64,000 bases of DNA from contig CAJJBE010000001.1 of the NCBI GenBank assembly GCA_905182335.1, positions 248,001 to 312,000 on the forward strand, in the 5' to 3' direction. Every line of letters begins with the position of its first letter. Within the stretch, counting starts at the first letter, position 1. Source of the stretch: Flavobacteriales bacterium UBA4466 (GTDB taxonomy: Bacteria > Bacteroidota > Bacteroidia > Flavobacteriales_D > Crocinitomicaceae). A program made the translations under genes and the position numbers. Positions 1 to 64,000 of the stretch are shown here, one piece after another. The notes under the pieces were generated by a model, which made no database searches, was not told the DNA's origin, and saw only the letters and a program-made list of their open reading frames with translations.

Positions 1-3
1 TAA

Positions 4-831
4 GAAGCTCTGGGAAAAGATATTGTGAAGGCGAAATATGGTAACTTATTTCAAATGTATGAGAAAATTGTAGATGAAAACCCTTATGAAACGCCTATGA
101 TGATTTATCCTGCTGTTCACTACACAATGGGAGGAATCTGGGTTGATTACAACCTGCAAACCACTGTTCCCGGGCTCTACGCAATAGGTGAAGCCAACTT
201 TTCTGACCACGGGGCGAATAGGCTTGGGGCCTCTGCTTTAATGCAGGGCTTGGCTGACGGTTATTTTGTTCTGCCCTACACAATTGGCGACTACCTTTCT
301 CACGATATTAGGACAGGTCCAATCCCTACAGACACAAAGGAGTTTGATGAGGCAGAGAAAAACATTCAAAAAAATATTGATCATTTCATAAAAAACAAGG
401 GCACTAAGTCCGTTGACCATTTCCACAGAAGGCTCGGTAAGATTATGTGGGATAAGTGTGGGATGTCTAGAAATGAAAACGACTTAAAAATTGCTATTGA
501 AGAGATCGCTTCTCTACGAAAAGAGTTCTACAAAGAAGTAATGGTTCCGGGTTCTGCTGATGAATTTAATGAGCAGCTTGCAAAAGCAGAGCGCGTTGCA
601 GACTTTTTGGAGCTAGGAGAATTGTTTGCTAAAGACGCTTTAATAAGAGAAGAGTCTGCAGGAGGTCATTTTAGGGATGAGTATCAAACACCTGAAGGAG
701 AAGCGATGAGGCGAAAAGAATTTCAGTTTGTTTCTGCTTGGGAGTATAAAGGAGAGCCTAAAGATGCTGTTTTACATAAGGAAGATTTACTTTATAATAA
801 CATTGAAGTAAAAGAACGATCATACAAATAA
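4..831 (+). CDS. sdhA: Succinate dehydrogenase flavoprotein subunit, C-terminal part (5' end outside the window)
   Basis: This is the C-terminal part of the FAD-bearing subunit that oxidises succinate to fumarate (complex II / fumarate reductase). The fragment shows the substrate and FAD region [25 protein letters not shown] and GLADG, followed by the helical C-terminal domain. The stop at 829-831 lies five bases before sdhB, so the two form one operon in the usual Bacteroidota A-B order; a cytochrome b subunit would be expected upstream, outside the window. Oddity: the first three bases of the window read TAA in the SdhA frame, although the family clearly continues upstream ([16 protein letters not shown] follows immediately). 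This is either a real interruption or a one-base indel at the edge. The identity is secure; whether the gene is intact is not. Confidence 0.93.
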
Positions 832-836
832 TAGGA

Positions 837-1586
837 ATGATGAATTTAACCTTAAAAATCTGGCGTCAGAAAAACGCAAAAGATAAAGGAAGCATGGTAG
901 ACTATCAGGTCTCAGGAATATCTCCGGACATGTCTTTTCTTGAAATGCTAGATATATTAAACAATCAATTAATAGAAAAAGGAGAGTCTCCCGTTGCATT
1001 TGACCATGATTGTAGAGAGGGGATATGCGGAATGTGTTCTCTTTATATTAATGGTGAGGCCCATGGTCCAGACAGAAGAGTTACTACATGTCAGCTACAC
1101 ATGCGTAAATTTAAAGATGGAGACACTATTTATATAGAGCCGTTTAGGGCTAAGGGATTTCCGATAATAAAAGATTTAGTCGTTGATAGGGGTGCGTTTG
1201 ATCGAATTCAACATTCAGGGGGCTTTATATCAGTTAACACCTCTGGTAATACACAAGATGCGAACTCCATTCCTATTTCAAAACATGATGCTGATAAGGC
1301 AATGGATGCCGCTACCTGTATTGGCTGTGGGGCCTGTGTTGCTTCGTGTAAAAACTCGAGCGCAATGCTTTTTGTCTCAGCGAAAGTCTCTCAATACGCA
1401 CTACTTCCTCAGGGCAAGGTAGAAGCGACAGAGAGAGTTTTAAATATGGTTCAGCAAATGGACGAGGAAGGGTTTGGTAACTGTACCAATACCGGAGCCT
1501 GTGAAGTAGAGTGTCCAAAAGGAATTTCACTAGAAAACATTGCTCGTATGAACCGTGAGTTTTTAAAAGCTTCGTTAAAACCGTAA
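837..1586 (+). CDS. sdhB: Succinate dehydrogenase iron-sulfur subunit
   Basis: This 249-residue electron-transfer subunit passes electrons from SdhA to quinone at the inner face of the cytoplasmic membrane. The N-terminal ferredoxin-like domain binds [2Fe-2S] through C59, C64, C67 and C85 (CREGICGMC). The C-terminal domain has CIGCGAC plus C171 (from C161) and a second cluster set at C216, C222 and C226 ([14 protein letters not shown]). Length and motifs are normal for the Bacteroidota type. Two consecutive ATGs (837 and 840) are possible starts. It follows sdhA by five bases, so the two are co-transcribed, and a hairpin terminator lies 25 bases after the stop. Confidence 0.96.
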
Positions 1587-1610
1587 GTAAAAATCTAATA
1601 TTCTAATAAT

Positions 1611-1642
1611 AAAAGGGTTAAATTTATTTTTAGCCTTTTTTT
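1611..1642 (+). terminator. Rho-independent terminator after sdhAB
   Basis: A 12-bp stem (1611-1622 with 1629-1640, two G-U pairs) closes a six-base loop and runs into seven T's. It sits just after the sdhB stop and before the next gene, so it probably ends the sdh operon transcript. Confidence 0.65.
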
Positions 1643-1713
1643 GTGTTTAAAACACTAGCTTCAGAACAATGAAATTATTAGTATTTTAGCAACAACTTAA
1701 AAACACTTTTTAT

Positions 1714-3507
1714 ATGAAAAAAATTATACTATCAATTGCCCTGATTGCGTCAAGCTTTCTAGGGTACTCGCAAGTTGTTTGTGCGGGAGTTTCCCCAGCA
1801 TCAATTACCGGAAACTATTTCTTTGAATGGGCAGACCCGGCAGGATTAGACTGGGCAACACCCGATTTTTTAGTTACAGGGGTATTCGTTCAAGATACAT
1901 TAATGATGATTAACGACGGGTCGCCGGGAATTAACCTACAAGGTAATCCTGTTTCTGCAGAAGGATGTGCAGGGTCTGGAGATGTTGGAGCTCCTCCAGC
2001 AGGAACTTTAAATGATTTGACTGGTAAAATTGCTGTTGTCTATAGAAACACGTGTGAGTTTGGATATAAAGCTCTACAAGCTCAAAATGCCGGAGCAGTA
2101 GGGGTTGTTATCATTAACCGTGACCCTGAAGCTTTGCCAATGGCTGGGGGTGTTGAAGGTTTAAATGTTACTATCCCTGTTGTAATGCTGTCTAGTCTAG
2201 ATGGGCTAATCCTTACAAATGAAATGGAAAACGGCCCTGTTGTTATGTTTATAGGAAACAAAGTTGGCGCATATAACAATGACGTAGGAACTTCTGCAGC
2301 CGACTTAATGATTTCTCCTTATGGAGCATCAAATACATTCTTTGACAATGGATTCGATTTAGCTATTCAAATTTATAACTTCGGTTCCAACGAACAGTCA
2401 AATGTAACCGTTCGAGCCAAAATAGATGGGCCTTCCGGTAATGTATATGATGATACAGTATCCGCTCCATTAATGGAAAGTGGTGATTCACTTTATATTG
2501 TATCTGGAAATCCGGTGGCATTCGCTCCTTTCGATTTAGGGGGGATAGGAATGTACCCTGTTGGCGAGTATACATTAACATATACATTAAGTATGGGTGA
2601 CTCCGTTATCGATGATTCAGATTTTGATAATATTTTTGAGTCAAAATTTTCGGTTAATGACGAAATGATTTCTTTAGCTAACCTAGATGCTGACGGAATG
2701 CCATCGGCTTCTTCGTTTCCAAGTAATTCAATTACTGAGTACCAATCTTGTATGTTCTATGAAGACGCTAACGCAAGCAATGTAGGTGTTTTAGGAACAT
2801 TCTTTGTTCCTTATGCCGATACGGCTATAGACAATTTAGAGGGTGCAGAAATCTTTATTAATGTTTATGAGTGGTTAGATCCTTGGATTGATTTAAGTGA
2901 CCCAGCTTACGCTGGAGGCGCTAACAATAATTGGTTTAATGCGTTAAATCAAATCGCTTACTCAACTTATTACCCAACATCTAATGACGAAACAGGTAAT
3001 GCTGTTTATGTTGCTTTTGACGACCCAATTGCGGTACAAGATAATCAAAGATACCTGTTCTGTTTACAGTCTTTTGATCCTACTATCTCTTTCGGGTATG
3101 ACGACAACCTAAACTATGACGGGAATCAGGGGATCACTGCAATGCCTGTTTCTCCTGTTTATGTCGATGACACTTGGTACACCGGAGGATGGAATGGTTA
3201 TTCTACTCCTTCTATTGGCCTCAAGGTTATTGACGGTGCTCAATTAGGCTTAGATGACCATGCAACTATAGCTGGCATGGCATACCCAAACCCTGCTGTT
3301 GATGTGTTAACTGTTTCTGTTAATTCAAATGGATTAGCTAACATTTCTGTAACCGATGTCACTGGTAAACTATGCTTAAATAAAGCTGTTAACTTAATTA
3401 ACGGTAACGCTGAAATGAACATATCTTCTTTAGAAGTTGGGGTTTATGTCTTCAATGTTGAACTAGAAAATGGTGAAACTTCTCAATTCAATGTGGTTAA
3501 GAAATAG
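1714..3507 (+). CDS. Secreted PA-domain protein with T9SS type A sorting domain
   Basis: A 597-residue exported protein. Residues 1-20 are a signal peptide (MKKIILSIALIASSFLGYSQ). Residues about 98-181 form a protease-associated (PA) domain (DLTGKIAVVYRNTCEFGYKA, then AGAVGVVIIN and IPVVMLSS). The middle is a long beta-rich region without a recognisable catalytic motif. The last 75 residues are a T9SS type A sorting domain, starting AYPNPAVDVL, with ISVTDVTGK and GVYVFNVE. It is therefore predicted to pass the Sec and type IX systems to the cell surface or medium. PA domains usually accompany proteases or bind ligands, but no protease domain is visible, so the role is unknown. It is flanked by terminators on both sides and appears to be monocistronic. 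Confidence 0.88.
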   Translation: MKKIILSIALIASSFLGYSQVVCAGVSPASITGNYFFEWADPAGLDWATPDFLVTGVFVQDTLMMINDGSPGINLQGNPVSAEGCAGSGDVGAPPAGTLNDLTGKIAVVYRNTCEFGYKALQAQNAGAVGVVIINRDPEALPMAGGVEGLNVTIPVVMLSSLDGLILTNEMENGPVVMFIGNKVGAYNNDVGTSAADLMISPYGASNTFFDNGFDLAIQIYNFGSNEQSNVTVRAKIDGPSGNVYDDTVSAPLMESGDSLYIVSGNPVAFAPFDLGGIGMYPVGEYTLTYTLSMGDSVIDDSDFDNIFESKFSVNDEMISLANLDADGMPSASSFPSNSITEYQSCMFYEDANASNVGVLGTFFVPYADTAIDNLEGAEIFINVYEWLDPWIDLSDPAYAGGANNNWFNALNQIAYSTYYPTSNDETGNAVYVAFDDPIAVQDNQRYLFCLQSFDPTISFGYDDNLNYDGNQGITAMPVSPVYVDDTWYTGGWNGYSTPSIGLKVIDGAQLGLDDHATIAGMAYPNPAVDVLTVSVNSNGLANISVTDVTGKLCLNKAVNLINGNAEMNISSLEVGVYVFNVELENGETSQFNVVKK

Positions 3508-3522
3508 GCTTTATTACATACT

Positions 3523-3555
3523 AAATGGCGTCCTAAATTAGGGCGCCATTTTTTT
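3523..3555 (+). terminator. Terminator after the PA-domain protein gene
   Basis: AAATGGCG (3523-3530) pairs with CGCCATTT (3544-3551), extended by an inner TCCTAA/TTAGGG stem, and is followed by a T run. It lies between convergent genes and terminates the plus-strand transcript. Confidence 0.8.
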
Positions 3556-3561
3556 GTGTCA

Positions 3562-3939
3562 TTAACCCCAATTATCTATAAACCCATCTAGATCTCTTCT
3601 GTCTTTCTTGGTTGGCTTGCCTGTTCCGTTGTGACGATAGTTACTTTGAGCAGCTTGATACGTCTTTAGCTTCTCAATTTCTTCCGCGGGAGTTACGTCT
3701 ATTATAAAACCATCCACAAGCTTTGCGCCTATGCGCTTGTTTAATAGCTGGATTACCCTATAAGAAAAAACAGCTGTATGTTTGATGATTTGAATTTCAT
3801 CTCCGAGCTTTACTTCTTTGGCGGGCTTCGTGTTTAAATGATTAAGCTTAATCTTCCCTCTGTTAATTACTTCTGTGGCCTGGGATCTCGTTTTAGCTAG
3901 CCTAACAGCCCAAACATACTTGTCTATCCTACAAGCCAT
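3562..3939 (-). CDS. S4-domain RNA-binding protein (Hsp15-like)
   Basis: A small (125 aa) basic protein starting MACRIDKYVWAVRLAKTRSQ, the signature of the S4 RNA-binding domain (residues about 3-65, including the RGKIKLN turn). The tail is rich in K and R. The closest known family is Hsp15/YrfH, which binds stalled 50S subunits carrying a nascent chain and helps recycle them. The E. coli function is known for the family; transferring it here is inference. The gene ends just beyond the terminator of the convergent upstream gene. A 52-codon open frame overlaps its start. Confidence 0.85.
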   Translation of the reverse strand: MACRIDKYVWAVRLAKTRSQATEVINRGKIKLNHLNTKPAKEVKLGDEIQIIKHTAVFSYRVIQLLNKRIGAKLVDGFIIDVTPAEEIEKLKTYQAAQSNYRHNGTGKPTKKDRRDLDGFIDNWG

Positions 3940-4087
3940 CTTTAATGTGTTTAGTGATTACTCGTTCATATAAGCGCTCTGAATGAGATTTCAAGTTAAT
4001 AGAAATAAAGTTGTCGATCCCAAAAAAAGCGAACACCTTGTTTCTACCTTTAAAAGCAAGAGTTAATTCGTTAAAGATAAACAACAT
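3929..4087 (-). CDS. Possible small protein (52 aa) upstream of the S4 gene
   Basis: An open frame begins at an ATG (4085-4087), starting MLFIFNELTLAFKGRNKVFA, and ends KHIKDGL. Its TAG falls inside the first codons of the S4 gene, so translation could be coupled. The composition is mixed charged and hydrophobic and could be a real peptide, but I recognise no family and such frames arise by chance. Listed only as a candidate. Confidence 0.25.
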   Translation of the reverse strand: MLFIFNELTLAFKGRNKVFAFFGIDNFISINLKSHSERLYERVITKHIKDGL

Positions 4088-4136
4088 TGTAACGCTTTTA
4101 ATAAAACAACACTCAAGAAATACGCTGCGTTCACTC

Positions 4137-5243
4137 TTAATGGATTGCTGGCGCGTCTTTTTCAGTGCCTAATTTATGTAGCATTTTAGCATGTCCCGAA
4201 AGAGCATCGTAAAATGTTTTATACGAGTAATAAGGCAGGTTATACTCAAAGGCCGTATCTCTTACAATACTTGAAATTTTACGATAATGAACATGACAAA
4301 CGTTCGGAAATAAATGGTGTTCAATTTGATAGTTCAACCCGCCAACATACCATGAAAAAACACGTGCTTTGGGAGCAAAGTTAGCCGTATTCATTAATTG
4401 ATTTGCAGCCCAGTCTAATTCAATTTCTCCTTTCGGACTTGCAACCTCAAATGTTGAGGGTGGAACCACGTGTGCAGGCTGAAAAATACCAGCTAGTGTT
4501 AGTCCTGCAATGAAGTGCATGAGCAAGAAGCACAAAAGAGTAGCCCACCATGGCATAGAACTAACAAATAATGGTAAGGCTAAAGTAAACGCTAAATATA
4601 TTGTTTTTGTAATTATCAACGTTATTAAAAACTGTGTTCCTGTAATCCCTTGAGTCTTTAGAAGATCTTTCTTTTTATAACGAGCATATTGAGAATAATC
4701 CTTAGATGTTGCCCACATAACGGTCATCATTCCATAAAGAAACCAAGCATAAACATGTTGAAACCTATGAGCTCTCTTGAGTTCTTGATTTGGTGAAAAA
4801 CGCATCAATCCTCCAATATCAATATCCTCGTCCATCTCATCTACATTTGTAAATGTGTGGTGCAATACATTATGCTGAATTCTCCAGTTTACATCGCTTC
4901 CTCCAACTAGCCAAATCATTTTACCCATAAACATATTTACATACTTATTCTTGGAATAAGCACTATGGTTTGCATCATGCATAATTGAAAGGCCTATTCC
5001 CGACATTCCAAAACCCATTAAAACCCACATCAGAATAATTAGCCAACTAGTCTCTAGAGCCGTTAAGATTAAAATAAACGGCACCAAGTATAGCGAAATC
5101 ATGAAAATGCTCTTAACAACCATGTTGATATTAGCATATTTAGAAAGGTTCTTTTCTTTAAAGTAACTATTTACCCTTTTACGAAGCTCTTTGTGGAAAT
5201 CATCGTTATTTGGGGCGGTAAATTTAACTTTATTTAAAATCAT
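4137..5243 (-). CDS. Membrane fatty-acid desaturase (acyl-CoA/acyl-lipid type)
   Basis: A 368-residue di-iron membrane desaturase that would introduce a cis double bond into fatty acyl chains using O2 and external electrons. The three histidine boxes are intact: HDANH (89-93), HNVLHH (124-129) and QIEHH (306-310). QIEHH, with Q in the first position, is typical of the front-end/linoleoyl desaturase branch. Hydrophobic pairs at about 42-85 and 205-255 give the usual four-helix topology. No cytochrome b5 domain is fused, so a separate ferredoxin or reductase must supply electrons; none is nearby. The regiospecificity cannot be read from the sequence. A good promoter lies just upstream and the gene appears to stand alone, divergent from ispG. 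Confidence 0.9.
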   Translation of the reverse strand: MILNKVKFTAPNNDDFHKELRKRVNSYFKEKNLSKYANINMVVKSIFMISLYLVPFILILTALETSWLIILMWVLMGFGMSGIGLSIMHDANHSAYSKNKYVNMFMGKMIWLVGGSDVNWRIQHNVLHHTFTNVDEMDEDIDIGGLMRFSPNQELKRAHRFQHVYAWFLYGMMTVMWATSKDYSQYARYKKKDLLKTQGITGTQFLITLIITKTIYLAFTLALPLFVSSMPWWATLLCFLLMHFIAGLTLAGIFQPAHVVPPSTFEVASPKGEIELDWAANQLMNTANFAPKARVFSWYVGGLNYQIEHHLFPNVCHVHYRKISSIVRDTAFEYNLPYYSYKTFYDALSGHAKMLHKLGTEKDAPAIH

Positions 5244-5269
5244 AATATTGAACTATTGTTTTCAGACTG

Positions 5270-5303
5270 CAAAGATAACGTTAAAATAAGTGGCTATAAG
5301 CAA
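5270..5303 (-). promoter_or_regulatory. Bacteroidota-type promoter of the desaturase gene
   Basis: On the minus strand a TTG (5303-5301) precedes TATCTTTG (5277-5270) by 23 bases. This matches the Bacteroidota -33 TTG / -7 TAnnTTTG pattern at the long end of the accepted spacing. The -7 box lies 26 bases before the ATG. Confidence 0.55.
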
Positions 5304-5408
5304 TAAAAATCATAATTTATTATAACAATTACATTCTTAACCATAATTCACACAACACATAAAGGCTATAAAGACTATTTTTGTTTCAAATAAAGTACTT
5401 TTACTTCG

Positions 5409-7343
5409 ATGCATAAAAAAATCACCGAAAACTATTGTAACGATTCATTTAATCGTTCCAGAAATAAAACCATAGCAGTTCAAGTTGGTATCCTTTCTAT
5501 TGGAGGAGATGCCCCTATTCGTGTTCAGTCTATGACCACGGCGGACACTATGGACACGCAAAAGTCTGTTGAGGAATCAATTAGAATGATCGAGAAAGGG
5601 TGCGAGTTAGTTCGGTTAACTGCTCCAAGCAAGAAAGAAGCTGAAAACCTAGCGGTTATAAAAAAGCAGCTCTTTGAAAAAGGGCATAATACACCCCTTG
5701 TTGCAGACATACATTTTACACCGAATGCGGCAGAAATTGCCTCGAAACACGTTGAAAAAGTCCGTATAAACCCAGGGAATTATGCTGATAAAAAGAAGTT
5801 TGAAAAACTAGAATATACCGACGAATCGTATGCTGACGAATTAAAACGAATCGAAGAAAAGTTTACGCCTTTAGTACTTTTGTGTAAAGAGCATGGAACA
5901 GCTATGCGTATTGGAACTAATCACGGATCGCTTTCAGATAGAATTTTGAGTCGTTATGGCGACACCCCTGATGGAATGGTTGAGTCTGCCATGGAGTTTT
6001 TAATTGTTTGTTATAAAAACGATTTTCACAATGTTGTTGTCTCGATGAAGGCAAGTAATACGCTTGTCATGGTACAAGCATATCGTATGCTTGTTTCGGT
6101 AATGAAAGCAAAGGGGATGTCTTATCCATTGCATCTTGGGGTCACGGAGGCCGGAGAGGGTGAAGACGGGCGCATCAAGTCCGCCGTTGGTATTGGAGCC
6201 TTACTAGAGGATGGCTTGGGTGACACCATTCGCGTTTCGCTTACAGAAAAACCAGAGGCCGAAATACCTGTTGCAATAAAGCTTCTTGAAAAATTCAACA
6301 CTAAAATATATATCCCACTTTCTATTAAGGGGGCTAACAACACCCTTCCATACAACCCTTTCCATTATGAAAGGAGGAAAAGTAATTCGGTTGAGAACAT
6401 TGGGGGTCAGAATGTCCCTGTAGTTTTTGCTGACATAAGCACCCTAGATGTGATCAAACGCGCTCACTTCTTTGGCTTTGGGCTGAACTACTCTGTTCCC
6501 CTAGACAAATGGAACCTAACCGACATGGCAGCCGACGTGGTTTATATTGGGGAACAACAATTAAGTTTCGAGATCCCTGGAACACTGAAAGTTCTGTGTA
6601 GCTATAAGAACTGGAAAGACAACTATTCTGACAAGCCAGGGTTTTATCCCCTAATTAATAAGGCCGAGGCCGTTTTGTTTAATTCGAAAGCAGTCTTTTT
6701 TGTTAAGCACTCTGGCGAAGACAGAGAAACATCTTACTTGCTTAAATTCCCAAACGCGATCGTTGTTCTCGATTCACAGCACCCTAATAAAACACAGCTT
6801 TACCGTAATATTAACTTGAACTTTGCGAATAATAAAATTAAAAACCCCGTTATAATCTGTTCCTCTCCTTCAGCTAAAGACTCAGAAACATATCAATTAT
6901 GGGCATCATCTGATTTAGGGTCTGTGCTAATTGACGGTTTTGGAGACGGGATTTGGCTCGAGGGAAATCAAAGCGTCCAACTAATAAACACAACGTCTTT
7001 TGGAATACTTCAAGCTACCCGATGTCGTATTTCTAAAACAGAATATATTAGTTGTCCATCTTGTGGAAGAACACTCTTTGACTTGCAAGAAACTACAGCA
7101 AATATTAGATCTAAAACCTCACACCTTAAAGGATTGAAAATTGGAATTATGGGGTGTATTGTTAATGGCCCTGGAGAAATGGCCGATGCGGATTACGGAT
7201 ACGTTGGAACTAGGCCGGGGAAAATTCACTTGTATAAAGAGCAAACCGTTGTCCGAAAAAACATTCCAGAAGACAGGGCAGTTAATGAGCTAATCGACCT
7301 TATTAAAGAAAATGGGGATTGGATTGAGCCAAAAGGCGACTAA
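5409..7343 (+). CDS. ispG: 4-hydroxy-3-methylbut-2-enyl diphosphate synthase (long form)
   Basis: The enzyme of the penultimate MEP-pathway step, converting cyclic MEcPP to HMBPP with a [4Fe-4S] cluster. The N-terminal TIM barrel (RVQSMTTADTMDT onward) ends around residue 290. A long insert of roughly 230 residues follows, and then the cluster domain with C549, C552 and C583 (CPSCGRT; GCIVNGPGE, with the fourth ligand E590). At 644 residues it is the three-domain form found in Bacteroidota, Chlorobi and plants rather than the roughly 370-residue E. coli form; the insert is a second, catalytically silent barrel in that family. A TACTTTTA box ends only four bases before the ATG, so the transcript may lack a leader. 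Monocistronic. Confidence 0.96.
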   Translation: MHKKITENYCNDSFNRSRNKTIAVQVGILSIGGDAPIRVQSMTTADTMDTQKSVEESIRMIEKGCELVRLTAPSKKEAENLAVIKKQLFEKGHNTPLVADIHFTPNAAEIASKHVEKVRINPGNYADKKKFEKLEYTDESYADELKRIEEKFTPLVLLCKEHGTAMRIGTNHGSLSDRILSRYGDTPDGMVESAMEFLIVCYKNDFHNVVVSMKASNTLVMVQAYRMLVSVMKAKGMSYPLHLGVTEAGEGEDGRIKSAVGIGALLEDGLGDTIRVSLTEKPEAEIPVAIKLLEKFNTKIYIPLSIKGANNTLPYNPFHYERRKSNSVENIGGQNVPVVFADISTLDVIKRAHFFGFGLNYSVPLDKWNLTDMAADVVYIGEQQLSFEIPGTLKVLCSYKNWKDNYSDKPGFYPLINKAEAVLFNSKAVFFVKHSGEDRETSYLLKFPNAIVVLDSQHPNKTQLYRNINLNFANNKIKNPVIICSSPSAKDSETYQLWASSDLGSVLIDGFGDGIWLEGNQSVQLINTTSFGILQATRCRISKTEYISCPSCGRTLFDLQETTANIRSKTSHLKGLKIGIMGCIVNGPGEMADADYGYVGTRPGKIHLYKEQTVVRKNIPEDRAVNELIDLIKENGDWIEPKGD

Positions 7344-7506
7344 ATAGTATAGTAATTTGTTTTTCAGGCTGTTAGCTGTTGCTTTTTTTGCCTCTCACAC
7401 AACAATTATCTCGCCAAGCCTGTGGTGTTTGCACGCTGCCCTTGATAAAGTGTGTTAAAGCGCTTTAAAATGCATCATTAAGCTCTAAGTAAGACATGCT
7501 CTAGAC

Positions 7507-9378
7507 TTACCGTCCTAGAAAAACTAAAAGAACAGAAATATCACTTGGAGAAACGCCACTCACTCTCGAAGCCTGCCCTATAGTTGCTGGTCTTAATTTT
7601 GACAGCTTTTCTTTCGCTTCACTGCTTAAGCTTTTTAATTGTGAATAATCTAGGTCAGATGGAATACTAGCTTCATCTAGACGATTCATTTTTTTAGCCA
7701 CATCTTCCTCTCGGCTAATGTACCCTTCATATTTCAATTGAATTTCTGTTTGAGAAACAATGTCTGGATGGTTTTTTGTTAGTTTCGCGGCTAGCTTTTT
7801 TGACGCAACACTCATCCCAAGAACATCTTCCATTGAAATGTTCGGTCTTGTAATTAAAGAACTTAATCGAACCTGCTGAATTATTGGAGCACTATTTCTT
7901 TTTGTTAAAACAGGGTTTGCTGTATCAACAGCGACCCCTTCCATTTGAAGCGATTTCTTTAGCTCTTCTGTTCCTTTCATTTTTGATTCAACACGGCTAA
8001 GCGCCAAGTCGTCTGTTAAACCTAAAGCGTGGCCAATTTGGGTTAATCGAATATCTGCGTTGTCTTGACGTAATAAAATTCGATACTCAGCACGGCTAGT
8101 AAACATTCGATAAGGCTCTTCAGTCCCTTTGGTTATTAAGTCGTCTATTAAAACGCCTATATAAGCTTCGCTTCGTGAAAGAATAAGTGGCTCTTTGTTC
8201 CTTATTTTAAGGTGTGCGTTAATGCCTGCCATTAACCCCTGGCAGGCAGCCTCTTCATAACCTGTCGTCCCGTTAATTTGCCCTGCAAAATAGAGCCCCT
8301 CAATATCTTTTGTTTCAAGCGTATGCTTTAACTGTGTTGGTGGAAAATAATCGTATTCAATGGCATATCCAGGGCGAAACATTTTTACTTTTTCAAAGCC
8401 AGAAATTAATCTCATTGCTCTTATTTGAACATCCTCAGGCAATGACGTGCTAAAGCCGTTAACATATATTTCAATAGTGTTCCAGCCTTCCGGCTCAACA
8501 AATACCTGATGTCTATCACGATCTGCGAAACGATTTATTTTATCCTCTATGCTTGGACAATACCTGGGCCCAACACTTTTAATAGCACCATTAAACATTG
8601 GAGAACGGTCAAACCCTTCTTTTAACATTTCGTGTGTTTCAGGATTTGTATATGTAATATAGCACGAGCGTTGTTTTGACAACGGCTTAGTGTCTGAGTA
8701 GCTAAATTTTGAGGGGGCGTTATCACCAAACTGTTCTTCCATTTTAGAATAATCCAATGAACGGCCATCCACACGAGGAGGCGTTCCCGTTTTCATTCTT
8801 CCTGTTTCAAAACCTAACTTCGAAAGCTCTTCGGTGACTCCTGTTGCTGCTTTTTCACCGGCACGGCCGCCACCAAACTGCTTTTCGCCCAAATGAATTA
8901 AGCCGTTCAAAAAAGTGCCGTTTGTCAAAACAACTGACTTTGCCTTTATCTCAACTCCTATAGCCGTCTTAATACCAACGATGGCTTCACCTTGAGTTAT
9001 TAGACCCGTACACATGTCTTGCCAAAAATCAACATTCTGGTTTCTCTCCAGCATCAGTCGCCACTCTTCAGCGAACAGCATTCTATCATTTTGCGTTCTT
9101 GGAGACCACATTGCGGGCCCCTTTGATCGGTTTAACATCCTAAATTGTATCGCGCTTAAATCACTGACAATCCCTGATCCCCCGCCAAGCGCGTCTATTT
9201 CCCTTACAATCTGCCCTTTCGCTACTCCTCCCATTGCTGGGTTACAACTCATCTGAGCAATTGTATTCATGTTCATAGTAACCAGCAGCACTGAGCTCCC
9301 GAGTTTTGCCGCGGCATTTGCGGCTTCACAGCCAGCGTGCCCACCCCCAACTACTATTACATCATATTCTTTTAACAT
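7507..9378 (-). CDS. mnmG: tRNA uridine 5-carboxymethylaminomethyl modification enzyme MnmG (GidA)
   Basis: The FAD enzyme that, with MnmE, adds the carboxymethylaminomethyl group to U34 of several tRNAs. It has the N-terminal dinucleotide fold GGGHAGCEAA (residues 11-20), SCNPAMGGVAKG, TGTPPRVDGR and the helical C-terminal MnmE/tRNA-binding region (KYEGYISRE). Length (623 aa) is normal. It is the last gene of a minus-strand cluster (DUF4175, HATPase, ybeY, mnmG). Two parS-like sites lie directly upstream, in the 43-base spacer and in the end of ybeY. gidA is a classical neighbour of bacterial replication origins, in line with those sites. Confidence 0.97.
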   Translation of the reverse strand: MLKEYDVIVVGGGHAGCEAANAAAKLGSSVLLVTMNMNTIAQMSCNPAMGGVAKGQIVREIDALGGGSGIVSDLSAIQFRMLNRSKGPAMWSPRTQNDRMLFAEEWRLMLERNQNVDFWQDMCTGLITQGEAIVGIKTAIGVEIKAKSVVLTNGTFLNGLIHLGEKQFGGGRAGEKAATGVTEELSKLGFETGRMKTGTPPRVDGRSLDYSKMEEQFGDNAPSKFSYSDTKPLSKQRSCYITYTNPETHEMLKEGFDRSPMFNGAIKSVGPRYCPSIEDKINRFADRDRHQVFVEPEGWNTIEIYVNGFSTSLPEDVQIRAMRLISGFEKVKMFRPGYAIEYDYFPPTQLKHTLETKDIEGLYFAGQINGTTGYEEAACQGLMAGINAHLKIRNKEPLILSRSEAYIGVLIDDLITKGTEEPYRMFTSRAEYRILLRQDNADIRLTQIGHALGLTDDLALSRVESKMKGTEELKKSLQMEGVAVDTANPVLTKRNSAPIIQQVRLSSLITRPNISMEDVLGMSVASKKLAAKLTKNHPDIVSQTEIQLKYEGYISREEDVAKKMNRLDEASIPSDLDYSQLKSLSSEAKEKLSKLRPATIGQASRVSGVSPSDISVLLVFLGR

Positions 9379-9385
9379 AAACTAT

Positions 9386-9401
9386 TGTTTCACGTGGAAC
9401 A
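9386..9401. promoter_or_regulatory. parS: parS site 1 (ParB-binding centromere)
   Basis: TGTTTCACGTGGAACA; its reverse complement is TGTTCCACGTGAAACA, the classical B. subtilis parS sequence. It lies in the spacer between ybeY and mnmG. ParB binds such sites and spreads to segregate the origin region with ParA and SMC. No parAB genes are in the window. Confidence 0.85.
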
Positions 9402-9421
9402 AAACTAACACCCGCCAATGC

Positions 9422-9847
9422 TTACGTTTCACGTGAAACAATTAAAGCGAGAGCTCCGTTTTCTTTTATTTTCATTACCAACTTGTCCTCGGCAGTCTTA
9501 TCATCATATCCACAAAGGTGCAGCACACCATGTGCAACAACCCTATGTAGCTCACTCAAAAAAGACACAGAAAGCCTTTTAGAATTAAAGGCTAGCATAT
9601 CTTTAGAAACAAAAAGGTCCCCCGAAACACGCGCAGCAACACGATAGTCAAAGGTAATTATATCTGTGTAAAAATCATGATTTAAATGCTCACGATTTAA
9701 CCCTAATAGATAATCATCAGAAGTAAAAATTAAGTTCAGGTCCCCCAGCTCTAATTCCTCAAGCGAAACAACTTCACTTAACCATGAAATGAAAAATTCC
9801 GGATTTAAATCCAGAACCTCAGTATCTTCAAAAAATATATTTACCAC
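9422..9847 (-). CDS. ybeY: Endoribonuclease YbeY (16S rRNA maturation)
   Basis: A 141-residue metal-dependent endoribonuclease that acts in 16S rRNA 3'-end maturation and 70S quality control. The metal site is H106-G-V-L-H110 followed by GYDD. The third ligand, normally His in HxxxHxxGYDH, is Asp here (D116), a change I believe occurs in other Bacteroidota but cannot check. The start is GTG and overlaps the stop of the HATPase gene by one base (TAGTG), so translation is coupled. Its last six codons also form the second parS site, so that stretch is under double constraint. Confidence 0.92.
   Translation of the reverse strand: MVNIFFEDTEVLDLNPEFFISWLSEVVSLEELELGDLNLIFTSDDYLLGLNREHLNHDFYTDIITFDYRVAARVSGDLFVSKDMLAFNSKRLSVSFLSELHRVVAHGVLHLCGYDDKTAEDKLVMKIKENGALALIVSRET
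9425..9440. promoter_or_regulatory. parS: parS site 2, inside the 3' end of ybeY
   Basis: CGTTTCACGTGAAACA matches the palindromic parS consensus TGTTTCACGTGAAACA at 15 of 16 positions. It is 39 bases from site 1 and encodes the VSRET end of YbeY. Confidence 0.82.
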
Positions 9848-10269
9848 TATTTCTTACTAAAATAGATGTTAACACTCCTACCGTTGTCCTCAAACTCAAC
9901 CTCTTCTGCCAAGGACTTCATTAGATAAATCCCCCGTCCATTTTCCAGCTCAATGTTCTCAGGGGAAGTCGGGTCGGGTAAGCTTCTAAAATCAAAACCT
10001 TTTCCCGAGTCTTCAATACAAAAGCAAAAATCCGTTTCTTTGTCGCCAACGTACAAGTCGACGGTCAAAGCCCCAGACTCCTTGTTTCCGTGCTGAATGG
10101 CATTGTTTACAGCCTCTGTAACAGCAATTAAAACATTTCCGTAATAGTCTTTATTAACCAAAAGCTTTTCGCAAACGGAGTCAATTAGTGCCTCAACTTT
10201 ATTTATAGACTCAAAACTAGAGGGCACTTTTAAGTTTTCTATTTCAACAAAACCATCTTTCATATTCAC
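9847..10269 (-). CDS. HATPase_c anti-sigma-type serine kinase (RsbW-like)
   Basis: A small (140 aa) stand-alone GHKL ATPase. The N-box is EAVNNAIQHGN (E52-N62), the G1 box is DSGKGFD (87-93) and the G2 box GRGIYLM (111-117), as in RsbW/SpoIIAB anti-sigma kinases. No histidine-kinase dimerisation domain or transmembrane segment is present. RsbW-type proteins phosphorylate an anti-anti-sigma (STAS) partner or bind a sigma factor; neither is encoded beside it, so its target is unknown. It lies between the DUF4175 gene (8 bases) and ybeY (1-base overlap), an operon I recall as conserved in flavobacteria. Confidence 0.85.
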   Translation of the reverse strand: MNMKDGFVEIENLKVPSSFESINKVEALIDSVCEKLLVNKDYYGNVLIAVTEAVNNAIQHGNKESGALTVDLYVGDKETDFCFCIEDSGKGFDFRSLPDPTSPENIELENGRGIYLMKSLAEEVEFEDNGRSVNIYFSKK

Positions 10270-10277
10270 ATAAACAA

Positions 10278-13200
10278 TTATAAAGCACGTATAAAGTATT
10301 GGTTAGCCTTGTCCTTATAATACTTTTGATAAGCAGGGTCAACCGACCTTAATAATTCAACTTGCTTTAGCTTTTGTTTGTTATACTCATCAAATTTAAT
10401 TTGGTTACCATTATTTTCAGAAAAACCTTCTCTTGATTCGCGCTTTTCATCTAGCCCCCTTTCCATCATTGCCTTTTCGCTTTCTAGTAGACGTGTTAAA
10501 ATGCGTTGCTGGCGATCAACCAAATTACTTCCCAGCCGCTTCCTGGTCAGGTCTCTCTCTTGTTGTTCTAGCTCTTTAATAAGTGGGTTAAGACCGTTTC
10601 CTTTTCCTTTTCCGTCTTTGTTCATTTCGCGGCGCATCTTTTCAAGCGCTCTTCTCATCGCGCCCTGCTGCGCAGCCATCTTGGCAATCTCTTTATTTCC
10701 TAGTCCTTTTAAGCCTGAGCTCTTCATTCCTCCTGGATCTTTCCCGGTTGATTCTCCTGGTTTTTTCCCATCAGGGCTAGCTCCCTTTTTCATTTGTTTA
10801 AGCTGATCTTTAAGCATCTGCTTCATCTGCTCAGGGTCACCCGATCCAGGGCTGGGCTCACCTGTGCCGCCCGGCTTGTTGCAACTACCAGACCCTGGTT
10901 TTTGACTCGCTATTTCTTTTTGCATGTCTGCCAAGCTTTCATTTAATAATAGAGCAAGATTGTTATAAGAAGTCATAACATATTGCTGATGGTTAGACAG
11001 GGCTTGACGCCTACGCTCATCAATATCTTCTAGGATCAATTCATGATTAGAGCTAATTTGAGTAAGCTCACCATCTACAAATTTTGCAATTTTGGGTTGG
11101 CGCTTAGCCAAAGCAAATAAGCTATCCCTGATCATGTGTGAGTCGTCTATCGATTTTCTTTGCAGCTTACTATAATCATAAAATGCTGGGTCAGAAGAGT
11201 TTACACGCTTAAAAGAATTTAAAATCTCCTCCTGGCTTAAGCTTAGGCTGATCAAGCCTTCTAGAATGTCACGCAACATATCTATATCCTCCTCGTCCTG
11301 TTTTTGTTTACTTTGTGACTGCATTGCTGCTAGAGACTCTGATATTTCCTTCATTTTTTCTGCAGCACTTTTCTGGCTTTCACCAGCTTTTTTTCCTTTA
11401 TTTTTATCTAATTGTTCTTTTGACTCTTTCAGGTCCTCACTAACTTCGTCCTTTTTCTCTTCTTGATCGTCTAGGTCCAACGGCCGGTCTAGCTCATTGT
11501 TTAGACTATCTAAATCATGTAAATCTTCTTTGAGTTCATCAAAGGCCTTATTAATTTCTTCTTGTTCCTTTATGTCTACTTCGGAAATGTCTTTTTTGTC
11601 TTGCGTTTTCTCTTTTAGCTCTTCTTGTTTTTCCGCTAGCCTATCTAGCTCTTCTTCTATATCATCTATTTTCTCGTTAACCTGAAGTTTCTTTAGCATT
11701 TCAAGGGTCCGGTCCAATTGCTTTTCCATATCTTCCGAGCTTATCTCCAGCTCGTCCATTTTTTTATCAATTTTATCCTTATTTTTTGACTTCATTAACT
11801 CCTCGAGCTGTTTTAAAAGGTCTTTTAATTCGTCATCCATCAGGTCTTCTAGAAGATCATTTATTAAGTCTTGTTGTTCTAACAGCTCTTTGTCCACTTC
11901 TGACAGTTGAGACTTTTCCTCAATACTTGTGCTCATCTCTTCCTTTAAGCTCTTTAGGTCTTCAATTAAGCTTTCTTGTTGCTCTTGGAGTTGGTTTACT
12001 TCATTCTGGTTGTTCCAGTCGTTATTTTTTTTGTTAAGCGTCTCTTTGCGAAGCCTTTCAACATCCTTGTTAAACTCTGAGGCGCGCTCTAAAACATCTT
12101 TCAGGTCGTCTTTAGTCTTTTCTTGTTGTTCAGCACGGGCCTCGTTCAGGCCGTCCAAAGAAGGTAAAATATACTTAAAGTTTCTGCTTTGAGTAAACTT
12201 TGAGCCGTTTACACCGTCATTGTCTCCGACAGAAAAATAATACTCTATTTCATCCTCAAGAGAAATGTCCTCCCTCCTAAAGTCTACTGCGAAATTGAAA
12301 AGACTCTCCGTTCCTTTCGGCTGAACAACAGCCACCTTAGAAACGCGGCTTTCCTTCCCCTTTCCCTTAATCGTATAAATAAATGTTAGTGAGTTAAACC
12401 CATAATCGTCCGAAACTGACCCTGAAAAATAACGGACCCCATCTTTCAATGAGTCTTTTACCTCAACCACACTAATTGTGGGGTATTGATCTTTTATGAC
12501 GTCCACCACAAACGAGGTGGTGTCAACAATATGGCTTTGCTTGTTTTTTAATAGGACGCGACAGGACGCGACGTCTGTAAACTTCTTAGTTAAAGAAAAC
12601 CCAGGGCGATTAAAATGATTGACAACACCATTAATCAAGAAGTCTGTTTTGCTTGTATTCCTTGTTAAAACGCTCCACGTTACTATTGTTCCCTCCTCTA
12701 CAGTAAGATTATTAGCATTTCTAATTATAAACGGCTCCTTTCCCAGATAAGCTGGATAATTTAATGTTGCTTCAAACTTGCCCAGGGCTGTCTTTCCTAA
12801 AACCTTAATAGAATATTTCTCGCTTTTAAACTCATTGGCCTCAAAGGAAAAATCAATATCTCCTCTAAGCTGCTTAACAACGCCCTCAAACCGATTCTTC
12901 GAAACCTTATCTAAAATAAACCGGCCATCTTTAGAAACAACATATACCTTAGAGGGTAGCTCACTTCCTTCCAGCTCCAACTCAATATTAAAATCATTCC
13001 CTTCCTCTATCACTAAATTTGTGCTTAATAAATTAAAAGTGAAGGGGGCGGGCTCAATAAATTCCTGAGAAAAATGAACCACTCGCTCCGTTCCATTAGA
13101 AATAAATGACGGACTAACAACCCCAATTGTCAACAGTAAGAGAACAACAGGAACAACCCACTTCAGATACTTTAGATTTTCCTTAATGTCTACGGCATCA

Positions 13201-13634
13201 GAAAAAGACAAAACGCTTAGGGACGAACTCCTCTGTTGAACGCTTGCGTTTAACAGCTCGAAATCGGCCGAATCGGCATTCATTTGGTCGTTTAATTGTA
13301 GCGTGTTTAAAAGGCGGTCTGAAACACTTGGGAAAAAGCTCCCAATAATATGAGATGCCTGCTTACGGTTAATTCTTTTCCCGTATGACTTTAATCTTAA
13401 AACAGGTATAATCAAGTATTTAGTGATGATAAATAGGTTGGCACTCAAAAAACCCAACAAAAGGGACCCACGAATAACAGAGTTAAATCTACCAAAATAC
13501 TCCGCCGTAATAACAAAAAGATACGACGCAAAAAAAACCCCAGTAAAAAGTAAAACCCCTTTCACTATTTGATTCTTGTAGAACTTACGGATAAACCCGT
13601 CTATTTGATTTAATAAACGATCAAATGCACTCAT
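10278..13634 (-). CDS. DUF4175 family large membrane-anchored coiled-coil protein
   Basis: A 1118-residue protein of unknown function. Two membrane segments lie near the N-terminus (about 25-44 and 56-76) and a third at about 153-175. A beta-rich, probably periplasmic region follows to about residue 490. Residues about 500-775 are an extremely charged E/K/D/L heptad-rich coiled coil. A helical part follows, then a Gly/Pro/Lys-rich low-complexity stretch (about 915-985) and a basic helical end. This layout matches the DUF4175 family of Bacteroidota. It leads the minus-strand cluster with the HATPase regulator, ybeY and mnmG. A divergent promoter region separates it from gltX. A structural envelope or signalling role is a guess. 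Confidence 0.85.
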   Translation of the reverse strand: MSAFDRLLNQIDGFIRKFYKNQIVKGVLLFTGVFFASYLFVITAEYFGRFNSVIRGSLLLGFLSANLFIITKYLIIPVLRLKSYGKRINRKQASHIIGSFFPSVSDRLLNTLQLNDQMNADSADFELLNASVQQRSSSLSVLSFSDAVDIKENLKYLKWVVPVVLLLLTIGVVSPSFISNGTERVVHFSQEFIEPAPFTFNLLSTNLVIEEGNDFNIELELEGSELPSKVYVVSKDGRFILDKVSKNRFEGVVKQLRGDIDFSFEANEFKSEKYSIKVLGKTALGKFEATLNYPAYLGKEPFIIRNANNLTVEEGTIVTWSVLTRNTSKTDFLINGVVNHFNRPGFSLTKKFTDVASCRVLLKNKQSHIVDTTSFVVDVIKDQYPTISVVEVKDSLKDGVRYFSGSVSDDYGFNSLTFIYTIKGKGKESRVSKVAVVQPKGTESLFNFAVDFRREDISLEDEIEYYFSVGDNDGVNGSKFTQSRNFKYILPSLDGLNEARAEQQEKTKDDLKDVLERASEFNKDVERLRKETLNKKNNDWNNQNEVNQLQEQQESLIEDLKSLKEEMSTSIEEKSQLSEVDKELLEQQDLINDLLEDLMDDELKDLLKQLEELMKSKNKDKIDKKMDELEISSEDMEKQLDRTLEMLKKLQVNEKIDDIEEELDRLAEKQEELKEKTQDKKDISEVDIKEQEEINKAFDELKEDLHDLDSLNNELDRPLDLDDQEEKKDEVSEDLKESKEQLDKNKGKKAGESQKSAAEKMKEISESLAAMQSQSKQKQDEEDIDMLRDILEGLISLSLSQEEILNSFKRVNSSDPAFYDYSKLQRKSIDDSHMIRDSLFALAKRQPKIAKFVDGELTQISSNHELILEDIDERRRQALSNHQQYVMTSYNNLALLLNESLADMQKEIASQKPGSGSCNKPGGTGEPSPGSGDPEQMKQMLKDQLKQMKKGASPDGKKPGESTGKDPGGMKSSGLKGLGNKEIAKMAAQQGAMRRALEKMRREMNKDGKGKGNGLNPLIKELEQQERDLTRKRLGSNLVDRQQRILTRLLESEKAMMERGLDEKRESREGFSENNGNQIKFDEYNKQKLKQVELLRSVDPAYQKYYKDKANQYFIRAL

Positions 13635-13709
13635 AAAACATCAATATAACCATCTAAGTTACAACTTTCAATTAAAGACACCGCAACACTTGTAGGATAA
13701 AAAGAGCTA

Positions 13710-13717
13710 CAAACCTA
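13710..13717 (-). promoter_or_regulatory. Possible -7 box for the DUF4175 cluster
   Basis: Minus-strand TAGGTTTG is a perfect TAnnTTTG box, 75 bases before the ATG. No TTG occurs at the usual spacing, so confidence is limited. Confidence 0.35.
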
Positions 13718-13770
13718 AAATGAATCGTTCAATTTATTAACCTGCCCTTTAGAAGTTGTTTGTGAATCCC

Positions 13771-13778
13771 TATCTTTG
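13771..13778 (+). promoter_or_regulatory. -7 box of the gltX-folB operon
   Basis: TATCTTTG is a perfect TAnnTTTG element 27 bases before the gltX ATG. The nearest TTG is only 12 bases upstream of the box, shorter than the usual spacing. Confidence 0.45.
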
Positions 13779-13805
13779 CCGCATTATTAACCTTAATAGT
13801 TTGCT

Positions 13806-15335
13806 ATGTCTTCAAGACCTGTACGCGTTAGATTCGCGCCATCACCTACTGGCCCTCTTCATATGGGGGGTGTTAGAACAGCATTGTATAATTATCTGTT
13901 TGCTAAAAAAAACAACGGGACGTTTGTTGTTAGAATTGAAGACACTGACCAATCGCGTTTTGTTCCAGGAGCCCAAGAATATATAATGGACTCTTTAAAA
14001 TGGTGCGGCATAATGCCTACTGAAGGGCCTGGCTTAGGGGGTGATTTCGGCCCTTATGTTCAGTCGGAACGCCAAGCAATGTATGGGCCGTATGCTGAAG
14101 AGTTGGTTGAAAAAGAAAAGGCGTATTACGCCTTCGATTCCTCGGAAGACCTTACGCGCATGCGGGACCAAGCAAAAGAAATGGGTATGCCTAACTGGCA
14201 ATATAATTGCGTAACACGGGGTTCAATGCAAAACTCAACATCCTTATCGTCTGATGAAGTTGCTAAAAGAATAAAAGCTGGTGCTCCATACGTTATCCGC
14301 ATGAAGATGCCGCGAAATGAAGACGTTCGGTTTCATGATGAAATTAGGGGGTGGGTTGTTGTTAACACTAATAATATCGACGACAAAGTCCTTTTTAAAT
14401 CTGACGGAATGCCAACCTATCACCTAGCAAACATCATAGATGACCACGCTATGGAAATTAGCCATGTTATACGTGGCGAGGAGTGGTTGCCATCCGCTCC
14501 CCTACACGTTATGCTATACGAAGCCTTTGGATGGGATACCCCTAAATTTGCCCACCTTCCTTTGTTGTTAAAGCCTGACGGTAACGGAAAACTTTCTAAA
14601 AGAGATGGTGACCGTTTAGGCTTCCCTGTCTTCCCTACAAGCTGGACGACAGTCGAAGGAGATGTTTTTTCTGGATATAGAGAAAATGGATACTCTCCAG
14701 AGGCATTTATTAATATGTTGGCATTTCTGGGCTGGAACCCCGGAACGACTCAAGAAATCTTTTCTCTAGAGGATCTAAATAGTGCTTTTTCTTTGGAGCG
14801 CGTTTCAAAGGCGGGGGCGAAGTTTGACCCGGACAAAACAAGGTGGTTTCAACAACAGTATTTAAGAGCTACTGATGACTCTGTTTTGGCCGAAGAGTTA
14901 TCACTTTTTTTAGGAAACAAGTATCCTGTTAATAGTTTGATAACAGTTTGCGCGCTAGTAAAAGAACGCGCAACGTTTATTGAAGACATTTGGACAGAGG
15001 GGTCTTTCTTAATGGAACGTCCGGTCGAGTTTGACGAGAAAACAATTCGTAAAAAGTGGAAGGGTAACGCCGCTGAACTAATGAATGCGTGGTCTAATAA
15101 ACTTACGGGTGCGTCTAGCTTTAGCACAGAGTCAATTGAGCTTCTGTTTAAGGCTTTTCTAACAGAAAAAGAGCTCGGAATTGGTGCTGTTTTACCCTTG
15201 TTTAGACTGTTATTAACAGGAAGAGGAATGGGTCCGAATATGTTTGATGTTTCTGCTTTCCTTGGCAAGGACGAGTGTGTTGAACGATTGAGGGCTGGGC
15301 TGGCTAAAATGGCCGAGTTAAATACAGGGGAATGA
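13806..15335 (+). CDS. gltX: Glutamate--tRNA ligase
   Basis: Class I aminoacyl-tRNA synthetase that charges tRNA-Glu (509 aa, normal length). The HIGH-type motif is PSPTGPLHMG (H19), followed by RIEDTDQSR. The KMSKS loop is KLSKRDG (from K262). The glutamate-tRNA contact region VIRGEEWLPS is clear. It overlaps folB by four bases (ATGA), so the two genes are translationally coupled. Confidence 0.97.
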   Translation: MSSRPVRVRFAPSPTGPLHMGGVRTALYNYLFAKKNNGTFVVRIEDTDQSRFVPGAQEYIMDSLKWCGIMPTEGPGLGGDFGPYVQSERQAMYGPYAEELVEKEKAYYAFDSSEDLTRMRDQAKEMGMPNWQYNCVTRGSMQNSTSLSSDEVAKRIKAGAPYVIRMKMPRNEDVRFHDEIRGWVVVNTNNIDDKVLFKSDGMPTYHLANIIDDHAMEISHVIRGEEWLPSAPLHVMLYEAFGWDTPKFAHLPLLLKPDGNGKLSKRDGDRLGFPVFPTSWTTVEGDVFSGYRENGYSPEAFINMLAFLGWNPGTTQEIFSLEDLNSAFSLERVSKAGAKFDPDKTRWFQQQYLRATDDSVLAEELSLFLGNKYPVNSLITVCALVKERATFIEDIWTEGSFLMERPVEFDEKTIRKKWKGNAAELMNAWSNKLTGASSFSTESIELLFKAFLTEKELGIGAVLPLFRLLLTGRGMGPNMFDVSAFLGKDECVERLRAGLAKMAELNTGE

Positions 15336-15685
15336 TTCATACAATAGAAATTAATGGAATCAAGCTTTATGCTTATCACGGCTGCTTACCTGAAGAAGGG
15401 AAGGTTGGGGGCAACTATATTATTGATGTTTCTTTAAAAACCGACTTTAGCTCTGCTGCAATTTCAGACAAGCTTGACGAAACAATTGATTATGTTGCTG
15501 TTAACTTAATCGTTAAAGAAGAAATGGCTATTCGATCAAAATTAATCGAACATGTTGGCCAACGAATTGTAAGTCGCATAAGAAGAGAGATCAAAGGTAT
15601 TGTTTCAATGAGCATTAAGGTGACTAAAGTCTGTCCGCCAATCAACGGCGACGTAGATAATGTTGCTATTATTATAGAAGGATAG
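15332..15685 (+). CDS. folB: Dihydroneopterin aldolase
   Basis: A 117-residue folate-pathway enzyme that cleaves 7,8-dihydroneopterin to 6-hydroxymethyl-dihydropterin and glycolaldehyde. Family marks are AYHGCLPEE near the N-terminus, TIDY in the middle, LIEHVGQRI and the final KVCPPINGDVDN. It starts within the end of gltX (ATGA overlap) and is followed by tRNA-Cys with its own promoter box. Confidence 0.93.
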   Translation: MIHTIEINGIKLYAYHGCLPEEGKVGGNYIIDVSLKTDFSSAAISDKLDETIDYVAVNLIVKEEMAIRSKLIEHVGQRIVSRIRREIKGIVSMSIKVTKVCPPINGDVDNVAIIIEG

Positions 15686-15705
15686 ATAATAAATCATTTT
15701 TTTGT

Positions 15706-15713
15706 TACATTTG
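15706..15713 (+). promoter_or_regulatory. -7 box of tRNA-Cys
   Basis: TACATTTG, a perfect TAnnTTTG element, ends 13 bases before the mature tRNA start, giving a transcript with a very short leader. Confidence 0.5.
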
Positions 15714-15726
15714 CCCATTAATTAAT

Positions 15727-15797
15727 GGTCCTGTGGCCGAGTGGCTAGGCAGTGGTCTGCAAAACCATCTACAGCGGTTCGAATCCGCTCGGGACCT
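15727..15797 (+). tRNA. tRNA-Cys(GCA)
   Basis: A complete cloverleaf. The acceptor arm GGTCCTG pairs with CGGGACC (one G-U). The anticodon stem GTGGT/ACCAT closes the loop CT-GCA-AA (anticodon 15759-15761). The T arm reads GCGGTTCGAATCCGC. The discriminator base is T, the cysteine identity element. CCA is not encoded. Confidence 0.97.
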
Positions 15798-15798
15798 C

Positions 15799-15841
15799 AC
15801 CCCCCCCCTCAAGCCGAAATGGTTTAGGGGGGGGTCTTTTT
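15799..15841 (+). terminator. Strong terminator after tRNA-Cys
   Basis: A run of nine C's (15800-15808) followed by T pairs with AGGGGGGGGT (15826-15835) around a 16-base loop and is followed by CTTTTT. It ends the tRNA transcript. Confidence 0.85.
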
Positions 15842-15904
15842 ACGGCCCCTTTTCTATTTTTACCCGCCCCAAAAATACATGAGGGAAATTATTAACTTTA
15901 ATAC

Positions 15905-15941
15905 AAAGAAAAAGCCCCCCACCTATTTAAGGTAAGGGGCT
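15905..15941 (-). terminator. Minus-strand terminator downstream of the gene remnant
   Basis: Reading the minus strand, AGCCCCTTACCT (15941-15930) pairs with AGGTGGGGGGCT (15924-15913) and runs into TTTTTCTTT. It sits 37 bases beyond the stop of the decayed gene, and shows that a real transcription unit once ended here, or still does for the T9SS gene upstream. Confidence 0.7.
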
Positions 15942-15977
15942 CTAAAACATTATGTTTACTTAATAAGGCGGTGAAAA

Positions 15978-16214
15978 TTAATTAGTTTTAAGCGTCGCTC
16001 CCATTACATTAGCTTTAACAGTCGCTGTTTGATTAAACAAGCCTAGTTTAGTCTTTATGTCATATTTAGGGTTTAAGAAAACATCGACATTAGGGTTCTT
16101 TTGAAGTAGCTGGCTGTTGAGGTTTTGTAGCGCAATACTTTGAGCTGACCTTGAATATAAACTAGTTAAATAGGGTGTCTGGGGAATAAAGAACCATCGG
16201 AATGGTAAACGAAA
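15978..16214 (-). pseudogene. 5'-truncated remnant of a small conserved protein gene
   Basis: A 78-codon open frame without any usable start codon (no ATG or GTG before the last few residues; an in-frame TAG precedes it at 16217-16215). It reads SRSAQSIALQNLNSQLLQKN, then PNVDVFLNPKYDIKTKLGLF and ATVKANVMGATLKTN. The pattern (an ALQN helix, then D-V-F-L-NPKY-D-I, then a T-V-K-A strand) looks like the C-terminal half of small Bacteroidota lipoproteins that have a D-x-L-x-x-P-x-Y core. The missing half would lie where the intact T9SS gene now ends, so the 5' part seems to have been deleted. A terminator still follows. It is coding-like by eye; the family name is not certain. Confidence 0.6.
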
Positions 16215-16235
16215 CTATTTGTAGCCGAATTTCTC

Positions 16236-17960
16236 CTATTTAATCATTAGCTTTTTTTGAATTGACTGGGTCCCGCTATCAACCCTTACCATATAAATGC
16301 CCGGCAAGCCCTTAAGAATAATTTTCTCCTCTAGGCTTTTGTTTATTGTAACAAATGTTTGACTAAAAATAATTCTGCCCGACAAATCTAAAACCTGCAC
16401 GTTAATCTTTTCTTCCTCCACCCCGCTCAGTCTTATACTAAACTCTCCCGCTGTTGGGTTTGGGTAAAGACTAAATGAAGTCTCTGATAAGTCAAACCCC
16501 TCTATTGAGGTAAAGTCTACGGAAACAACCCCTGAAACATATGTGCAACCATCATACGAGGTTAGCTCGACCCAAAAATCCCCTTCAGTGATGTTTTGAA
16601 GTAGTTGGCTTGTTTCCCCACTTATTGGCAAGCCGTCTTGATACCATTGCATTAAATAGCTACTTGTATCAGTATAAAGCAAGTGGCCGTTTTGAGTTAT
16701 TGATGGGAAAAAAGCGGAGTCACAAACAACGATAAACAAGGTGTCTGAAGTGGAAAAACAACCCTCTGGGGTTGTGGAAACGACATAATAATCACCAGAC
16801 TCTGAAACCAACAAAGAGTCGTTTGTTTCTCCTAAAAGTGCATTTCCATTTTGATACCATTGCAGTGTTAAAATTAAAGAGTCTGTCCATAATTGTAAGC
16901 CTAAAGAATCAATATTTGGTGCGCTAGGAATACTAAACACCTGAATCGTGTCGCTCGCCGCAATTGGAATAGGCGAAACAACTGTGTTTGTATAATTAAT
17001 TGTTTCTCCGCCGCCCGTAATTGTGCCTGATCCTGAAAAACCTTGAAAGCTAAGGCTTCCACAAAAATCATCTCCTGTCCAAAAACCATCCTCGTCCCAA
17101 ACCTCTATGGTATAGGTTTGGTTTTGTAAGGGAATATTCCCTACATCCCAGGAAACAGGAAAGTTTTGGTCAACAGCAACAGAAGAGGTGTAAATAACGC
17201 TGCCAGATTGGTCTAAAACCTTAACATAGGGGTCTGGGCTCAGCACTCCAAAACCGTCATCAGCATCGTCGTCCCAGCCGTCAGCATCAAGAACCTCAAT
17301 GTTTGTTAAAAAATAAGATGGTATTGTGGTTAAATATGCTTCATAATTAACAACATATTCTCCTGATGCAGAATAGGTTTGTGGTCCCGGATTCTCTTGT
17401 GTGCTTGTAGTTCCGTTTCCAAAATCCCAATTGTACCCCGCTAACCCCGGATTGTTATTAATAAAAGAAACAATCATTGGGGAGCACCCGTATGACCCAA
17501 GAGAGGTAAATCCTGCGTTTGACGAAGTGTCTGGCTCTATTAGTACTTGAGTATAAAAGTTTGCTGGAATATCTCCTATAAGGTTTAACGTTGCTATTAC
17601 AGAGACGTCTATTGGGTATGTTCCTGCCAAAAGAGGTGCCCCTGAAACCTCCATACATCCATATTGGCTAGACTGAGGGTTATAGTTACAGTTTGTATTT
17701 GGGGAATTGCACTGCCAACTCAGCCCAAGGGGTAACCCCGAAACAGACTGTATGTAAAAGTTTGTAAAATTGAAGCCAGAAGTGTCTAGCGGCATAACAA
17801 ATGTTATTCCTTCAGAATAGGTCTCGCCAACCATGCCGCTAGGCAGGATGTCTGGATAGATTCCTGGTTGTGTTTGTGTATAATCAATAACACATTGAGC
17901 TTTGAGGCTTAAGGCGCTTACTAAAAAGACACCTAAAACTATAAAGAATGGTTTTTTCAT
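16236..17960 (-). CDS. Secreted PKD-domain protein with T9SS type A sorting domain
   Basis: A 574-residue exported protein. Residues 1-22 are a signal peptide (ending LSLKAQ). A PKD domain lies around 150-215 (WDFGNGTTSTQENPGPQTYS). A C2-like acidic segment follows at about 220-310 (DADGWDDDADDGFG, DPYVKVLD, EVWDEDGFW), which could bind calcium. Two related Ig-like repeats carry LQWYQNGNALLGETNDSLL and MQWYQDGLPISGETSQLL. The final 75 residues are the T9SS sorting domain (SLYPNPTAGEF to QKKLMIK). It is predicted to be surface-exposed or released; adhesion is plausible but unproven. It has a good promoter of its own and is followed by a gene remnant and a terminator. Confidence 0.88.
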   Translation of the reverse strand: MKKPFFIVLGVFLVSALSLKAQCVIDYTQTQPGIYPDILPSGMVGETYSEGITFVMPLDTSGFNFTNFYIQSVSGLPLGLSWQCNSPNTNCNYNPQSSQYGCMEVSGAPLLAGTYPIDVSVIATLNLIGDIPANFYTQVLIEPDTSSNAGFTSLGSYGCSPMIVSFINNNPGLAGYNWDFGNGTTSTQENPGPQTYSASGEYVVNYEAYLTTIPSYFLTNIEVLDADGWDDDADDGFGVLSPDPYVKVLDQSGSVIYTSSVAVDQNFPVSWDVGNIPLQNQTYTIEVWDEDGFWTGDDFCGSLSFQGFSGSGTITGGGETINYTNTVVSPIPIAASDTIQVFSIPSAPNIDSLGLQLWTDSLILTLQWYQNGNALLGETNDSLLVSESGDYYVVSTTPEGCFSTSDTLFIVVCDSAFFPSITQNGHLLYTDTSSYLMQWYQDGLPISGETSQLLQNITEGDFWVELTSYDGCTYVSGVVSVDFTSIEGFDLSETSFSLYPNPTAGEFSIRLSGVEEEKINVQVLDLSGRIIFSQTFVTINKSLEEKIILKGLPGIYMVRVDSGTQSIQKKLMIK

Positions 17961-17977
17961 AGTGGTGGTTGTATACT

Positions 17978-18007
17978 CAAATTTAACATAAGACTCGGTA
18001 AAAACAA
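17978..18007 (-). promoter_or_regulatory. Promoter of the PKD/T9SS protein gene
   Basis: Minus strand TTG (18007-18005), 19 bases, then TAAATTTG (17985-17978): a full match to the Bacteroidota consensus with ideal spacing. The ATG follows 17 bases later. Confidence 0.75.
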
Positions 18008-18211
18008 AATGGGCCCTTGCTCCACGTCTCTTTTATCTATAAAGAAACGGTCTATTCTGCACAACAAGCATTACGGTGTGCCTCATAGAGATTTTAGCAC
18101 TTTCTTTTCTATGTTTATTGCTCAGCCATCATAGCCCTTATTATCAACACAAGATTAAAGCTTCGTTTTCTTCTGAAGACAATAATTCATTAAATTCAAA
18201 AATATTAATAT

Positions 18212-18219
18212 TAACTTTG
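18212..18219 (+). promoter_or_regulatory. -7 box of the four-gene SDR operon
   Basis: TAACTTTG, a perfect TAnnTTTG element, lies 25 bases before the first ATG of the operon. No TTG occurs at the usual distance. Confidence 0.5.
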
Positions 18220-18244
18220 CAGACGTATTTAAGATGATAATAAA

Positions 18245-19237
18245 ATGAAAATTCTAGTAACTGGGCCGGACGGCGTGCTTGGAAGCAACTTAGTAAGAGA
18301 ACTAATTTCTCGCGACTATGAGGTAAGCGTGTTGTTAGAAAAAGGAAAAGAGTCTCCTACATTAGACGGCTTAAACATTAAACGTTTTTATGGTAATATA
18401 TTAAACGCTGACGATCTTGATTTAGCAGTAAAAGGAAACGAGGCGGTCATTCATGGCGCCGCGTCTACCTCTGTTTTCCCCGCAAGAAACCCAACTGTTA
18501 ACAAGGTAAACATTGACGGAACACAATTAATGATTGAGGCGGCTTTAAAACACAAGGTGTCTCGATTTGTTTTTGTTGGCACAGCCAATTCTTTTGGTTA
18601 TGGTAATGAGGGAGTTCCCGGCAAAGAAGACAACCCCTATTTATCCCTTAAGTATGGCTTAGACTATATGGACTCTAAGTTTTACGCTCAAGAAAAGGTT
18701 CTCAAAGCTGTAAAAGAGCTTGGTTTACCTGCGATTGTTGTTAACCCAACCTTTATGATTGGTCCTTATGACTCTAAGCCTAGCTCTGGCGCTATGGTAC
18801 TTGCTGTTCACGGGGGGAAAATTCCGGGGTATGCCCCAGGAGGCAAAAATTACATTGCTGTAAAAGACGCTGCCACGGCTATAGCGAACGCTACAAAGAT
18901 GGGCAGGGTAGGAGAGGCTTATATTTTGGGGAATGTTAACTTAACATACAAGGGGGCTTTCGAAGCAATAGCGTCGGTTGTTGGGGCAAAGGCCCCTAAG
19001 CGGAAGTTCAGCCCGTTTATAGTGAAGGGTTACGGGTCTCTAAACTCCTTCTTTGCTAAGGTTTTTAAATACTACCCAGGAATAACGAAAGAGTTGGCCG
19101 CTATCTCCTGTGAAAAACATTATTATTCTCCTGAAAAAGCCCGAAGAGAACTTGATCTTCCCCAAACACCAATAAAAACTGCTATTAAGGAGTGTTATGA
19201 TTGGTTTAAAGAAAATGGTTACTTAGATAAAAAATAA
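18245..19237 (+). CDS. NAD(P)-dependent epimerase/dehydratase (extended SDR, 3-beta-HSD/DFR-like)
   Basis: A 330-residue extended short-chain dehydrogenase. The Rossmann motif is TGPDGVLG (G7, G10, G13), GNILNADDL marks the acidic loop and AVIHGAAST the NAD site. The catalytic pair is Y141-M-D-S-K145, followed by VVNPTFMIGP. This combination is typical of dihydroflavonol-4-reductase/3-beta-hydroxysteroid dehydrogenase-like enzymes that act on hydrophobic alcohols or ketones; the exact substrate cannot be read. It is the first gene of an operon with 2-4 base gaps: SDR, CPBP protease, a second SDR and a CREST-like membrane protein. Confidence 0.88.
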   Translation: MKILVTGPDGVLGSNLVRELISRDYEVSVLLEKGKESPTLDGLNIKRFYGNILNADDLDLAVKGNEAVIHGAASTSVFPARNPTVNKVNIDGTQLMIEAALKHKVSRFVFVGTANSFGYGNEGVPGKEDNPYLSLKYGLDYMDSKFYAQEKVLKAVKELGLPAIVVNPTFMIGPYDSKPSSGAMVLAVHGGKIPGYAPGGKNYIAVKDAATAIANATKMGRVGEAYILGNVNLTYKGAFEAIASVVGAKAPKRKFSPFIVKGYGSLNSFFAKVFKYYPGITKELAAISCEKHYYSPEKARRELDLPQTPIKTAIKECYDWFKENGYLDKK

Positions 19238-19241
19238 AATT

Positions 19242-19982
19242 ATGTTAGAACATTTTGAAGTTAACGTTGGTTGGTCAACAACTGACACGCGTGTCTTTTT
19301 ACCTATCTTTTTTGCGCTAGTATTCTTCATTTTATATTGGTTTACTGCTCAATCTATAAAAATAAAAAATTTTTTCTTCGTTAAAAACAACACTGATAAA
19401 GCCTCTATAAAACATTTCTTTTTTACAAAGATTTTTGGTTTTTTTAGCATGGGGGTTATTCCTACTTTCTTGTGTTTGTTTTTTATTCCTGAATTTTCCT
19501 TGGCGGACTATGGGCTAACGATTATACCTGAGACCACGATGTTTACCTTAACGTGGACACTTGGGTTGTCTATTCTTGTTATCCCCCTCGCTTATTTTTC
19601 TGCTAAAAAACCGAAGAACTTATTAAACTACCCACAGATTAGAGCTAGGTTTTGGACCAAAAAAACATTCTTTATAAACCTTCTAGGTTGGTTTTTGTAT
19701 TTATTTGGCTACGAGTTTTTATTTAGGGGAACATTGCTAATTCCTCTTGAGGATGCTTTAGGTGTTTGGCCTGCCATCGCTATTAATGTTGCCCTGTATT
19801 CAGCAACACACATACCTAAAGGACTAGATGAAACACTAGGGGCTATTCCACTGGGGGTTGTTCTCTGCCTTTTAACACTGGCTTCTGGAACAATTTGGAT
19901 TGCTTTTATTGTTCATTTAGCAATGGCCTGGACAAACAGTATAACAGCCCTGAAACACAACCCTGAAACACATTTTAAATAA
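19242..19982 (+). CDS. CPBP family intramembrane metalloprotease
   Basis: A 246-residue polytopic membrane protein with about seven hydrophobic segments. Near residue 157 it carries YEFLFRGTLLIPL, a variant of the CPBP/Rce1 motif EExxxR (E158, R162; the first Glu is Tyr here), then SATHIPKG (H194) and a last helix with IVHLAMAWTNS. The family includes prenyl-CAAX proteases and bacteriocin-immunity-type proteins. The changed first Glu weakens the case for proteolysis. It sits four bases after the SDR and two before the next gene, so it belongs functionally with them. Confidence 0.75.
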   Translation: MLEHFEVNVGWSTTDTRVFLPIFFALVFFILYWFTAQSIKIKNFFFVKNNTDKASIKHFFFTKIFGFFSMGVIPTFLCLFFIPEFSLADYGLTIIPETTMFTLTWTLGLSILVIPLAYFSAKKPKNLLNYPQIRARFWTKKTFFINLLGWFLYLFGYEFLFRGTLLIPLEDALGVWPAIAINVALYSATHIPKGLDETLGAIPLGVVLCLLTLASGTIWIAFIVHLAMAWTNSITALKHNPETHFK

Positions 19983-19984
19983 TA

Positions 19985-20797
19985 ATGGCGAACCTGAAAG
20001 GAAAAGTTGCTATAGTCACAGGCTCTAGTAGAGGTATTGGCAGGGCCATAGCCGTGGACCTCGCCAACCAGGGAGCGTCTATTGTTTTAAACGGAAGAAA
20101 TGAGCTTCGGCTGGCTGAGGCTAAAGAGGTTTTATTGAAAATACACGATAGAGTGGTCACTGTTTGCTGCGATATTTCTAAAAAAGGATCGGGCGAACGG
20201 TTAATAAAAGAGGCTGTTGAACGATTTGGGAGGCTTGATTTTCTTGTTAACAACGTAGGTATTTCTAGCCGCGGAAAGGTCGCAGACCTAAGTCTTGAGG
20301 TTTTTGAGGCTGTGTTTTCAAGCAACCTTATGGGGGCTGTAAACCCAACAATCTCAGCGATTCCTGAGTTAAGAAAAACACAGGGGAGCATCATTTTTAT
20401 ATCCAGCCTGGCCGGAATAAGAGGCCTTCCTGTTTTATCAGCCTATTGCTCTTCTAAAATGGCTTTAAGGGCGGTTGCTGAATCGATTCGTGTTGAAGAA
20501 AAACAACACAATATTCATGTGGGTTTGGTTTATGTTGGCATAACCCAAATTGAGCATAATAAAGAAGTTATTTCGTCTGACGGCTCAATGATAACATTAA
20601 ACGCCAGGGACAACAAAAAGGTACAGTCTACAGGGTATGTAGCAAAAATGGTTTCTCGAAATATTAACAAGCGTAAATTCATAACAACACTAACCGGGAT
20701 TGGTAGGTTAAACGCTTTTATGGCACCACGGTTTCCTTTGTTAGTAGAAAAGTTAATACTAAAGAACCTTCAGAAGTTCGAAGAGAAAAGTAAATAG
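19985..20797 (+). CDS. Short-chain dehydrogenase/reductase (classical SDR)
   Basis: A 270-residue classical SDR. The cofactor motif is TGSSRGIG (12-19), with NNVG (89-92, usually NNAG), catalytic S140/S141, and Y154-C-S-S-K158. After the active site it has a long loop and a basic C-terminus. The N37-G-R-N segment after strand 2 suggests NADP preference. The AVAESIRVE stretch after the catalytic Lys and the long tail resemble 3-ketosphinganine reductases, which would suit a sphingolipid-making bacteroidete, but many SDRs share this. Third gene of the four-gene operon. Confidence 0.88.
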   Translation: MANLKGKVAIVTGSSRGIGRAIAVDLANQGASIVLNGRNELRLAEAKEVLLKIHDRVVTVCCDISKKGSGERLIKEAVERFGRLDFLVNNVGISSRGKVADLSLEVFEAVFSSNLMGAVNPTISAIPELRKTQGSIIFISSLAGIRGLPVLSAYCSSKMALRAVAESIRVEEKQHNIHVGLVYVGITQIEHNKEVISSDGSMITLNARDNKKVQSTGYVAKMVSRNINKRKFITTLTGIGRLNAFMAPRFPLLVEKLILKNLQKFEEKSK

Positions 20798-20799
20798 TT

Positions 20800-21510
20800 A
20801 TGCGGATTGGGTCAGACTACAAAAAAATAGAACTCGAAGCTTTTGGTTTAGACTTGTTAGAACCAAACGCAATGTTCGGTGACGTAATCATTTTTTTTAT
20901 TTCCCTTTTTATTGCTTTTAAAGTAGCTAGGATGCCTATCCAAGGTCCTTTTTTTGTCTATTGGCGAGCTTTTTTTGTGGTTTTTGGTATTAGTTTTCTT
21001 TTTGGGGGCCTAGGTCACTTGCTTTATAACTACCTGGGTGTACCCGGAAAATATCTTTCGTGGTACTTAGGAATATTTGCTGTTTTTTTGGTTGAGCGCG
21101 CAATGCTTTCCATACACCACAAAGAGGGTTTTAGGCGCTTTTTTTTCTTAATTACATCTATAAAACTCCTTGTCGCCTTACTAGGAGCAACAGCTGTTTT
21201 TGTTTTTGTTGACCTAGAGACCGACCCGTCTTTAGGGCTTCGTGTCACAACGCTGAACACTCTCGTTGGTTTGCTTTTTGCGCTCGGTTATCTGGGATAT
21301 AAGTACTCTAAAAGCATTTCCCTTGTATTTAAAACCCTTTATATTAGTGTCTTTATATTGGTTCCTACAGTTTTTCTACAAACAATGAAAATAAGTTTTC
21401 ATCCGTGGTTTGATCGTAACGACGCGAGCCACGTTTTGCTTGTTGCCGGACTGATAATGTACTACACGGGTATTAAGGCGTATCAAAAGCACCTATCTTA
21501 TAAGTATTAG
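20800..21510 (+). CDS. Seven-TM membrane protein, CREST/alkaline-ceramidase-like (DUF6962-like)
   Basis: A 236-residue protein with about seven membrane helices. Polar residues inside helices are S65 and H73 (GISFLFGGLGHLL) and H201, D205, D208 and H211 (HPWFDRNDASHVL). A Ser/His pair early and an Asp/His cluster late is the pattern of the CREST superfamily of membrane metal hydrolases, which includes alkaline ceramidases. That assignment is by eye. It closes the SDR operon. Its last 18 bases overlap the 3' end of the convergent type B-domain gene. Confidence 0.65.
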   Translation: MRIGSDYKKIELEAFGLDLLEPNAMFGDVIIFFISLFIAFKVARMPIQGPFFVYWRAFFVVFGISFLFGGLGHLLYNYLGVPGKYLSWYLGIFAVFLVERAMLSIHHKEGFRRFFFLITSIKLLVALLGATAVFVFVDLETDPSLGLRVTTLNTLVGLLFALGYLGYKYSKSISLVFKTLYISVFILVPTVFLQTMKISFHPWFDRNDASHVLLVAGLIMYYTGIKAYQKHLSYKY

Positions 21511-22305
21511 TTTGCTGTATCTGTTTATGGGGTTGCCCTCTCTGTCTCGGGCTGTTATGTAATATACATAGCTCCCTGAGGGGGCGGGGTTGTTATGTAA
21601 GTCTAGCCCGTCCCATTTAAAATTAGCGTCGTTAGACCTGTAGACAAGCTTGTTTTGGGTATTAATTATTTTTATACTAAATTCATATAGGTCTGTCGTC
21701 TTAATTGTTAGCCTGTCATTTTTTCCGTCGTTATTTGGGGTAAAAACATTAGGCAGACCTTCTATTTTGTACAGCACTTTTTTTTCTGGCTCTAAAACAA
21801 CCTGTGGCTCCCTTTTTTCAGGCACAACGCTCGTTGTTGTTTCGGGCCCTAGGACCTCTCTCTTTTTTGTTTTTGTAACAAAAACAACAGCAGCTTTTTT
21901 GGGAGCTTGTTTCTTGCTTTTATACCCCATAGGCTCTTTCGAGTTATCGGGCTGATTTTTAACGGCTCTTTTTTTTTGTTTTTTTATTATGTGTAAGATT
22001 GGTTTTTGTTTGGCGGGCTCGGCGCCCCGTGTAGGCGGCTCTTCTTTTTTCTCAAACACAATAATAACCTCCTTTTTTTTAGAAGGTGCGTCGCTTGTAT
22101 TAAGTAGGTAAGAGGTGAAAGCAACAATCGCGACGCTCACACCAACAATGTATTTAATTATAACTGGCACCCCCGTAATGCTTACCGGGGGCTTAAAGGA
22201 GGCAAGTCGAGAAGAGACTCCCTCCCACAAAGAGGGGTCCACCCTGACCTTAAGGTTTCTGAGTTTGTCAGAAAACACTTCTTCTATTTGCTTCTTACCT
22301 TTCAA
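21493..22305 (-). CDS. Membrane-anchored protein with C-terminal T9SS type B (CHU_C) domain; likely partner of the adjacent sigma factor
   Basis: A 270-residue protein. Residues 1-46 are cytoplasmic in character (EEVFSDKLRNLKVRVDPSLW, as in many anti-sigma-like proteins encoded after ECF sigma genes). One membrane helix is at 47-68. A Lys/Pro-rich linker follows, and residues about 187-270 are a gliding-motility-associated C-terminal domain (VFTPNNDGKNDRL, FKWDGLDLHNNPAPSGSYVY, SKLILIR). There is no cleavable signal peptide, so the CHU_C domain should stay tethered on the periplasmic face rather than be secreted. It starts four bases after the ECF sigma gene on the same strand. Confidence 0.82.
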   Translation of the reverse strand: MKGKKQIEEVFSDKLRNLKVRVDPSLWEGVSSRLASFKPPVSITGVPVIIKYIVGVSVAIVAFTSYLLNTSDAPSKKKEVIIVFEKKEEPPTRGAEPAKQKPILHIIKKQKKRAVKNQPDNSKEPMGYKSKKQAPKKAAVVFVTKTKKREVLGPETTTSVVPEKREPQVVLEPEKKVLYKIEGLPNVFTPNNDGKNDRLTIKTTDLYEFSIKIINTQNKLVYRSNDANFKWDGLDLHNNPAPSGSYVYYITARDREGNPINRYSKLILIR

Positions 22306-22309
22306 TACT

Positions 22310-22828
22310 TTATTGTTTTAGTTTCTTTTTTAGGTGCTCTCTTGCTCGATGATATTGGGACTTTGATGTGTTTTCAGTAATCCCTAGTTCTTCTGCTATC
22401 TCCCTGTGTGAGTAGCCCTCAATAGCAAACATATTAAACACTGTCCTATAACCAACGGCCATTGAGCTTATAATCCCCAAAATATCTTCTGCTATAAGCG
22501 TTTCAACGATAAAGCTTTTTTCTACCATTTTATAGCTCCCTTCTTCGGTGGCCACGTTGTTTCTAAATTTATAGTTTTTTCTAACCTGGTCTAACGCTGT
22601 GTTAACCATTATTACTCTAATCCAGCCCTCTAAAGACCCTCCTTTATGATCTTTTATTTTTAAAAAAACCTTAACAAACCCGTCCTGTAACACATCCTCT
22701 GATTGTGTTCTGTCTTTTATGTATCGTAAACAAACACCCAACATTTTTGGAGCGAACCTTTCAAACAGTGCGCGCTGTGCGCGCTGATCGCCGTTAATAC
22801 ACTTAATAATTAGGGTGGCATCATTCAT
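22310..22828 (-). CDS. RNA polymerase ECF-type sigma factor
   Basis: About 172 residues with two sigma-70 regions only. Region 2 carries RFAPKMLGVCLRYIKDRTQS and EDVLQDGFVKVFLKI; region 4 carries TVFNMFAIEGYSHREIAEEL and a helix-turn-helix ending in SQYHRAREHLKKKL. I chose the ATG giving MNDATLIIKC; a second ATG nine bases upstream (22837) would add MGP. It is followed after a few bases by the membrane-anchored CHU_C protein, the likely regulator of its activity. The ECF group and target genes cannot be told from the sequence. Confidence 0.9.
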   Translation of the reverse strand: MNDATLIIKCINGDQRAQRALFERFAPKMLGVCLRYIKDRTQSEDVLQDGFVKVFLKIKDHKGGSLEGWIRVIMVNTALDQVRKNYKFRNNVATEEGSYKMVEKSFIVETLIAEDILGIISSMAVGYRTVFNMFAIEGYSHREIAEELGITENTSKSQYHRAREHLKKKLKQ

Positions 22829-22984
22829 AGGGCCCATCTCTTTATTATAGACTTCTTTTTATTAAAAAAGGTTGCGCCCGGCAGCAACAAAACATAATGG
22901 TTTTTTCTTTAGGTGGACCAGTCTTTAACTATTTAGTCTTGCAGGGCCTATTTAAAACCACCACGTAGGGGTTATTGTGTATTA

Positions 22985-23413
22985 TTATATCTTGTCTATT
23001 CTTTTTTGGTGCCTTCCCCCTTCAAACTGTGTAGAAAAAAAAGCATCTACTATCTCTAGCGCTTCTTCTTCTGTTATAAACCTGGCAGGCAAGGCTAAAA
23101 CGTTTGCGTTATTGTGTAGCCTAGCAAGCTGTGCTATTTCTTTTCTCCAACAAAGCGCGCTTCTTACTCCTTTATGTTTGTTTGCCGTCATATTTATACC
23201 GTTTCCTGACCCGCAAATAACAACCCCTAAAACTCCTTTATTTTCCTCAACAAAAGAAGAAACAGGATGCCCAAAATCAGGATAGTCAATGCTTTCTTTA
23301 GAAAAACAACCAAAATCCCTTATCTCACACCCTTTAAAGGTTAGGTGTTCCATTACTTTTTTTTTAAGCTCAAACCCAGCGTGATCCGAGCCGATTGGTA
23401 CTACTTTTTCCAT
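22985..23413 (-). CDS. rpiB: Ribose-5-phosphate isomerase B
   Basis: A 142-residue LacAB/RpiB sugar-phosphate isomerase that interconverts ribose-5-phosphate and ribulose-5-phosphate in the pentose phosphate pathway. It has GSDHAGFELK (8-17), the catalytic Cys in ICGSGNGI (C67) and the C-terminal EGGRHQKRIDKI phosphate-binding end. Length is normal. It stands alone on the minus strand with the A+T-rich island directly upstream, which must hold its promoter. Confidence 0.95.
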   Translation of the reverse strand: MEKVVPIGSDHAGFELKKKVMEHLTFKGCEIRDFGCFSKESIDYPDFGHPVSSFVEENKGVLGVVICGSGNGINMTANKHKGVRSALCWRKEIAQLARLHNNANVLALPARFITEEEALEIVDAFFSTQFEGGRHQKRIDKI

Positions 23414-23929
23414 AATTATTTATTTTTATACAAACCTATACGATATTAACAATTTACACTTCTTTTAAACAAACATTTAAAAAGGTGTCTGTAGAGGCCT
23501 TTTTTTAGGTTTTTTTTTTGTTAACTTATAAACAACTTTTTTTTATTTTTGTTTATAAACTTTTATAAGTCCTAATTACTTTTACTAGGAAAAATTAATA
23601 AAAAAAACAATACAATTATATATATCATTTATCCTATTTTTATTTTTAACACTTTTTATTTTTTAATAACACCTTATCACCACTTTTTACGTTTTTATAT
23701 AAAAAAAAATATAAACAAATTCTTATTCTTTAGTTTGTTTATAACCCATTTAAAGCCTATATATATAAGATAGTGTTGTTTATAAAAAGTTAATTTTTGT
23801 TTAAAACTTAAAAAACAAAATATTTTCTTTTTTTTTATAAACATATAAACACTCTTAATAAAAAGAATAAATATTATTAATTAAAAAAATTATTTATTTA
23901 CTTTATTATATCTGTTTATATATGTCTTG

Positions 23930-23973
23930 TTAGGTTTTTTAAAAAAAAAAAACTATATTCTTTTAAAACCTAA
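23930..23973. repeat. Inverted repeat in the A+T-rich island
   Basis: TTAGGTTTT (23930-23938) and AAAACCTAA (23965-23973) are perfect inverted arms around a 26-base A/T-rich loop, partly able to extend the stem (TTTTTT/AAAA). The T tract does not follow on the plus strand, so this is not a standard terminator. Confidence 0.5.
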
Positions 23974-24070
23974 TAAAAAAGAGATATATAACTGTATTAC
24001 AGCAGTTTAATTTTTTTAAAAACTGATTAATAATGTGTTTGAAACAAAAAAAAAGAACTAAATATTTGAT

Positions 24071-24078
24071 TAGTTTTG
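24071..24078 (+). promoter_or_regulatory. -7 box of the LytTR regulator gene
   Basis: TAGTTTTG, a perfect TAnnTTTG box, lies 20 bases before the ATG. The nearest upstream TTG is 29 bases away, too far for the usual spacing. Confidence 0.4.
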
Positions 24079-24098
24079 ATGACTAAAAATAATAATAA

Positions 24099-24854
24099 AT
24101 GTCTAAAATAAATGTACTTGTAGTTGAAAATGAATCCATTGTTTCGAAGGACATTCAACACAGCCTTAAAAAACTAGGTTATAATGTTGTTGGAGCTTCC
24201 TCAACAGGAGAATTAGCGATTGAGTTAGTGAGATCAACGAGCCCTGACATTGTATTAATGGACATAATGTTGAAGGGTGATATTAATGGTATTGATACTG
24301 CTAAAATAATTAAAGAAAATTATTCTACTCCAATTATTTTTATTACAGCTTATGCGGACGAAGCTACTTTATCTAAAGCAAAATTATCTGAACCATCTGG
24401 GTATATAATTAAACCATTTAAAGAAATTGATTTACATACAACAATTGAAATAGCTATTTATAAAAACAGTAAAGAGCAAGAGAAAATAAAAGAAAGAGAG
24501 CTTTTATTTTCAATTATTGAAAATAAAGAAAGTGGAAATGATTTTATTTTTGTTAAACACAAGAGTAAATTAGTGAAACTACGAACAAATGAAATTCTAT
24601 ATATAGAAGCTCTAAAAGATTATGTTGTTATTCACTCTATAAACATAAAATATACAATTCACTCCACAATGAAAGAAATTGAGCGTAAAATGGGGAAAGA
24701 AGAATTCTTAAGGGTTCACAGGTCTTATATTGTTCGTGTTGATAAAATAGCCACTATTGAATATCCAAACTTAACAATAGAAAAATTAGAAAAAAAAATA
24801 CCAATAGGAGGATCTTATAAAAATATTTTAAATAAACGGATTAAACAGGTTTAA
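24099..24854 (+). CDS. LytTR-type two-component response regulator (orphan)
   Basis: A 251-residue regulator. The receiver domain (about 4-120) has the phospho-acceptor D55 in IVLMDIML, acidic E10, the Thr in FITAYAD and Lys in YIIKPF. After a short linker, the LytTR DNA-binding domain (about 150-250) shows ILYIEALKDYVVIHS, FLRVHRSYIVRVDKI and IPIGGSYK. No sensor kinase is adjacent, so the partner is elsewhere. The gene itself is very A+T-rich, like the island before it. Its last 14 bases overlap the 3' end of convergent rnr. Repeats in the upstream island could be its own binding sites. Confidence 0.92.
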   Translation: MSKINVLVVENESIVSKDIQHSLKKLGYNVVGASSTGELAIELVRSTSPDIVLMDIMLKGDINGIDTAKIIKENYSTPIIFITAYADEATLSKAKLSEPSGYIIKPFKEIDLHTTIEIAIYKNSKEQEKIKERELLFSIIENKESGNDFIFVKHKSKLVKLRTNEILYIEALKDYVVIHSINIKYTIHSTMKEIERKMGKEEFLRVHRSYIVRVDKIATIEYPNLTIEKLEKKIPIGGSYKNILNKRIKQV

Positions 24855-26979
24855 CTATTTCTAAGTCTATTTGACGTTTATGCGTTGAAACCTTAGATAT
24901 AATAACCTTTACACGGTCTCCAAAATTATACTCTTTACCTGTTTTTTTACCAATAATTGAAAATTTTTCAGCATTAAAACTAAAAACATCACCAGGGATT
25001 TCTATCATAGGAACTAGACCTTCACAAAAATTATTATCCATCTTAACAAATAGACCAAAAGCGGCAATACCAGAAACAGTACCCTCAAAAAAATCTCCTA
25101 TTTTATCAACAACAAATAAGGTTTGAAAGTATTTAATACTTTCTCTTTCAGCTGTAATAGCTTTACGCTCCATTCTAGATATTCGTTTACAAACATCAGT
25201 TAAATCACTAGTATAACTATTTTTTTTATCCATCAACTCTTCTTGAAGAATACGATGAACCATTAAATCAGCATACCTACGGATAGGAGAAGTGAAGTGA
25301 GTATAATTATCAAAAGCTAACCCGTAATGACCAATATTTATTGTTTCATAAGTTGCTTTTGCCATTGAGCGAATAGCCATTGTTTGAATTAACTCAAACT
25401 CATTTTTATATCGAATATCTTCTAATAAACTATTAATATTTTTTGAGATATTATTATGAATAGAAGTATCAACTTCATAACCGAACTTTTTTATAAAAAG
25501 GGAAAACAATTCAATTTTTGAAGAATCAGGCTTATTGTGGCAACGGTATATAAATGGAATTTTATATTGACCTTTTTTCTTTTTATAAATATAAGAAGCA
25601 ACTTTTTTGTTAGCTAAAAGCATAAACTCTTCAATAAGCTTATTAGCGTCTTTAGATGTTTTTATAAGCACATCAACAGGAAGGCCTTCATTGTTTAATT
25701 TGAAACGCATTTCGGAGCTTTCAATATTCATCGCCCCTTTTTTTAATCGTTTTTTTCGTAAAACTTTTGCTACCCTATCTAAAAATATAACTTCTTCTCT
25801 ATAAGGACCGTCTTTACCTTCAATAATTTCTTGAGCATCTTCATAAGCAAATCTATGATTAGAGTATATAACAGATTTTCCAAACCACTCGTTATAAACG
25901 ACCCCATTTTTATCTATTTCAAAAACAGCAGAAAAGGTAAGTTTTTCTTCATTTGGACGTAGGGAACAAACTAAATTAGAAAGTTGTTCAGGTAACATAG
26001 GAACAACACGGTCTACTAAATAAACAGAATTTGAGCGCTTTAAAGCTTCATCGTCTATTGCTGTTCCAGGCCTTACATAATGGCTCACATCTGCAATATG
26101 AACACCTATCTCTACATTACCGTTTTCTAACCGTTTAAAAGAAAGGGCATCATCAAAGTCTTTAGCGTCATTTGGATCAATAGTAAAGGTGGTTATATTT
26201 CTAAAGTCGCGACGTCTTGCAACCTCTTTTTTGTCTAACTGAAAAGTAAGTGACTCAGCCTCATCTAACACAGCCTCATTAAATTTATAGTCTAACCCTT
26301 GATTAACAAGAATACTTATCATCTCCACGTTATTCCCGCCAGAACTTCCTAATACTTCTATTATTTCTCCGTAAGGGTTATCTGCTGTTTTTGGCCAAGC
26401 AGTAATTTTAGCCAAGGCTTTATCTCCGTTTTTTGCGCCTTTTAGCTTCTCTTTTTTAATATATAAATGCGCTCCTATACGGGTGTTGTCAGGAATTAAA
26501 AAAGCAAAATTAGCATGCATCTGAATAACACCAACAAACTGTGTTCTTTCTCGTTCAATAACACCTAGTATAATACCTTCACTACGGGACCCCCCTTTTT
26601 TTATTATTTGAATATTTACACGGTCTCCCCCCAACCCTTGCTGCGTGTTTTTAGGATTAATATAAACATCATCCATCTCTTCGTTGTCCAAAACAACAAA
26701 ACCCGCACCTCGAGATGTTATTTGTAAAACACCACTATAAAAAACACCGTCGTCATTTAATAAATAAATGCTGTGCCCACTTTTTTTAATAAAAAAATCT
26801 TTTGAAAGTTCTTCTAAAACACCAAAAACCAACTCTCTAGTGGGGGTGTCCTTAGCGTCTACTAGGGAGCAAACCTCCTTGTGACTAATATGTAGGCCAG
26901 GGCTTTCTAAAAAAACCTTTCGGACACTATATAATAAGGTTTTTTTAAGGTTTTTTTTTTTTTTATTTTTTATTGTCAT
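24841..26979 (-). CDS. rnr: Ribonuclease R
   Basis: A 3'-5' exoribonuclease of the RNB family that degrades structured RNA. I start it at the ATG giving MTIKNKKKKN (26979, 712 aa): a longer frame to 27093 would run into the divergent ferritin gene and adds an unlike, Tyr/Phe-rich stretch. Order of domains: N-terminal helix-turn-helix, two cold-shock-like OB folds, the RNB catalytic core with TIDPNDAKDFDDALSF (about 264-279) and a C-terminal S1 domain (FFEGTVSGIAAFGLFVKMDN). The 3' end overlaps the LytTR gene by 14 bases. rnr next to rpiB in this part of the chromosome recurs in Bacteroidota, as I recall. Confidence 0.95.
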   Translation of the reverse strand: MTIKNKKKKNLKKTLLYSVRKVFLESPGLHISHKEVCSLVDAKDTPTRELVFGVLEELSKDFFIKKSGHSIYLLNDDGVFYSGVLQITSRGAGFVVLDNEEMDDVYINPKNTQQGLGGDRVNIQIIKKGGSRSEGIILGVIERERTQFVGVIQMHANFAFLIPDNTRIGAHLYIKKEKLKGAKNGDKALAKITAWPKTADNPYGEIIEVLGSSGGNNVEMISILVNQGLDYKFNEAVLDEAESLTFQLDKKEVARRRDFRNITTFTIDPNDAKDFDDALSFKRLENGNVEIGVHIADVSHYVRPGTAIDDEALKRSNSVYLVDRVVPMLPEQLSNLVCSLRPNEEKLTFSAVFEIDKNGVVYNEWFGKSVIYSNHRFAYEDAQEIIEGKDGPYREEVIFLDRVAKVLRKKRLKKGAMNIESSEMRFKLNNEGLPVDVLIKTSKDANKLIEEFMLLANKKVASYIYKKKKGQYKIPFIYRCHNKPDSSKIELFSLFIKKFGYEVDTSIHNNISKNINSLLEDIRYKNEFELIQTMAIRSMAKATYETINIGHYGLAFDNYTHFTSPIRRYADLMVHRILQEELMDKKNSYTSDLTDVCKRISRMERKAITAERESIKYFQTLFVVDKIGDFFEGTVSGIAAFGLFVKMDNNFCEGLVPMIEIPGDVFSFNAEKFSIIGKKTGKEYNFGDRVKVIISKVSTHKRQIDLEIVKPV

Positions 26980-27037
26980 TGACGCTAAGTTACGCTTATA
27001 TTTTATATAAAAAATGAAAGAATTGTACTGATAATGA

Positions 27038-27045
27038 TAACTTTG
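27038..27045 (+). promoter_or_regulatory. -7 box of the ferritin gene
   Basis: TAACTTTG, a perfect TAnnTTTG element, 12 bases before the ATG, so the leader is only a few bases long. A TTG lies 12 bases upstream of the box. Confidence 0.45.
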
Positions 27046-27057
27046 TAAAAAAAAGAC

Positions 27058-27582
27058 ATGAATAAAAGGGTAGAAAAAGTGCTTAATGATCAAATTGAGA
27101 AAGAGGCGTCATCATCACAGTTTTATTTAGCAATGGCCTCTTGGGCTGAGGGAGAAGGTTTAAGCGGTACCGCAAAGTTTTTATACACACACTCTGATGA
27201 AGAGAGGTTTCACATGTTGAAACTTGTGAAGTTTGTAAACGAAAGAGGAGGCGACGCCATTATCGCGGGTCTAAAAACCCCCCAAAAGGAATTTAAATCA
27301 CTAGAAAGCGTGTTTAGGTTATTGTTAAAACACGAGATTATGGTAACAGAAAGCATAAACAATCTTGTAGATGTTTGCTTACAGGAAAAAGACTATACAA
27401 CTCACAACTTTATTCAGTGGTATGTATCTGAACAACTAGAAGAAGAAGCGTTAGCGCGCACAATTTTAGATAAAATTATGCTTATAAACGGAGACAACGC
27501 GGGGCTTTATATGTTTGATAGGGACCTTGAAAATGCAACAATACAAACAAAGCCATCAAGCGGAGGATCTTTTGGGGAGTAG
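27058..27582 (+). CDS. ftnA: Bacterial ferritin (iron storage)
   Basis: A 174-residue four-helix non-haem ferritin that oxidises Fe(II) and stores it in a 24-mer shell. Ferroxidase ligands are all in place: E16, Y23, E49, H52 (HSDEERFH), E93, Q126 and E129 (SEQLEEE). It ends in a Gly/Ser-rich tail. Divergent from rnr with a 78-base spacer, and followed after 18 bases by the large sensor gene, so read-through is possible. Confidence 0.94.
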   Translation: MNKRVEKVLNDQIEKEASSSQFYLAMASWAEGEGLSGTAKFLYTHSDEERFHMLKLVKFVNERGGDAIIAGLKTPQKEFKSLESVFRLLLKHEIMVTESINNLVDVCLQEKDYTTHNFIQWYVSEQLEEEALARTILDKIMLINGDNAGLYMFDRDLENATIQTKPSSGGSFGE

Positions 27583-27600
27583 CTTCAGTGCGGGAAAAAA

Positions 27601-30600
27601 ATGAAGGTTTGTTTTTTATATATAATGGTTTTTCTTTTTTTAACGGAAAGCTATGCGCAAAAGGACTATAGGTTTAAAAACTACACAATCAACAACGGGC
27701 TTTCACAAAGCTCAGCAACAACAATTATACAGGACGACCTTAACGCTCTTTGGGTGGGAACTCAAGATGGGTTAAACCGTTATGACGGAAGGGTGTTTGA
27801 AATTTTCACCTCAGACGACACTGAAGGCTTAGAAAGCGAGTACATTTTGTGCTCTCACAAAGATAAAAAAGGAAACCTTTGGTTTGGCACAAGTAAAGGG
27901 CTTACCAAATACAACTTTTCCACAGAGAGGTTTAAAACATACACAACTAAAAGAGGAGCACCAATACGCATAGAGGATATCACCGAAGACGACACAGGCA
28001 GCCTTTGGGTTGCCACAACAGATTTTGGGGTTTTTAAGCTTGAGGGCAACTCAGGAACCCTTAAAAGCCCCCTTTTTTTTATGCCGTCAAAAAAAACAAC
28101 CAACATTGAGTTTGTTAAGAAGGGCTTGATCGTTATTTCAACAGAAGATAAAGGTGTTTTTTTGTGCGACACAAAGAACAACAAGGTCACCCTAATTGAG
28201 GTGAAACAAAAAAAAGGACTTCCGCTTGTCGTTAACAAGTTAATACCGGGCGGTAAAAACGTGATATTGCTAGCAACGAACAGTGGGGTTTTTGAGACAA
28301 ACTACCACACACAAAAAAGCAAGCTCCTTTTCGCGGGGCCAGACCAACAAAACGTTTCAGATGCCTACTTTGAAAAAGGGGTGGGCTGGCTTGTTTGTAC
28401 AAAAAACAACGGGCTATTTATTATTAACGAAAAAGGAGTGGCTCAGCATAGCACTGAAGACGTTTTTCAAAGAGCATCGCTGCTTTTTAATGAGCTAAAC
28501 TGTATTTACAAAGATGTTTCAGGAACTTTTTGGATTGGCTCTCAACGAGGGGTTTCAAGTTTTAACCCACTATCAAGGGGGATACTTGGTGTTGGGCCAA
28601 GCGGGGATTTACACAAAGGAATACCAACGGCAAGTGTTTGGAGTTTTGAAGAAACAGCAAGTTCAGTTTTTATAGGAACAGAAAACGCTGTTTCGCAATT
28701 AGCGAAAAAAAAAGGAACGTTTATTCAATATGAAAGAAAAAAACTGCTTCAAGACGGAAAAGGAGGAGAAAGGGCGGTATTGGCGCTAAAGGCAATTTCA
28801 GAGACGCACCTGCTTGTCGGTTGTGTTGACGGGCTGTTTGATTTAAAAATAAAAGGCTCCGGACACGAGTTCATAAAAATAGAAACAAAAGGGCTTAACC
28901 GCGCCTACTCTATTGTTCACTGGAAGGATGATTTTTATTGGGTTGCCACAAAAAAAGGCGCGTTTTTGTACGATGTAAAAAAACAGAAGGTAGAGGTGTT
29001 TGTTCATGACCCAAACAATAAAACAAAAACAATATCTAAAGGTGTTTGCAGGCTGGTTTATAAGGACCTTGATGGTAGTATTTGGTTTACAACAAGTGTC
29101 GGCGGGCTAAACCGCTTAGTAGAAACAGAAAAGGGACTTACTATTATTCCATACAAAGACAATAAAGCAATAAAAGAGGTTTCCACAGAATACATTACCT
29201 CAATTAATAATGTTAAAAAGAATATTTACTGGCTGGGGACTATGGGCTCAGGGTTGTTGCGTTGGGACTCAAGCTTAAAAAAAGTAGAACTTTTTAATAA
29301 ATCGAAAGGGCTTCCAAACAACGTTATTTATGGAGTTCTTTCCGATGGAGAAAGCGGGCTTTGGCTAAGCACAAACAAAGGTGTTTGTAATTTTAATCCA
29401 AAAACAAAAAAAACAAAAAACTATACGGAGGCAGACGGCTTAATGAGTAATGAGTTTAATCTTGGCGCTCACATGATAACAAGAGAAGGTGTCCTTTATT
29501 TTGGAGGAATATATGGATACAACCACTTTAAACCAGAGGAATTAGTTTCAAACAAGAAAGACATTAATGTTGTTTTTTCTAAACTAAAGATTGATGGCGA
29601 CTGGCTTAAACCAAACGATAAGGGCTCTCCGTTAACGAAACCTATTTTTTTAACAGGGGAGCTTAACCTGTCATATAAGCAAAGAAGTTTTACAATTGCC
29701 TTCCAGTCATCAGATTTAAGCGGCCCAAAGAAAATAAACTATAAATATCTTCTTGAGGGGTCTAATGAGGGCGAGATACTCTTGGGACCGTATAACGAAA
29801 TACACTTCAATGCTCTTTCGCCCGGCTCGTACATACTTAAGGTTTACGCAAGGCTTGCTGACGGAACGTGGAGCAGCCGTCCGGCAGTATTAAAAATAAC
29901 AATAGGGATGCCGTTTTGGGGAAGGTGGTGGTTTTTGTTGGCCTGCATCTCTTTTTTAGTTTTTTCTATTCGTTTGTTTGTTCGCCAACGAACAGAAGCG
30001 TCTCGCAGAGAGCAGGTTCGTTTAGAAATGAAGGTTAGCGACAGAACCAAAGAATTAAAAGCTCAAAGCAAGAAGATTGAGCGACAGAAAGAAAAAATTG
30101 AAGAGGAGAGAAACAATGTTGTCCTTCAACAAGGTCTACTTCAGCAAGAAAAAGACAAAACGGAGGAGCTTCTAAAAAATGTGCTTCCTACAGCCACAGC
30201 TGAAGAGTTGAAAAGAAATGGAAAAGCGAGAGCCCGAGCCTATAAAACGGTTTCGGTAATATTTACAGACTTTGTTGGGTTCACCAAGGTGTCAGATCAA
30301 ATGCCGGCAACCGAGCTTGTGAAAAAGCTAGATGTTTATTTTACCAAATTTGATGAGATTATAGTAAATAACAATCTAGAGAAGATAAAAACAATAGGGG
30401 ACGCCTACATGTGTGCAGGCGGCGTTCCCGAGAAAAACACCACAAACCCACTTGACGCATGTTTGGCTGCGCTTCAAATACAAGCATATATGTTTAAACG
30501 AAAAAAAAAGGCTATTACGAATGGGGGAGATCACTGGGCGCTACGCCTAGGCATTAATACAGGAGACGTAATTGCGGGTGTTATTGGCTCAGAACGCCTT

Positions 30601-31464
30601 GCTTTTGATGTGTGGGGAGCTACAGTCAACCATGCACAGAGAATGGAAATGCTAGGGGAAGCAGAAAAAGTAACGATTACCGGGTCTACCTTTTCGTTTA
30701 TTGAACCCTTTTTTGATTGTGTTTTTAAAGGAAAAGCTCAGACAAAAAGTAGGGGTTTTATCGATATGTATGTCGTCAATCAGATTAAACCTGAGCTTTC
30801 AGTGAAAGGAGAGGGTGTTTTTCCGAATGAAAAGTTTAACCAACTGGTTAAACTTTACCGCTATAACCCAATAAAATATTATAAAGCGGAGCGACACATA
30901 ATGAAAGAGCTAGAGGCGGGCCTTCCGACAGCACTACACTATCATAGTGTTGCCAAGACAAAAGATGTTGTCCTTTCTGTTGAGCGGCTTGCCTTAGCAG
31001 AAGGTGTTACAGACGAGGGGTTGTTTTTGTTAAAAACAGCTGCATTATATCATAATGCAGGCTTTTTGGGGGAATACTTTAAAAACAAAGAAACGGGCGC
31101 AAGGTTAGCTGATGAGTTTTTGCCTCGGAACGGGTATACCCCTCGGCATATAAAAATAATAAAAGAGCTTATTTTCGTAATCAAAAACCCCCACGGCCCC
31201 ACCACGAAGTTAGAAGAGGTTATTTGTGACGCGAACCTTAACTATTTAGGAAGAAACGAGTTTCATCTTATTTCTAATAAGCTTAGAAACGAGCTTAATG
31301 AGCAAGGGGAGGGGTGGTCAGAAAAAAAATGGGATGAGTTACAGGTGTTATTATTAAAAAATCACAGATATTTCACAAAAACCGCAAAGAAAAATCACAA
31401 CAAAAAAAAGGCGCAAAACCTGCAGGAAGTATTATGGAGGCTTCAAAGAGATGAGTATAAATAA
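27601..31464 (+). CDS. Multidomain sensor: two-component-type beta-propeller, Y_Y_Y domain, TM helix, class III adenylate cyclase and HD-like domain
   Basis: A 1287-residue protein. A signal peptide (ending ESYAQ) leads into Reg_prop propeller blades (GLSQSSATTIIQDD, LWVGTQDGLNRYDG, NLWFGTSKGL and more) to about residue 680. A Y_Y_Y-type domain (about 700-765) precedes one membrane helix (about 772-795). A coiled coil (795-870) connects to a cyclase domain (about 883-1060) with metal Asp D890 (FTDFVGFTK) and D934 (KTIGDAYM). The ATP-selecting Lys in IKTIGD and Asp in FDVWG, and N/R in TVNHAQRM, indicate an adenylate cyclase. The last 180 residues look like an HD domain: H1113/H1115, then H1151-N1152 (normally HD), then D1210 in DANLNYLGR. 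Extracellular signal in, cAMP out, is the likely logic. It may be co-transcribed with ferritin. Confidence 0.9.
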   Translation: MKVCFLYIMVFLFLTESYAQKDYRFKNYTINNGLSQSSATTIIQDDLNALWVGTQDGLNRYDGRVFEIFTSDDTEGLESEYILCSHKDKKGNLWFGTSKGLTKYNFSTERFKTYTTKRGAPIRIEDITEDDTGSLWVATTDFGVFKLEGNSGTLKSPLFFMPSKKTTNIEFVKKGLIVISTEDKGVFLCDTKNNKVTLIEVKQKKGLPLVVNKLIPGGKNVILLATNSGVFETNYHTQKSKLLFAGPDQQNVSDAYFEKGVGWLVCTKNNGLFIINEKGVAQHSTEDVFQRASLLFNELNCIYKDVSGTFWIGSQRGVSSFNPLSRGILGVGPSGDLHKGIPTASVWSFEETASSVFIGTENAVSQLAKKKGTFIQYERKKLLQDGKGGERAVLALKAISETHLLVGCVDGLFDLKIKGSGHEFIKIETKGLNRAYSIVHWKDDFYWVATKKGAFLYDVKKQKVEVFVHDPNNKTKTISKGVCRLVYKDLDGSIWFTTSVGGLNRLVETEKGLTIIPYKDNKAIKEVSTEYITSINNVKKNIYWLGTMGSGLLRWDSSLKKVELFNKSKGLPNNVIYGVLSDGESGLWLSTNKGVCNFNPKTKKTKNYTEADGLMSNEFNLGAHMITREGVLYFGGIYGYNHFKPEELVSNKKDINVVFSKLKIDGDWLKPNDKGSPLTKPIFLTGELNLSYKQRSFTIAFQSSDLSGPKKINYKYLLEGSNEGEILLGPYNEIHFNALSPGSYILKVYARLADGTWSSRPAVLKITIGMPFWGRWWFLLACISFLVFSIRLFVRQRTEASRREQVRLEMKVSDRTKELKAQSKKIERQKEKIEEERNNVVLQQGLLQQEKDKTEELLKNVLPTATAEELKRNGKARARAYKTVSVIFTDFVGFTKVSDQMPATELVKKLDVYFTKFDEIIVNNNLEKIKTIGDAYMCAGGVPEKNTTNPLDACLAALQIQAYMFKRKKKAITNGGDHWALRLGINTGDVIAGVIGSERLAFDVWGATVNHAQRMEMLGEAEKVTITGSTFSFIEPFFDCVFKGKAQTKSRGFIDMYVVNQIKPELSVKGEGVFPNEKFNQLVKLYRYNPIKYYKAERHIMKELEAGLPTALHYHSVAKTKDVVLSVERLALAEGVTDEGLFLLKTAALYHNAGFLGEYFKNKETGARLADEFLPRNGYTPRHIKIIKELIFVIKNPHGPTTKLEEVICDANLNYLGRNEFHLISNKLRNELNEQGEGWSEKKWDELQVLLLKNHRYFTKTAKKNHNKKKAQNLQEVLWRLQRDEYK

Positions 31465-31479
31465 CCTCTCCTTCTTTGT

Positions 31480-32301
31480 TTATCCATTAAAATCAACAGA
31501 CAGAGTGTTTACACCCTCAATAGGGTTCACTATAAGTGCGGGGATCTGCGCATCATTTGTGATGATATATTCTTCATGTGTCGCGGTTAAAACACCAAAC
31601 AAGTTGTTTTTGTTTAGGTTCATAATTGCAATTAAATCAGCATCAACATTGACCGCGTGCTTAACAACTTCTTTATCGAACCCGGCCCTAGGAAGAATCT
31701 TGGCTGTTACAACAACATCCCTTTCAGCAAAGTATTTTTCAGCAAACAAAATATTTCCTTTTACCCTGTGTTTTAAGAATTCATCAGACTCTTCAGGTGT
31801 AACAACGTGTACTTTAGACTTAAAGTAGCGCGCAATATTTGCAACGATAGCAAGTTTTTGTTTTGTTTCTTTGTTTAAGTCTAGCGGCACAACAATATCG
31901 CTATACCCCGTTTCTTTCGCCGTTTTTTCTTGAACCACAACAAAAGGAACTGAAGAGTGAGTAATTACTTTTAATGCATTCATTCCTGTGATTCGCTGCC
32001 ACCCATGTGTGCCGTGTGTGCCCATAAATATTAGTTCAGCATGATGCTCAGCGGCAAACTCTCCAATGTCTTTAAAAATGTTTCCTATCCGTACAAACGG
32101 AAGGATTTTCACAACAGTTTCGGTTTGTGATATTATATCTTGTAACATTACCTCTGCTTTGCGAATATCTTTGCTTTTACCTACGACATGAAGTAAAAAA
32201 ACAATAGCGTTCAAGTGAGCGGCGGCAGCAAGCGCGTGCCCTAAGGCAATATTAGAAACCAGAGTAAAGTCGTGTGGGACAATAAAGTTTTTAGTTTTCA
32301 T
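31480..32301 (-). CDS. Universal stress protein, tandem UspA domains
   Basis: About 273 residues; I start at the ATG giving MKTKNFIVPHDFT (32301), since the frame upstream (to 32331) adds an atypical start. The first UspA domain (about 1-135) carries the nucleotide-loop stretch FMGTHGTHGW; the second (about 145-273), beginning with YSDIVVPLDLN, is less conserved in its binding loop. Such tandem proteins bind ATP or lipid-like ligands and respond to stress; the specific role is unknown. Its 3' end is 15 bases from the convergent cyclase gene. Confidence 0.88.
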   Translation of the reverse strand: MKTKNFIVPHDFTLVSNIALGHALAAAAHLNAIVFLLHVVGKSKDIRKAEVMLQDIISQTETVVKILPFVRIGNIFKDIGEFAAEHHAELIFMGTHGTHGWQRITGMNALKVITHSSVPFVVVQEKTAKETGYSDIVVPLDLNKETKQKLAIVANIARYFKSKVHVVTPEESDEFLKHRVKGNILFAEKYFAERDVVVTAKILPRAGFDKEVVKHAVNVDADLIAIMNLNKNNLFGVLTATHEEYIITNDAQIPALIVNPIEGVNTLSVDFNG

Positions 32302-32330
32302 AATGAAGGGCCAATGTTTAGGGTAACACA

Positions 32331-32338
32331 CAAATATA
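32331..32338 (-). promoter_or_regulatory. Possible -7 box of the UspA gene
   Basis: Minus-strand TATATTTG, a perfect TAnnTTTG element 29 bases before the chosen ATG; it supports the downstream start codon. No TTG at the usual spacing. Confidence 0.4.
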
Positions 32339-32409
32339 ACAATAAAGAAAAGGCGAAAAAGGATAAGCCTGTTTTTTAAAACAGTTTGACAACCAAAAGG
32401 TTATAACAT

Positions 32410-32437
32410 AAAAAAGGGTCTGTTAAAAGCCTTTTTT
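32410..32437 (-). terminator. Possible terminator after the EamA transporter gene
   Basis: On the minus strand AAAAAAGG (32437-32430) pairs with CCTTTTTT (32417-32410) around a 12-base loop, overlapping the last codons of the EamA gene. The stem is mostly A-T, so the hairpin is weak. Confidence 0.4.
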
Positions 32438-33307
32438 TTGAAGGTGTTTTCTCACGGCGTTAACAACAACAACAAAAACAATAATTAACGACCCAACATA
32501 AAAGTCGAACCCAAGAAACTTGTTTTCTTTGAGGATAAAAACGGCTAGAAAAAGAGTGTAAACAGGCTCCAGGTTAATGCTTAAAGAAACGGTAAATGCA
32601 CCAAGCTTTTTCATGATTTCTATTATAGCGAGAAACGCAACCGAAGTGCATAAAACACCTAAAAAAAGCAGCCACCAAAAATCACTTGTTGTCATTTTTA
32701 AAATTGAATAATCGATGCGCCCCTGAAATAACAAGATTATTGAGATAAAAAGAGATGCCGAAAGCATTTCGTACAGTGATATTTGTGCGGGCGTGTTTTT
32801 TTCTGACAGCTTTGTGTTGAATACAGCAAACCCGGCAGCAAAGAGCGCAGAGCACAAGCCGTATGCTAGCGCTTCATACTCGCTATCTTTAAAATCCGTA
32901 GAAACAAAGTAGATACCATAAACGACAACCAAGCCTAAAATTACCTCAAACCAGGAAACACGACGCCTCATAATAATTGGCTCAATCCAAGAAACGTGAA
33001 GCGTAGTCGTTGACAAACACAAAATACCCAACGATGCCGTTGATAATTGTATAGACTTATAGAAAGTCAACCAGTGTAGCCCAACTAAAACCCCCACGAG
33101 ACCTATCTTTATCAATTCAGACCGGTCTTTGACGCGAAACGGTCTTTTGAGAACAAGCATGCCCACGCCTAGAGCGATAAAAGCAATAATTACACGATAC
33201 CACACAATAATAAATGCTTCTAGGTGTATTAGTTTTCCTAGTATTCCAGTGAAGCCCCACATCAATATAATGAGGTGTAAGAGGATTTTATAGTGGAACT
33301 TTCTCAA
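32423..33307 (-). CDS. EamA/DMT family transporter
   Basis: A 294-residue membrane protein with ten hydrophobic segments in two EamA repeats (first MWGFTGILGKLIHLEAFIIV; second beginning near YGLCSALFAAGFAVFNTKLS, with SINLEPVYTLFLAVFIL). This is the drug/metabolite exporter superfamily; the substrate is not readable. Its ATG overlaps the stop of the small upstream gene (ATGA), so the two are coupled. Confidence 0.9.
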   Translation of the reverse strand: MRKFHYKILLHLIILMWGFTGILGKLIHLEAFIIVWYRVIIAFIALGVGMLVLKRPFRVKDRSELIKIGLVGVLVGLHWLTFYKSIQLSTASLGILCLSTTTLHVSWIEPIIMRRRVSWFEVILGLVVVYGIYFVSTDFKDSEYEALAYGLCSALFAAGFAVFNTKLSEKNTPAQISLYEMLSASLFISIILLFQGRIDYSILKMTTSDFWWLLFLGVLCTSVAFLAIIEIMKKLGAFTVSLSINLEPVYTLFLAVFILKENKFLGFDFYVGSLIIVFVVVVNAVRKHLQKKGF

Positions 33308-33534
33308 CTGTGTTTTGTTGTTTTCTGATCAACCCCTGCCCGAGAGCCCCCTATATAAAAAGCCCTGCGATCACTGCCGATTACTCTAATTGGCTCCTCG
33401 CGATCTTTGTTTAGTATTGTTCTGTTTATCCCCCTATCAGCACCACTCCTAATTAGCTCTTTTATTTTTGGTTGAACAGCAAGTGACACAAAAGCATTAA
33501 GGACTATAGAAATTAAAACAGAAAGGGCTTTCAT
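33304..33534 (-). CDS. Small hypothetical exported or anchored protein (76 aa)
   Basis: An N-terminal hydrophobic stretch (KALSVLISIVLNAFVSLAVQ) is followed by a charged, soluble remainder (RTILNKDREEPIRVIGSDRR) of no known family. It is directly coupled to the EamA gene by a four-base overlap and has a near-consensus promoter upstream on the same strand. The hydrophobic start suggests secretion or a single anchor. It could be spurious, but the coupling makes it plausible. Confidence 0.5.
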   Translation of the reverse strand: MKALSVLISIVLNAFVSLAVQPKIKELIRSGADRGINRTILNKDREEPIRVIGSDRRAFYIGGSRAGVDQKTTKHS

Positions 33535-33556
33535 TTTTATTTAAAAAGTTGAGGTA

Positions 33557-33584
33557 TAAAGATAACGAATTCATTATGTAACAA
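33557..33584 (-). promoter_or_regulatory. Possible promoter of the small protein-EamA operon
   Basis: Minus strand TTG (33584-33582), 17 bases, then TATCTTTA (33564-33557), one mismatch from TAnnTTTG. It lies 23 bases before the ATG of the small gene. Confidence 0.45.
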
Positions 33585-33618
33585 ATGCTATAACGGAAAT
33601 TAAATCCAAAATTTCGTG

Positions 33619-33626
33619 TACTTTTG
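33619..33626 (+). promoter_or_regulatory. -7 box of the holB-ricT-gldH region, almost touching the start codon
   Basis: TACTTTTG, a perfect TAnnTTTG box, ends four bases before the holB ATG (33631). Transcription would begin at or next to the start codon. It also rules out the GTG at 33616 as the start. Confidence 0.5.
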
Positions 33627-33630
33627 CAGC

Positions 33631-34749
33631 ATGCTTTTTTCGCAGGTAATAGGACAAAAAGACTTAAAAACTCATTTGATTAACGAAATCAACCATGACA
33701 AGGTTGGTCATGCACAAATGTTTATTGGAAAACCAGGCTATGGGGGCCTTCCTTTAGCCCTTGCCTTTGTACAGTACTTGTTTTGTGAAAACAAGAAAAA
33801 GTCAGATAGTTGCGGTGAGTGCATATCATGTTGTAAGGTTCAAAAATTACAACACCCTGATTTAAGTTTTTCATTTCCGTCAGTGCAACAGATTAGCAAG
33901 GTGTCAAATAAACTATTGTTAGAATGGAGAGAACAAGTTTTAGAAACCCCATATTTTGACCTAAACACGTGGATTAAGAAAATAGACACAAAAGAGCGTC
34001 GGCCAATTATAAGCACAGATGAAGGCGCTGAAATCATAAGGAAGCTTGCGTTAAAGTCATATGAGGGCGGGCACAAGGTTTTATTAATGTGGATGCCAGA
34101 AGAAATGAACACGGCGTGCGCAAACAAACTTCTTAAAATATTAGAAGAACCACCTAAAAAAACAGTTTTTATACTAGTGGCGGAGTCGTCAGAAAAAATA
34201 CTCCAAACAATAATCTCTCGTACTCAAATTGTAATGGTTCCAAGGATTAAAACAGACCCCATGAGCGCGTTTTTACAATCAGAAAAAAAAGTCACCTCAG
34301 GTATAACAGAGAGCATTTCGGCGCGTGTTGATGGGGACTTAATTGAGGCGGTAGAGCTTTTAATAGGTAATGAGGGGTTAGATGAAAACAAAACGCTGTT
34401 TGTAGGTCTAATGAGAGTTTGTTACAAGAAAAATGTCTTAGGCATGATGTTGTGGGCTGAGTCAGTTGCGGCAACAAGCAACGAGCACCAAAAGGTGTTT
34501 TTAAAATATGCGCTCCATATGTTTCGCCAAAGTATGCTTAGAAACTATACGAAAGACCACCTCACAAAAGTTTCAAAAGAGGAAGACGAGTTTCTTCAAA
34601 ATTTTGCGAAATTTATAACAGGAAATAACATTGTTGATTTTATGAAAACATTCAACAATGGGCATTATCATCTTGAGCGAAACGCAAACAGCAAGATTCT
34701 GTTTACCAACTTGTGTTTTCAGGTAATGAGGTATATACACATGGCGTAG
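33631..34749 (+). CDS. holB: DNA polymerase III delta' subunit (clamp loader)
   Basis: A 372-residue AAA+ clamp-loader subunit starting MLFSQVIGQKDLKTHLINEI. The Walker A loop is degenerate (GKPGYGGLPLAL, no GKT), as usual for delta' which does not hydrolyse ATP. A zinc module has C52, C61, C64 and C67/C68. The SRC-like region appears as ISRTQIVMVPR. A GTG 15 bases upstream is in frame but lies within the promoter box, so I use the ATG. It leads a co-directional set with ricT and gldH, a gene order I recall from flavobacteria. Confidence 0.92.
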   Translation: MLFSQVIGQKDLKTHLINEINHDKVGHAQMFIGKPGYGGLPLALAFVQYLFCENKKKSDSCGECISCCKVQKLQHPDLSFSFPSVQQISKVSNKLLLEWREQVLETPYFDLNTWIKKIDTKERRPIISTDEGAEIIRKLALKSYEGGHKVLLMWMPEEMNTACANKLLKILEEPPKKTVFILVAESSEKILQTIISRTQIVMVPRIKTDPMSAFLQSEKKVTSGITESISARVDGDLIEAVELLIGNEGLDENKTLFVGLMRVCYKKNVLGMMLWAESVAATSNEHQKVFLKYALHMFRQSMLRNYTKDHLTKVSKEEDEFLQNFAKFITGNNIVDFMKTFNNGHYHLERNANSKILFTNLCFQVMRYIHMA

Positions 34750-34794
34750 TCTTTATAATAAGTTTTTTAACAAATAGGGGTTAATGAAGAGTTC

Positions 34795-34806
34795 GTGTCA
34801 TGACAC
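34795..34806. promoter_or_regulatory. Palindrome upstream of ricT, possible operator
   Basis: GTGTCATGACAC, a perfect 12-bp palindrome, 46 bases before the ricT ATG. The TGTCA/TGACA halves resemble CRP/FNR-family half-sites brought together without a spacer. Only sequence symmetry supports it. Confidence 0.35.
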
Positions 34807-34851
34807 TCTCCCTCGAATATAATTTGTATTTTTATCACAAAGTAAGTAAGA

Positions 34852-36123
34852 ATGGGCTGTACCAATTGTGGAGTAGGAACTCCAAACGGATGTAAAAACA
34901 ATGGTACTTGTAGTTCTGGCGGATGCAATAAATTAGAAGTGTATGACTGGTTAGCTAACGTTGCGTTGCCAAGCGGTCAGGCTCCATACGACATAGTAGA
35001 AATCAGGTTTAAAAATAGCCGAAAAGAATTCTATAGAAACACAAAGAACACCGCGCTTCAAGCGGGGGACGTTCTAGTTGTTGAGGGGTCTCCCGGGATC
35101 GATGTTGGAGTAGTTTCTGTTGTTGGTGAACTCGCTAGAATACAAGTAAAGAAAAAATCTCCTGGGTTTAAACCTGTGGAAGCAAAGAAAATTAAGCGAA
35201 TAGCTGGACAGGAAGATATAGACAAGTGGATTAGTGCGCGTGCTTTGGAAAAAGAGGTAATGTACAAGTCTAGAATACTTGCCGTGAATCTGGGGCTACA
35301 AATGAAAATATCAGACGTTGAGTACCAGGCGGATTTAACGAAAGCAACGTTTTTTTATACAGCGGAAGGGCGCGTCGATTTTCGACAGTTAATTCGCGAT
35401 ATGGCGAATGAGTTCAAAATTCGTGTTGAAATGCGACAAATTGGATCTCGTCAAGAGGCGTCTCGTCTAGGTGGTATTGGGTCTTGTGGGAGAGAGCTGT
35501 GTTGTTCAACATGGTTAACAGACTTTAGGTCTGTTTCTACTTCTGCTGCAAGATATCAACAGCTTTCTTTAAACCCTCAGAAACTTGCCGGGCAATGTGG
35601 TAAATTAAAATGTTGTTTGAACTACGAGTTAGACATGTACCTAGACGCAATGAAGGCTTTTCCAAAAGGAGAACTTAAGCTTCGCACAGAAAAAGGAACA
35701 GCAGTTCATATTAAAACAGATGTGTTCAAGCAAGAAATGTGGTACGCCTATGAGGGTGATTTTTCCTCAGGACTACTCCCTTTAAAGCCAGAGCGGGTTC
35801 GTGATGTTCTTCGCATGAACAAAGAGGGAGAAAAGCCAGCGGATCTTAAGGGCTTTATGGAGGCTGTTGAGGTGGATGAGCCCGACTATACTAACGTGGT
35901 TGGCCAGGACAGCTTAAGCCGTTTCGAGCACACGTTTAAAAAGAAGAAGAAAAAACCAGCTAAAAAAGGTGGGTCCCCGCAAGCGAGCGGAAACAGAAAT
36001 AATAAACCAAAATCTAATAATAAGGGAGAGGAAAAACCTAAAGGAGCTGGGCCAGAAAACACTAGAAAACACAAACCAAACAACAGAAGAAATCGACCGA
36101 AGAACAATGAAAAAACAGATTAG
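34852..36123 (+). CDS. ricT: PSP1-domain protein, RicT/YaaT-like
   Basis: A 423-residue protein. It opens with a Cys-rich stretch (CTNCGVGTPNGCKNNGTC), then the PSP1 domain (about 60-280) with GSCGRELCCSTWL and AGQCGKLKCCLNYELDMY, which in the B. subtilis RicAFT complex help bind [4Fe-4S] clusters and influence RNA maturation. The last 80 residues are a low-complexity basic tail (runs of K, then N, P and K). The first cysteine block and the tail are Bacteroidota features. It is followed by gldH with a 17-base overlap. Confidence 0.9.
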   Translation: MGCTNCGVGTPNGCKNNGTCSSGGCNKLEVYDWLANVALPSGQAPYDIVEIRFKNSRKEFYRNTKNTALQAGDVLVVEGSPGIDVGVVSVVGELARIQVKKKSPGFKPVEAKKIKRIAGQEDIDKWISARALEKEVMYKSRILAVNLGLQMKISDVEYQADLTKATFFYTAEGRVDFRQLIRDMANEFKIRVEMRQIGSRQEASRLGGIGSCGRELCCSTWLTDFRSVSTSAARYQQLSLNPQKLAGQCGKLKCCLNYELDMYLDAMKAFPKGELKLRTEKGTAVHIKTDVFKQEMWYAYEGDFSSGLLPLKPERVRDVLRMNKEGEKPADLKGFMEAVEVDEPDYTNVVGQDSLSRFEHTFKKKKKKPAKKGGSPQASGNRNNKPKSNNKGEEKPKGAGPENTRKHKPNNRRNRPKNNEKTD

Positions 36124-36571
36124 TCTTTTTGTTTTAGTGTTGATATTTTCTTCATGCGCAGATCAGCCTGAATTCGAAAAAGTCTACTCTTTTAATCATA
36201 TGACATGGGATCAAAATGTAAAGCCAGAATATACCTTTGACATAAAAGATGTAAATATTAAATATGATTTTACACTTTCCTTAAGAACAACAACAGACTA
36301 TAATTATAATAATTTATGGGTTTTAATGAAAACAGAGTCTCCAGATGGAGGGTCTGCAAGAGAGCCGTTTGAAATAGTAATATCTAACCCTGATGGCTCT
36401 TGGGTGGGAAACAAAACAGGCACCGTAGTTGAAACAGCACTATACTTTAAAGGCCGAAAACTACCTCAGGTCGGAACGTACAAGGTCACAATTGAACAGG
36501 GAATAACAGAGTCTGAAGTTAACGAGGTACTAGATCTTGGTTTTCGCGTTGAAAAAAGAAGGGCTAAATAG
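36107..36571 (+). CDS. gldH: Gliding motility lipoprotein GldH
   Basis: 154 residues from the ATG at 36107, chosen because it begins a lipoprotein signal (MKKQISLFVLVLIFSSC, lipid Cys at 17); a longer frame from 35969 would run through ricT and has no signal. The remainder is a beta-rich domain (YTFDIKDVNIKYDFTLSLRT, NPDGSWVGNKTGTVVE, GTYKVTIEQ). GldH is required for gliding in Flavobacterium johnsoniae and is linked to the T9SS/gliding machinery. It overlaps ricT by 17 bases. Confidence 0.87.
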   Translation: MKKQISLFVLVLIFSSCADQPEFEKVYSFNHMTWDQNVKPEYTFDIKDVNIKYDFTLSLRTTTDYNYNNLWVLMKTESPDGGSAREPFEIVISNPDGSWVGNKTGTVVETALYFKGRKLPQVGTYKVTIEQGITESEVNEVLDLGFRVEKRRAK

Positions 36572-36572
36572 T

Positions 36573-37256
36573 TTAGAGCTTGTGAGTGTATCCTATGTTA
36601 TAGCTATACCCCAGGGAGAACACGTGGCGCATCCCTGACCTGTAATCTCCTGTTTTTTTGTCTAACTGGAATTTAACCGAAACCTCATGAGGCCCCACAA
36701 TCTCAATTTTTGTTCCTGCTGCTAAACGAACCTTTGTGAAGCCGCGGCCGGGTCCGTAAGCTGGGTTTAAAAACCATTCCGCACTAATCCCAGGAACAAA
36801 ACGACTTTTTCTAATTTTATATTCAATAGCTGGTTTAAGCCTAAAAGCCTGGTCAAAATCGCCGTCATACTCGCTTGAACTAACATTATTAAAGCTTGAT
36901 TGGTACCTAACACGTAAACTACCATAAAAGCGTCTCGTGTCGTGCTTAAAACGAAGGTTAAAGTTTAGCCGGCTAGAGGGCTTGTAACTATCATATTTAT
37001 TCTTGTCAACGACAAAACGATACTCAATAGAAGGTTTAAACCAGGGAGCAACTTTATAGCTAAGCCCAATTTGAGGGAAAAACGTTTGAACACCAGGAAC
37101 AAAGCGTGTATTTATATCAGCACTCCAGCTCAGGTCTTCAACAATTTTTCCTTTAACACCAATCTCGGTCCAAACCATGAACTCATCTGGGTCCCTAGTC
37201 TGAGCGGAAGAAGCTAAAGAAAACGAAACAAATACAAATAGAATTAATCCTTTCAT
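36573..37256 (-). CDS. DUF2490-like outer-membrane beta-barrel protein
   Basis: A 227-residue exported protein with signal peptide (MKGLILFVFVSFSLASSAQ) and alternating strands ending in an aromatic/charged C-terminus. WTEIGVKGKIVEDLSWSADI, GLSYKVAPWFKPSIEYRFVV and the repeated Arg-rich strand pattern fit the DUF2490 family. Its start overlaps the stop of the lipoprotein gene (ATGA), so the two are coupled. Confidence 0.78.
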   Translation of the reverse strand: MKGLILFVFVSFSLASSAQTRDPDEFMVWTEIGVKGKIVEDLSWSADINTRFVPGVQTFFPQIGLSYKVAPWFKPSIEYRFVVDKNKYDSYKPSSRLNFNLRFKHDTRRFYGSLRVRYQSSFNNVSSSEYDGDFDQAFRLKPAIEYKIRKSRFVPGISAEWFLNPAYGPGRGFTKVRLAAGTKIEIVGPHEVSVKFQLDKKTGDYRSGMRHVFSLGYSYNIGYTHKL

Positions 37257-37657
37257 TACTCGATAATTATAGCCCCTAAATCCACTATTTGTTTTTTATC
37301 TTGAATTACAAGAGATTGAACGAGAGCAGTGTCTTCACCATAATTATTGCTAGCCGGATTATCATTCTCTGAATAAACAAAGAGTTGATAATCACCTTCC
37401 TCTAAGTAGTTAAATTCAAACGATCCATCATAAGACGTTTTTATATCGTCATCATAAAACGAACCTTCGCTTCCATAAATCAGATAGACATCTTCATCTG
37501 CAGCATTAGAAAAATATTCCGTTCCGACGCCATTTACTTCCGTTTTCATAATTCTCCCTCTAATTGTTGCTGCTCCCCCGGGACCCTCAACCTTTGTACA
37601 AGAATAAAAACCTGAAAAGAATAAGCAGGAAACAATAAGTGAAAAAAGAAACTTCAT
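37256..37657 (-). CDS. Lipoprotein with carboxypeptidase-regulatory-like domain
   Basis: 133 residues from the ATG at 37657, which gives MKFLFSLIVSCLFFSGFYSC and a lipobox Cys; the frame to 37708 has no signal peptide. The mature part is a beta-sandwich (IRGRIMKTEV, YDGSFEFNYLEEGDYQLFVY) like the peptidase-associated CNA-B/CarboxypepD_reg-like domains of surface lipoproteins. Coupled to the outer-membrane barrel gene. Role unknown. Confidence 0.75.
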   Translation of the reverse strand: MKFLFSLIVSCLFFSGFYSCTKVEGPGGAATIRGRIMKTEVNGVGTEYFSNAADEDVYLIYGSEGSFYDDDIKTSYDGSFEFNYLEEGDYQLFVYSENDNPASNNYGEDTALVQSLVIQDKKQIVDLGAIIIE

Positions 37658-37816
37658 AATAAAAAAAGTTAGCGTTATATTTCTGGGGTTTTCAAAAAAA
37701 ACACACAACCCTTAGACTGTGTTTTACGTCACGAAGATACAATATTGTTTTAAAAACCGTAATATTGGATAAATAAACTATAAAGAAAGGCTCTCTCTCA
37801 ACACAAACAACAAGCA

Positions 37817-40800
37817 ATGAAAAATTTTTTTTTATTTAAAACAGCAGTAGTAGTCGTTACAATTTTTAGCATAAACTATGCTAATTCACAATTGGTGATT
37901 AATGAATATTCGTGCTCAAACATTAACACCCATACAGATGCGTTTGGTGAAAATGAAGATTGGGTTGAGATTTATAACGGAACATCTTCTGCGGTAGATT
38001 TGACAGGGTACTTTCTTTCTGATAAAGCCTCTAATATTACTAAGTGGCAGGTTCCAAGCGGAACGGTTCCGGCAAATGGGTACATTATGGTTGTAGGGTC
38101 TAAAAGAAATACAACAGCTGGTGGCGAGCTTCATCCAGACTTTAGCTTAAAACAAACACAAAACGATTGGATTATTTTAGCAAACAGCCTTGGCAACGTT
38201 TTAGATTCAATAAAAATAGTTCATGTCACAAAGAAGGGACACTCTGTTGGGAGATCAACAAATGGCGCTGCTGATTGGAAGCTATTTACAAACCCAACTC
38301 CAGAATCAGCAAATACTGGAGCTCAGAACTTCTATGAGCCAAAACCCATTATAAGTGTAGGGCCGGGATTCTATCCTGGACCACAAAATGTAGTTATTAC
38401 TTGCGCAAACCCTAGCGCAACAATAAGGTACACGCTCGACGGATCTCAACCTGATGGAGGGTCTACAATTTATAGTGGGTCAATAAACATCTCAAACACA
38501 TCGGTTTTAAGGGCAGCCTCATTTGGGAGTAATGAGCCAAGTTTCACTGAAACAAATTCGTATTTTATAGGTGTTACACATACTGTTCCCGTTGTTTCGG
38601 TTTGTGGAGAAGACGTTTTTGACATGATTGCAGGCGGACAACAATTTGGCGGAGCAAACAAAGTAGGTTCCTTTGAGCTTTTTGAGCAAGATGGAGTTTT
38701 TATAGATGAGGGTGACGGTAATTTCAATAAGCACGGAAACGACTCATGGAGCTATGCCCAAAGGGGATTTGACTTTATAATGAAAGATCAATACGGTTAT
38801 ACTGATGGTTTAGACCATCAAATCTTCCCAGAGAAAAGCAGAGATAATTTCCAGCGTGTAATTTTAAAACCAGGAGCGAGTGATAATTATCCATTTGAAG
38901 ACGGGGCTCATATTCGAGATGCTTTTGTTCACACTCTTTCTATCCGAGCTGACATGCTTTTAGATGAGAGGACGTGGAGGCCGGCGGTCGTTTATTTAAA
39001 TGGGCAATACTGGGGTGTATACGAAATTAGAGAAAAAGCAGATGATCACGATTATACAAATTACTATTATCAGCAGGACAAGTATAATTTACAATACTTA
39101 AAAACATGGGGTGGTACTTGGCAAGATTATGGCGCACCAAATGCTCAGCCAGACTGGGATGATTTAGTAGATTTTATTATGAACAACAACATGGGGCCTG
39201 GCCCTGACTTTGATTATGTAAAGTCACAATTGAAGTGGGCGTCTTTATGTGATTATTTTATGTTCAATTCATATGTTGTGAACATGGACTGGTTAAACTG
39301 GAACACTGCTTGGTGGAGAGGCATGGATCCAAATGGACAAAAGAAAAAATGGAGGTATACCCTTTGGGATATGGACGCTACTTTTGGTCATTATATTAAT
39401 TATACAGGCATACCGAACACGTCTCCTAATGCAGACCCTTGTGATGCAGAAAACTTAAATGATCCCGGGGGGCAGGGACATACCGGTATTATAGAAAAGC
39501 TAATATCTGAAAACCCTATTGTTGAACAATACTATATAACAAGATATGCAGACCTTATTAATACTAAATTTTCTTGTGAGTATATGATCTCTCTTTTAGA
39601 TAGCATGGTGAATATTTTAACCCCAGAAATGACAGGTCAAGTAAACCGATGGGGGGGGTCTGTTGCGGGATGGCAATCAAATGTTCAAGATTTAAGAGAC
39701 TTTATTAACCAACGGTGCCTTGACTTAGAACAAGGTTTGATAGACTGTTATGATCTAGATGGGCCTTACGATGTTACATTTGATGTTGCCCCACCATCAT
39801 CAGGAGTAATTAAAGTAAATTCTATTTTGCCTCCAAGTTACCCTTGGACAACATCCTATTATGGAGGAATAGAAACAATAACAATAGCAACACCAGAGAC
39901 GGGGTACCTTTTTGACCATTGGGAGTACTCTGTAGGACCAATGTTAAATGGAAACACACTTGACACAAATGGAATAACTCTCACGGCGCCAGATAGTGTT
40001 ATAGCTGTTTTTGTTTTAGATATTGTAGATGTGGATAACGATGGTGTTGGGGACAACCAAGAGGTTATTGACGGAACAGACCCTAATGATCCGTGTTCAT
40101 ATCTTGTTTCTTCAATAGCAACAATAATAACATCTGGTTCAGATTGTGATGGAGATACTTTTTTAGACATAGACGAGGTAGCTAATGGATCTAACCCTTT
40201 TGATCCCTGTGACCCTGATGACACTGGTGCTGGGTGCCCTGGGTTTGATGGTGATAGTGATGGCGTTCTGGACAATCAAGAATCCATTGATGGAACTGAC
40301 CCAAATGACCCGTGCTCTTACATTGTTTCATCAATAACAGCAAACATAACGTCTGGTTCAGATTGTGATGGAGATACTTTTTTAGATATAGATGAGGTAG
40401 CTAATGGATCTAACCCTTTTGACCCGTGTGATCCAGACGATTCAGACTTAGCATGTCAAGTTGATACAGATGGTGACGGCCTATCAGACGCTCAGGAAGG
40501 CGCAATAGGAACCGACCCACTTAATCCTGATACAGATGGAGACGGAGTGCCGGATGGCGAAGAGGTCGACAACGCTTCTGATCCTCTAGACTCCTGTAGC
40601 CCAAACTCGTTTGGTGCTGATTGCGTTGATGGAATTTATATCCCAACAGGATTCTCACCAAATGGTGATGGAAACAATGATGCATACACAATTATTGTGG
40701 GGAAAAACGTGGTTTCATTCTCATTCTCATTATATGATCGTTGGGGAAACAGAATGTTCACTGCAACAGAGAAAGGATTTGAGTGGGACGGAACATTTAA

Positions 40801-40903
40801 TGGCGCTCCATTAAGTGCGGGTGTCTACGCATATGTTCTTGAAGCTGTATACGATAACGGAGAAGGTGAGCTGAGATCAGGTAATATAACTTTAGTGAAG
40901 TAA
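37817..40903 (+). CDS. Surface protein: lamin-tail, CotH kinase and T9SS type B sorting domains
   Basis: A 1028-residue exported protein. A signal peptide leads to a lamin-tail domain (about 25-135: NEDWVEIYNGTSSAVDLTGY) and a chitobiase-like sandwich (about 173-248: IRYTLDGSQPDGG). The CotH kinase domain follows (about 255-610), with GVYEIREKADDHDYTN and the WDMDATFGHY loop. Acidic calcium-binding type-3 repeats (about 738-920) with two near-identical 73-residue units come next, and then a type B (CHU_C) sorting domain (about 940-1028: PTGFSPNGDGNNDAY to GNITLVK). CotH is an atypical protein kinase in spore-coat systems; surface phosphorylation here is inference. A PorP/SprF-like gene follows after one base, as for other type B cargo. 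Confidence 0.9.
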   Translation: MKNFFLFKTAVVVVTIFSINYANSQLVINEYSCSNINTHTDAFGENEDWVEIYNGTSSAVDLTGYFLSDKASNITKWQVPSGTVPANGYIMVVGSKRNTTAGGELHPDFSLKQTQNDWIILANSLGNVLDSIKIVHVTKKGHSVGRSTNGAADWKLFTNPTPESANTGAQNFYEPKPIISVGPGFYPGPQNVVITCANPSATIRYTLDGSQPDGGSTIYSGSINISNTSVLRAASFGSNEPSFTETNSYFIGVTHTVPVVSVCGEDVFDMIAGGQQFGGANKVGSFELFEQDGVFIDEGDGNFNKHGNDSWSYAQRGFDFIMKDQYGYTDGLDHQIFPEKSRDNFQRVILKPGASDNYPFEDGAHIRDAFVHTLSIRADMLLDERTWRPAVVYLNGQYWGVYEIREKADDHDYTNYYYQQDKYNLQYLKTWGGTWQDYGAPNAQPDWDDLVDFIMNNNMGPGPDFDYVKSQLKWASLCDYFMFNSYVVNMDWLNWNTAWWRGMDPNGQKKKWRYTLWDMDATFGHYINYTGIPNTSPNADPCDAENLNDPGGQGHTGIIEKLISENPIVEQYYITRYADLINTKFSCEYMISLLDSMVNILTPEMTGQVNRWGGSVAGWQSNVQDLRDFINQRCLDLEQGLIDCYDLDGPYDVTFDVAPPSSGVIKVNSILPPSYPWTTSYYGGIETITIATPETGYLFDHWEYSVGPMLNGNTLDTNGITLTAPDSVIAVFVLDIVDVDNDGVGDNQEVIDGTDPNDPCSYLVSSIATIITSGSDCDGDTFLDIDEVANGSNPFDPCDPDDTGAGCPGFDGDSDGVLDNQESIDGTDPNDPCSYIVSSITANITSGSDCDGDTFLDIDEVANGSNPFDPCDPDDSDLACQVDTDGDGLSDAQEGAIGTDPLNPDTDGDGVPDGEEVDNASDPLDSCSPNSFGADCVDGIYIPTGFSPNGDGNNDAYTIIVGKNVVSFSFSLYDRWGNRMFTATEKGFEWDGTFNGAPLSAGVYAYVLEAVYDNGEGELRSGNITLVK
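40028..40448 (+). repeat. Tandem 219-bp repeat inside the CotH gene
   Basis: Two adjacent copies (40028-40246 and 40247 to about 40448) encode the same acidic unit: DNDGVGDNQEVIDGTDPND in copy 1 and DSDGVLDNQESIDGTDPND in copy 2, each with the later stretch GDTFLDIDEVANGSNPFDPC. The central 70 bases differ at only a few silent positions, pointing to a recent duplication or gene conversion. Confidence 0.85.
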
Positions 40904-40904
40904 G

Positions 40905-41948
40905 ATGAAGAAGTTAGCAATAATAATAATAGGGGGGGTAGTACTGAGTTTTAACTCTTTTGCACAAGACCTACATTTTGCGCAGTCATCTCAAACGCCA
41001 CTGTTTATTAATCCAGGCGCAGCCGGTGTTTTTGACGGTTGGGAAAGAGCTACTATTAACCACCGAAATCAATGGCTCGGAGCGCAAACACAATTCATGA
41101 CAACAGCAATTTCTGCAGATGTCAACATAGGGAAGAGCAGCCGTAATGATAAAGCACACTTAGGGCTTGGAATTATGTTTTTTAATGACATCGGTGGAGA
41201 TTCTAATTTTGGAAACCAAACGGGGTCTTTAACCCTGAGTGGAATCTTACCTATGGGTAGGTCTGGGCACATTCTTTCTGCTGGAGTTCAGGGTGGATTT
41301 GGGTCGAGAAAAGCTGACTTAAGCGGGGTTACTTTTATGAACCAATGGGATGGGTCAACGTTTAACCCAAACATAAACAGTGGAGAGCAGAACACCTTAA
41401 ATACCTTTACTTATGCCGACGCGTCAGCAGGGGTTTATTATGTTTTTGATGGCGGAAAAAGTTCGTTCTCAAGAAACAATGATTTTAAATTTAAACTTGG
41501 TGTTGCAGGTTTTCACTTAAACAAACCAAAAATGAAATATATTGATGGTTCTTCGGATTATTTACATCGAAAATATGTTGGTAATATTGGTGTTGAGTCC
41601 GATTTCATTGGAAGCCCAATAGCTATTGAAGCAAATTTTGTTCAGTTTGTTCAGGGCGGACACTACGAAAGCTTACTTGGCTTTATAATGAAGTACCGTT
41701 TTAAAAACGCAACAAAAATAACAGGGAACATACAAGACGCCTTTATTGGAATAGGAAGCTATGTAAGGTTTAAAGACGCGGTAATTCCAACAGTTGTGAT
41801 TGACTGGAAAGGGTTCCACTTTGGAATTTCTTACGACGTAACAGTATCAGAACTAAGAAAGGCTAACAGCGGAGGGTCATTAGAGTTCTCGTTAACCTAC
41901 AAAAACTTAGATCACTCTTTATTTAAAACAAGAGGAAGAAAGTTCTAA
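40905..41948 (+). CDS. PorP/SprF family type IX secretion membrane protein
   Basis: A 347-residue outer-membrane protein with signal peptide (ending FNSFAQ), DLHFAQSSQTPLFINPGAAG (the family's N-terminal mark) and a barrel-type remainder. PorP/SprF proteins act with the T9SS for type B cargo; in Flavobacterium each sprF-like gene serves the neighbouring cargo gene. Here it starts one base after the CotH type B protein, so it is most likely its dedicated secretion partner. Confidence 0.9.
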   Translation: MKKLAIIIIGGVVLSFNSFAQDLHFAQSSQTPLFINPGAAGVFDGWERATINHRNQWLGAQTQFMTTAISADVNIGKSSRNDKAHLGLGIMFFNDIGGDSNFGNQTGSLTLSGILPMGRSGHILSAGVQGGFGSRKADLSGVTFMNQWDGSTFNPNINSGEQNTLNTFTYADASAGVYYVFDGGKSSFSRNNDFKFKLGVAGFHLNKPKMKYIDGSSDYLHRKYVGNIGVESDFIGSPIAIEANFVQFVQGGHYESLLGFIMKYRFKNATKITGNIQDAFIGIGSYVRFKDAVIPTVVIDWKGFHFGISYDVTVSELRKANSGGSLEFSLTYKNLDHSLFKTRGRKF

Positions 41949-42193
41949 GCGGGTTTTTTAATCTTACTCTTAATAAAGTGAAAAATCTTTTTTCTAAACA
42001 GAAACGAGACTATAATGTAGGGCATGGCCATAAGATAAAGAATGCCGTAATTAATGTTCGATCCAAAAGAAGCCTCGTCAAGCTCACTTCCTTGTTCTGC
42101 CATTAATTTACATTGAGAGCAACCCTGTCCAAAAGTAATATCAGCGATTAATAATATTGCGAAAACAAGGATTATTTTTTTCCGTTTTTCCAT
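41945..42193 (-). CDS. Small membrane protein with GCSQCK motif
   Basis: 82 residues: a signal or anchor segment (IILVFAILLIADITFGQ), then GCSQCKLMAEQGSELDEASF, and a second hydrophobic segment (ILYLMAMPYIIVSFLF) before a basic end. The two-Cys motif and ELDEASFGSNIN are strongly patterned, and I recall similar small proteins elsewhere in Bacteroidota, but not a function. The 3' end overlaps the convergent PorP-like gene by four bases. Confidence 0.65.
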   Translation of the reverse strand: MEKRKKIILVFAILLIADITFGQGCSQCKLMAEQGSELDEASFGSNINYGILYLMAMPYIIVSFLFRKKIFHFIKSKIKKPA

Positions 42194-42264
42194 GCCCTAA
42201 AGATACCATTTTTTTAGGAATTTTGTTCTGAGATATTAATTGTGATAACAGATATGTTCCTCGG

Positions 42265-42297
42265 TTGACGAGAGTATGAAAAATTCGAATAAATTTG
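42265..42297 (+). promoter_or_regulatory. Promoter of the TPR lipoprotein gene
   Basis: TTG (42265-42267), 22 bases, then TAAATTTG (42290-42297), a full consensus match. The box ends five bases before the ATG at 42303, and argues against the upstream ATG at 42276, which lies inside the promoter. Confidence 0.65.
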
Positions 42298-42302
42298 TAT
42301 CC

Positions 42303-43310
42303 ATGAGATTTTCAATACACATAGTTTCCGCAGCGTCTTTAATAATGCTTGTGCTTATTGGCTGTGATGATTCGCCCGAGGCTATAGCAGATGCCCCCAG
42401 AAATTTAGACAGCTTAATTGTTCAGTTTCCAGACAGTGTTGACTTGTTATTGGAGCACGGCAACCTTGAGTTTGATCGTTACAGATATGATTCAGCCATG
42501 AATGACGCAGCGAGAGCATTTAGATTAGACTCTAATAATCTTGATTCGCGAATGTTATTTGCGGAGGTCTTGAACAATCGAGAGGAAAGAACATTTAAAG
42601 ATGTCGCAACCTCTCAGCGCAACTATAAGGTTATTATAAAAAAACAACCAAACAACATTCGTGGGCTTATTGGTTTGGCCGCAACGTATAGTTATCAGCA
42701 AGATTTTGATAAGACGTTTCAATATGTAAACGAAGCCCTGAGAATTGATCCAAAATATAGAAACGCCTATGTTTTAAAAGGGACCACATATCGGCAAATC
42801 GGCAATATGGATTTGGCAAAATCATCATATCAAACGGCTATTCAACAAGACCCAGAGTTCTTCGAAGCGTATTTCTTTTTAGGGCAGGTTTACCAATCAG
42901 AAAACGACCCGATTTGTATTGAATATTTTACAACGGCACTAGAATTAAAGCCAGAATATCAAGAGATTAAATATCAGCTGGCTTTTTCAAAACAACTACA
43001 TGGCCAGCTAGATGGCGCTGTTAATCTTTACAGAGAAATGGCGGCAGACACAGTCGACTTCTACATTAATAGAGGGCTTTTTCATCAAGGGTACATTAAA
43101 CAGTTTGAAATCAAGGACATTGACAGTGCAGAATATTTTTACAGAAGTGCTCTTAAAACAGAGCCTAGGCATGTTGAGTCTTGGCATAACTTAGGCTTGT
43201 GCTATAAAGAGAAGGGGGATAAAACAAAAGCGCTTCAATCGTTTGCAAAAGCATTACAATACAACCCAGACTTTGAGCTTTCGCGCAAAGAGGCTGAAAG
43301 CATGAGGTAA
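42303..43310 (+). CDS. TPR-repeat lipoprotein
   Basis: 335 residues from ATG 42303; the promoter box covers the earlier ATG (42276). The signal is MRFSIHIVSAASLIMLVLIGC with a lipobox ending in Cys. Tetratricopeptide repeats follow (HGNLEFDRYRYDSAMNDAAR, AYVLKGTTYRQIGNMDLAKS, LGLCYKEKGDKTKALQSFAK). It is likely anchored in the envelope as a scaffold. Its stop overlaps the ATG of the next membrane-protein gene by one base. Confidence 0.85.
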   Translation: MRFSIHIVSAASLIMLVLIGCDDSPEAIADAPRNLDSLIVQFPDSVDLLLEHGNLEFDRYRYDSAMNDAARAFRLDSNNLDSRMLFAEVLNNREERTFKDVATSQRNYKVIIKKQPNNIRGLIGLAATYSYQQDFDKTFQYVNEALRIDPKYRNAYVLKGTTYRQIGNMDLAKSSYQTAIQQDPEFFEAYFFLGQVYQSENDPICIEYFTTALELKPEYQEIKYQLAFSKQLHGQLDGAVNLYREMAADTVDFYINRGLFHQGYIKQFEIKDIDSAEYFYRSALKTEPRHVESWHNLGLCYKEKGDKTKALQSFAKALQYNPDFELSRKEAESMR

Positions 43311-43897
43311 TGAAACCGAATCAAAAATATATTCAAATAGTTGGCGACGCGTTAATTCCGCTTTGCGGGGTCATCTTTTGGGGCTGGAGCCTGTACTTCA
43401 TCTTGTTGTTTTACTTTCTTGACATGGTTGCATCGGAGTTCATTCTTCATTTAAAATCAAATCAAATTGTTAAGAGCCAAGGAGATGAGTACAAAACAAG
43501 GTGGATCAAATATGGGGTGATAAGTCTTTTGTCTTTTTCTCTGGCGATCATCATTATTCATTTTTCAATGATGTTTATTGCAGACGGCATTGACTTTAAG
43601 GCTGAGGCTATTCGATTTTGGAATTATGAAGAAATGGGCATAAAACAAGGTTTGCTTCTGATTCCATTGGTTTTCCTTGTTGGTTTTATGCAATATCGGA
43701 TGGAGTTTGTTTTACCATTCGCCTTTAGAAAGGCGAATATCGATTTTCTTTGGAAAAAACACGTATTAGCTTTGCTAGCAATTACTGCTTTAAGCGGATT
43801 TTGTTTAGCGCTTTCTCAATTTGTCCAGTTACCAGAGCTAGTATATGTACTCCTAGTTGTTGCATCAACATCGGCCTATAAAACACGCTTTAATTAG
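43310..43897 (+). CDS. Polytopic membrane protein, possibly DUF6498-like
   Basis: 195 residues, five predicted membrane helices (for example PLCGVIFWGWSLYFILLFYF and GVISLLSFSLAIIIIHF), with ending FVQLPELVYVLLVVASTSAY. I do not recognise a function; the WxxxxILLFY pattern recalls the DUF6498 group. It is coupled to the TPR lipoprotein by a one-base overlap, so they may act together. Confidence 0.55.
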   Translation: MKPNQKYIQIVGDALIPLCGVIFWGWSLYFILLFYFLDMVASEFILHLKSNQIVKSQGDEYKTRWIKYGVISLLSFSLAIIIIHFSMMFIADGIDFKAEAIRFWNYEEMGIKQGLLLIPLVFLVGFMQYRMEFVLPFAFRKANIDFLWKKHVLALLAITALSGFCLALSQFVQLPELVYVLLVVASTSAYKTRFN

Positions 43898-44011
43898 CTG
43901 ATCGCTTTATCCATGAAGGCAAGATAGCTGCTATAAACAAGTAAGTAAAGTAGGGTCTTAGCTTCCACAAAAGCACAATATTATGTTTTTCGTTCAGCGG
44001 ATAGCACAGGG

Positions 44012-45568
44012 TTATTTAGACGGAATTAACTCAAGAACAACCTCCCAATTTGCACGAATAGTTGTTGGCGTAGAAAACACATCTAGTGCTTCAGGCTGTT
44101 TCCGTGTCTCATAATCTCCAACGTCCCACTTACCATTACCATTACTATCTTCTATTATAACGAAAGTATACTGTCCTGGGGCTAGCTCTTGGAGCCTAAA
44201 AGATTCTGGGGGTGAAGCAATAGGTGTTTCCATAAATAACTTTCCACCCTTGATGGTTTGAAGAATAACAGGGGATTTATAGCCGTTTAATTTTAAGTTA
44301 ATTACCCCGTATTTTCGGTCAGGATTCAGTGTAATAATAAACTCTTCTAAGCCAATGCTATCTCTGGTTGATGTAACAGCATTTGGGCTAAACTCAAAAA
44401 CCAAACGGGACAATTCTTTTTTATCAAAGAGAAAGCAAACTGTGTTTTTATCAAGCAAAACCACGTAATCCTTCAAATAAGTGGAGTCTGTTAGGGTTTG
44501 AATTTTTATCAATGAGGTGTCAATTGATGTGATTAGGTCATTTAAAACAAAACAAATAGTATCGGTTGGGGCATAGGTGTTTGATCTATTTTTAGAGCTG
44601 AACAACAGCGGGGCATTGGTAGTTTTTTCAGAATATCGCAATGACAAGGTGTCGTTAAAAGTCGCGTTTTGGACCGTAATTTCTGCCCTTGTTACACCTG
44701 CAGTGTTCCAAAACAATTGAACACTATCATTTGTGTGATAAATCACTTTATCCTCAGGAATAAGCTCATCGTTGATTGTAAAAGCAGTCTTTAATAAAGG
44801 GCGGTTTGCGGCAATGATGTAAGAGTTTGGTCCAATAAAGCGCTTTGTTGTAATTTTTGGTTCAAGCAAAGGGGTATACAGCCGATAAGGAATGCTGTCT
44901 ACCCTACTTTTTAACAAGGTGATTCGTTCGTTTGATGAAAATGCAATTGGTTCATTGGGTTGATATTCCATATCTGCATTTAAATCTTTAAAGACAGACA
45001 TAGCGTACTCCCCATTGCGTAGACAGCGCATTTCAGCATAACCCTTAGGGCCTGTTGAAGCAAAACTCCTAAGTTCCTTTGTAAAAACATCATACAAGAC
45101 AACCGTTGCTTTAGAGACAGGCTCATTAGTCCATGCGTCTTTAACTTGTATACGATAGCTTAAGGTATCAAGCACATCTCCAGTTGAGAAAAAGTATTGT
45201 ATAATTGAATCGTTCGATTCGTTCAGGTCTTGAATGGCACCATTTAAATAAATAGCATACGTTGTGTTTTCCCGCAAAGAATCATCCCAGTCTAATAAAA
45301 GTGTTTTCCCTTTAAACGACGCGTTAATATTTGCATGTGGGGGAATCATCACTATGTTCACAGAAGGATTTTTAAGTTTAAAAAATTCATTGAACGGGAT
45401 TTTAATATGACTGCCATTGAAGTTCTTAGAACCACTCGCTGGACTAACATTTTCTTCAACGGGCTTAGGGGCATAAGTATCTGCCCCCCCGCCGGTAATT
45501 TGTCCAACTTGAGCGCACGATGCAATAATAAAAAGCAGCGTGAAAATTAAATAACGGTAACCAGCCAT
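44012..45568 (-). CDS. Lipoprotein with N-terminal Ig-like (Big_5/SbsA-type) domain
   Basis: 518 residues from ATG 45568 (a GTG six bases upstream is also in frame). Signal MAGYRYLIFTLLFIIASC with lipid Cys and QITGGGADTYAP directly after, a form I often see in this Bacteroidota family. Residues about 35-130 are a Big_5-like domain (SPASGSKNFNGSHIKIPFNE), then a CarboxypepD_reg-like section (VKDAWTNEPVSKATVVLYDV) and beta-rich modules. It ends with GQYTFVIIEDSNGNGKWDVG. Function unknown. Its start overlaps the frameshifted tail of msrC by 22 bases. Confidence 0.82.
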   Translation of the reverse strand: MAGYRYLIFTLLFIIASCAQVGQITGGGADTYAPKPVEENVSPASGSKNFNGSHIKIPFNEFFKLKNPSVNIVMIPPHANINASFKGKTLLLDWDDSLRENTTYAIYLNGAIQDLNESNDSIIQYFFSTGDVLDTLSYRIQVKDAWTNEPVSKATVVLYDVFTKELRSFASTGPKGYAEMRCLRNGEYAMSVFKDLNADMEYQPNEPIAFSSNERITLLKSRVDSIPYRLYTPLLEPKITTKRFIGPNSYIIAANRPLLKTAFTINDELIPEDKVIYHTNDSVQLFWNTAGVTRAEITVQNATFNDTLSLRYSEKTTNAPLLFSSKNRSNTYAPTDTICFVLNDLITSIDTSLIKIQTLTDSTYLKDYVVLLDKNTVCFLFDKKELSRLVFEFSPNAVTSTRDSIGLEEFIITLNPDRKYGVINLKLNGYKSPVILQTIKGGKLFMETPIASPPESFRLQELAPGQYTFVIIEDSNGNGKWDVGDYETRKQPEALDVFSTPTTIRANWEVVLELIPSK

Positions 45569-46033
45569 GCGCACAATTTGTTTAATTCTTGTTCGTCAAT
45601 AGCATCAAATGTAGCTAAATCAGAGCTATCTACATCTAAAACCCCCACAACCCTATTTTTTTTTAATCATTGGGACAACAATTTCACTCTTTGACAAGCT
45701 GCTGCAGGTAATGTGTCCAGGGTATTCATCTACATTATCTATAATCAATGTTTTCTTTTCTGCCCAAGAAACGCCACAAACACCCCTCCCAAATTGAATT
45801 CGCGTGCAGGCAATAGGTCCTTGAAAAGGCCCAAGAACAAGTTCATTTTCTTTAACTAAATAAAAACCAACCGACAAAAACCCGAACGCCTCTTTGAGTG
45901 CCGCAGAAACATTTGCAAGGTTTGCAACTGTATCTGTTTCACCACCTAGCAAGGCTTTAATTTGCGGAATCAAGCAGCGATAGGTCGCCCGCTTTTCACC
46001 GCCAACAATTACTAAATTCTCAGCTATAATCAC
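45547..46033 (-). pseudogene. msrC: Free methionine-R-sulfoxide reductase (GAF domain), frameshifted at a nine-A tract
   Basis: The frame from the GTG at 46033 encodes a fRMsr-type GAF protein with the three active-site cysteines C76 (IACTRI), C86 (GRGVCG) and C110 (HITCSS), and reaches EIVVPMIKKK. It then stops at TAG (45655-45653). The T tract at 45656-45664 (nine A's on the coding strand) is followed, in the next frame, by NRVVGVLDVDSSDLATFDAI to LCAWLVTVI, the normal C-terminal end, stopping at 45549-45547. Eight A's would restore one frame of about 161 residues, the usual family length. The enzyme reduces free Met-R-sulfoxide. The break may be slippage, a sequencing indel or a recent mutation. 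Confidence 0.85.
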
Positions 46034-46145
46034 GATTTACACAAAGTTGCTTTTTTAAGTTTAATCTGCAATTTTGACTAACTTGAATAGAGAAACAGTG
46101 AGCGGAGGAGTATTTTGGAAAAACGAACAATAACGCTTTAGCATC

Positions 46146-46181
46146 AAAAAAGGGGTTGCTCTGTTGAGCAACCCCTTTTTT
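46146..46181 (-). terminator. Strong symmetrical terminator
   Basis: AAAAAAGGGGTTGCTC (46146-46161) pairs perfectly with GAGCAACCCCTTTTTT (46166-46181) around TGTT. It ends the minus-strand lipoprotein pair; it would also work on the plus strand, though no plus-strand gene ends here. Confidence 0.85.
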
Positions 46182-46196
46182 GAATGAAAATATGGT

Positions 46197-46580
46197 CTAG
46201 ATAACAAAAACAACCTCTTCAGTTCTTTCTTCTTCTTCAACTTTAATTACGCCCTGCCCTGTTGCGGCTCCCGCGACAACTTCAATTGTAAGAACTGCAA
46301 CACCGGCCTGCCCTACTTGGTACACTTTGTTAAAGTTAAACGTTGCCTCTCCTTGAGCGTTAGAGGTTGCAGACATTGGATAAATTTCTGTGTTAATACT
46401 GTTTGGCTCAGTCGTTGTTCCTTCAGCTTTTAGCATAACGGTAGCCCCTGAAACAAAGTCATTCGTGGCATTTTTCACAATAACAACAGCTATCGTGTCC
46501 ACTTCCTTAGTACACCCAACAATAGTAGTTAGGCCGAGAAGAGCAAATATACTTAATGTGATTAATCTATTTAATTTCAT
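46197..46580 (-). CDS. Lipoprotein with Ig-like regulatory domain (paralogue 1)
   Basis: 127 residues from ATG 46580, giving MKLNRLITLSIFALLGLTTI and a GC lipobox; an ATG at 46616 would overlap the upstream gene. The body is a carboxypeptidase-regulatory-like sandwich (AVVIVKNATNDFVSGATVML, NAQGEATFNF). It resembles the gene directly upstream in length, signal and fold, so the two appear to be a tandem duplication. Followed by a strong terminator. Confidence 0.78.
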   Translation of the reverse strand: MKLNRLITLSIFALLGLTTIVGCTKEVDTIAVVIVKNATNDFVSGATVMLKAEGTTTEPNSINTEIYPMSATSNAQGEATFNFNKVYQVGQAGVAVLTIEVVAGAATGQGVIKVEEEERTEEVVFVI

Positions 46581-46590
46581 AGTTAAAAGT

Positions 46591-46974
46591 TTAGAGCGGG
46601 AGAAAAACAGTTTCAACGGCTGTAGTGTGTATTCGACTTCTTACCGAGCCTTCCGCTGTTTTTGTCTCTGTTTTTGCAATTACATCAAAATAAGCAACAG
46701 TTTGTTCCTTGTCAGCGGCCTCATAATATGGGGAAACGTTAAATGTAGCAAATCCTGAACTGTTAGTAATTAATGTGTCGACATATGCGTTTGTTACCGG
46801 GTTTGAGCTTACGTCACCAACAATAATAACTTTTGCCCCCTCAACAAGCTGGTTACTTGCGGACCGAACAAACACCTTTACAGCAGACTCGTTTTTGTTT
46901 TTGCACGACTGAGTAAACCCAACAAACAAAATGGCTACGGATAAAACCCTTAATTTTCTAAATGTAGTTTTCAT
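46591..46974 (-). CDS. Lipoprotein with Ig-like regulatory domain (paralogue 2)
   Basis: 127 residues: signal peptide with lipobox-like GFTQSC, then KVFVRSASNQLVEGAKVIIV and TLITNSSGFATFNVSPYYEA, matching the pattern of the next gene (VKNAxNxxVxGAxV; NxxGxATFN). It is the first gene of the pair and has a perfect -7 box 24 bases upstream. Function unknown. Confidence 0.78.
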   Translation of the reverse strand: MKTTFRKLRVLSVAILFVGFTQSCKNKNESAVKVFVRSASNQLVEGAKVIIVGDVSSNPVTNAYVDTLITNSSGFATFNVSPYYEAADKEQTVAYFDVIAKTETKTAEGSVRSRIHTTAVETVFLPL

Positions 46975-46998
46975 ACGGTTACATTAAACGTTGACTTC

Positions 46999-47006
46999 CA
47001 AAGGTA
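46999..47006 (-). promoter_or_regulatory. -7 box of the tandem lipoprotein pair
   Basis: Minus-strand TACCTTTG, a perfect TAnnTTTG element 24 bases before the ATG of the first lipoprotein; divergent from the pheS box. Confidence 0.45.
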
Positions 47007-47049
47007 ATCTAATTTTAGACTATTTAAAAAATCTTTGTTTGTTAATTAT

Positions 47050-47057
47050 TAACTTTG
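47050..47057 (+). promoter_or_regulatory. -7 box of pheS
   Basis: TAACTTTG, a perfect TAnnTTTG element. It leaves a leader of about 110 bases before the pheS ATG, longer than elsewhere in the window, with a hairpin near its end. Confidence 0.45.
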
Positions 47058-47118
47058 TACGCTATTAAGTCTGTTTTTGTTACACTAAAACAATTAATAG
47101 CTGGAAAGTTACACCTTT

Positions 47119-47154
47119 CTTTCAGTGTCTTGTGCGCACAGTTTGTACTGAAGG
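47119..47154 (+). promoter_or_regulatory. Leader hairpin before pheS
   Basis: CTTTCAGT (47119-47126) pairs with ACTGAAGG (47147-47154, one G-U), enclosing a palindromic TGTGCGCACA. It ends 16 bases before the start codon and might influence translation. No T tract follows and no Phe-rich leader peptide is seen. Confidence 0.35.
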
Positions 47155-47170
47155 ATGGAAATAATAAACA

Positions 47171-48193
47171 ATGAGAGATAAAATAGCAGAAATCGTTAAG
47201 GAAATCATACAGGAACCCGTTAAAACCCCGGAGGAGCTAGAGCTGTTTAGAATCAAATACTTAGGGTCAAAGAATACGATTAAAGAGCTGTTTTCGGAGT
47301 TGAAAAATGTTTCGAATGAAAGTAAAAAAGAGGTTGGTCAATTATTGAACGGCCTAAAGAATCAGGCGCAAGAACGATTTGATGTAATGAAGATCAAATT
47401 AGAAAACAGTTCGAGTGAAGATTTAAAAATTGACACTTCAAGGCCTGGTGATCAAATCGAGAACGGGTCTCGTCACCCACTTTCTTTAGTTAGAAGTGAA
47501 ATCATTGGTATTTTTGATCGCATTGGGTTTGTGGTTTCCGAGGGGCCTGAAATCGAAGATGATTGGCATAATTTTTCGGCGTTAAATTTTCCGCCAGAAC
47601 ACCCTGCGCGTGATATGCAGGACACCTTTTTTATTGAAAAAGGTGAAAATGAAATGGCCCTTCGTACGCACACATCTTCTGTGCAAGTGCGGGTAATGGA
47701 AAGCGAAAAGCCACCGATTAGAACAATCTCTCCAGGAAGAGTTTATAGAAACGAAGCAATATCCGCTAGATCGCACTGCTTCTTCCACCAAATTGAAGGA
47801 TTATACATTGATAAGGATGTTTCTTTTGCAGACCTAAAACAAACCCTTTTGTATTTTGCGCAAGAGATGTTTGGTGAAAAAGCCCAAATTCGTCTTAGGC
47901 CATCATACTTTCCTTTTACAGAGCCAAGCGCCGAGGTAGACGTTTCATGTACGCTTTGTAAATCTAAAGGGTGCAATGTGTGTAAATACACAGGCTGGTT
48001 AGAAATTTTGGGGTGTGGAATGGTGGATCCTAATGTTTTGGAACTAAGCAACATCGATAGTAAAACGCACTCTGGATTTGCATTTGGGATGGGGGTAGAA
48101 CGAATAGCTCAACTGAAATATAGAGTGAATGACTTGAGACTTTATTCTGAGAATGACATTCGTTTCTTAAAACAATTTACGCCAGGAATTTGA
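47171..48193 (+). CDS. pheS: Phenylalanine--tRNA ligase alpha subunit
   Basis: 340 residues. The N-terminal coiled coil starts IKYLGSKNTIKELFSELKNV; the class II catalytic core has HPARDMQDTF, motif 2 VYRNEAISARSHCFFHQIEG and motif 3 SGFAFGMGVERIAQLKY. A four-Cys segment (CTLCKSKGCNVC) precedes the last part. Only the alpha subunit is present here; pheT must be elsewhere. It overlaps the next small gene at its stop if that gene is started upstream. Confidence 0.96.
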   Translation: MRDKIAEIVKEIIQEPVKTPEELELFRIKYLGSKNTIKELFSELKNVSNESKKEVGQLLNGLKNQAQERFDVMKIKLENSSSEDLKIDTSRPGDQIENGSRHPLSLVRSEIIGIFDRIGFVVSEGPEIEDDWHNFSALNFPPEHPARDMQDTFFIEKGENEMALRTHTSSVQVRVMESEKPPIRTISPGRVYRNEAISARSHCFFHQIEGLYIDKDVSFADLKQTLLYFAQEMFGEKAQIRLRPSYFPFTEPSAEVDVSCTLCKSKGCNVCKYTGWLEILGCGMVDPNVLELSNIDSKTHSGFAFGMGVERIAQLKYRVNDLRLYSENDIRFLKQFTPGI

Positions 48194-48198
48194 AAATT

Positions 48199-48573
48199 AT
48201 GGGAATGTTTTCTTCTAAAAAGTGCGAATTTTTACTCTGGGAACATATTGTCTCAGTTGATCAATTAAGAGAGATCCTTAAAGGCGCAGGAGAAAAGCCG
48301 GCGCTATTATTTAAGCATAGCACACGTTGTGGTGTTTCTTCAATGGTACTACGCAGCTTTGAAAACGAATGGACAACAGGAACAGAGCTGTGTGACCTTT
48401 ATTATCTTGATTTATTAAGCCATAGAGCCATTTCAAATGAAGTTGCGGGGCTTACCGGAATCACACACCAGTCCCCTCAGGTAATCGTTTTTACAGGCGA
48501 GGAGATCCTTTATAATGCCACGCATTCAGCGATAGACGCTCTTAAAATCCAATCATTATTGATGTCCTCATGA
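48199..48573 (+). CDS. ytxJ: YtxJ-like monothiol bacilliredoxin
   Basis: 124 residues from ATG 48199 (MGMFSSKKCEFLLWEH); an upstream TTG (48190) lies in the pheS stop. The thioredoxin-like domain shows LLFKHSTRCGVSSMVL with the single reactive C44 and H40. The family (BrxC/YtxJ) removes bacillithiol from proteins, so this points to bacillithiol metabolism in the cell, as known for many flavobacteria. Overlaps the following gene by four bases. Confidence 0.85.
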   Translation: MGMFSSKKCEFLLWEHIVSVDQLREILKGAGEKPALLFKHSTRCGVSSMVLRSFENEWTTGTELCDLYYLDLLSHRAISNEVAGLTGITHQSPQVIVFTGEEILYNATHSAIDALKIQSLLMSS

Positions 48574-49661
48574 AAAAGCACATTCTAATTGCCTTAGTTT
48601 TAGTCAGCGGGGGCGTATTATTGACTTATTTTTTATTGAAGGAAGATGAGCTCTTAGTCAAAATTTCTAGCGATTCAAATGCAGCTGTATTTACCTTTAA
48701 AGGCAACCTGGCAGTAGTTGGGGAGGATTTGATACCTTTAGAAATTGAAATTAATAAAGACATTAAGAAAATGGATTTTTATTATAACGACAGCTTAATA
48801 AGATCTTGGGACACTCCAAAAGGGAACGTGACCTATTCATTCATCCCAGGAATGTTCGGTGTAGGAACAAGAACGTTGAATTTACTTTCTACATTAACTG
48901 ATGGAACATCATTTGTTGACAACAGGACGGTGCGTGTTTTATCAGACGTAATTCCCCAGAGGATGACAATCAAAATCGTAAATACGTATCCACATAACCC
49001 AAACAGCTTTACGCAAGGATTAGAGTTTTATAATGGCGCTTTATATGAAGGAACGGGTGACCCCGGAAACCAAGGGCTAACAACGGTTGCTCAAGTTGAC
49101 TTAATAACAGGAGAGACAAAGCAAAAAATAGGCCTTGATGTGGGCTTTTTTGGAGAAGGAATTACGCTTTTAAATAACACGCTGTATCAGCTTACATGGA
49201 AGAATCAAAAGTGTTATACCTATGATGTGATAAAAAACCTTCAACTGAAAGGAGAGTTCAATTATGTTGGCGAAGGCTGGGGTCTTTGTAATGACGGGAC
49301 CTACTTAATTATGTCTGATGGTTCCGAGCGAATTACATTTAGAAACCCTGAAACATTTGAAATTAGCCACACACTCGAAGTATACAATAATAAAGGCCCA
49401 ATCAATTATTTAAATGAATTAGAATATATTAACGGAAAAATCTATGCGAACGTTTGGACAACAAACGCAGTAATTGTAATTGATCCATTAAACGGAAAGG
49501 TGCTCCAAGAAATTGATGCAACAAATTTAGTTAACGAAGGGCGAGGTTCGGGGGAGGTTCTTAATGGCATTGCATATAACCGTAAAACAGGAAAAACCTA
49601 CATGACGGGTAAGAATTGGAATAAATTATTTGAAGTTCAATTTATTGAACCAGGCTTATAA
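48570..49661 (+). CDS. Glutaminyl-peptide cyclotransferase (beta-propeller type)
   Basis: 363 residues. An N-terminal membrane or signal segment (HILIALVLVSGGVLLTYFLL), an Ig-like portion to about 125, then the five-bladed propeller of the plant/bacterial glutamine cyclotransferase family: NTYPHNPNSFTQGLEFYNGA, YEGTGDPGNQG, GFFGEGITLL, GEGWGLCNDG, INYLNELEYINGKIYANVW and VLNGIAYN. It converts N-terminal Gln to pyroglutamate on proteins in the periplasm; mature T9SS/lipoprotein N-termini are plausible targets. Coupled to ytxJ by ATGA, and ends one base from convergent ftsE. Confidence 0.9.
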   Translation: MKKHILIALVLVSGGVLLTYFLLKEDELLVKISSDSNAAVFTFKGNLAVVGEDLIPLEIEINKDIKKMDFYYNDSLIRSWDTPKGNVTYSFIPGMFGVGTRTLNLLSTLTDGTSFVDNRTVRVLSDVIPQRMTIKIVNTYPHNPNSFTQGLEFYNGALYEGTGDPGNQGLTTVAQVDLITGETKQKIGLDVGFFGEGITLLNNTLYQLTWKNQKCYTYDVIKNLQLKGEFNYVGEGWGLCNDGTYLIMSDGSERITFRNPETFEISHTLEVYNNKGPINYLNELEYINGKIYANVWTTNAVIVIDPLNGKVLQEIDATNLVNEGRGSGEVLNGIAYNRKTGKTYMTGKNWNKLFEVQFIEPGL

Positions 49662-49662
49662 T

Positions 49663-50376
49663 TTAGTTTGCTTGAAGTGTGCTCAATGAGCCAGGGGAGC
49701 TCAGTGTATTGACTTCACTTATCGTTTTATTTTCAACACGTAAGACCCTTCCAGGGTATTTTACAACCATAGTCATGTCATGCGTTGCCATTAGAATAGC
49801 TGTTTTTTCTTCTTTCGCCACAGCAATTAATAAGCGCATAATTTCTTCAGACGTTTCGGGGTCTAAATTTCCAGTGGGCTCATCGGCAAGAATTATCTTC
49901 GGCCTATTTAGCAATGCGCGGGCAATAGACACGCGTTGCTGCTCTCCTCCAGACAGCGCAAAAGGCATGGCGTTAATTTTACTTTCAACCCCCACCAATT
50001 GCAGCACCTCTTTTGCTCGAGTTTCCATGAGCTTTTTGTCTTTCCATCCAGAAGCGCCCATCACAAACATTAAATTCCTCAACACTGAGCGATCCGTAAG
50101 TAGCTGAAAGTCTTGAAAGATAATGCCTATATTTCTTCTTAAGCTTGGAATGTCTTTACGTCTAAGAGCATTTAAATTGAACCCGGCAACTTCGCCTTCA
50201 CCCTTGGAAAGGCCTAATTCACCGTAAAGCGCCTTAAGTAAACTGCTCTTTCCCATTCCTGTTTTCCCAATTAGGTAAACGAACTCCTGTGATTTAATGT
50301 CAACATTAACATCTTGAAGCACAGGAGCCCCGCCTTGATGAATTTCTCCGGATTTAATATTGATTACACTACTCAC
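49663..50376 (-). CDS. ftsE: FtsE-type cell-division ABC ATPase
   Basis: 237 residues. Walker A GKTGMGKSS (37-45), Q-loop FQDFQLL, signature LSGGEQQR (141-148), Walker B IILADEPTGNLD and the switch H in MATHD. Sequence features (FQDFQLLTDRSVLRNL) are those of FtsE rather than a transport ATPase. It works with FtsX to control peptidoglycan hydrolases; no ftsX is adjacent, which is usual in this phylum. It has its own upstream region divergent from the TPR gene. Confidence 0.9.
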   Translation of the reverse strand: MSSVINIKSGEIHQGGAPVLQDVNVDIKSQEFVYLIGKTGMGKSSLLKALYGELGLSKGEGEVAGFNLNALRRKDIPSLRRNIGIIFQDFQLLTDRSVLRNLMFVMGASGWKDKKLMETRAKEVLQLVGVESKINAMPFALSGGEQQRVSIARALLNRPKIILADEPTGNLDPETSEEIMRLLIAVAKEEKTAILMATHDMTMVVKYPGRVLRVENKTISEVNTLSSPGSLSTLQAN

Positions 50377-50530
50377 AGTTCTTGGTTTTAGGTAAAGGTG
50401 GTAAATGACAGCACATGATTCTCAGTCGTTCATGAAATAATCTTAACAAAAATTCGTTTAAAACTTTTATAACCCCTCTCCAAACGCAACGCTATGTGAA
50501 TTACTTTTACCTAGTTAAAACACAGTGTAA

Positions 50531-53500
50531 ATGAACAAGGGCCTAATTATTCTTGCAGTGATGTGCACCTTTGCCGTCTTCTCACAGACTTCGGAGAAAT
50601 ACAACAGTCATTATGAAAACTATTATCGTGCAGAGCAGCTGTTCGAAAAAGAACAGTATGGAGCAGCACGCTATGAATTTCGTGTGTTCCAAGATGCCTT
50701 CAACAAGCTAAACAACCCAATGCAAGTTAAGGCGGCATACTATGAGGCTATTTCTGCACTGGAGATGTACAACAATGATGCAGTAAGGTTGTTGCAGGAA
50801 TTCAATGTAAACTACCCAGAAAGCATTTATAAGCAGGCAATCTATTTCAAACTAGGAAAAGAGTCTTATCGCAAGAAAAAGTATGATGACGCCCTTGGGT
50901 TTTTTAACAAATTAAGCCCACAAGACATTGAGCCTGAAGAAAAAAGCGAGTTATTTTTTAAAAAAGGCTATGCAAACTTCAAAGAGAAATCATTCGAAAA
51001 AGCAAGAAATGCATTTTATGAAGTGAAAGACGGTGAGTCGCAATATGCCGCTCCTGCTTTATACTATTATTCACACATTGCTTACCAGAACAAGAAATAT
51101 CAATTGGCCCTAGATGGGTTTTTAAAACTTGAGGAAGACCCAAAATTCGGTACAGTTGTACCGTATTACATTGCCCAAATTTACTACTTGCAGAAGAAGT
51201 ACCAAGAAGTAACGCGGTATGCGACGAAATTATTAGATAACGAAAGCATTGTAAATGAAAATGACATTAACCACTTGATTGGTGATGCGTTTTACAGAAC
51301 TAGAAAGTATGATGAAGCAGTCCCTTATCTTCAGGAGTATTACAAAGTAACAGAAACCACGCGTGATGAAGACTATTGTTTAGGGTATGCGTATTTTAAG
51401 AGTGGCGCTTACGATAAAGCAATTCGTGTTTTTGATAAAGTGAAGAAAGTAGAGGATCGTTTAGGTCAAGTAGCCTATTATCATATTGGGGAATCATTAT
51501 TGATGCTCGACAATAAAGTTTCTGCACGCTCTGCTTTTGAAGGCGCAGCATTTATTGATATGGATCCCGTTGTCCAAGAAGACGCACTTTACAATTACGC
51601 AATTTTATCATATAAGCTGGACATTAACCCATACGACGAGGCCGTTGAGGCATTTGAGATGTATCTTAAAAACTATCCAGATTCTGACCGAAAAGAAGAC
51701 GTGTATCAATATTTGGTGAATGTTTACATGAACACTAATAACTATAAAAAAGCGTTGGCTTCGTTAGACAAGCTTCCAAATAAAGATGTTCGTTTAAAAA
51801 CGGCGTATCAACTTATTGCATTTAATCAGGGCGTTGGTCTTTTTCAAACCTCAGACTTCTTAGGGGCAATTGCTTCGTTTGATCTTGTGAAACGATACCC
51901 AATCGACCAGGCGCTTTCAGGAAAAGCTTTGTACTGGACAGCAGACGCAAACTACAGACTAAACAACTACGATAAAGCCATTAAGCAGTATCAAGCATTT
52001 GTTTTGTCTAAATCTACTTTATTTCCCGGCCTACACCAAGAGGCTCAATACAACATTGGGTATGCTTACTTGAAAAAAGAGAACAAGAGGAAATCTATTG
52101 AGGCGTTTAGGTCATTTGTTCAGGCGCGCCCAACAAATAAAAACAAAGAAGCGGATGCCCTGATGAGAATAGGAGAGGGTTATTATGTTTTAAGGGAAAA
52201 CGAACAAGCCGTTAAGCATTATAAGCAAGCCTTAGAGTTAAAATCGGGGAATGAAGACCAGGCACTTTTTTACATGGGGAAAACTTATGGATACATGAGC
52301 CAGCCAGAGAAAAAAATTAAGCATTTATTGGACATTGTAAATAACTACAAGGGCTCCAAGTATCTTAAAATCTCTATTCACGAGATTGCTGAAAGTTATA
52401 ACTCAGCGGGGGACCTTTTGAACGCCTTGAGATATTATAATAAAATCGTTTATGATTATCCATCATCTGTTTTGGTCGTTTCCTCTAAGGTTAACATTGC
52501 CGACATCTACTTTAAGCAAAGGGATTACGCCAAATCCGAAGCCGAATATAATGGAATATTAACGCAGTTTGGCTCTCAGGGGGATGTCTGTGAGAAGGCT
52601 GTTCGGGGTCTAATTGACATCTATACGGCTCAAGGCCAACCGGAGCGCGTTGAAGTGTTAGCTTCTCAATATGAATGCGCAAACTTCACAACAATTGAAA
52701 AAGAAGACTTGTACTACATGCCTGCAATGGAGAAATATGAGGACAGCTCTTATCAAGAGTCGGTGATACTATTTGAGAAGTATTTAAAAAAATTCTCAGC
52801 AGGGAGGTACAATGTTGAGGTGAAAAATTATCTGGCGAATTCACATTATACTTTAGGTAACCTAGATGAAGCGATTGCGATTTATAGAGAGTCCTTGAAT
52901 GGCCCGGACAATGGCTTTACTGAGCTTGCCACGTCTCGCGTTTCTCATTACTTGTATAATGAACGAAGGTATGGAGAGGTGATTTCATATTACGAAAAAT
53001 TAGAGTTGGTGAGCTCAACACCAGAAGTAATTTTCAATGCAAAAACTGGTTTAATGCGAAGTTATTTCTTGACGGAAAAATGGAGACAAGCCTCTGTTTA
53101 TGCGGCCAGCTTGCTGAAGAACTCGCAGATTAACAATGCGGTGAAGCTAGAGGCTTATTACGCGCAAGGTGTTGCTGATTATCACACTAAAAATTACGAT
53201 GCAGCAAAAGTCTCGTTGGCTTGGGTTATAAAGAATACAACAACGATAAAAGCTGCAGAAGCAAGATATACATTAGCAGACATTTTTTTTAATCAAAACT
53301 TCTATGATGAAGCAGAGGATGAAGTTACAGCGTTGATTAAACAACGCCCGGCTTATAACTACTGGATAGCAAGAGGTCTAATTTTAAGCTCTAAGGTCTT
53401 GATTGTTAAGGATGACTTGTTTCAAGCCGAACAAAACTTGAAATCCGTAATCGATCACTACCCTATTCCAGACGATGGAGTTCTAGATGAAGCAAATGAA

Positions 53501-53596
53501 TTATGGAATGAATTGATGCAGCTAAAAGATCAGCCTAAGAACTTGACGCCTGAAACGAATCCGATTATAGAAATTAACGATGAGGAAGGAAACTAG
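50531..53596 (+). CDS. Large periplasmic TPR-repeat protein
   Basis: 1021 residues. A signal peptide (MNKGLIILAVMCTFAVFSQ) precedes about twenty tetratricopeptide/Sel-type helical repeats through almost the whole protein (for example AIYFKLGKESYRKKKYDDAL, ALYYYSHIAYQNKKYQLAL, YNIGYAYLKKENKRKSIEAF). It should form an extended solenoid in the periplasm and bind other proteins. A -7-like TACTTTTA (50502-50509) is upstream. It is followed without a gap by an outer-membrane barrel, so the pair is probably a functional unit. Confidence 0.87.
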   Translation: MNKGLIILAVMCTFAVFSQTSEKYNSHYENYYRAEQLFEKEQYGAARYEFRVFQDAFNKLNNPMQVKAAYYEAISALEMYNNDAVRLLQEFNVNYPESIYKQAIYFKLGKESYRKKKYDDALGFFNKLSPQDIEPEEKSELFFKKGYANFKEKSFEKARNAFYEVKDGESQYAAPALYYYSHIAYQNKKYQLALDGFLKLEEDPKFGTVVPYYIAQIYYLQKKYQEVTRYATKLLDNESIVNENDINHLIGDAFYRTRKYDEAVPYLQEYYKVTETTRDEDYCLGYAYFKSGAYDKAIRVFDKVKKVEDRLGQVAYYHIGESLLMLDNKVSARSAFEGAAFIDMDPVVQEDALYNYAILSYKLDINPYDEAVEAFEMYLKNYPDSDRKEDVYQYLVNVYMNTNNYKKALASLDKLPNKDVRLKTAYQLIAFNQGVGLFQTSDFLGAIASFDLVKRYPIDQALSGKALYWTADANYRLNNYDKAIKQYQAFVLSKSTLFPGLHQEAQYNIGYAYLKKENKRKSIEAFRSFVQARPTNKNKEADALMRIGEGYYVLRENEQAVKHYKQALELKSGNEDQALFYMGKTYGYMSQPEKKIKHLLDIVNNYKGSKYLKISIHEIAESYNSAGDLLNALRYYNKIVYDYPSSVLVVSSKVNIADIYFKQRDYAKSEAEYNGILTQFGSQGDVCEKAVRGLIDIYTAQGQPERVEVLASQYECANFTTIEKEDLYYMPAMEKYEDSSYQESVILFEKYLKKFSAGRYNVEVKNYLANSHYTLGNLDEAIAIYRESLNGPDNGFTELATSRVSHYLYNERRYGEVISYYEKLELVSSTPEVIFNAKTGLMRSYFLTEKWRQASVYAASLLKNSQINNAVKLEAYYAQGVADYHTKNYDAAKVSLAWVIKNTTTIKAAEARYTLADIFFNQNFYDEAEDEVTALIKQRPAYNYWIARGLILSSKVLIVKDDLFQAEQNLKSVIDHYPIPDDGVLDEANELWNELMQLKDQPKNLTPETNPIIEINDEEGN

Positions 53597-53597
53597 T

Positions 53598-55301
53598 ATG
53601 ACAAAGATAGTATCACTTTTATTTTTCACTTGTACGCTTGTTTCATATGGACAAACAGGAGTGAATTTAATAGCTTCTGGTGAGCGACATATTGAGCCCG
53701 CTTATCGTATTTCGTTAAGCCCGCGTATTGTTGACACAACAATTAAAACGGTTATTGTTGAATACCCCTTACTTTCACTGAAGTATGAAGCACTAGCGAG
53801 GGTAGATCAAATAAACCCAGCTTCAATCAAAACCGTTGATAAGCTGCCTCGGGTTTATAGGGCGTATATCAAACTTGGAGTAGGAACGGAGCTTATGCCA
53901 ATAGGAGAGGTTTTCTTTGATGCGGACCGCTCTAGAAAATATATCTACGGAGCACATGCCAAACACCTCAGTTCTTTCGGTAATATAAAAGAGTATGCGC
54001 CGTCTTCTTTTGATCGCACTAGGGTGAATTTTTATGGCGGGATTAATGAGAGACGATATGTGCTGCGTGGAGACGTAAGCTATAACACTCAAGGGCTACA
54101 TTATTATGGTGTCTCCGACAGCTTAGGGTTGGAGCGAGACAGTATTGCTCAACGATATAGTGATTTTGGAATTAAAGCAATGTTCAAATCAATAAAAAAA
54201 GACAGCGCTAACTTGAACTATCAGATAGGTTTTAGCTATAACAACTACCTTTCTAAGGCGCCGGAAAACAAAGAAAATCGAGACTGGAGGGCATGTGAAA
54301 ACTTTTTGGGCATAACTTCTACGGCATGGTACAAACACAATAAAGAGACGTATTCTGTTGATTTAAATTTGCTCTATAACGGATATCGTTATGGTCTTCC
54401 AGACTCAAGTCTAGCAGGGTTGGGCTCGGGAATAGTGTTAAATAACACCGTGATTAATCTAAAACCAAATATTACGACAACACTACAGGATAATAGGTTT
54501 AAAGCCAAAGTTGGATTAGACCTTACGCTTGATGTTCACAATATTACGAAGGTGTACATTTTCCCTCTTGCTGAAATAAAATATAGCATGTTTAATGATA
54601 TATTCATTCCTTATATAGGGATTAGGGGGGGGTTGACACAGAGCACATTCAAAAGAGTGACGCAAGAAAATGAATTCTTACGGGCGAATGTTTCTATGAA
54701 AAATGAGAAACGCCCCATTGAACTTTATGGAGGAATTAAAGGAACCCTAAGTAAACGTATGAGTTTCAACGCTGGGGTTAGTTTTACAAACGTTCGAGAC
54801 AAAGCCCTTTTTGTAACAGACATAACAGACTCAATTAGAAATAAGTTTGATGTGATTTACGACACGGTCAATGTTACAACGATTGATGCATCCATTTCTT
54901 ACCAGTTGCAAGAGAAACTCAAGGTTGATGTACTCGGGAGGTTTAATTCCTATTCGCCTTTAAACAATAGCTACGCGTGGAACCTGCCACGCTTAGAGCT
55001 CTTAGTGAGAGGGTCTTACAACCTGTTCGATAAGTTCCTGTTCAAACTTGACCTAACACTTGAAGAAGGCAGAAAGACACTTGTCTATGAGAAGGAAGAC
55101 GATGTTGAGCTTGAAAACGGTCAGTACATTAAAAGTTTAGGTTTTATAACAGACTTGAACGTCAGTATTGAATATCGTTATAACAAACGTGTCTCAGCAT
55201 TTGTTGAGTTCAATAATATTGCTTCGCAACGATATAAACGCTGGTACAACACACCAGTGCACAGTTTTCAGTTTTTAGGGGGGGTTACATTTAGATTATA
55301 G
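53598..55301 (+). CDS. Outer-membrane beta-barrel protein (TonB-receptor-like, no plug seen)
   Basis: 567 residues from ATG 53598, which gives the signal MTKIVSLLFFTCTLVSYGQ; an ATG 18 bases upstream lies inside the TPR gene. After a periplasmic segment (TTIKTVIVEYPLLSLKYEAL) the rest is repeated amphipathic strands ending in FQFLGGVTFRL with terminal aromatics, as for a barrel inserted by BamA. No TonB box or plug motif is visible, so transport type is open. It starts one base after the TPR gene stop. Confidence 0.82.
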   Translation: MTKIVSLLFFTCTLVSYGQTGVNLIASGERHIEPAYRISLSPRIVDTTIKTVIVEYPLLSLKYEALARVDQINPASIKTVDKLPRVYRAYIKLGVGTELMPIGEVFFDADRSRKYIYGAHAKHLSSFGNIKEYAPSSFDRTRVNFYGGINERRYVLRGDVSYNTQGLHYYGVSDSLGLERDSIAQRYSDFGIKAMFKSIKKDSANLNYQIGFSYNNYLSKAPENKENRDWRACENFLGITSTAWYKHNKETYSVDLNLLYNGYRYGLPDSSLAGLGSGIVLNNTVINLKPNITTTLQDNRFKAKVGLDLTLDVHNITKVYIFPLAEIKYSMFNDIFIPYIGIRGGLTQSTFKRVTQENEFLRANVSMKNEKRPIELYGGIKGTLSKRMSFNAGVSFTNVRDKALFVTDITDSIRNKFDVIYDTVNVTTIDASISYQLQEKLKVDVLGRFNSYSPLNNSYAWNLPRLELLVRGSYNLFDKFLFKLDLTLEEGRKTLVYEKEDDVELENGQYIKSLGFITDLNVSIEYRYNKRVSAFVEFNNIASQRYKRWYNTPVHSFQFLGGVTFRL

Positions 55302-55353
55302 TTAATAAGAAGGAAAAAATAGAGGCGTATAGGCGAAATATTAATAAAGCCGG

Positions 55354-56043
55354 CTAATCGACTTCGTCTTCATCTACAGAAGAACTCAAAGTACCTTCAT
55401 CTGCCTTTACGGGTTGCGAGAAATATTTTTTTTGACGAATAAAAATTATAACAACACCTAAAGTAATTGCCCCATCGGCAATGTTCCAAATAGCAGGAAA
55501 AACTTCTCTTTCACCTAAATAAGGAATCCATTCAGGCCAATATGCATGAAACTTAAACATGTCTACTACGTTTCCAAAAAGGAATCCAGTGTGACGCGTT
55601 TCTATGGCCCCATAAAAACCACACTCTGATTCTACCCCAGAACCAGAAAGGTGGTTAAAAGGCATACAAGGGTCGTATGTAAAAGCAAAGTCATAGACCA
55701 TTGAATCAATCAAGTTTCCAGTTGCTCCGGCAAAAACAAATCCTATAGCGATTAAAAACTCTAAACGAACCCCTTTCTTAGCCTGTTTAATCCAATAATA
55801 AACTAAGGCGCCAATAGCAATAATACGGAAAAGACTTAACGCAAGCTTGTGCCAGGCCTGAGTTCCAAAGGTTGTTCCGAATGCCATTCCTTGATTTTCT
55901 ATGTACTCTAACCTAAACCAGTCACCAAGCAAGAGGTGCGATTCCCCGGGGTAAAAGGTGCTTTTAATATAAATTTTAATAAATTGATCAAGCGCCAAAA
56001 TTAGCGTCACGACAATTGCGACAATGAGAATCTTTTTTTTCAC
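55354..56043 (-). CDS. lspA: Lipoprotein signal peptidase (signal peptidase II)
   Basis: 229 residues with four membrane helices. Catalytic aspartates D161 (FGNVVDMF) and D190 (WNIADGAITLG), plus GNLIDS and N50/Q51 (YIENQGMAFG). The protein is longer than the E. coli enzyme (164 aa) because of an extra loop (about 118-155) and an acidic C-terminal tail (EGTLSSSVDEDEVD), common in Bacteroidota. It removes signal peptides from the many lipoproteins seen in this window. It is preceded on the same strand by the DksA-like gene, five bases away. Confidence 0.94.
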   Translation of the reverse strand: MKKKILIVAIVVTLILALDQFIKIYIKSTFYPGESHLLLGDWFRLEYIENQGMAFGTTFGTQAWHKLALSLFRIIAIGALVYYWIKQAKKGVRLEFLIAIGFVFAGATGNLIDSMVYDFAFTYDPCMPFNHLSGSGVESECGFYGAIETRHTGFLFGNVVDMFKFHAYWPEWIPYLGEREVFPAIWNIADGAITLGVVIIFIRQKKYFSQPVKADEGTLSSSVDEDEVD

Positions 56044-56048
56044 AAAAA

Positions 56049-56423
56049 TTAGCTTTGGGCATTCTTTGCATCAATACTAAGAGTTGCGTGTGGAACTAAT
56101 CTTAAGCGTTCTTTGCGGATAAGATTACCTGAAACACGACAGATTCCGTATGTTTTGTTCTCAATGCGTATAAGCGCATTTTGAAGGCTAGAAACAAACT
56201 TTTCTTGTCTTGCTGCAAGTTGAGCAACCTCTTCACGCGACAAGGTGTCAGAACCATCCTCCATCATATTGAATGTCCGGCCAGTATCATTTGTACCATG
56301 ATCATCGTTGTGCGACAAAGAGCCATTTAATAATTCTAAATCTTCTCGAGCCTCACCTAACTTCTTGTTTATCAGATCTTTAAACTCTTTTAAGTCCCTG
56401 TCTGAATATTTTGCTGTTGCCAT
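56049..56423 (-). CDS. TraR/DksA-like protein with degenerate zinc finger
   Basis: 124 residues: helical coiled coil (DLKEFKDLINKKLGEAREDL, ALIRIENKTYGIC) then YGICRVSGNLIRKERLRLVP. The usual CxxC...CxxC zinc finger keeps only C95; the second Cys is Ser (RVSG) and the later pair is absent. The family binds the RNA polymerase secondary channel; in Bacteroidota the loss of cysteines is common in my recollection. It sits in one operon with lspA. Confidence 0.88.
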   Translation of the reverse strand: MATAKYSDRDLKEFKDLINKKLGEAREDLELLNGSLSHNDDHGTNDTGRTFNMMEDGSDTLSREEVAQLAARQEKFVSSLQNALIRIENKTYGICRVSGNLIRKERLRLVPHATLSIDAKNAQS

Positions 56424-56545
56424 AGTTCTAATAGATCTTGAGGTTAATAGTCACGTTTTTGACTGTATTCCTTTCACGCTTCTTTTACGAAAGGATAAAT
56501 ATATAATTCTAACTGAAACTACGCAATAAACAGATGATAAAAATG

Positions 56546-56553
56546 TATCTTCG
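56546..56553 (+). promoter_or_regulatory. -7-like box directly before the membrane-protein gene
   Basis: TATCTTCG, one mismatch from TAnnTTTG, ends five bases before the ATG (56559). No TTG is at the right spacing. Confidence 0.3.
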
Positions 56554-56558
56554 TATCT

Positions 56559-57530
56559 ATGGTAAAGCTGTTTTTTGGAAATAGATCATTTGCGCTGATC
56601 TTTTTACCATTTATAATTGGCCTATTTGGTGTTTTAAACTATTGGTTTCATTACCATAGCCCTGAACAGCAGATTTTACTTGGCCTTTGGGGGGTGGCAG
56701 AGGGTCAATTACATTGGCTATACCAGACAGGAGCCCTTGCCTTAATTTTCATCAATAGCATTCTGATTAATAATCTTTTTAACCGCCATGATTTCATGGA
56801 GAAGAACAACTACTTGGCCTCATTGCTATATGTAGTAATTATGAGCTTTTTTCATTCATTTTACTTTATTAGCGGAGCTTCGTTAGCTCAAACGCTATTG
56901 ATCTTAATGTTTGTTCAGGTGTTCAAAATGAATCAAAATGAAGACGGTAGAAGGGCTGTCTTTAACGCCTCTATTTTCTTTGGGCTAGCAGCATCACTAT
57001 ACCCAGTGTTACTTATCGGGACTCCCTTTTTATTTTGGATGATATGGGCAGTAAGACCATTCGTTTTAAGAGAAGCCATATTGGCAATTACCGGGTTTAT
57101 TTTGCCCCTCACATATGTTGGGATTTACGCGGGTTTATTCGGAATTAAATTTGTTAGAGAGCAGCTTAGCAGTTCCGCAGACGAGGGTCATTATTACGAC
57201 TTTGTAGTGTTGTCATTTCTAGTTTCGCTTCTGATTCTTTTCAGTTTGTCTGATGTTTCAAGTAAAATAGGAGCAAGTACGATTCGCCTAAAGAAACTGT
57301 TTAGAATACTTCTGCTGTTTATTGGGCTTTCTTTAGGAATCGCTTTAGTAGAGGTTTTTGTTTTCGCCAAACTAGAAGGGATAGGGGTTCTGGGGTTTCC
57401 ATTAATGTTTATCCTTCCGTATGCATTTGGGGTTAAAAAACCACGGGTTTTTGCCAAAATCATCTATTATTTCATTTTTTTCTTCGCTGTGAGTAAGTTT
57501 TTCATCTCTTTTGATTTGATAGGGCTCTAA
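56559..57530 (+). CDS. Polytopic membrane protein, possibly DUF6427-like
   Basis: 323 residues with about ten hydrophobic segments (for example ALIFLPFIIGLFGVLNYWF and AILAITGFILPLTYVGIYAG). Charged loops are short. No transport or enzyme motif is recognised. Size and place beside purine genes recall DUF6427, but that is by memory only. Confidence 0.55.
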   Translation: MVKLFFGNRSFALIFLPFIIGLFGVLNYWFHYHSPEQQILLGLWGVAEGQLHWLYQTGALALIFINSILINNLFNRHDFMEKNNYLASLLYVVIMSFFHSFYFISGASLAQTLLILMFVQVFKMNQNEDGRRAVFNASIFFGLAASLYPVLLIGTPFLFWMIWAVRPFVLREAILAITGFILPLTYVGIYAGLFGIKFVREQLSSSADEGHYYDFVVLSFLVSLLILFSLSDVSSKIGASTIRLKKLFRILLLFIGLSLGIALVEVFVFAKLEGIGVLGFPLMFILPYAFGVKKPRVFAKIIYYFIFFFAVSKFFISFDLIGL

Positions 57531-57544
57531 TTATCTTAATTTTG
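57516..57544 (+). promoter_or_regulatory. Promoter of purQ
   Basis: TTG (57516-57518), 18 bases, then TAATTTTG (57537-57544), a perfect Bacteroidota-type promoter overlapping the end of the preceding gene. The purQ ATG (57563) follows 18 bases later. Confidence 0.65.
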
Positions 57545-57562
57545 TATTAACCTGTTTAATAG

Positions 57563-58258
57563 ATGAAAATGAAGTTTGGAGTAGTTACTTTTCCTGGATC
57601 AAATTGCGATGAAGACATCGTTTACGTGCTAGAAAGCATTTTAAACCAAAAAGTTGAACGCCTTTGGCATAAGGATACCGATTTAAAAGGAGTTGATTTT
57701 GTAATACTGCCAGGTGGGTTCTCTTATGGAGACTACTTAAGGTCAGGAGCAATTGCTAAACTTTCACCAATTATGGGCGAGGTTGTCAAGCATGCGAACA
57801 ACGGAGGATATGTTATGGGGATCTGTAACGGATTTCAAATTTTAACGGAATCTGGATTATTAGAGGGCGCTTTACTGCACAACGACAATCAAAAGTTTAT
57901 TTGTAGAAACGTTCACTTGAAGCGTGTTTCAGGAGAGACAGGAATTACAAAAGCATTAAATGCTACAAAAGCATATAAAATTCCTATTGCCCATGGAGAA
58001 GGAAGGTTTTTTGCTTCAGAGGAAACGATAAATAAGTTAGAGACGAATGGACAAATTCTTTTCCAGTATTGTGATGAGAACGGCTTGGTTAGCGCTGAAA
58101 ATAATCCAAACGGTTCGATCAACAATATTGCGGGTATATGTAATGAAGGGAAGAATGTTTTTGGGATGATGCCTCACCCAGAAAGAGCCGCCGATGAGGA
58201 ATTAGTTAATACAGATGGAAAGGAAATGTTCCTCTCTATTTTAGAATACTGCAAATAA
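57563..58258 (+). CDS. purQ: Phosphoribosylformylglycinamidine synthase glutaminase subunit
   Basis: 231 residues. Class I glutamine amidotransferase domain: oxyanion strand PGGFSYGDYLRSG, nucleophile C88 in GICNGFQIL, and H205/E207 in PHPER. With PurL and PurS it makes FGAM in purine synthesis (step 4). A separate purQ shows that this cell has the three-subunit type rather than the fused large PurL of Gammaproteobacteria. It is 13 bases from purD. Confidence 0.95.
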   Translation: MKMKFGVVTFPGSNCDEDIVYVLESILNQKVERLWHKDTDLKGVDFVILPGGFSYGDYLRSGAIAKLSPIMGEVVKHANNGGYVMGICNGFQILTESGLLEGALLHNDNQKFICRNVHLKRVSGETGITKALNATKAYKIPIAHGEGRFFASEETINKLETNGQILFQYCDENGLVSAENNPNGSINNIAGICNEGKNVFGMMPHPERAADEELVNTDGKEMFLSILEYCK

Positions 58259-58271
58259 GAAAGAAAGCCCT

Positions 58272-59546
58272 ATGCGCGTTTTATTATTAGGCTCTGGAGG
58301 AAGAGAACATGCCTTAGCATGGAAAATTGCCCAAAGTTCAATCCTGGAAGAACTGTTTATTGCTCCTGGAAATGCAGGAACAAAACAGCATGGCAAGAAT
58401 GTAACTGTTTCGCCCTCAAATTTTGAAGAAGTGAAATCTTTCGTTATTAAGAATAACATTAATATGGTCGTTGTGGGTCCTGAAGACCCTTTGGTAAATG
58501 GAATTGTAGACTTCTTCGAGGCTGATGCTGAAATCTCAAATGTTTCAATTATCGGACCGAATAAAGTTGCTGCTCAAATGGAGGGGAGCAAGGATTTTGC
58601 AAAAGAATTTATGAAGCGCCATAATATTCCTACAGCAAAGTATGGAACGTTTACAAAAGAGACCCTAGAAAAAGGGTATGAGTTTTTAGAGAAAATGCAA
58701 GCGCCATATGTTTTAAAAGCAGACGGCTTAGCAGCAGGGAAAGGGGTACTAATTTTAGACAGTCTTGCTGAAGCGAAAAAAGAATTAAAAAGCATGCTTG
58801 CGGGCGCAAAATTTGGAGATGCAAGCTCACGTGTGGTTATCGAACAATTTCTTAATGGAGTAGAATTGTCATGTTTCGTTATTACTGACGGAGATGCATA
58901 TAAAATATTGCCAGAAGCGAAAGACTATAAGCGAATAGGAGAAGGAGATAAAGGCTTAAACACAGGGGGCATGGGCGCTATTTCACCCGTTCCTTTTGCA
59001 AACCCTACGTTCTTAGAGAAGATTAAAAATCAAATTATCATACCTACAATTAAAGGACTTAAAGCAGACAATATCGTATACAAAGGGTTTGTGTTTTTTG
59101 GAATTATCAACGTGAAAAATGAACCTTATGTTATTGAATATAATTGTAGAATGGGCGACCCGGAAACAGAGGTGGTTATTCCTAGGCTAAAGTCAGACAT
59201 CCTTGACTTGTTTGAAGGAGTTGCGACAAACACGCTGTCTGAATGTGACATTCAGTTTGACGAAAGAAGCGCAACAACTGTTATGATGGTTTCGGGGGGA
59301 TATCCTGAAAGCTATGAGAAAGGAAAACAAATCTACGGGTTAAACTCTGTAACTGAGAGCATTATTTTCCATGCGGGAACTGTTTCTGACGGCCCAGCGG
59401 TACTTTCGAATGGAGGGCGTGTTTTAGCCGCAACGTCTTATGGTAAAGATATCGCTACTGCACTCAAGAAATCATATGAGTCTATCGGGAAAATCGAATT
59501 TGAAAAATCGAATTACCGTAAGGATATCGGCTTTGATGTACTCTAG
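58272..59546 (+). CDS. purD: Phosphoribosylamine--glycine ligase
   Basis: 424 residues; second step of purine synthesis (PRA + glycine + ATP to GAR). N-terminal GSGGREHALAWK, ATP-grasp domain with VLKADGLAAGKGVLI and EYNCRMGDPETEVV, and the C-terminal domain with VSGGYP. Normal length. Probably co-transcribed with purQ, 13 bases away. Confidence 0.97.
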   Translation: MRVLLLGSGGREHALAWKIAQSSILEELFIAPGNAGTKQHGKNVTVSPSNFEEVKSFVIKNNINMVVVGPEDPLVNGIVDFFEADAEISNVSIIGPNKVAAQMEGSKDFAKEFMKRHNIPTAKYGTFTKETLEKGYEFLEKMQAPYVLKADGLAAGKGVLILDSLAEAKKELKSMLAGAKFGDASSRVVIEQFLNGVELSCFVITDGDAYKILPEAKDYKRIGEGDKGLNTGGMGAISPVPFANPTFLEKIKNQIIIPTIKGLKADNIVYKGFVFFGIINVKNEPYVIEYNCRMGDPETEVVIPRLKSDILDLFEGVATNTLSECDIQFDERSATTVMMVSGGYPESYEKGKQIYGLNSVTESIIFHAGTVSDGPAVLSNGGRVLAATSYGKDIATALKKSYESIGKIEFEKSNYRKDIGFDVL

Positions 59547-59586
59547 TTCTCAGGAATTTGTATATTTATTTTTACAAAAACGATAA

Positions 59587-60837
59587 ATGGAGGCCCCCCT
59601 TATTGGTATAATTATCACATTAATTTTCTCTGCCTTTTTCTCAGGGATGGAAATTGCTTATATTTCGTCAAACCGCTTGAAAATTGAGCTTGATAAATCG
59701 AAAGGGACCGTCAACGGTAAAATACTTGGAGTTTTTTATAGACACGAATCTCACTTTATTGCCATGCTCCTGCTTGGAAATAACATTGCTCTTGTTTTTT
59801 TCGGTTTGTTTTCGGCTGATCTTTTAGGGGGTGTTATAGTGTCTTGGGGCATAACGGGAGAAGGGATTACATTGCTAATTCAAACCGTTTTATCAACGGC
59901 CTTGGTTTTGGTAACCGCGGAGTTTTTACCAAAAACATTTGTCCAAATGAATCCAAATGGGTATTTGCGTTTTGCGACAGTACCGATGATTTTAACCTAT
60001 GGGATTCTCTACGCCCCAACGTATGTCGTGTTATGGCTCTCGAATCTTTTTTTGAAGTTGCTAAAAGTGGACAGTGATAACAGCGAAAAGGTGTTTTCTA
60101 AAATCGACTTAGAGGACTATGTGCATGATATAAATGAACGCATCCGAGACAAGCAAGAGCTAGGAAATGAAATGCAAATTCTGCAAAATGCCCTTGATTT
60201 TGATTCGGTGAAAGCGCGCGATTGCATGATTCCTCGAACGGACATTGTTTCAGTTTCTGCGGAAGACAAAATTGCGGATTTGAGTAAAAAGTTTATTGAT
60301 TCAGGGAAGTCTAAAATTGTTGTATACCGTGAGAGCGTAGATCATATCATTGGTTACGTGCATTCTTTTGAAATGTTTAAATCGCCAGTGTCGATTAAAC
60401 AAATCTTGCTGCCTATTCCTTTTGTGCCTGAAGCAACACCAGGCAAAGAGCTCTTAGAGCTCTTTACGGAGAACTCTGGGAACATTGCTGTTGTTGTTGA
60501 CGAATATGGAGGCACAGCAGGAATTGTAACGATAGAAGATGTAATTGAAGAAATTTTTGGAGAAATAGAAGATGAATATGATAATGAAGAGTTTATCGAA
60601 GAGAAAATATCAAAATTAGAATATCGGTTTTCAGCCCGCTTAGACATAGACTATCTAAATGAAACCTATGAACTTAATCTATCGGCCTCTGAAGAATACG
60701 AAACTTTAGGAGGGATGATTATTCACCATTTAGCTTCTATTCCGGTAGCGGGAACAATGGTTGAACTAGAGGATGTAAAATGCCATATTGAAGAGGTCAG
60801 TCATAACCGAATTGAAGTGGTGCGATTAGAAAAATAA
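59587..60837 (+). CDS. CNNM/CorC-type membrane protein with CBS domains (hemolysin-related)
   Basis: 416 residues. N-terminal CNNM (DUF21) membrane domain, first segment IITLIFSAFFSGMEIAYISS, with LLGNNIALVFFG. Two CBS domains (about 205-330: MIPRTDIVSVSAEDKIADLS and VVVDEYGGTAGIVTIEDVIE) and a C-terminal CorC_HlyC domain (YEFETLGG-like ASEEYETLGGMIIH). The family is linked to Mg2+/Co2+ efflux or sodium-coupled transport. It is distinct enough from GldE that I do not call it gldE. Confidence 0.88.
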   Translation: MEAPLIGIIITLIFSAFFSGMEIAYISSNRLKIELDKSKGTVNGKILGVFYRHESHFIAMLLLGNNIALVFFGLFSADLLGGVIVSWGITGEGITLLIQTVLSTALVLVTAEFLPKTFVQMNPNGYLRFATVPMILTYGILYAPTYVVLWLSNLFLKLLKVDSDNSEKVFSKIDLEDYVHDINERIRDKQELGNEMQILQNALDFDSVKARDCMIPRTDIVSVSAEDKIADLSKKFIDSGKSKIVVYRESVDHIIGYVHSFEMFKSPVSIKQILLPIPFVPEATPGKELLELFTENSGNIAVVVDEYGGTAGIVTIEDVIEEIFGEIEDEYDNEEFIEEKISKLEYRFSARLDIDYLNETYELNLSASEEYETLGGMIIHHLASIPVAGTMVELEDVKCHIEEVSHNRIEVVRLEK

Positions 60838-60841
60838 GACA

Positions 60842-61690
60842 GTGAGAAAGCTATTTTTAAATACACTAATCTGTTTTTTTTTAACAACACGAATTCTCTT
60901 TGCCCAAGAAGTCGCGCGCTATGATTTGCCAGAATCTTTGGGTGAAATCTCGGGCTTGGAAATGATTAATGATAGTACCTTTGTAGCTATTAATGACGGA
61001 GGAAATAAGCCTACCCTGTTTGTTCTAAGCTCAGAAGGGAAAGTTTTAAAAAAGGTTCAGGTTGTTGATGCAAACAACACCGACTGGGAAGACATGGCAA
61101 TTGATGGTAAGTTTATCTATATTGGTGACTTTGGCAATAACGCAAACAAACGAAGGAACCTTGTAATTTATCGAGTAAAAATTAAAGACGTCTTGAACGA
61201 CAATGAGGTTGAATCGAAGAAAATAAAGTTTAGTTATGCAGATCAAAATGAATTCCCTCCATCAAAAAAAGAGATGAACTTTGATTCTGAAGGGCTTGTT
61301 TGTGAGGGGGATTCATTAATAATTTTCACAAAGTGTAATACTGACCCCTGGACGGGAAAAGCATTTGTTTATAAAATCTCAAAAGAACCGGGAACTTATA
61401 TTGCACAGAAGAAAAGTGAGCTATATGTCGGTCCAGGCGGATGGGTTATGGACGCAATAACAGCTGTAGATAAATATAAGGGGCACTTCTTTTTGAGTAC
61501 ATATAACCGAGTTATTATATTGAAATATGCGAATAAAGTATATTCTTTTGTGAAAGAAATCATTTTTGATGATGTTTCTCAAAAAGAATCCCTTGTAGTT
61601 TTAAATAAGAACTACATTTTAGTAGCGGACGAAGCGCACCGGTTTTTAGGTGGCGGTTTTTTAATAAAGTATAAAGCATCTTATGATTAA
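60842..61690 (+). CDS. Secreted beta-propeller-like protein
   Basis: 282 residues starting at GTG (no good ATG), four bases after the CNNM gene. A signal peptide (FLNTLICFFLTTRILFAQ) is followed by repeated blades (EISGLEMINDSTFVAINDGG, DWEDMAIDGKFIYIGDFGNN, NFDSEGLVCEGDSLIIFTK). SEG/D-type strand patterns resemble SdiA-regulated/esterase-like propellers. No enzyme motif is certain. The end overlaps the HAD gene by eight bases. Confidence 0.72.
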   Translation: MRKLFLNTLICFFLTTRILFAQEVARYDLPESLGEISGLEMINDSTFVAINDGGNKPTLFVLSSEGKVLKKVQVVDANNTDWEDMAIDGKFIYIGDFGNNANKRRNLVIYRVKIKDVLNDNEVESKKIKFSYADQNEFPPSKKEMNFDSEGLVCEGDSLIIFTKCNTDPWTGKAFVYKISKEPGTYIAQKKSELYVGPGGWVMDAITAVDKYKGHFFLSTYNRVIILKYANKVYSFVKEIIFDDVSQKESLVVLNKNYILVADEAHRFLGGGFLIKYKASYD

Positions 61691-62345
61691 GCTGTGTGAT
61701 TATGAAGCAGTAATTTTTGATATGGACGGAGTTTTAATTGACTCTGAGCCTTTGTGGAAAATTGCAATGGAAGAGGTTTTTCATAAAGTCGAATGCCCAC
61801 TGTTACGCGAAGACTTTCAGCATACAGTCGGGCTTCGAATCGACGAGGTTGTTAGTTATTGGTACAATAAAGTTGGGTGGAAAAAGTATTCAGAGCAAGA
61901 GGTTGAAGAACTTATCATGAAGCGAATGGTAGACTTAATTCATCAGAACGGAGCCCCTTTAGTCGGCGTATTAGAGACGATTGCTTTTTTGAAGGAAAAC
62001 AAGATAAAAATCGGCTTAGCCACATCTTCTTATACTGTTTTAATTAAAGCAGTTTTGGAAACCTTAAAAATTGAATATGAGTTTGATTTTGTGCACTCAG
62101 CAGAAAATGAAAAGTTTGGGAAACCTCATCCTGCTGTATACTTAACAGTTGCCAATAACCTCAACATTTCACCATTAAAATGCCTTGTAGTTGAAGACTC
62201 ATTAAACGGAATTGTTTCAGGAAAAGCGGCTCGGATGAAAGTAGTTTGTGTTCCTGAAAAAACCCACAAACCAGATTCAAAATTAGGCCTTGCAGATTTT
62301 ACATTTGATACAATGTCTGATTTGTTAATAGCTTTAAATAAATAA
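61683..62345 (+). CDS. HAD-superfamily sugar-phosphate phosphatase (HxpB/YniC-like)
   Basis: 220 residues. Motif I FDMDGVLIDS (D13, D15), cap domain, motif II GLATSSY, Lys in FGKPHP and motif IV VEDSLNGI. Layout is subfamily IA with a helical cap of the beta-phosphoglucomutase/YniC type that hydrolyses hexitol- or 2-deoxyglucose-6-phosphate. Substrate is inferred. It overlaps the propeller gene by eight bases and is followed two bases later by the bestrophin gene. Confidence 0.88.
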   Translation: MIKLCDYEAVIFDMDGVLIDSEPLWKIAMEEVFHKVECPLLREDFQHTVGLRIDEVVSYWYNKVGWKKYSEQEVEELIMKRMVDLIHQNGAPLVGVLETIAFLKENKIKIGLATSSYTVLIKAVLETLKIEYEFDFVHSAENEKFGKPHPAVYLTVANNLNISPLKCLVVEDSLNGIVSGKAARMKVVCVPEKTHKPDSKLGLADFTFDTMSDLLIALNK

Positions 62346-62347
62346 TA

Positions 62348-63214
62348 ATGATTAAATACAACCCAAAAAACTGGCTTAAGTTAATTTTTGCTTTACACAA
62401 AAGTGATACCATACGTATGTTATGGAAAGAGCTTATTTATATTGGGTCGTTTACTTTGTTTACGTCTTTTTTAGTAATAACGTATTTTCCATACAAGGAG
62501 AAATTATCAGATTTAATATCAGTATACTCTTTGATTGGATTTGTAATTTCATTGCTACTTGTTTTTCGAACAAATACGGGGTATGATCGCTGGTGGGAAG
62601 GAAGGAAGCAATGGGGAATGCTGGTAAATAATTCTCGAAACTTAGCCGTTAAACTAGCAAGCTTAATTGATTCAAAAGAAAATAAAGTGTACTTCAGTAG
62701 AATGATATCAAACTTTGTATTCGCCATTAAAGAGCATTTGCGCGATGGGGTAGCCTTCGAAAAATTAAATTTAACTAAAGAGGAGTTAATAATTTTAGGG
62801 AGTAAAAAACATGTCCCAAGCGGGATAGTCTCATTATTATATGATAAGGTCAACGAACTAAAAACAGCAGGAGAAATTTCACAGGAAGAATTTATTACGC
62901 TAGATACAAACTTAAATGCATTACTCGACATACTTGGGGCTTGTGAACGAATTAAAAACACACCTATTCCGTATTCATATAGCTTATTTATTAAGAAGTT
63001 CATTTTTATCTATGTAACTACAGTTCCGCTTGCTTTTATTCCATCGTTTGGTTATTTTTCTGCACTAATAGCAACCTTTATTTTCTATGTATTAGTTTCT
63101 ATGGAGGTATTAGCGGAGGAAATAGAAGATCCTTTTGGGACAGATGATAATGATTTACCAACGGAACAGTTGTCGATAAAAATTAGCGAAAATATTCGTG
63201 AGATTTTAAATTAG
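62348..63214 (+). CDS. Bestrophin-family anion channel
   Basis: 288 residues. YNPKNWLKLIFALHKSDTIR, then a membrane pair and the family mark RTNTGYDRWWEGRKQWGMLV, NNSRNLA; a second pair near 215-255; and the ending EEIEDPFGTDDNDLPTEQLS. Bacterial bestrophins are pentameric channels for anions or small cations. It continues the operon from the HAD gene. Confidence 0.93.
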   Translation: MIKYNPKNWLKLIFALHKSDTIRMLWKELIYIGSFTLFTSFLVITYFPYKEKLSDLISVYSLIGFVISLLLVFRTNTGYDRWWEGRKQWGMLVNNSRNLAVKLASLIDSKENKVYFSRMISNFVFAIKEHLRDGVAFEKLNLTKEELIILGSKKHVPSGIVSLLYDKVNELKTAGEISQEEFITLDTNLNALLDILGACERIKNTPIPYSYSLFIKKFIFIYVTTVPLAFIPSFGYFSALIATFIFYVLVSMEVLAEEIEDPFGTDDNDLPTEQLSIKISENIREILN

Positions 63215-63242
63215 TATAGTTATTTTTAATAAAATAAAAACA

Positions 63243-63827
63243 ATGAAATATTTAATCATATTAGCGTTATGTTTGGTAACTCCTATTATCACTGCACAAA
63301 GCTTTAAAAACCGTCAGAATTATCTTTCTGCCGGGCTTGGAGTTGATCCTTTAGAGCATAGATTTTTGGGAGGAAGTAGTTTTGACAGAACATCAATAGG
63401 CCCTATTCAAATAGCATATGAAAGAGGAGTTACAGATTTATTAGGGATTGGTCGAATAGGTGTCGGAGGTGCCATAACGCAAACATTTTATGCTCAAAAA
63501 TATATTGGAAGCTTGGAGGAAATAATAATTTATAATAGATCTCGATCTGGTGTTTTTGTCCGGGCGGCATATCATTTTGAGGTTGACATATCAAAAATGG
63601 ATCTTTATGCCGGACTTGGAGCTGGCTTATATTTTAATAGGGATAAAATGACACAAGAATCATCCTCTTCGCCCTTTACCTCTGATGCTTTTCAGTCTAT
63701 GAGTGTTTCAGGAGCTCATGCTTTGTTTGTTGGGATTAGATATTATTTCACAGAGGCTTTTGGTGGGTACGCTGAAGCAGGATTTGGTTCATCTATTTTT
63801 AGTGCAGGGATTGTTTATAAGCTCTAA
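63243..63827 (+). CDS. Outer-membrane beta-barrel protein (OmpW/Omp-b-barrel type)
   Basis: 194 residues. Signal peptide (MKYLIILALCLVTPIITAQ), eight or so amphipathic strands (AGLGVDPLEHRFLGGSSFDR, VFVRAAYHFEV, LYAGLGAGLYFN, HALFVGIRYYFT) and the typical aromatic end SIFSAGIVYKL. Function unknown. It is 28 bases after the bestrophin gene. Confidence 0.82.
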   Translation: MKYLIILALCLVTPIITAQSFKNRQNYLSAGLGVDPLEHRFLGGSSFDRTSIGPIQIAYERGVTDLLGIGRIGVGGAITQTFYAQKYIGSLEEIIIYNRSRSGVFVRAAYHFEVDISKMDLYAGLGAGLYFNRDKMTQESSSSPFTSDAFQSMSVSGAHALFVGIRYYFTEAFGGYAEAGFGSSIFSAGIVYKL

Positions 63828-63841
63828 ATCGTTCGCGATTT
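63826..63841. other. Small hairpin with TTCG loop at the gene end
   Basis: AAATCG (63826-63831), TTCG, CGATTT (63836-63841) form a stem of six base pairs closed by the very stable TTCG loop, starting in the stop codon. No T tract follows, so it could only be a weak or Rho-assisted 3' end. Confidence 0.35.
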
Positions 63842-63859
63842 CATTGAACAGAAGCTAAC

Positions 63860-64000
63860 TTAGCTATTTATCACCTTTTGATAACAATCAAACACACATG
63901 GTTGAATTAGTTTGTCTGCCTTTTCTGCGTTCTCGGGTTTAAGCTCGGCAAAAGCGCCGCTTTTCATGTATTTATATCCCAGTCTAGTATACCATTCTTT
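63860..64000 (-). CDS. GNAT-type acetyltransferase, C-terminal end (rest outside the window)
   Basis: The minus strand is open from the window edge to a TAA at 63862-63860, reading KEWYTRLGYKYMKSGAFAEL then KPENAEKADKLIQPCVFDCY and QKVINS. The WYTRLGYK stretch is the last strand-helix of the GNAT fold (a YxxxGY-type element). Only 46 codons are visible, so the identification is tentative. Confidence 0.6.
   Translation of the reverse strand, partial: KEWYTRLGYKYMKSGAFAELKPENAEKADKLIQPCVFDCYQKVINS

What the first reader, a model, noticed from the sequence alone, without database searches (positions are those of the whole stretch)
27601..31464. Propeller-adenylate cyclase-HD sensor with an altered HD active site
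The protein joins an extracellular Reg_prop/Y_Y_Y sensor, usually seen with histidine kinases, to a complete adenylate cyclase with ATP-specific Lys and Asp. The C-terminal HD-like domain has H1151-N1152 in place of HD, and N1212 where relatives I recall have D in the DADLDYLGR motif. The HD domain may be a non-catalytic regulatory module rather than a phosphodiesterase, so one protein could sense, make cAMP and regulate itself.
Basis: partly seen in the sequence, partly recalled or inferred. Interest (0 to 1): 0.6.

Follow-up and report, generated by a model that had tools for sequence, protein, structure and literature searches.

The report
Adenylate cyclase sensor with dead phosphohydrolase
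This is a membrane sensor that makes the messenger cAMP; the family is common in its bacterial order, but in this one species the attached HD phosphohydrolase domain has lost four residues that all 215 other copies examined keep, so it has almost certainly stopped working as an enzyme and offers a natural test of what the domain does.

Summary
Window 27601-31464 (+) encodes a 1287-aa protein: signal peptide, Reg_prop propellers, Y_Y_Y, one TM helix, coiled coil, class III adenylate cyclase with all six catalytic residues, and a C-terminal HD-fold domain. Pfam does not detect the HD, but a 38%-identical paralog in the same genome passes the Pfam HD cut-off, and an AlphaFold model (pLDDT 93) best matches HD hydrolases, YpgQ and cyclic-nucleotide PDEs. 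The architecture is not rare: it is almost universal in the family (Crocinitomicaceae by most named homologs) and spread through Flavobacteriales, usually directly downstream of a ferritin gene. The HD lesion is the unusual part. K1119 and N1152 remove two of the four predicted metal ligands. The HD evolved fast on this branch while the propeller did not and the paralog shows no acceleration, yet fold and frame are kept. Best reading: a lineage-specific pseudoenzyme on a working cyclase. What the intact HD hydrolyses, and whether the dead one regulates, is untested. No CRP-type protein was found here.

The parts
27601..31464 (+). propeller-adenylate cyclase-pseudoHD sensor protein, 1287 aa
   Evidence: intact ORF; orthologs with conserved synteny
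27601..27660 (+). N-terminal signal peptide (residues 1-20, MKVCFLYIMVFLFLTESYAQ), by inspection
   Evidence: hydrophobic N-terminus; no signal-peptide predictor was run
27661..29700 (+). periplasmic Reg_prop beta-propeller region (about residues 21-700)
   Evidence: PF07494 58.6 bits; PDB 4a2l/3v9f sensor domains E 2e-78 / 2e-55
29719..29904 (+). Y_Y_Y domain (residues 707-768)
   Evidence: PF07495 48.7 bits
29926..29982 (+). single transmembrane helix (residues 776-794)
   Evidence: hydropathy maximum 2.1 over 19 residues
29986..30204 (+). coiled-coil / signalling linker (about residues 796-868)
   Evidence: sequence inspection
30232..30780 (+). class III adenylate cyclase catalytic domain (residues 878-1060); D890, K930, D934, D1003, N1010, R1014
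   Evidence: PF00211 143.8 bits; residues listed
30841..31461 (+). degenerate HD domain (residues 1081-1287)
   Evidence: AlphaFold2 pLDDT 92.9, Foldseek best hits 2pq7, PDE5, YpgQ; homologous to paralog HD
30955..30957 (+). K1119 in place of the first metal-ligand His
   Evidence: AAG; His in all 215 homologs
31054..31056 (+). N1152 in place of the Asp of the HD dyad
   Evidence: AAT; Asp in all 215 homologs
31234..31242 (+). N1212 and N1214 in place of the 2nd and 3rd Asp of CDADLDYLGR; D1210 kept
   Evidence: AAC and AAC; Asp in all 215 homologs
27058..27582 (+). ferritin gene 18 bp upstream, probably co-transcribed; conserved neighbour
   Evidence: PF00210 132 bits; same position in 62 of 89 distinct ortholog loci with enough flank
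31480..32331 (-). universal stress protein gene (283 aa), convergent; partly conserved neighbour
   Evidence: PF00582 65.6 bits; same place in 33 of 79 loci with enough flank

Best explanation
A one-component transmembrane receptor: a periplasmic propeller/Y_Y_Y sensor, through one TM helix and a coiled coil, controls a dimeric class III adenylate cyclase that makes cAMP. In the ancestor and in all other relatives examined a C-terminal metal-dependent HD phosphohydrolase is attached, most likely acting on a nucleotide linked to the cyclase reaction (cAMP itself, or a nucleotide or diphosphate). In this lineage alone the HD has lost two of four metal ligands and two more invariant Asp residues, and remains as a folded, non-catalytic module. 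The receptor is now a synthesis-only device, while the soluble REC-cyclase-HD paralog keeps an intact HD. Shown: architecture, cyclase residues, HD homology, lineage-specific residue loss, faster HD evolution, retained frame and predicted fold. Inferred: cyclase activity, loss of hydrolysis, identity of the substrate, any remaining regulatory role.
For: Domains and cyclase residues. Paralog with intact HD over the Pfam cut-off and 38% identity. 215 distinct homologs all HHHDDDD against HKHNDNN here; 160 of them come from profile searches that do not select for the motif (the window's own HD still scores 321 bits there). Sister species G018 (support 1.0) is intact. Tip branch lengths window/G018: propeller 0.258/0.327, cyclase 0.168/0.064, HD 0.548/0.120; the window is 1st for HD/propeller ratio and 4th of 70 for HD/cyclase. 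The window deviates at 10 of 61 strongly conserved HD positions, against at most 6 in any other; 4 of the 10 are catalytic, hypergeometric P 0.011. The REC paralog's HD is not accelerated. YpgQ metal ligands H29, H58, D59, D124 with H25 nearby (PMC8177086) match the spacing of 1119, 1151, 1152, 1210 and 1115. Intact-ortholog model hits HD hydrolase 2pq7 (E 2e-4), YpgQ, PDE2 and PDE5.
Against: No assay exists. One genome only; no second sequence of this species was available. The cyclase is also faster than in G018, so relaxed constraint may not be confined to the HD. Some HD proteins tolerate non-canonical ligands (PMC8177086). Fold matches to PDEs are distant (best PDE E about 4e-3) and cannot fix a substrate.
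Confidence: 0.65

Rival explanations
1. The HD is drifting without function, a recently disabled vestige, possibly because cAMP signalling itself is decaying in this small genome, which has two cyclases but no recognised cNMP-binding protein.
For: HD branch 4.6 times longer than in the sister species, cyclase branch also 2.6 times longer. No PF00027 in the genome, while 58 of 60 relatives have one. The block that holds a CRP-type gene in G018 lacks it here although it is assembled.
Against: Frame intact; HD nonsynonymous divergence (pN 0.19) far below synonymous (pS 0.73) against G018; 51 of 61 conserved positions kept; predicted fold as confident as that of the intact ortholog. Six cyclase residues intact. 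G151 also lacks PF00027 yet keeps an intact HD. The paralog is unaffected. Synonymous saturation prevents a clean dN/dS test.
Confidence: 0.2
2. The HD keeps or has changed catalysis with other ligands, for example one metal held by H1115, H1151 and D1210.
For: H1115, H1151 and D1210 are kept; HD sites can use non-canonical ligands (PMC8177086).
Against: Lys replaces a metal His and Asn the Asp of the defining HD dyad, and the two neighbouring Asp are also gone; ligand substitutions inactivate YfbR (PMC8177086).
Confidence: 0.08
3. Sequencing or binning artefact.
For: Single assembly of about 92% completeness; no independent copy.
Against: Four separate codon changes, one of which (CAC to AAG against G018) needs two base changes, in an intact frame, within a generally diverged HD and in conserved synteny.
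Confidence: 0.04

Closest known systems
Propeller-cyclase-HD orthologs of Crocinitomicaceae and other Flavobacteriales (Fluviicola-like MAGs, Brumimicrobium, Lishizhenia)
   Same: same domain order, size about 1300 aa, synteny with ferritin, 52-67% HD identity within the genus
   Different: all have the intact HHHDDDD HD site
REC-cyclase-HD paralog of the same genome (L002:817-2514, 565 aa)
   Same: cyclase-HD homologous, 38% identity
   Different: soluble with a receiver domain; HD intact and over the Pfam cut-off
YpgQ-type HD phosphohydrolases (B. subtilis YpgQ, PDB 5dqw; 2pq7)
   Same: fold and spacing of the metal site
   Different: stand-alone active enzymes; two of four metal ligands are missing here
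Class I cyclic nucleotide phosphodiesterases (PDE2, PDE4, PDE5; HD superfamily)
   Same: fold similarity, stronger for the intact ortholog
   Different: larger domain; sequence identity only 11-16%; no sequence-level match found
Bacteroides propeller (hybrid two-component) sensor kinases, PDB 4a2l and 3v9f
   Same: periplasmic propeller plus Y_Y_Y
   Different: output is a cyclase, not a histidine kinase

Membership tests
Class III adenylate cyclase | Guanylate_cyc domain over the curated cut-off | tested here: met
   143.8 bits against 21.9
Class III adenylate cyclase | two metal Asp, adenine Lys and Asp, transition-state Asn and Arg | tested here: met
   D890, D934, K930, D1003, N1010, R1014
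Class III adenylate cyclase | makes cAMP | not testable with these tools
   needs an assay
Reg_prop / Y_Y_Y sensor | both domains over cut-off, periplasmic, followed by a TM helix | tested here: met
   (signal peptide by inspection only)
HD superfamily (fold and descent) | HD-domain homology | tested here: met
   via the paralog and fold; direct Pfam HD match absent
Catalytic HD phosphohydrolase | H...HD...D metal ligands | tested here: not met
   H1119K and D1152N; H1151 and D1210 kept
Catalytic HD phosphohydrolase | measurable hydrolysis | not testable with these tools
   needs an assay
CRP-dependent cAMP pathway | cNMP-binding regulator in the genome | tested here: not met
   no PF00027 match in a 92% complete assembly; only a sub-threshold HTH_Crp_2 fragment, 20.6 bits against 27

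The most novel reading that the evidence does not exclude
The family is a two-way messenger device, with cyclase and cAMP-degrading HD in one receptor (a cAMP counterpart of GGDEF-EAL proteins), and in this lineage the degrading half has been switched off and kept as an allosteric regulator, in a cell that reads cAMP without any CRP-type protein, for instance through the neighbouring universal stress protein.
Probability: 0.12. Interest if true: 0.6.

Novelty: new variant of a known kind. Interest (0 to 1): 0.35.

Why it matters
The intact family, nearly universal in one bacterial family, could pair synthesis and breakdown of a nucleotide in a single receptor, and no description of it turned up in the literature searched. 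This natural loss of the HD active site, beside an intact paralog and an intact sister species, makes the HD's role directly testable: compare cAMP output of the two natural versions.

Tried and rejected
Pfam and phmmer on the HD alone gave nothing; resolved through the paralog and fold. The idea that HD loss goes with loss of cNMP-binding proteins was tested and rejected: G151 lacks PF00027 but keeps the HD. The idea that degenerate HDs are common in this architecture was rejected (0 of 215). dN/dS per domain is inconclusive because synonymous sites are near saturation. The Foldseek hits alone are not significant for the window HD (best E 3.6e-3) and were used only with the paralog evidence. 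The profile search of the PDB gave 2pq7 at E 0.05 and chance troponin C hits. Literature searches for cyclase-HD or propeller-cyclase fusions found nothing relevant. The 125-aa ORF at 31451-31828 lies almost wholly antisense to the Usp gene and has no domain match; treated as spurious.

Full report
Check of the observation. The ORF at 27601-31464 (+) encodes 1287 residues without interruption. Pfam finds Reg_prop (58.6 bits), Y_Y_Y at 707-768 (48.7 bits) and Guanylate_cyc at 878-1060 (143.8 bits). The first 20 residues look like a signal peptide and the strongest hydrophobic stretch is at 776-794. The propeller matches solved Bacteroides sensor-kinase ectodomains (4a2l, E 2e-78) and the cyclase matches membrane and soluble adenylate cyclases. 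The six residues expected of an ATP-using class III cyclase are present: D890, K930, D934, D1003, N1010, R1014.

The HD domain. The last 207 residues match no Pfam family that matters and no PDB sequence. The genome has exactly one other PF00211 protein, a 565-aa REC-cyclase-HD protein (L002). It is 38% identical over cyclase plus HD and its HD passes the Pfam HD cut-off, 28.5 against 22 bits. AlphaFold2 gives the window HD a mean pLDDT of 92.9. Foldseek's best PDB matches are the HD hydrolase 2pq7, PDE5 and YpgQ. The intact G018 ortholog gives the same relatives with better E-values (2pq7 2e-4, then YpgQ, PDE2 and PDE5). A profile of the family aligns the YHxxxHT, HD and DADLDYLG motifs onto 2pq7, at a weak E of 0.05. 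YpgQ binds its metal with H29, H58, D59 and D124, with H25 near the site (PMC8177086). Spacing places residues 1119, 1151, 1152, 1210 and 1115 of our protein at those positions.

The lesion. The window reads YHSVAKT, YHNAGF, CDANLNYLGR; relatives read YHSxxHT, YHDAGF, CDADLDYLGR. K1119 and N1214 are two more, and K1119 takes out a second predicted metal ligand. Across 215 other distinct homologs all seven positions are H-H-H-D-D-D-D; the window has H-K-H-N-D-N-N. Of the 215, 160 came from profile or protein searches of whole genomes (family, genus and order samples), which do not select for the motif: the window's own HD still scores 321 bits in such a search. The other 55 came from a motif-based scan, which is biased towards intact sites. 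In the 34 genomes of the genus every other propeller-type HD that could be read is intact; the N-terminal part of one (G135) could not be aligned and its C-terminus is masked.

Evolution. The closest ortholog is G018, same genus, support 1.0, with an intact HD at 67% identity. With topology fixed, tip lengths for window and G018 are: propeller 0.258 and 0.327, cyclase 0.168 and 0.064, HD 0.548 and 0.120. The window ranks first for HD-to-propeller ratio and fourth of 70 for HD-to-cyclase, so the acceleration is marked but not unique in kind. The window deviates at 10 of the 61 positions that are at least 98% conserved in propeller-type HDs; the next worst sequence deviates at 6. Four of the ten are catalytic (hypergeometric P 0.011). 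The paralog of the same genome is not accelerated. Against G018 the HD has pN 0.19 and pS 0.73: not a freely drifting sequence over the whole interval, but saturation and the unknown date of the loss prevent a firm statement.

Surroundings. Upstream, 18 bp away on the same strand, is a ferritin gene; before it, on the other strand, RNase R; downstream, convergent, a universal stress protein. Ferritin is directly upstream on the same strand in 62 of 89 distinct ortholog loci with enough flank, and the stress protein directly downstream in 33 of 79. This fixes orthology and hints at a shared function with ferritin, not tested. cNMP-binding domains (PF00027) are absent from this assembly but present in 58 of 60 relatives. 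In G018 one CRP-type gene lies behind an asparaginase gene; here that block is assembled and the CRP gene is missing. Mycobacterial universal stress proteins bind cAMP (PMC11107214), so the neighbour is a candidate reader of cAMP; this is a lead only. The genome is about 92% complete, so absence is not proof.

Taxonomy. The family assignment is therefore an inference.

Mechanism. Best reading: extracellular signal to propeller, through Y_Y_Y, TM helix and coiled coil to the cyclase dimer; cAMP made; HD attached but catalytically dead in this lineage. That intact family members degrade a nucleotide is inferred from the invariant metal site; that the nucleotide is cAMP is a guess supported by fusion to a cyclase, by fold similarity to PDEs, and by the fact that plant YpgQ-like HD proteins have been reported to hydrolyse cAMP or cGMP (PMC8431786). 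Whether the dead HD regulates is open.

Novelty. Each part is of a known kind. The fusion appears undescribed in the searched open literature (subscription papers and preprints were not searched), but it is routine in its order. The lineage-specific inactivation is a new variant.

Noticed in passing
window 27058-27582 and ortholog loci L038-L077, L109-L188: A ferritin gene sits directly upstream of the propeller-cyclase-HD gene on the same strand in 62 of 89 loci; a functional link between iron storage and this cAMP receptor is possible.
   Followed up: partly
G000 whole genome; G151: Two genomes of the genus with adenylate cyclases have no PF00027 protein, while 58 of 60 relatives do; what reads cAMP there is unknown.
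   Followed up: partly
window 31480-32331 (-): A 283-aa universal stress protein is the convergent neighbour in 33 of 79 loci; such proteins bind cAMP in mycobacteria.
   Followed up: no
L263, L265, L267, L282, L284, L287 (genus g22 of the same family): Cyclase-HD genes of the propeller type whose open frame is only about 525-555 aa, starting just before the TM helix: the propeller has been lost or split off while the HD stays intact.
   Followed up: partly
L002:817-2514 (-): The only other cyclase of the genome is a soluble REC-cyclase-HD protein with an intact HD, also conserved through most of the family.
   Followed up: yes
window 24099-24854 (+): LytTR response regulator gene close upstream of the RNase R gene; not a conserved neighbour of the cyclase in the loci compared.
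   Followed up: no
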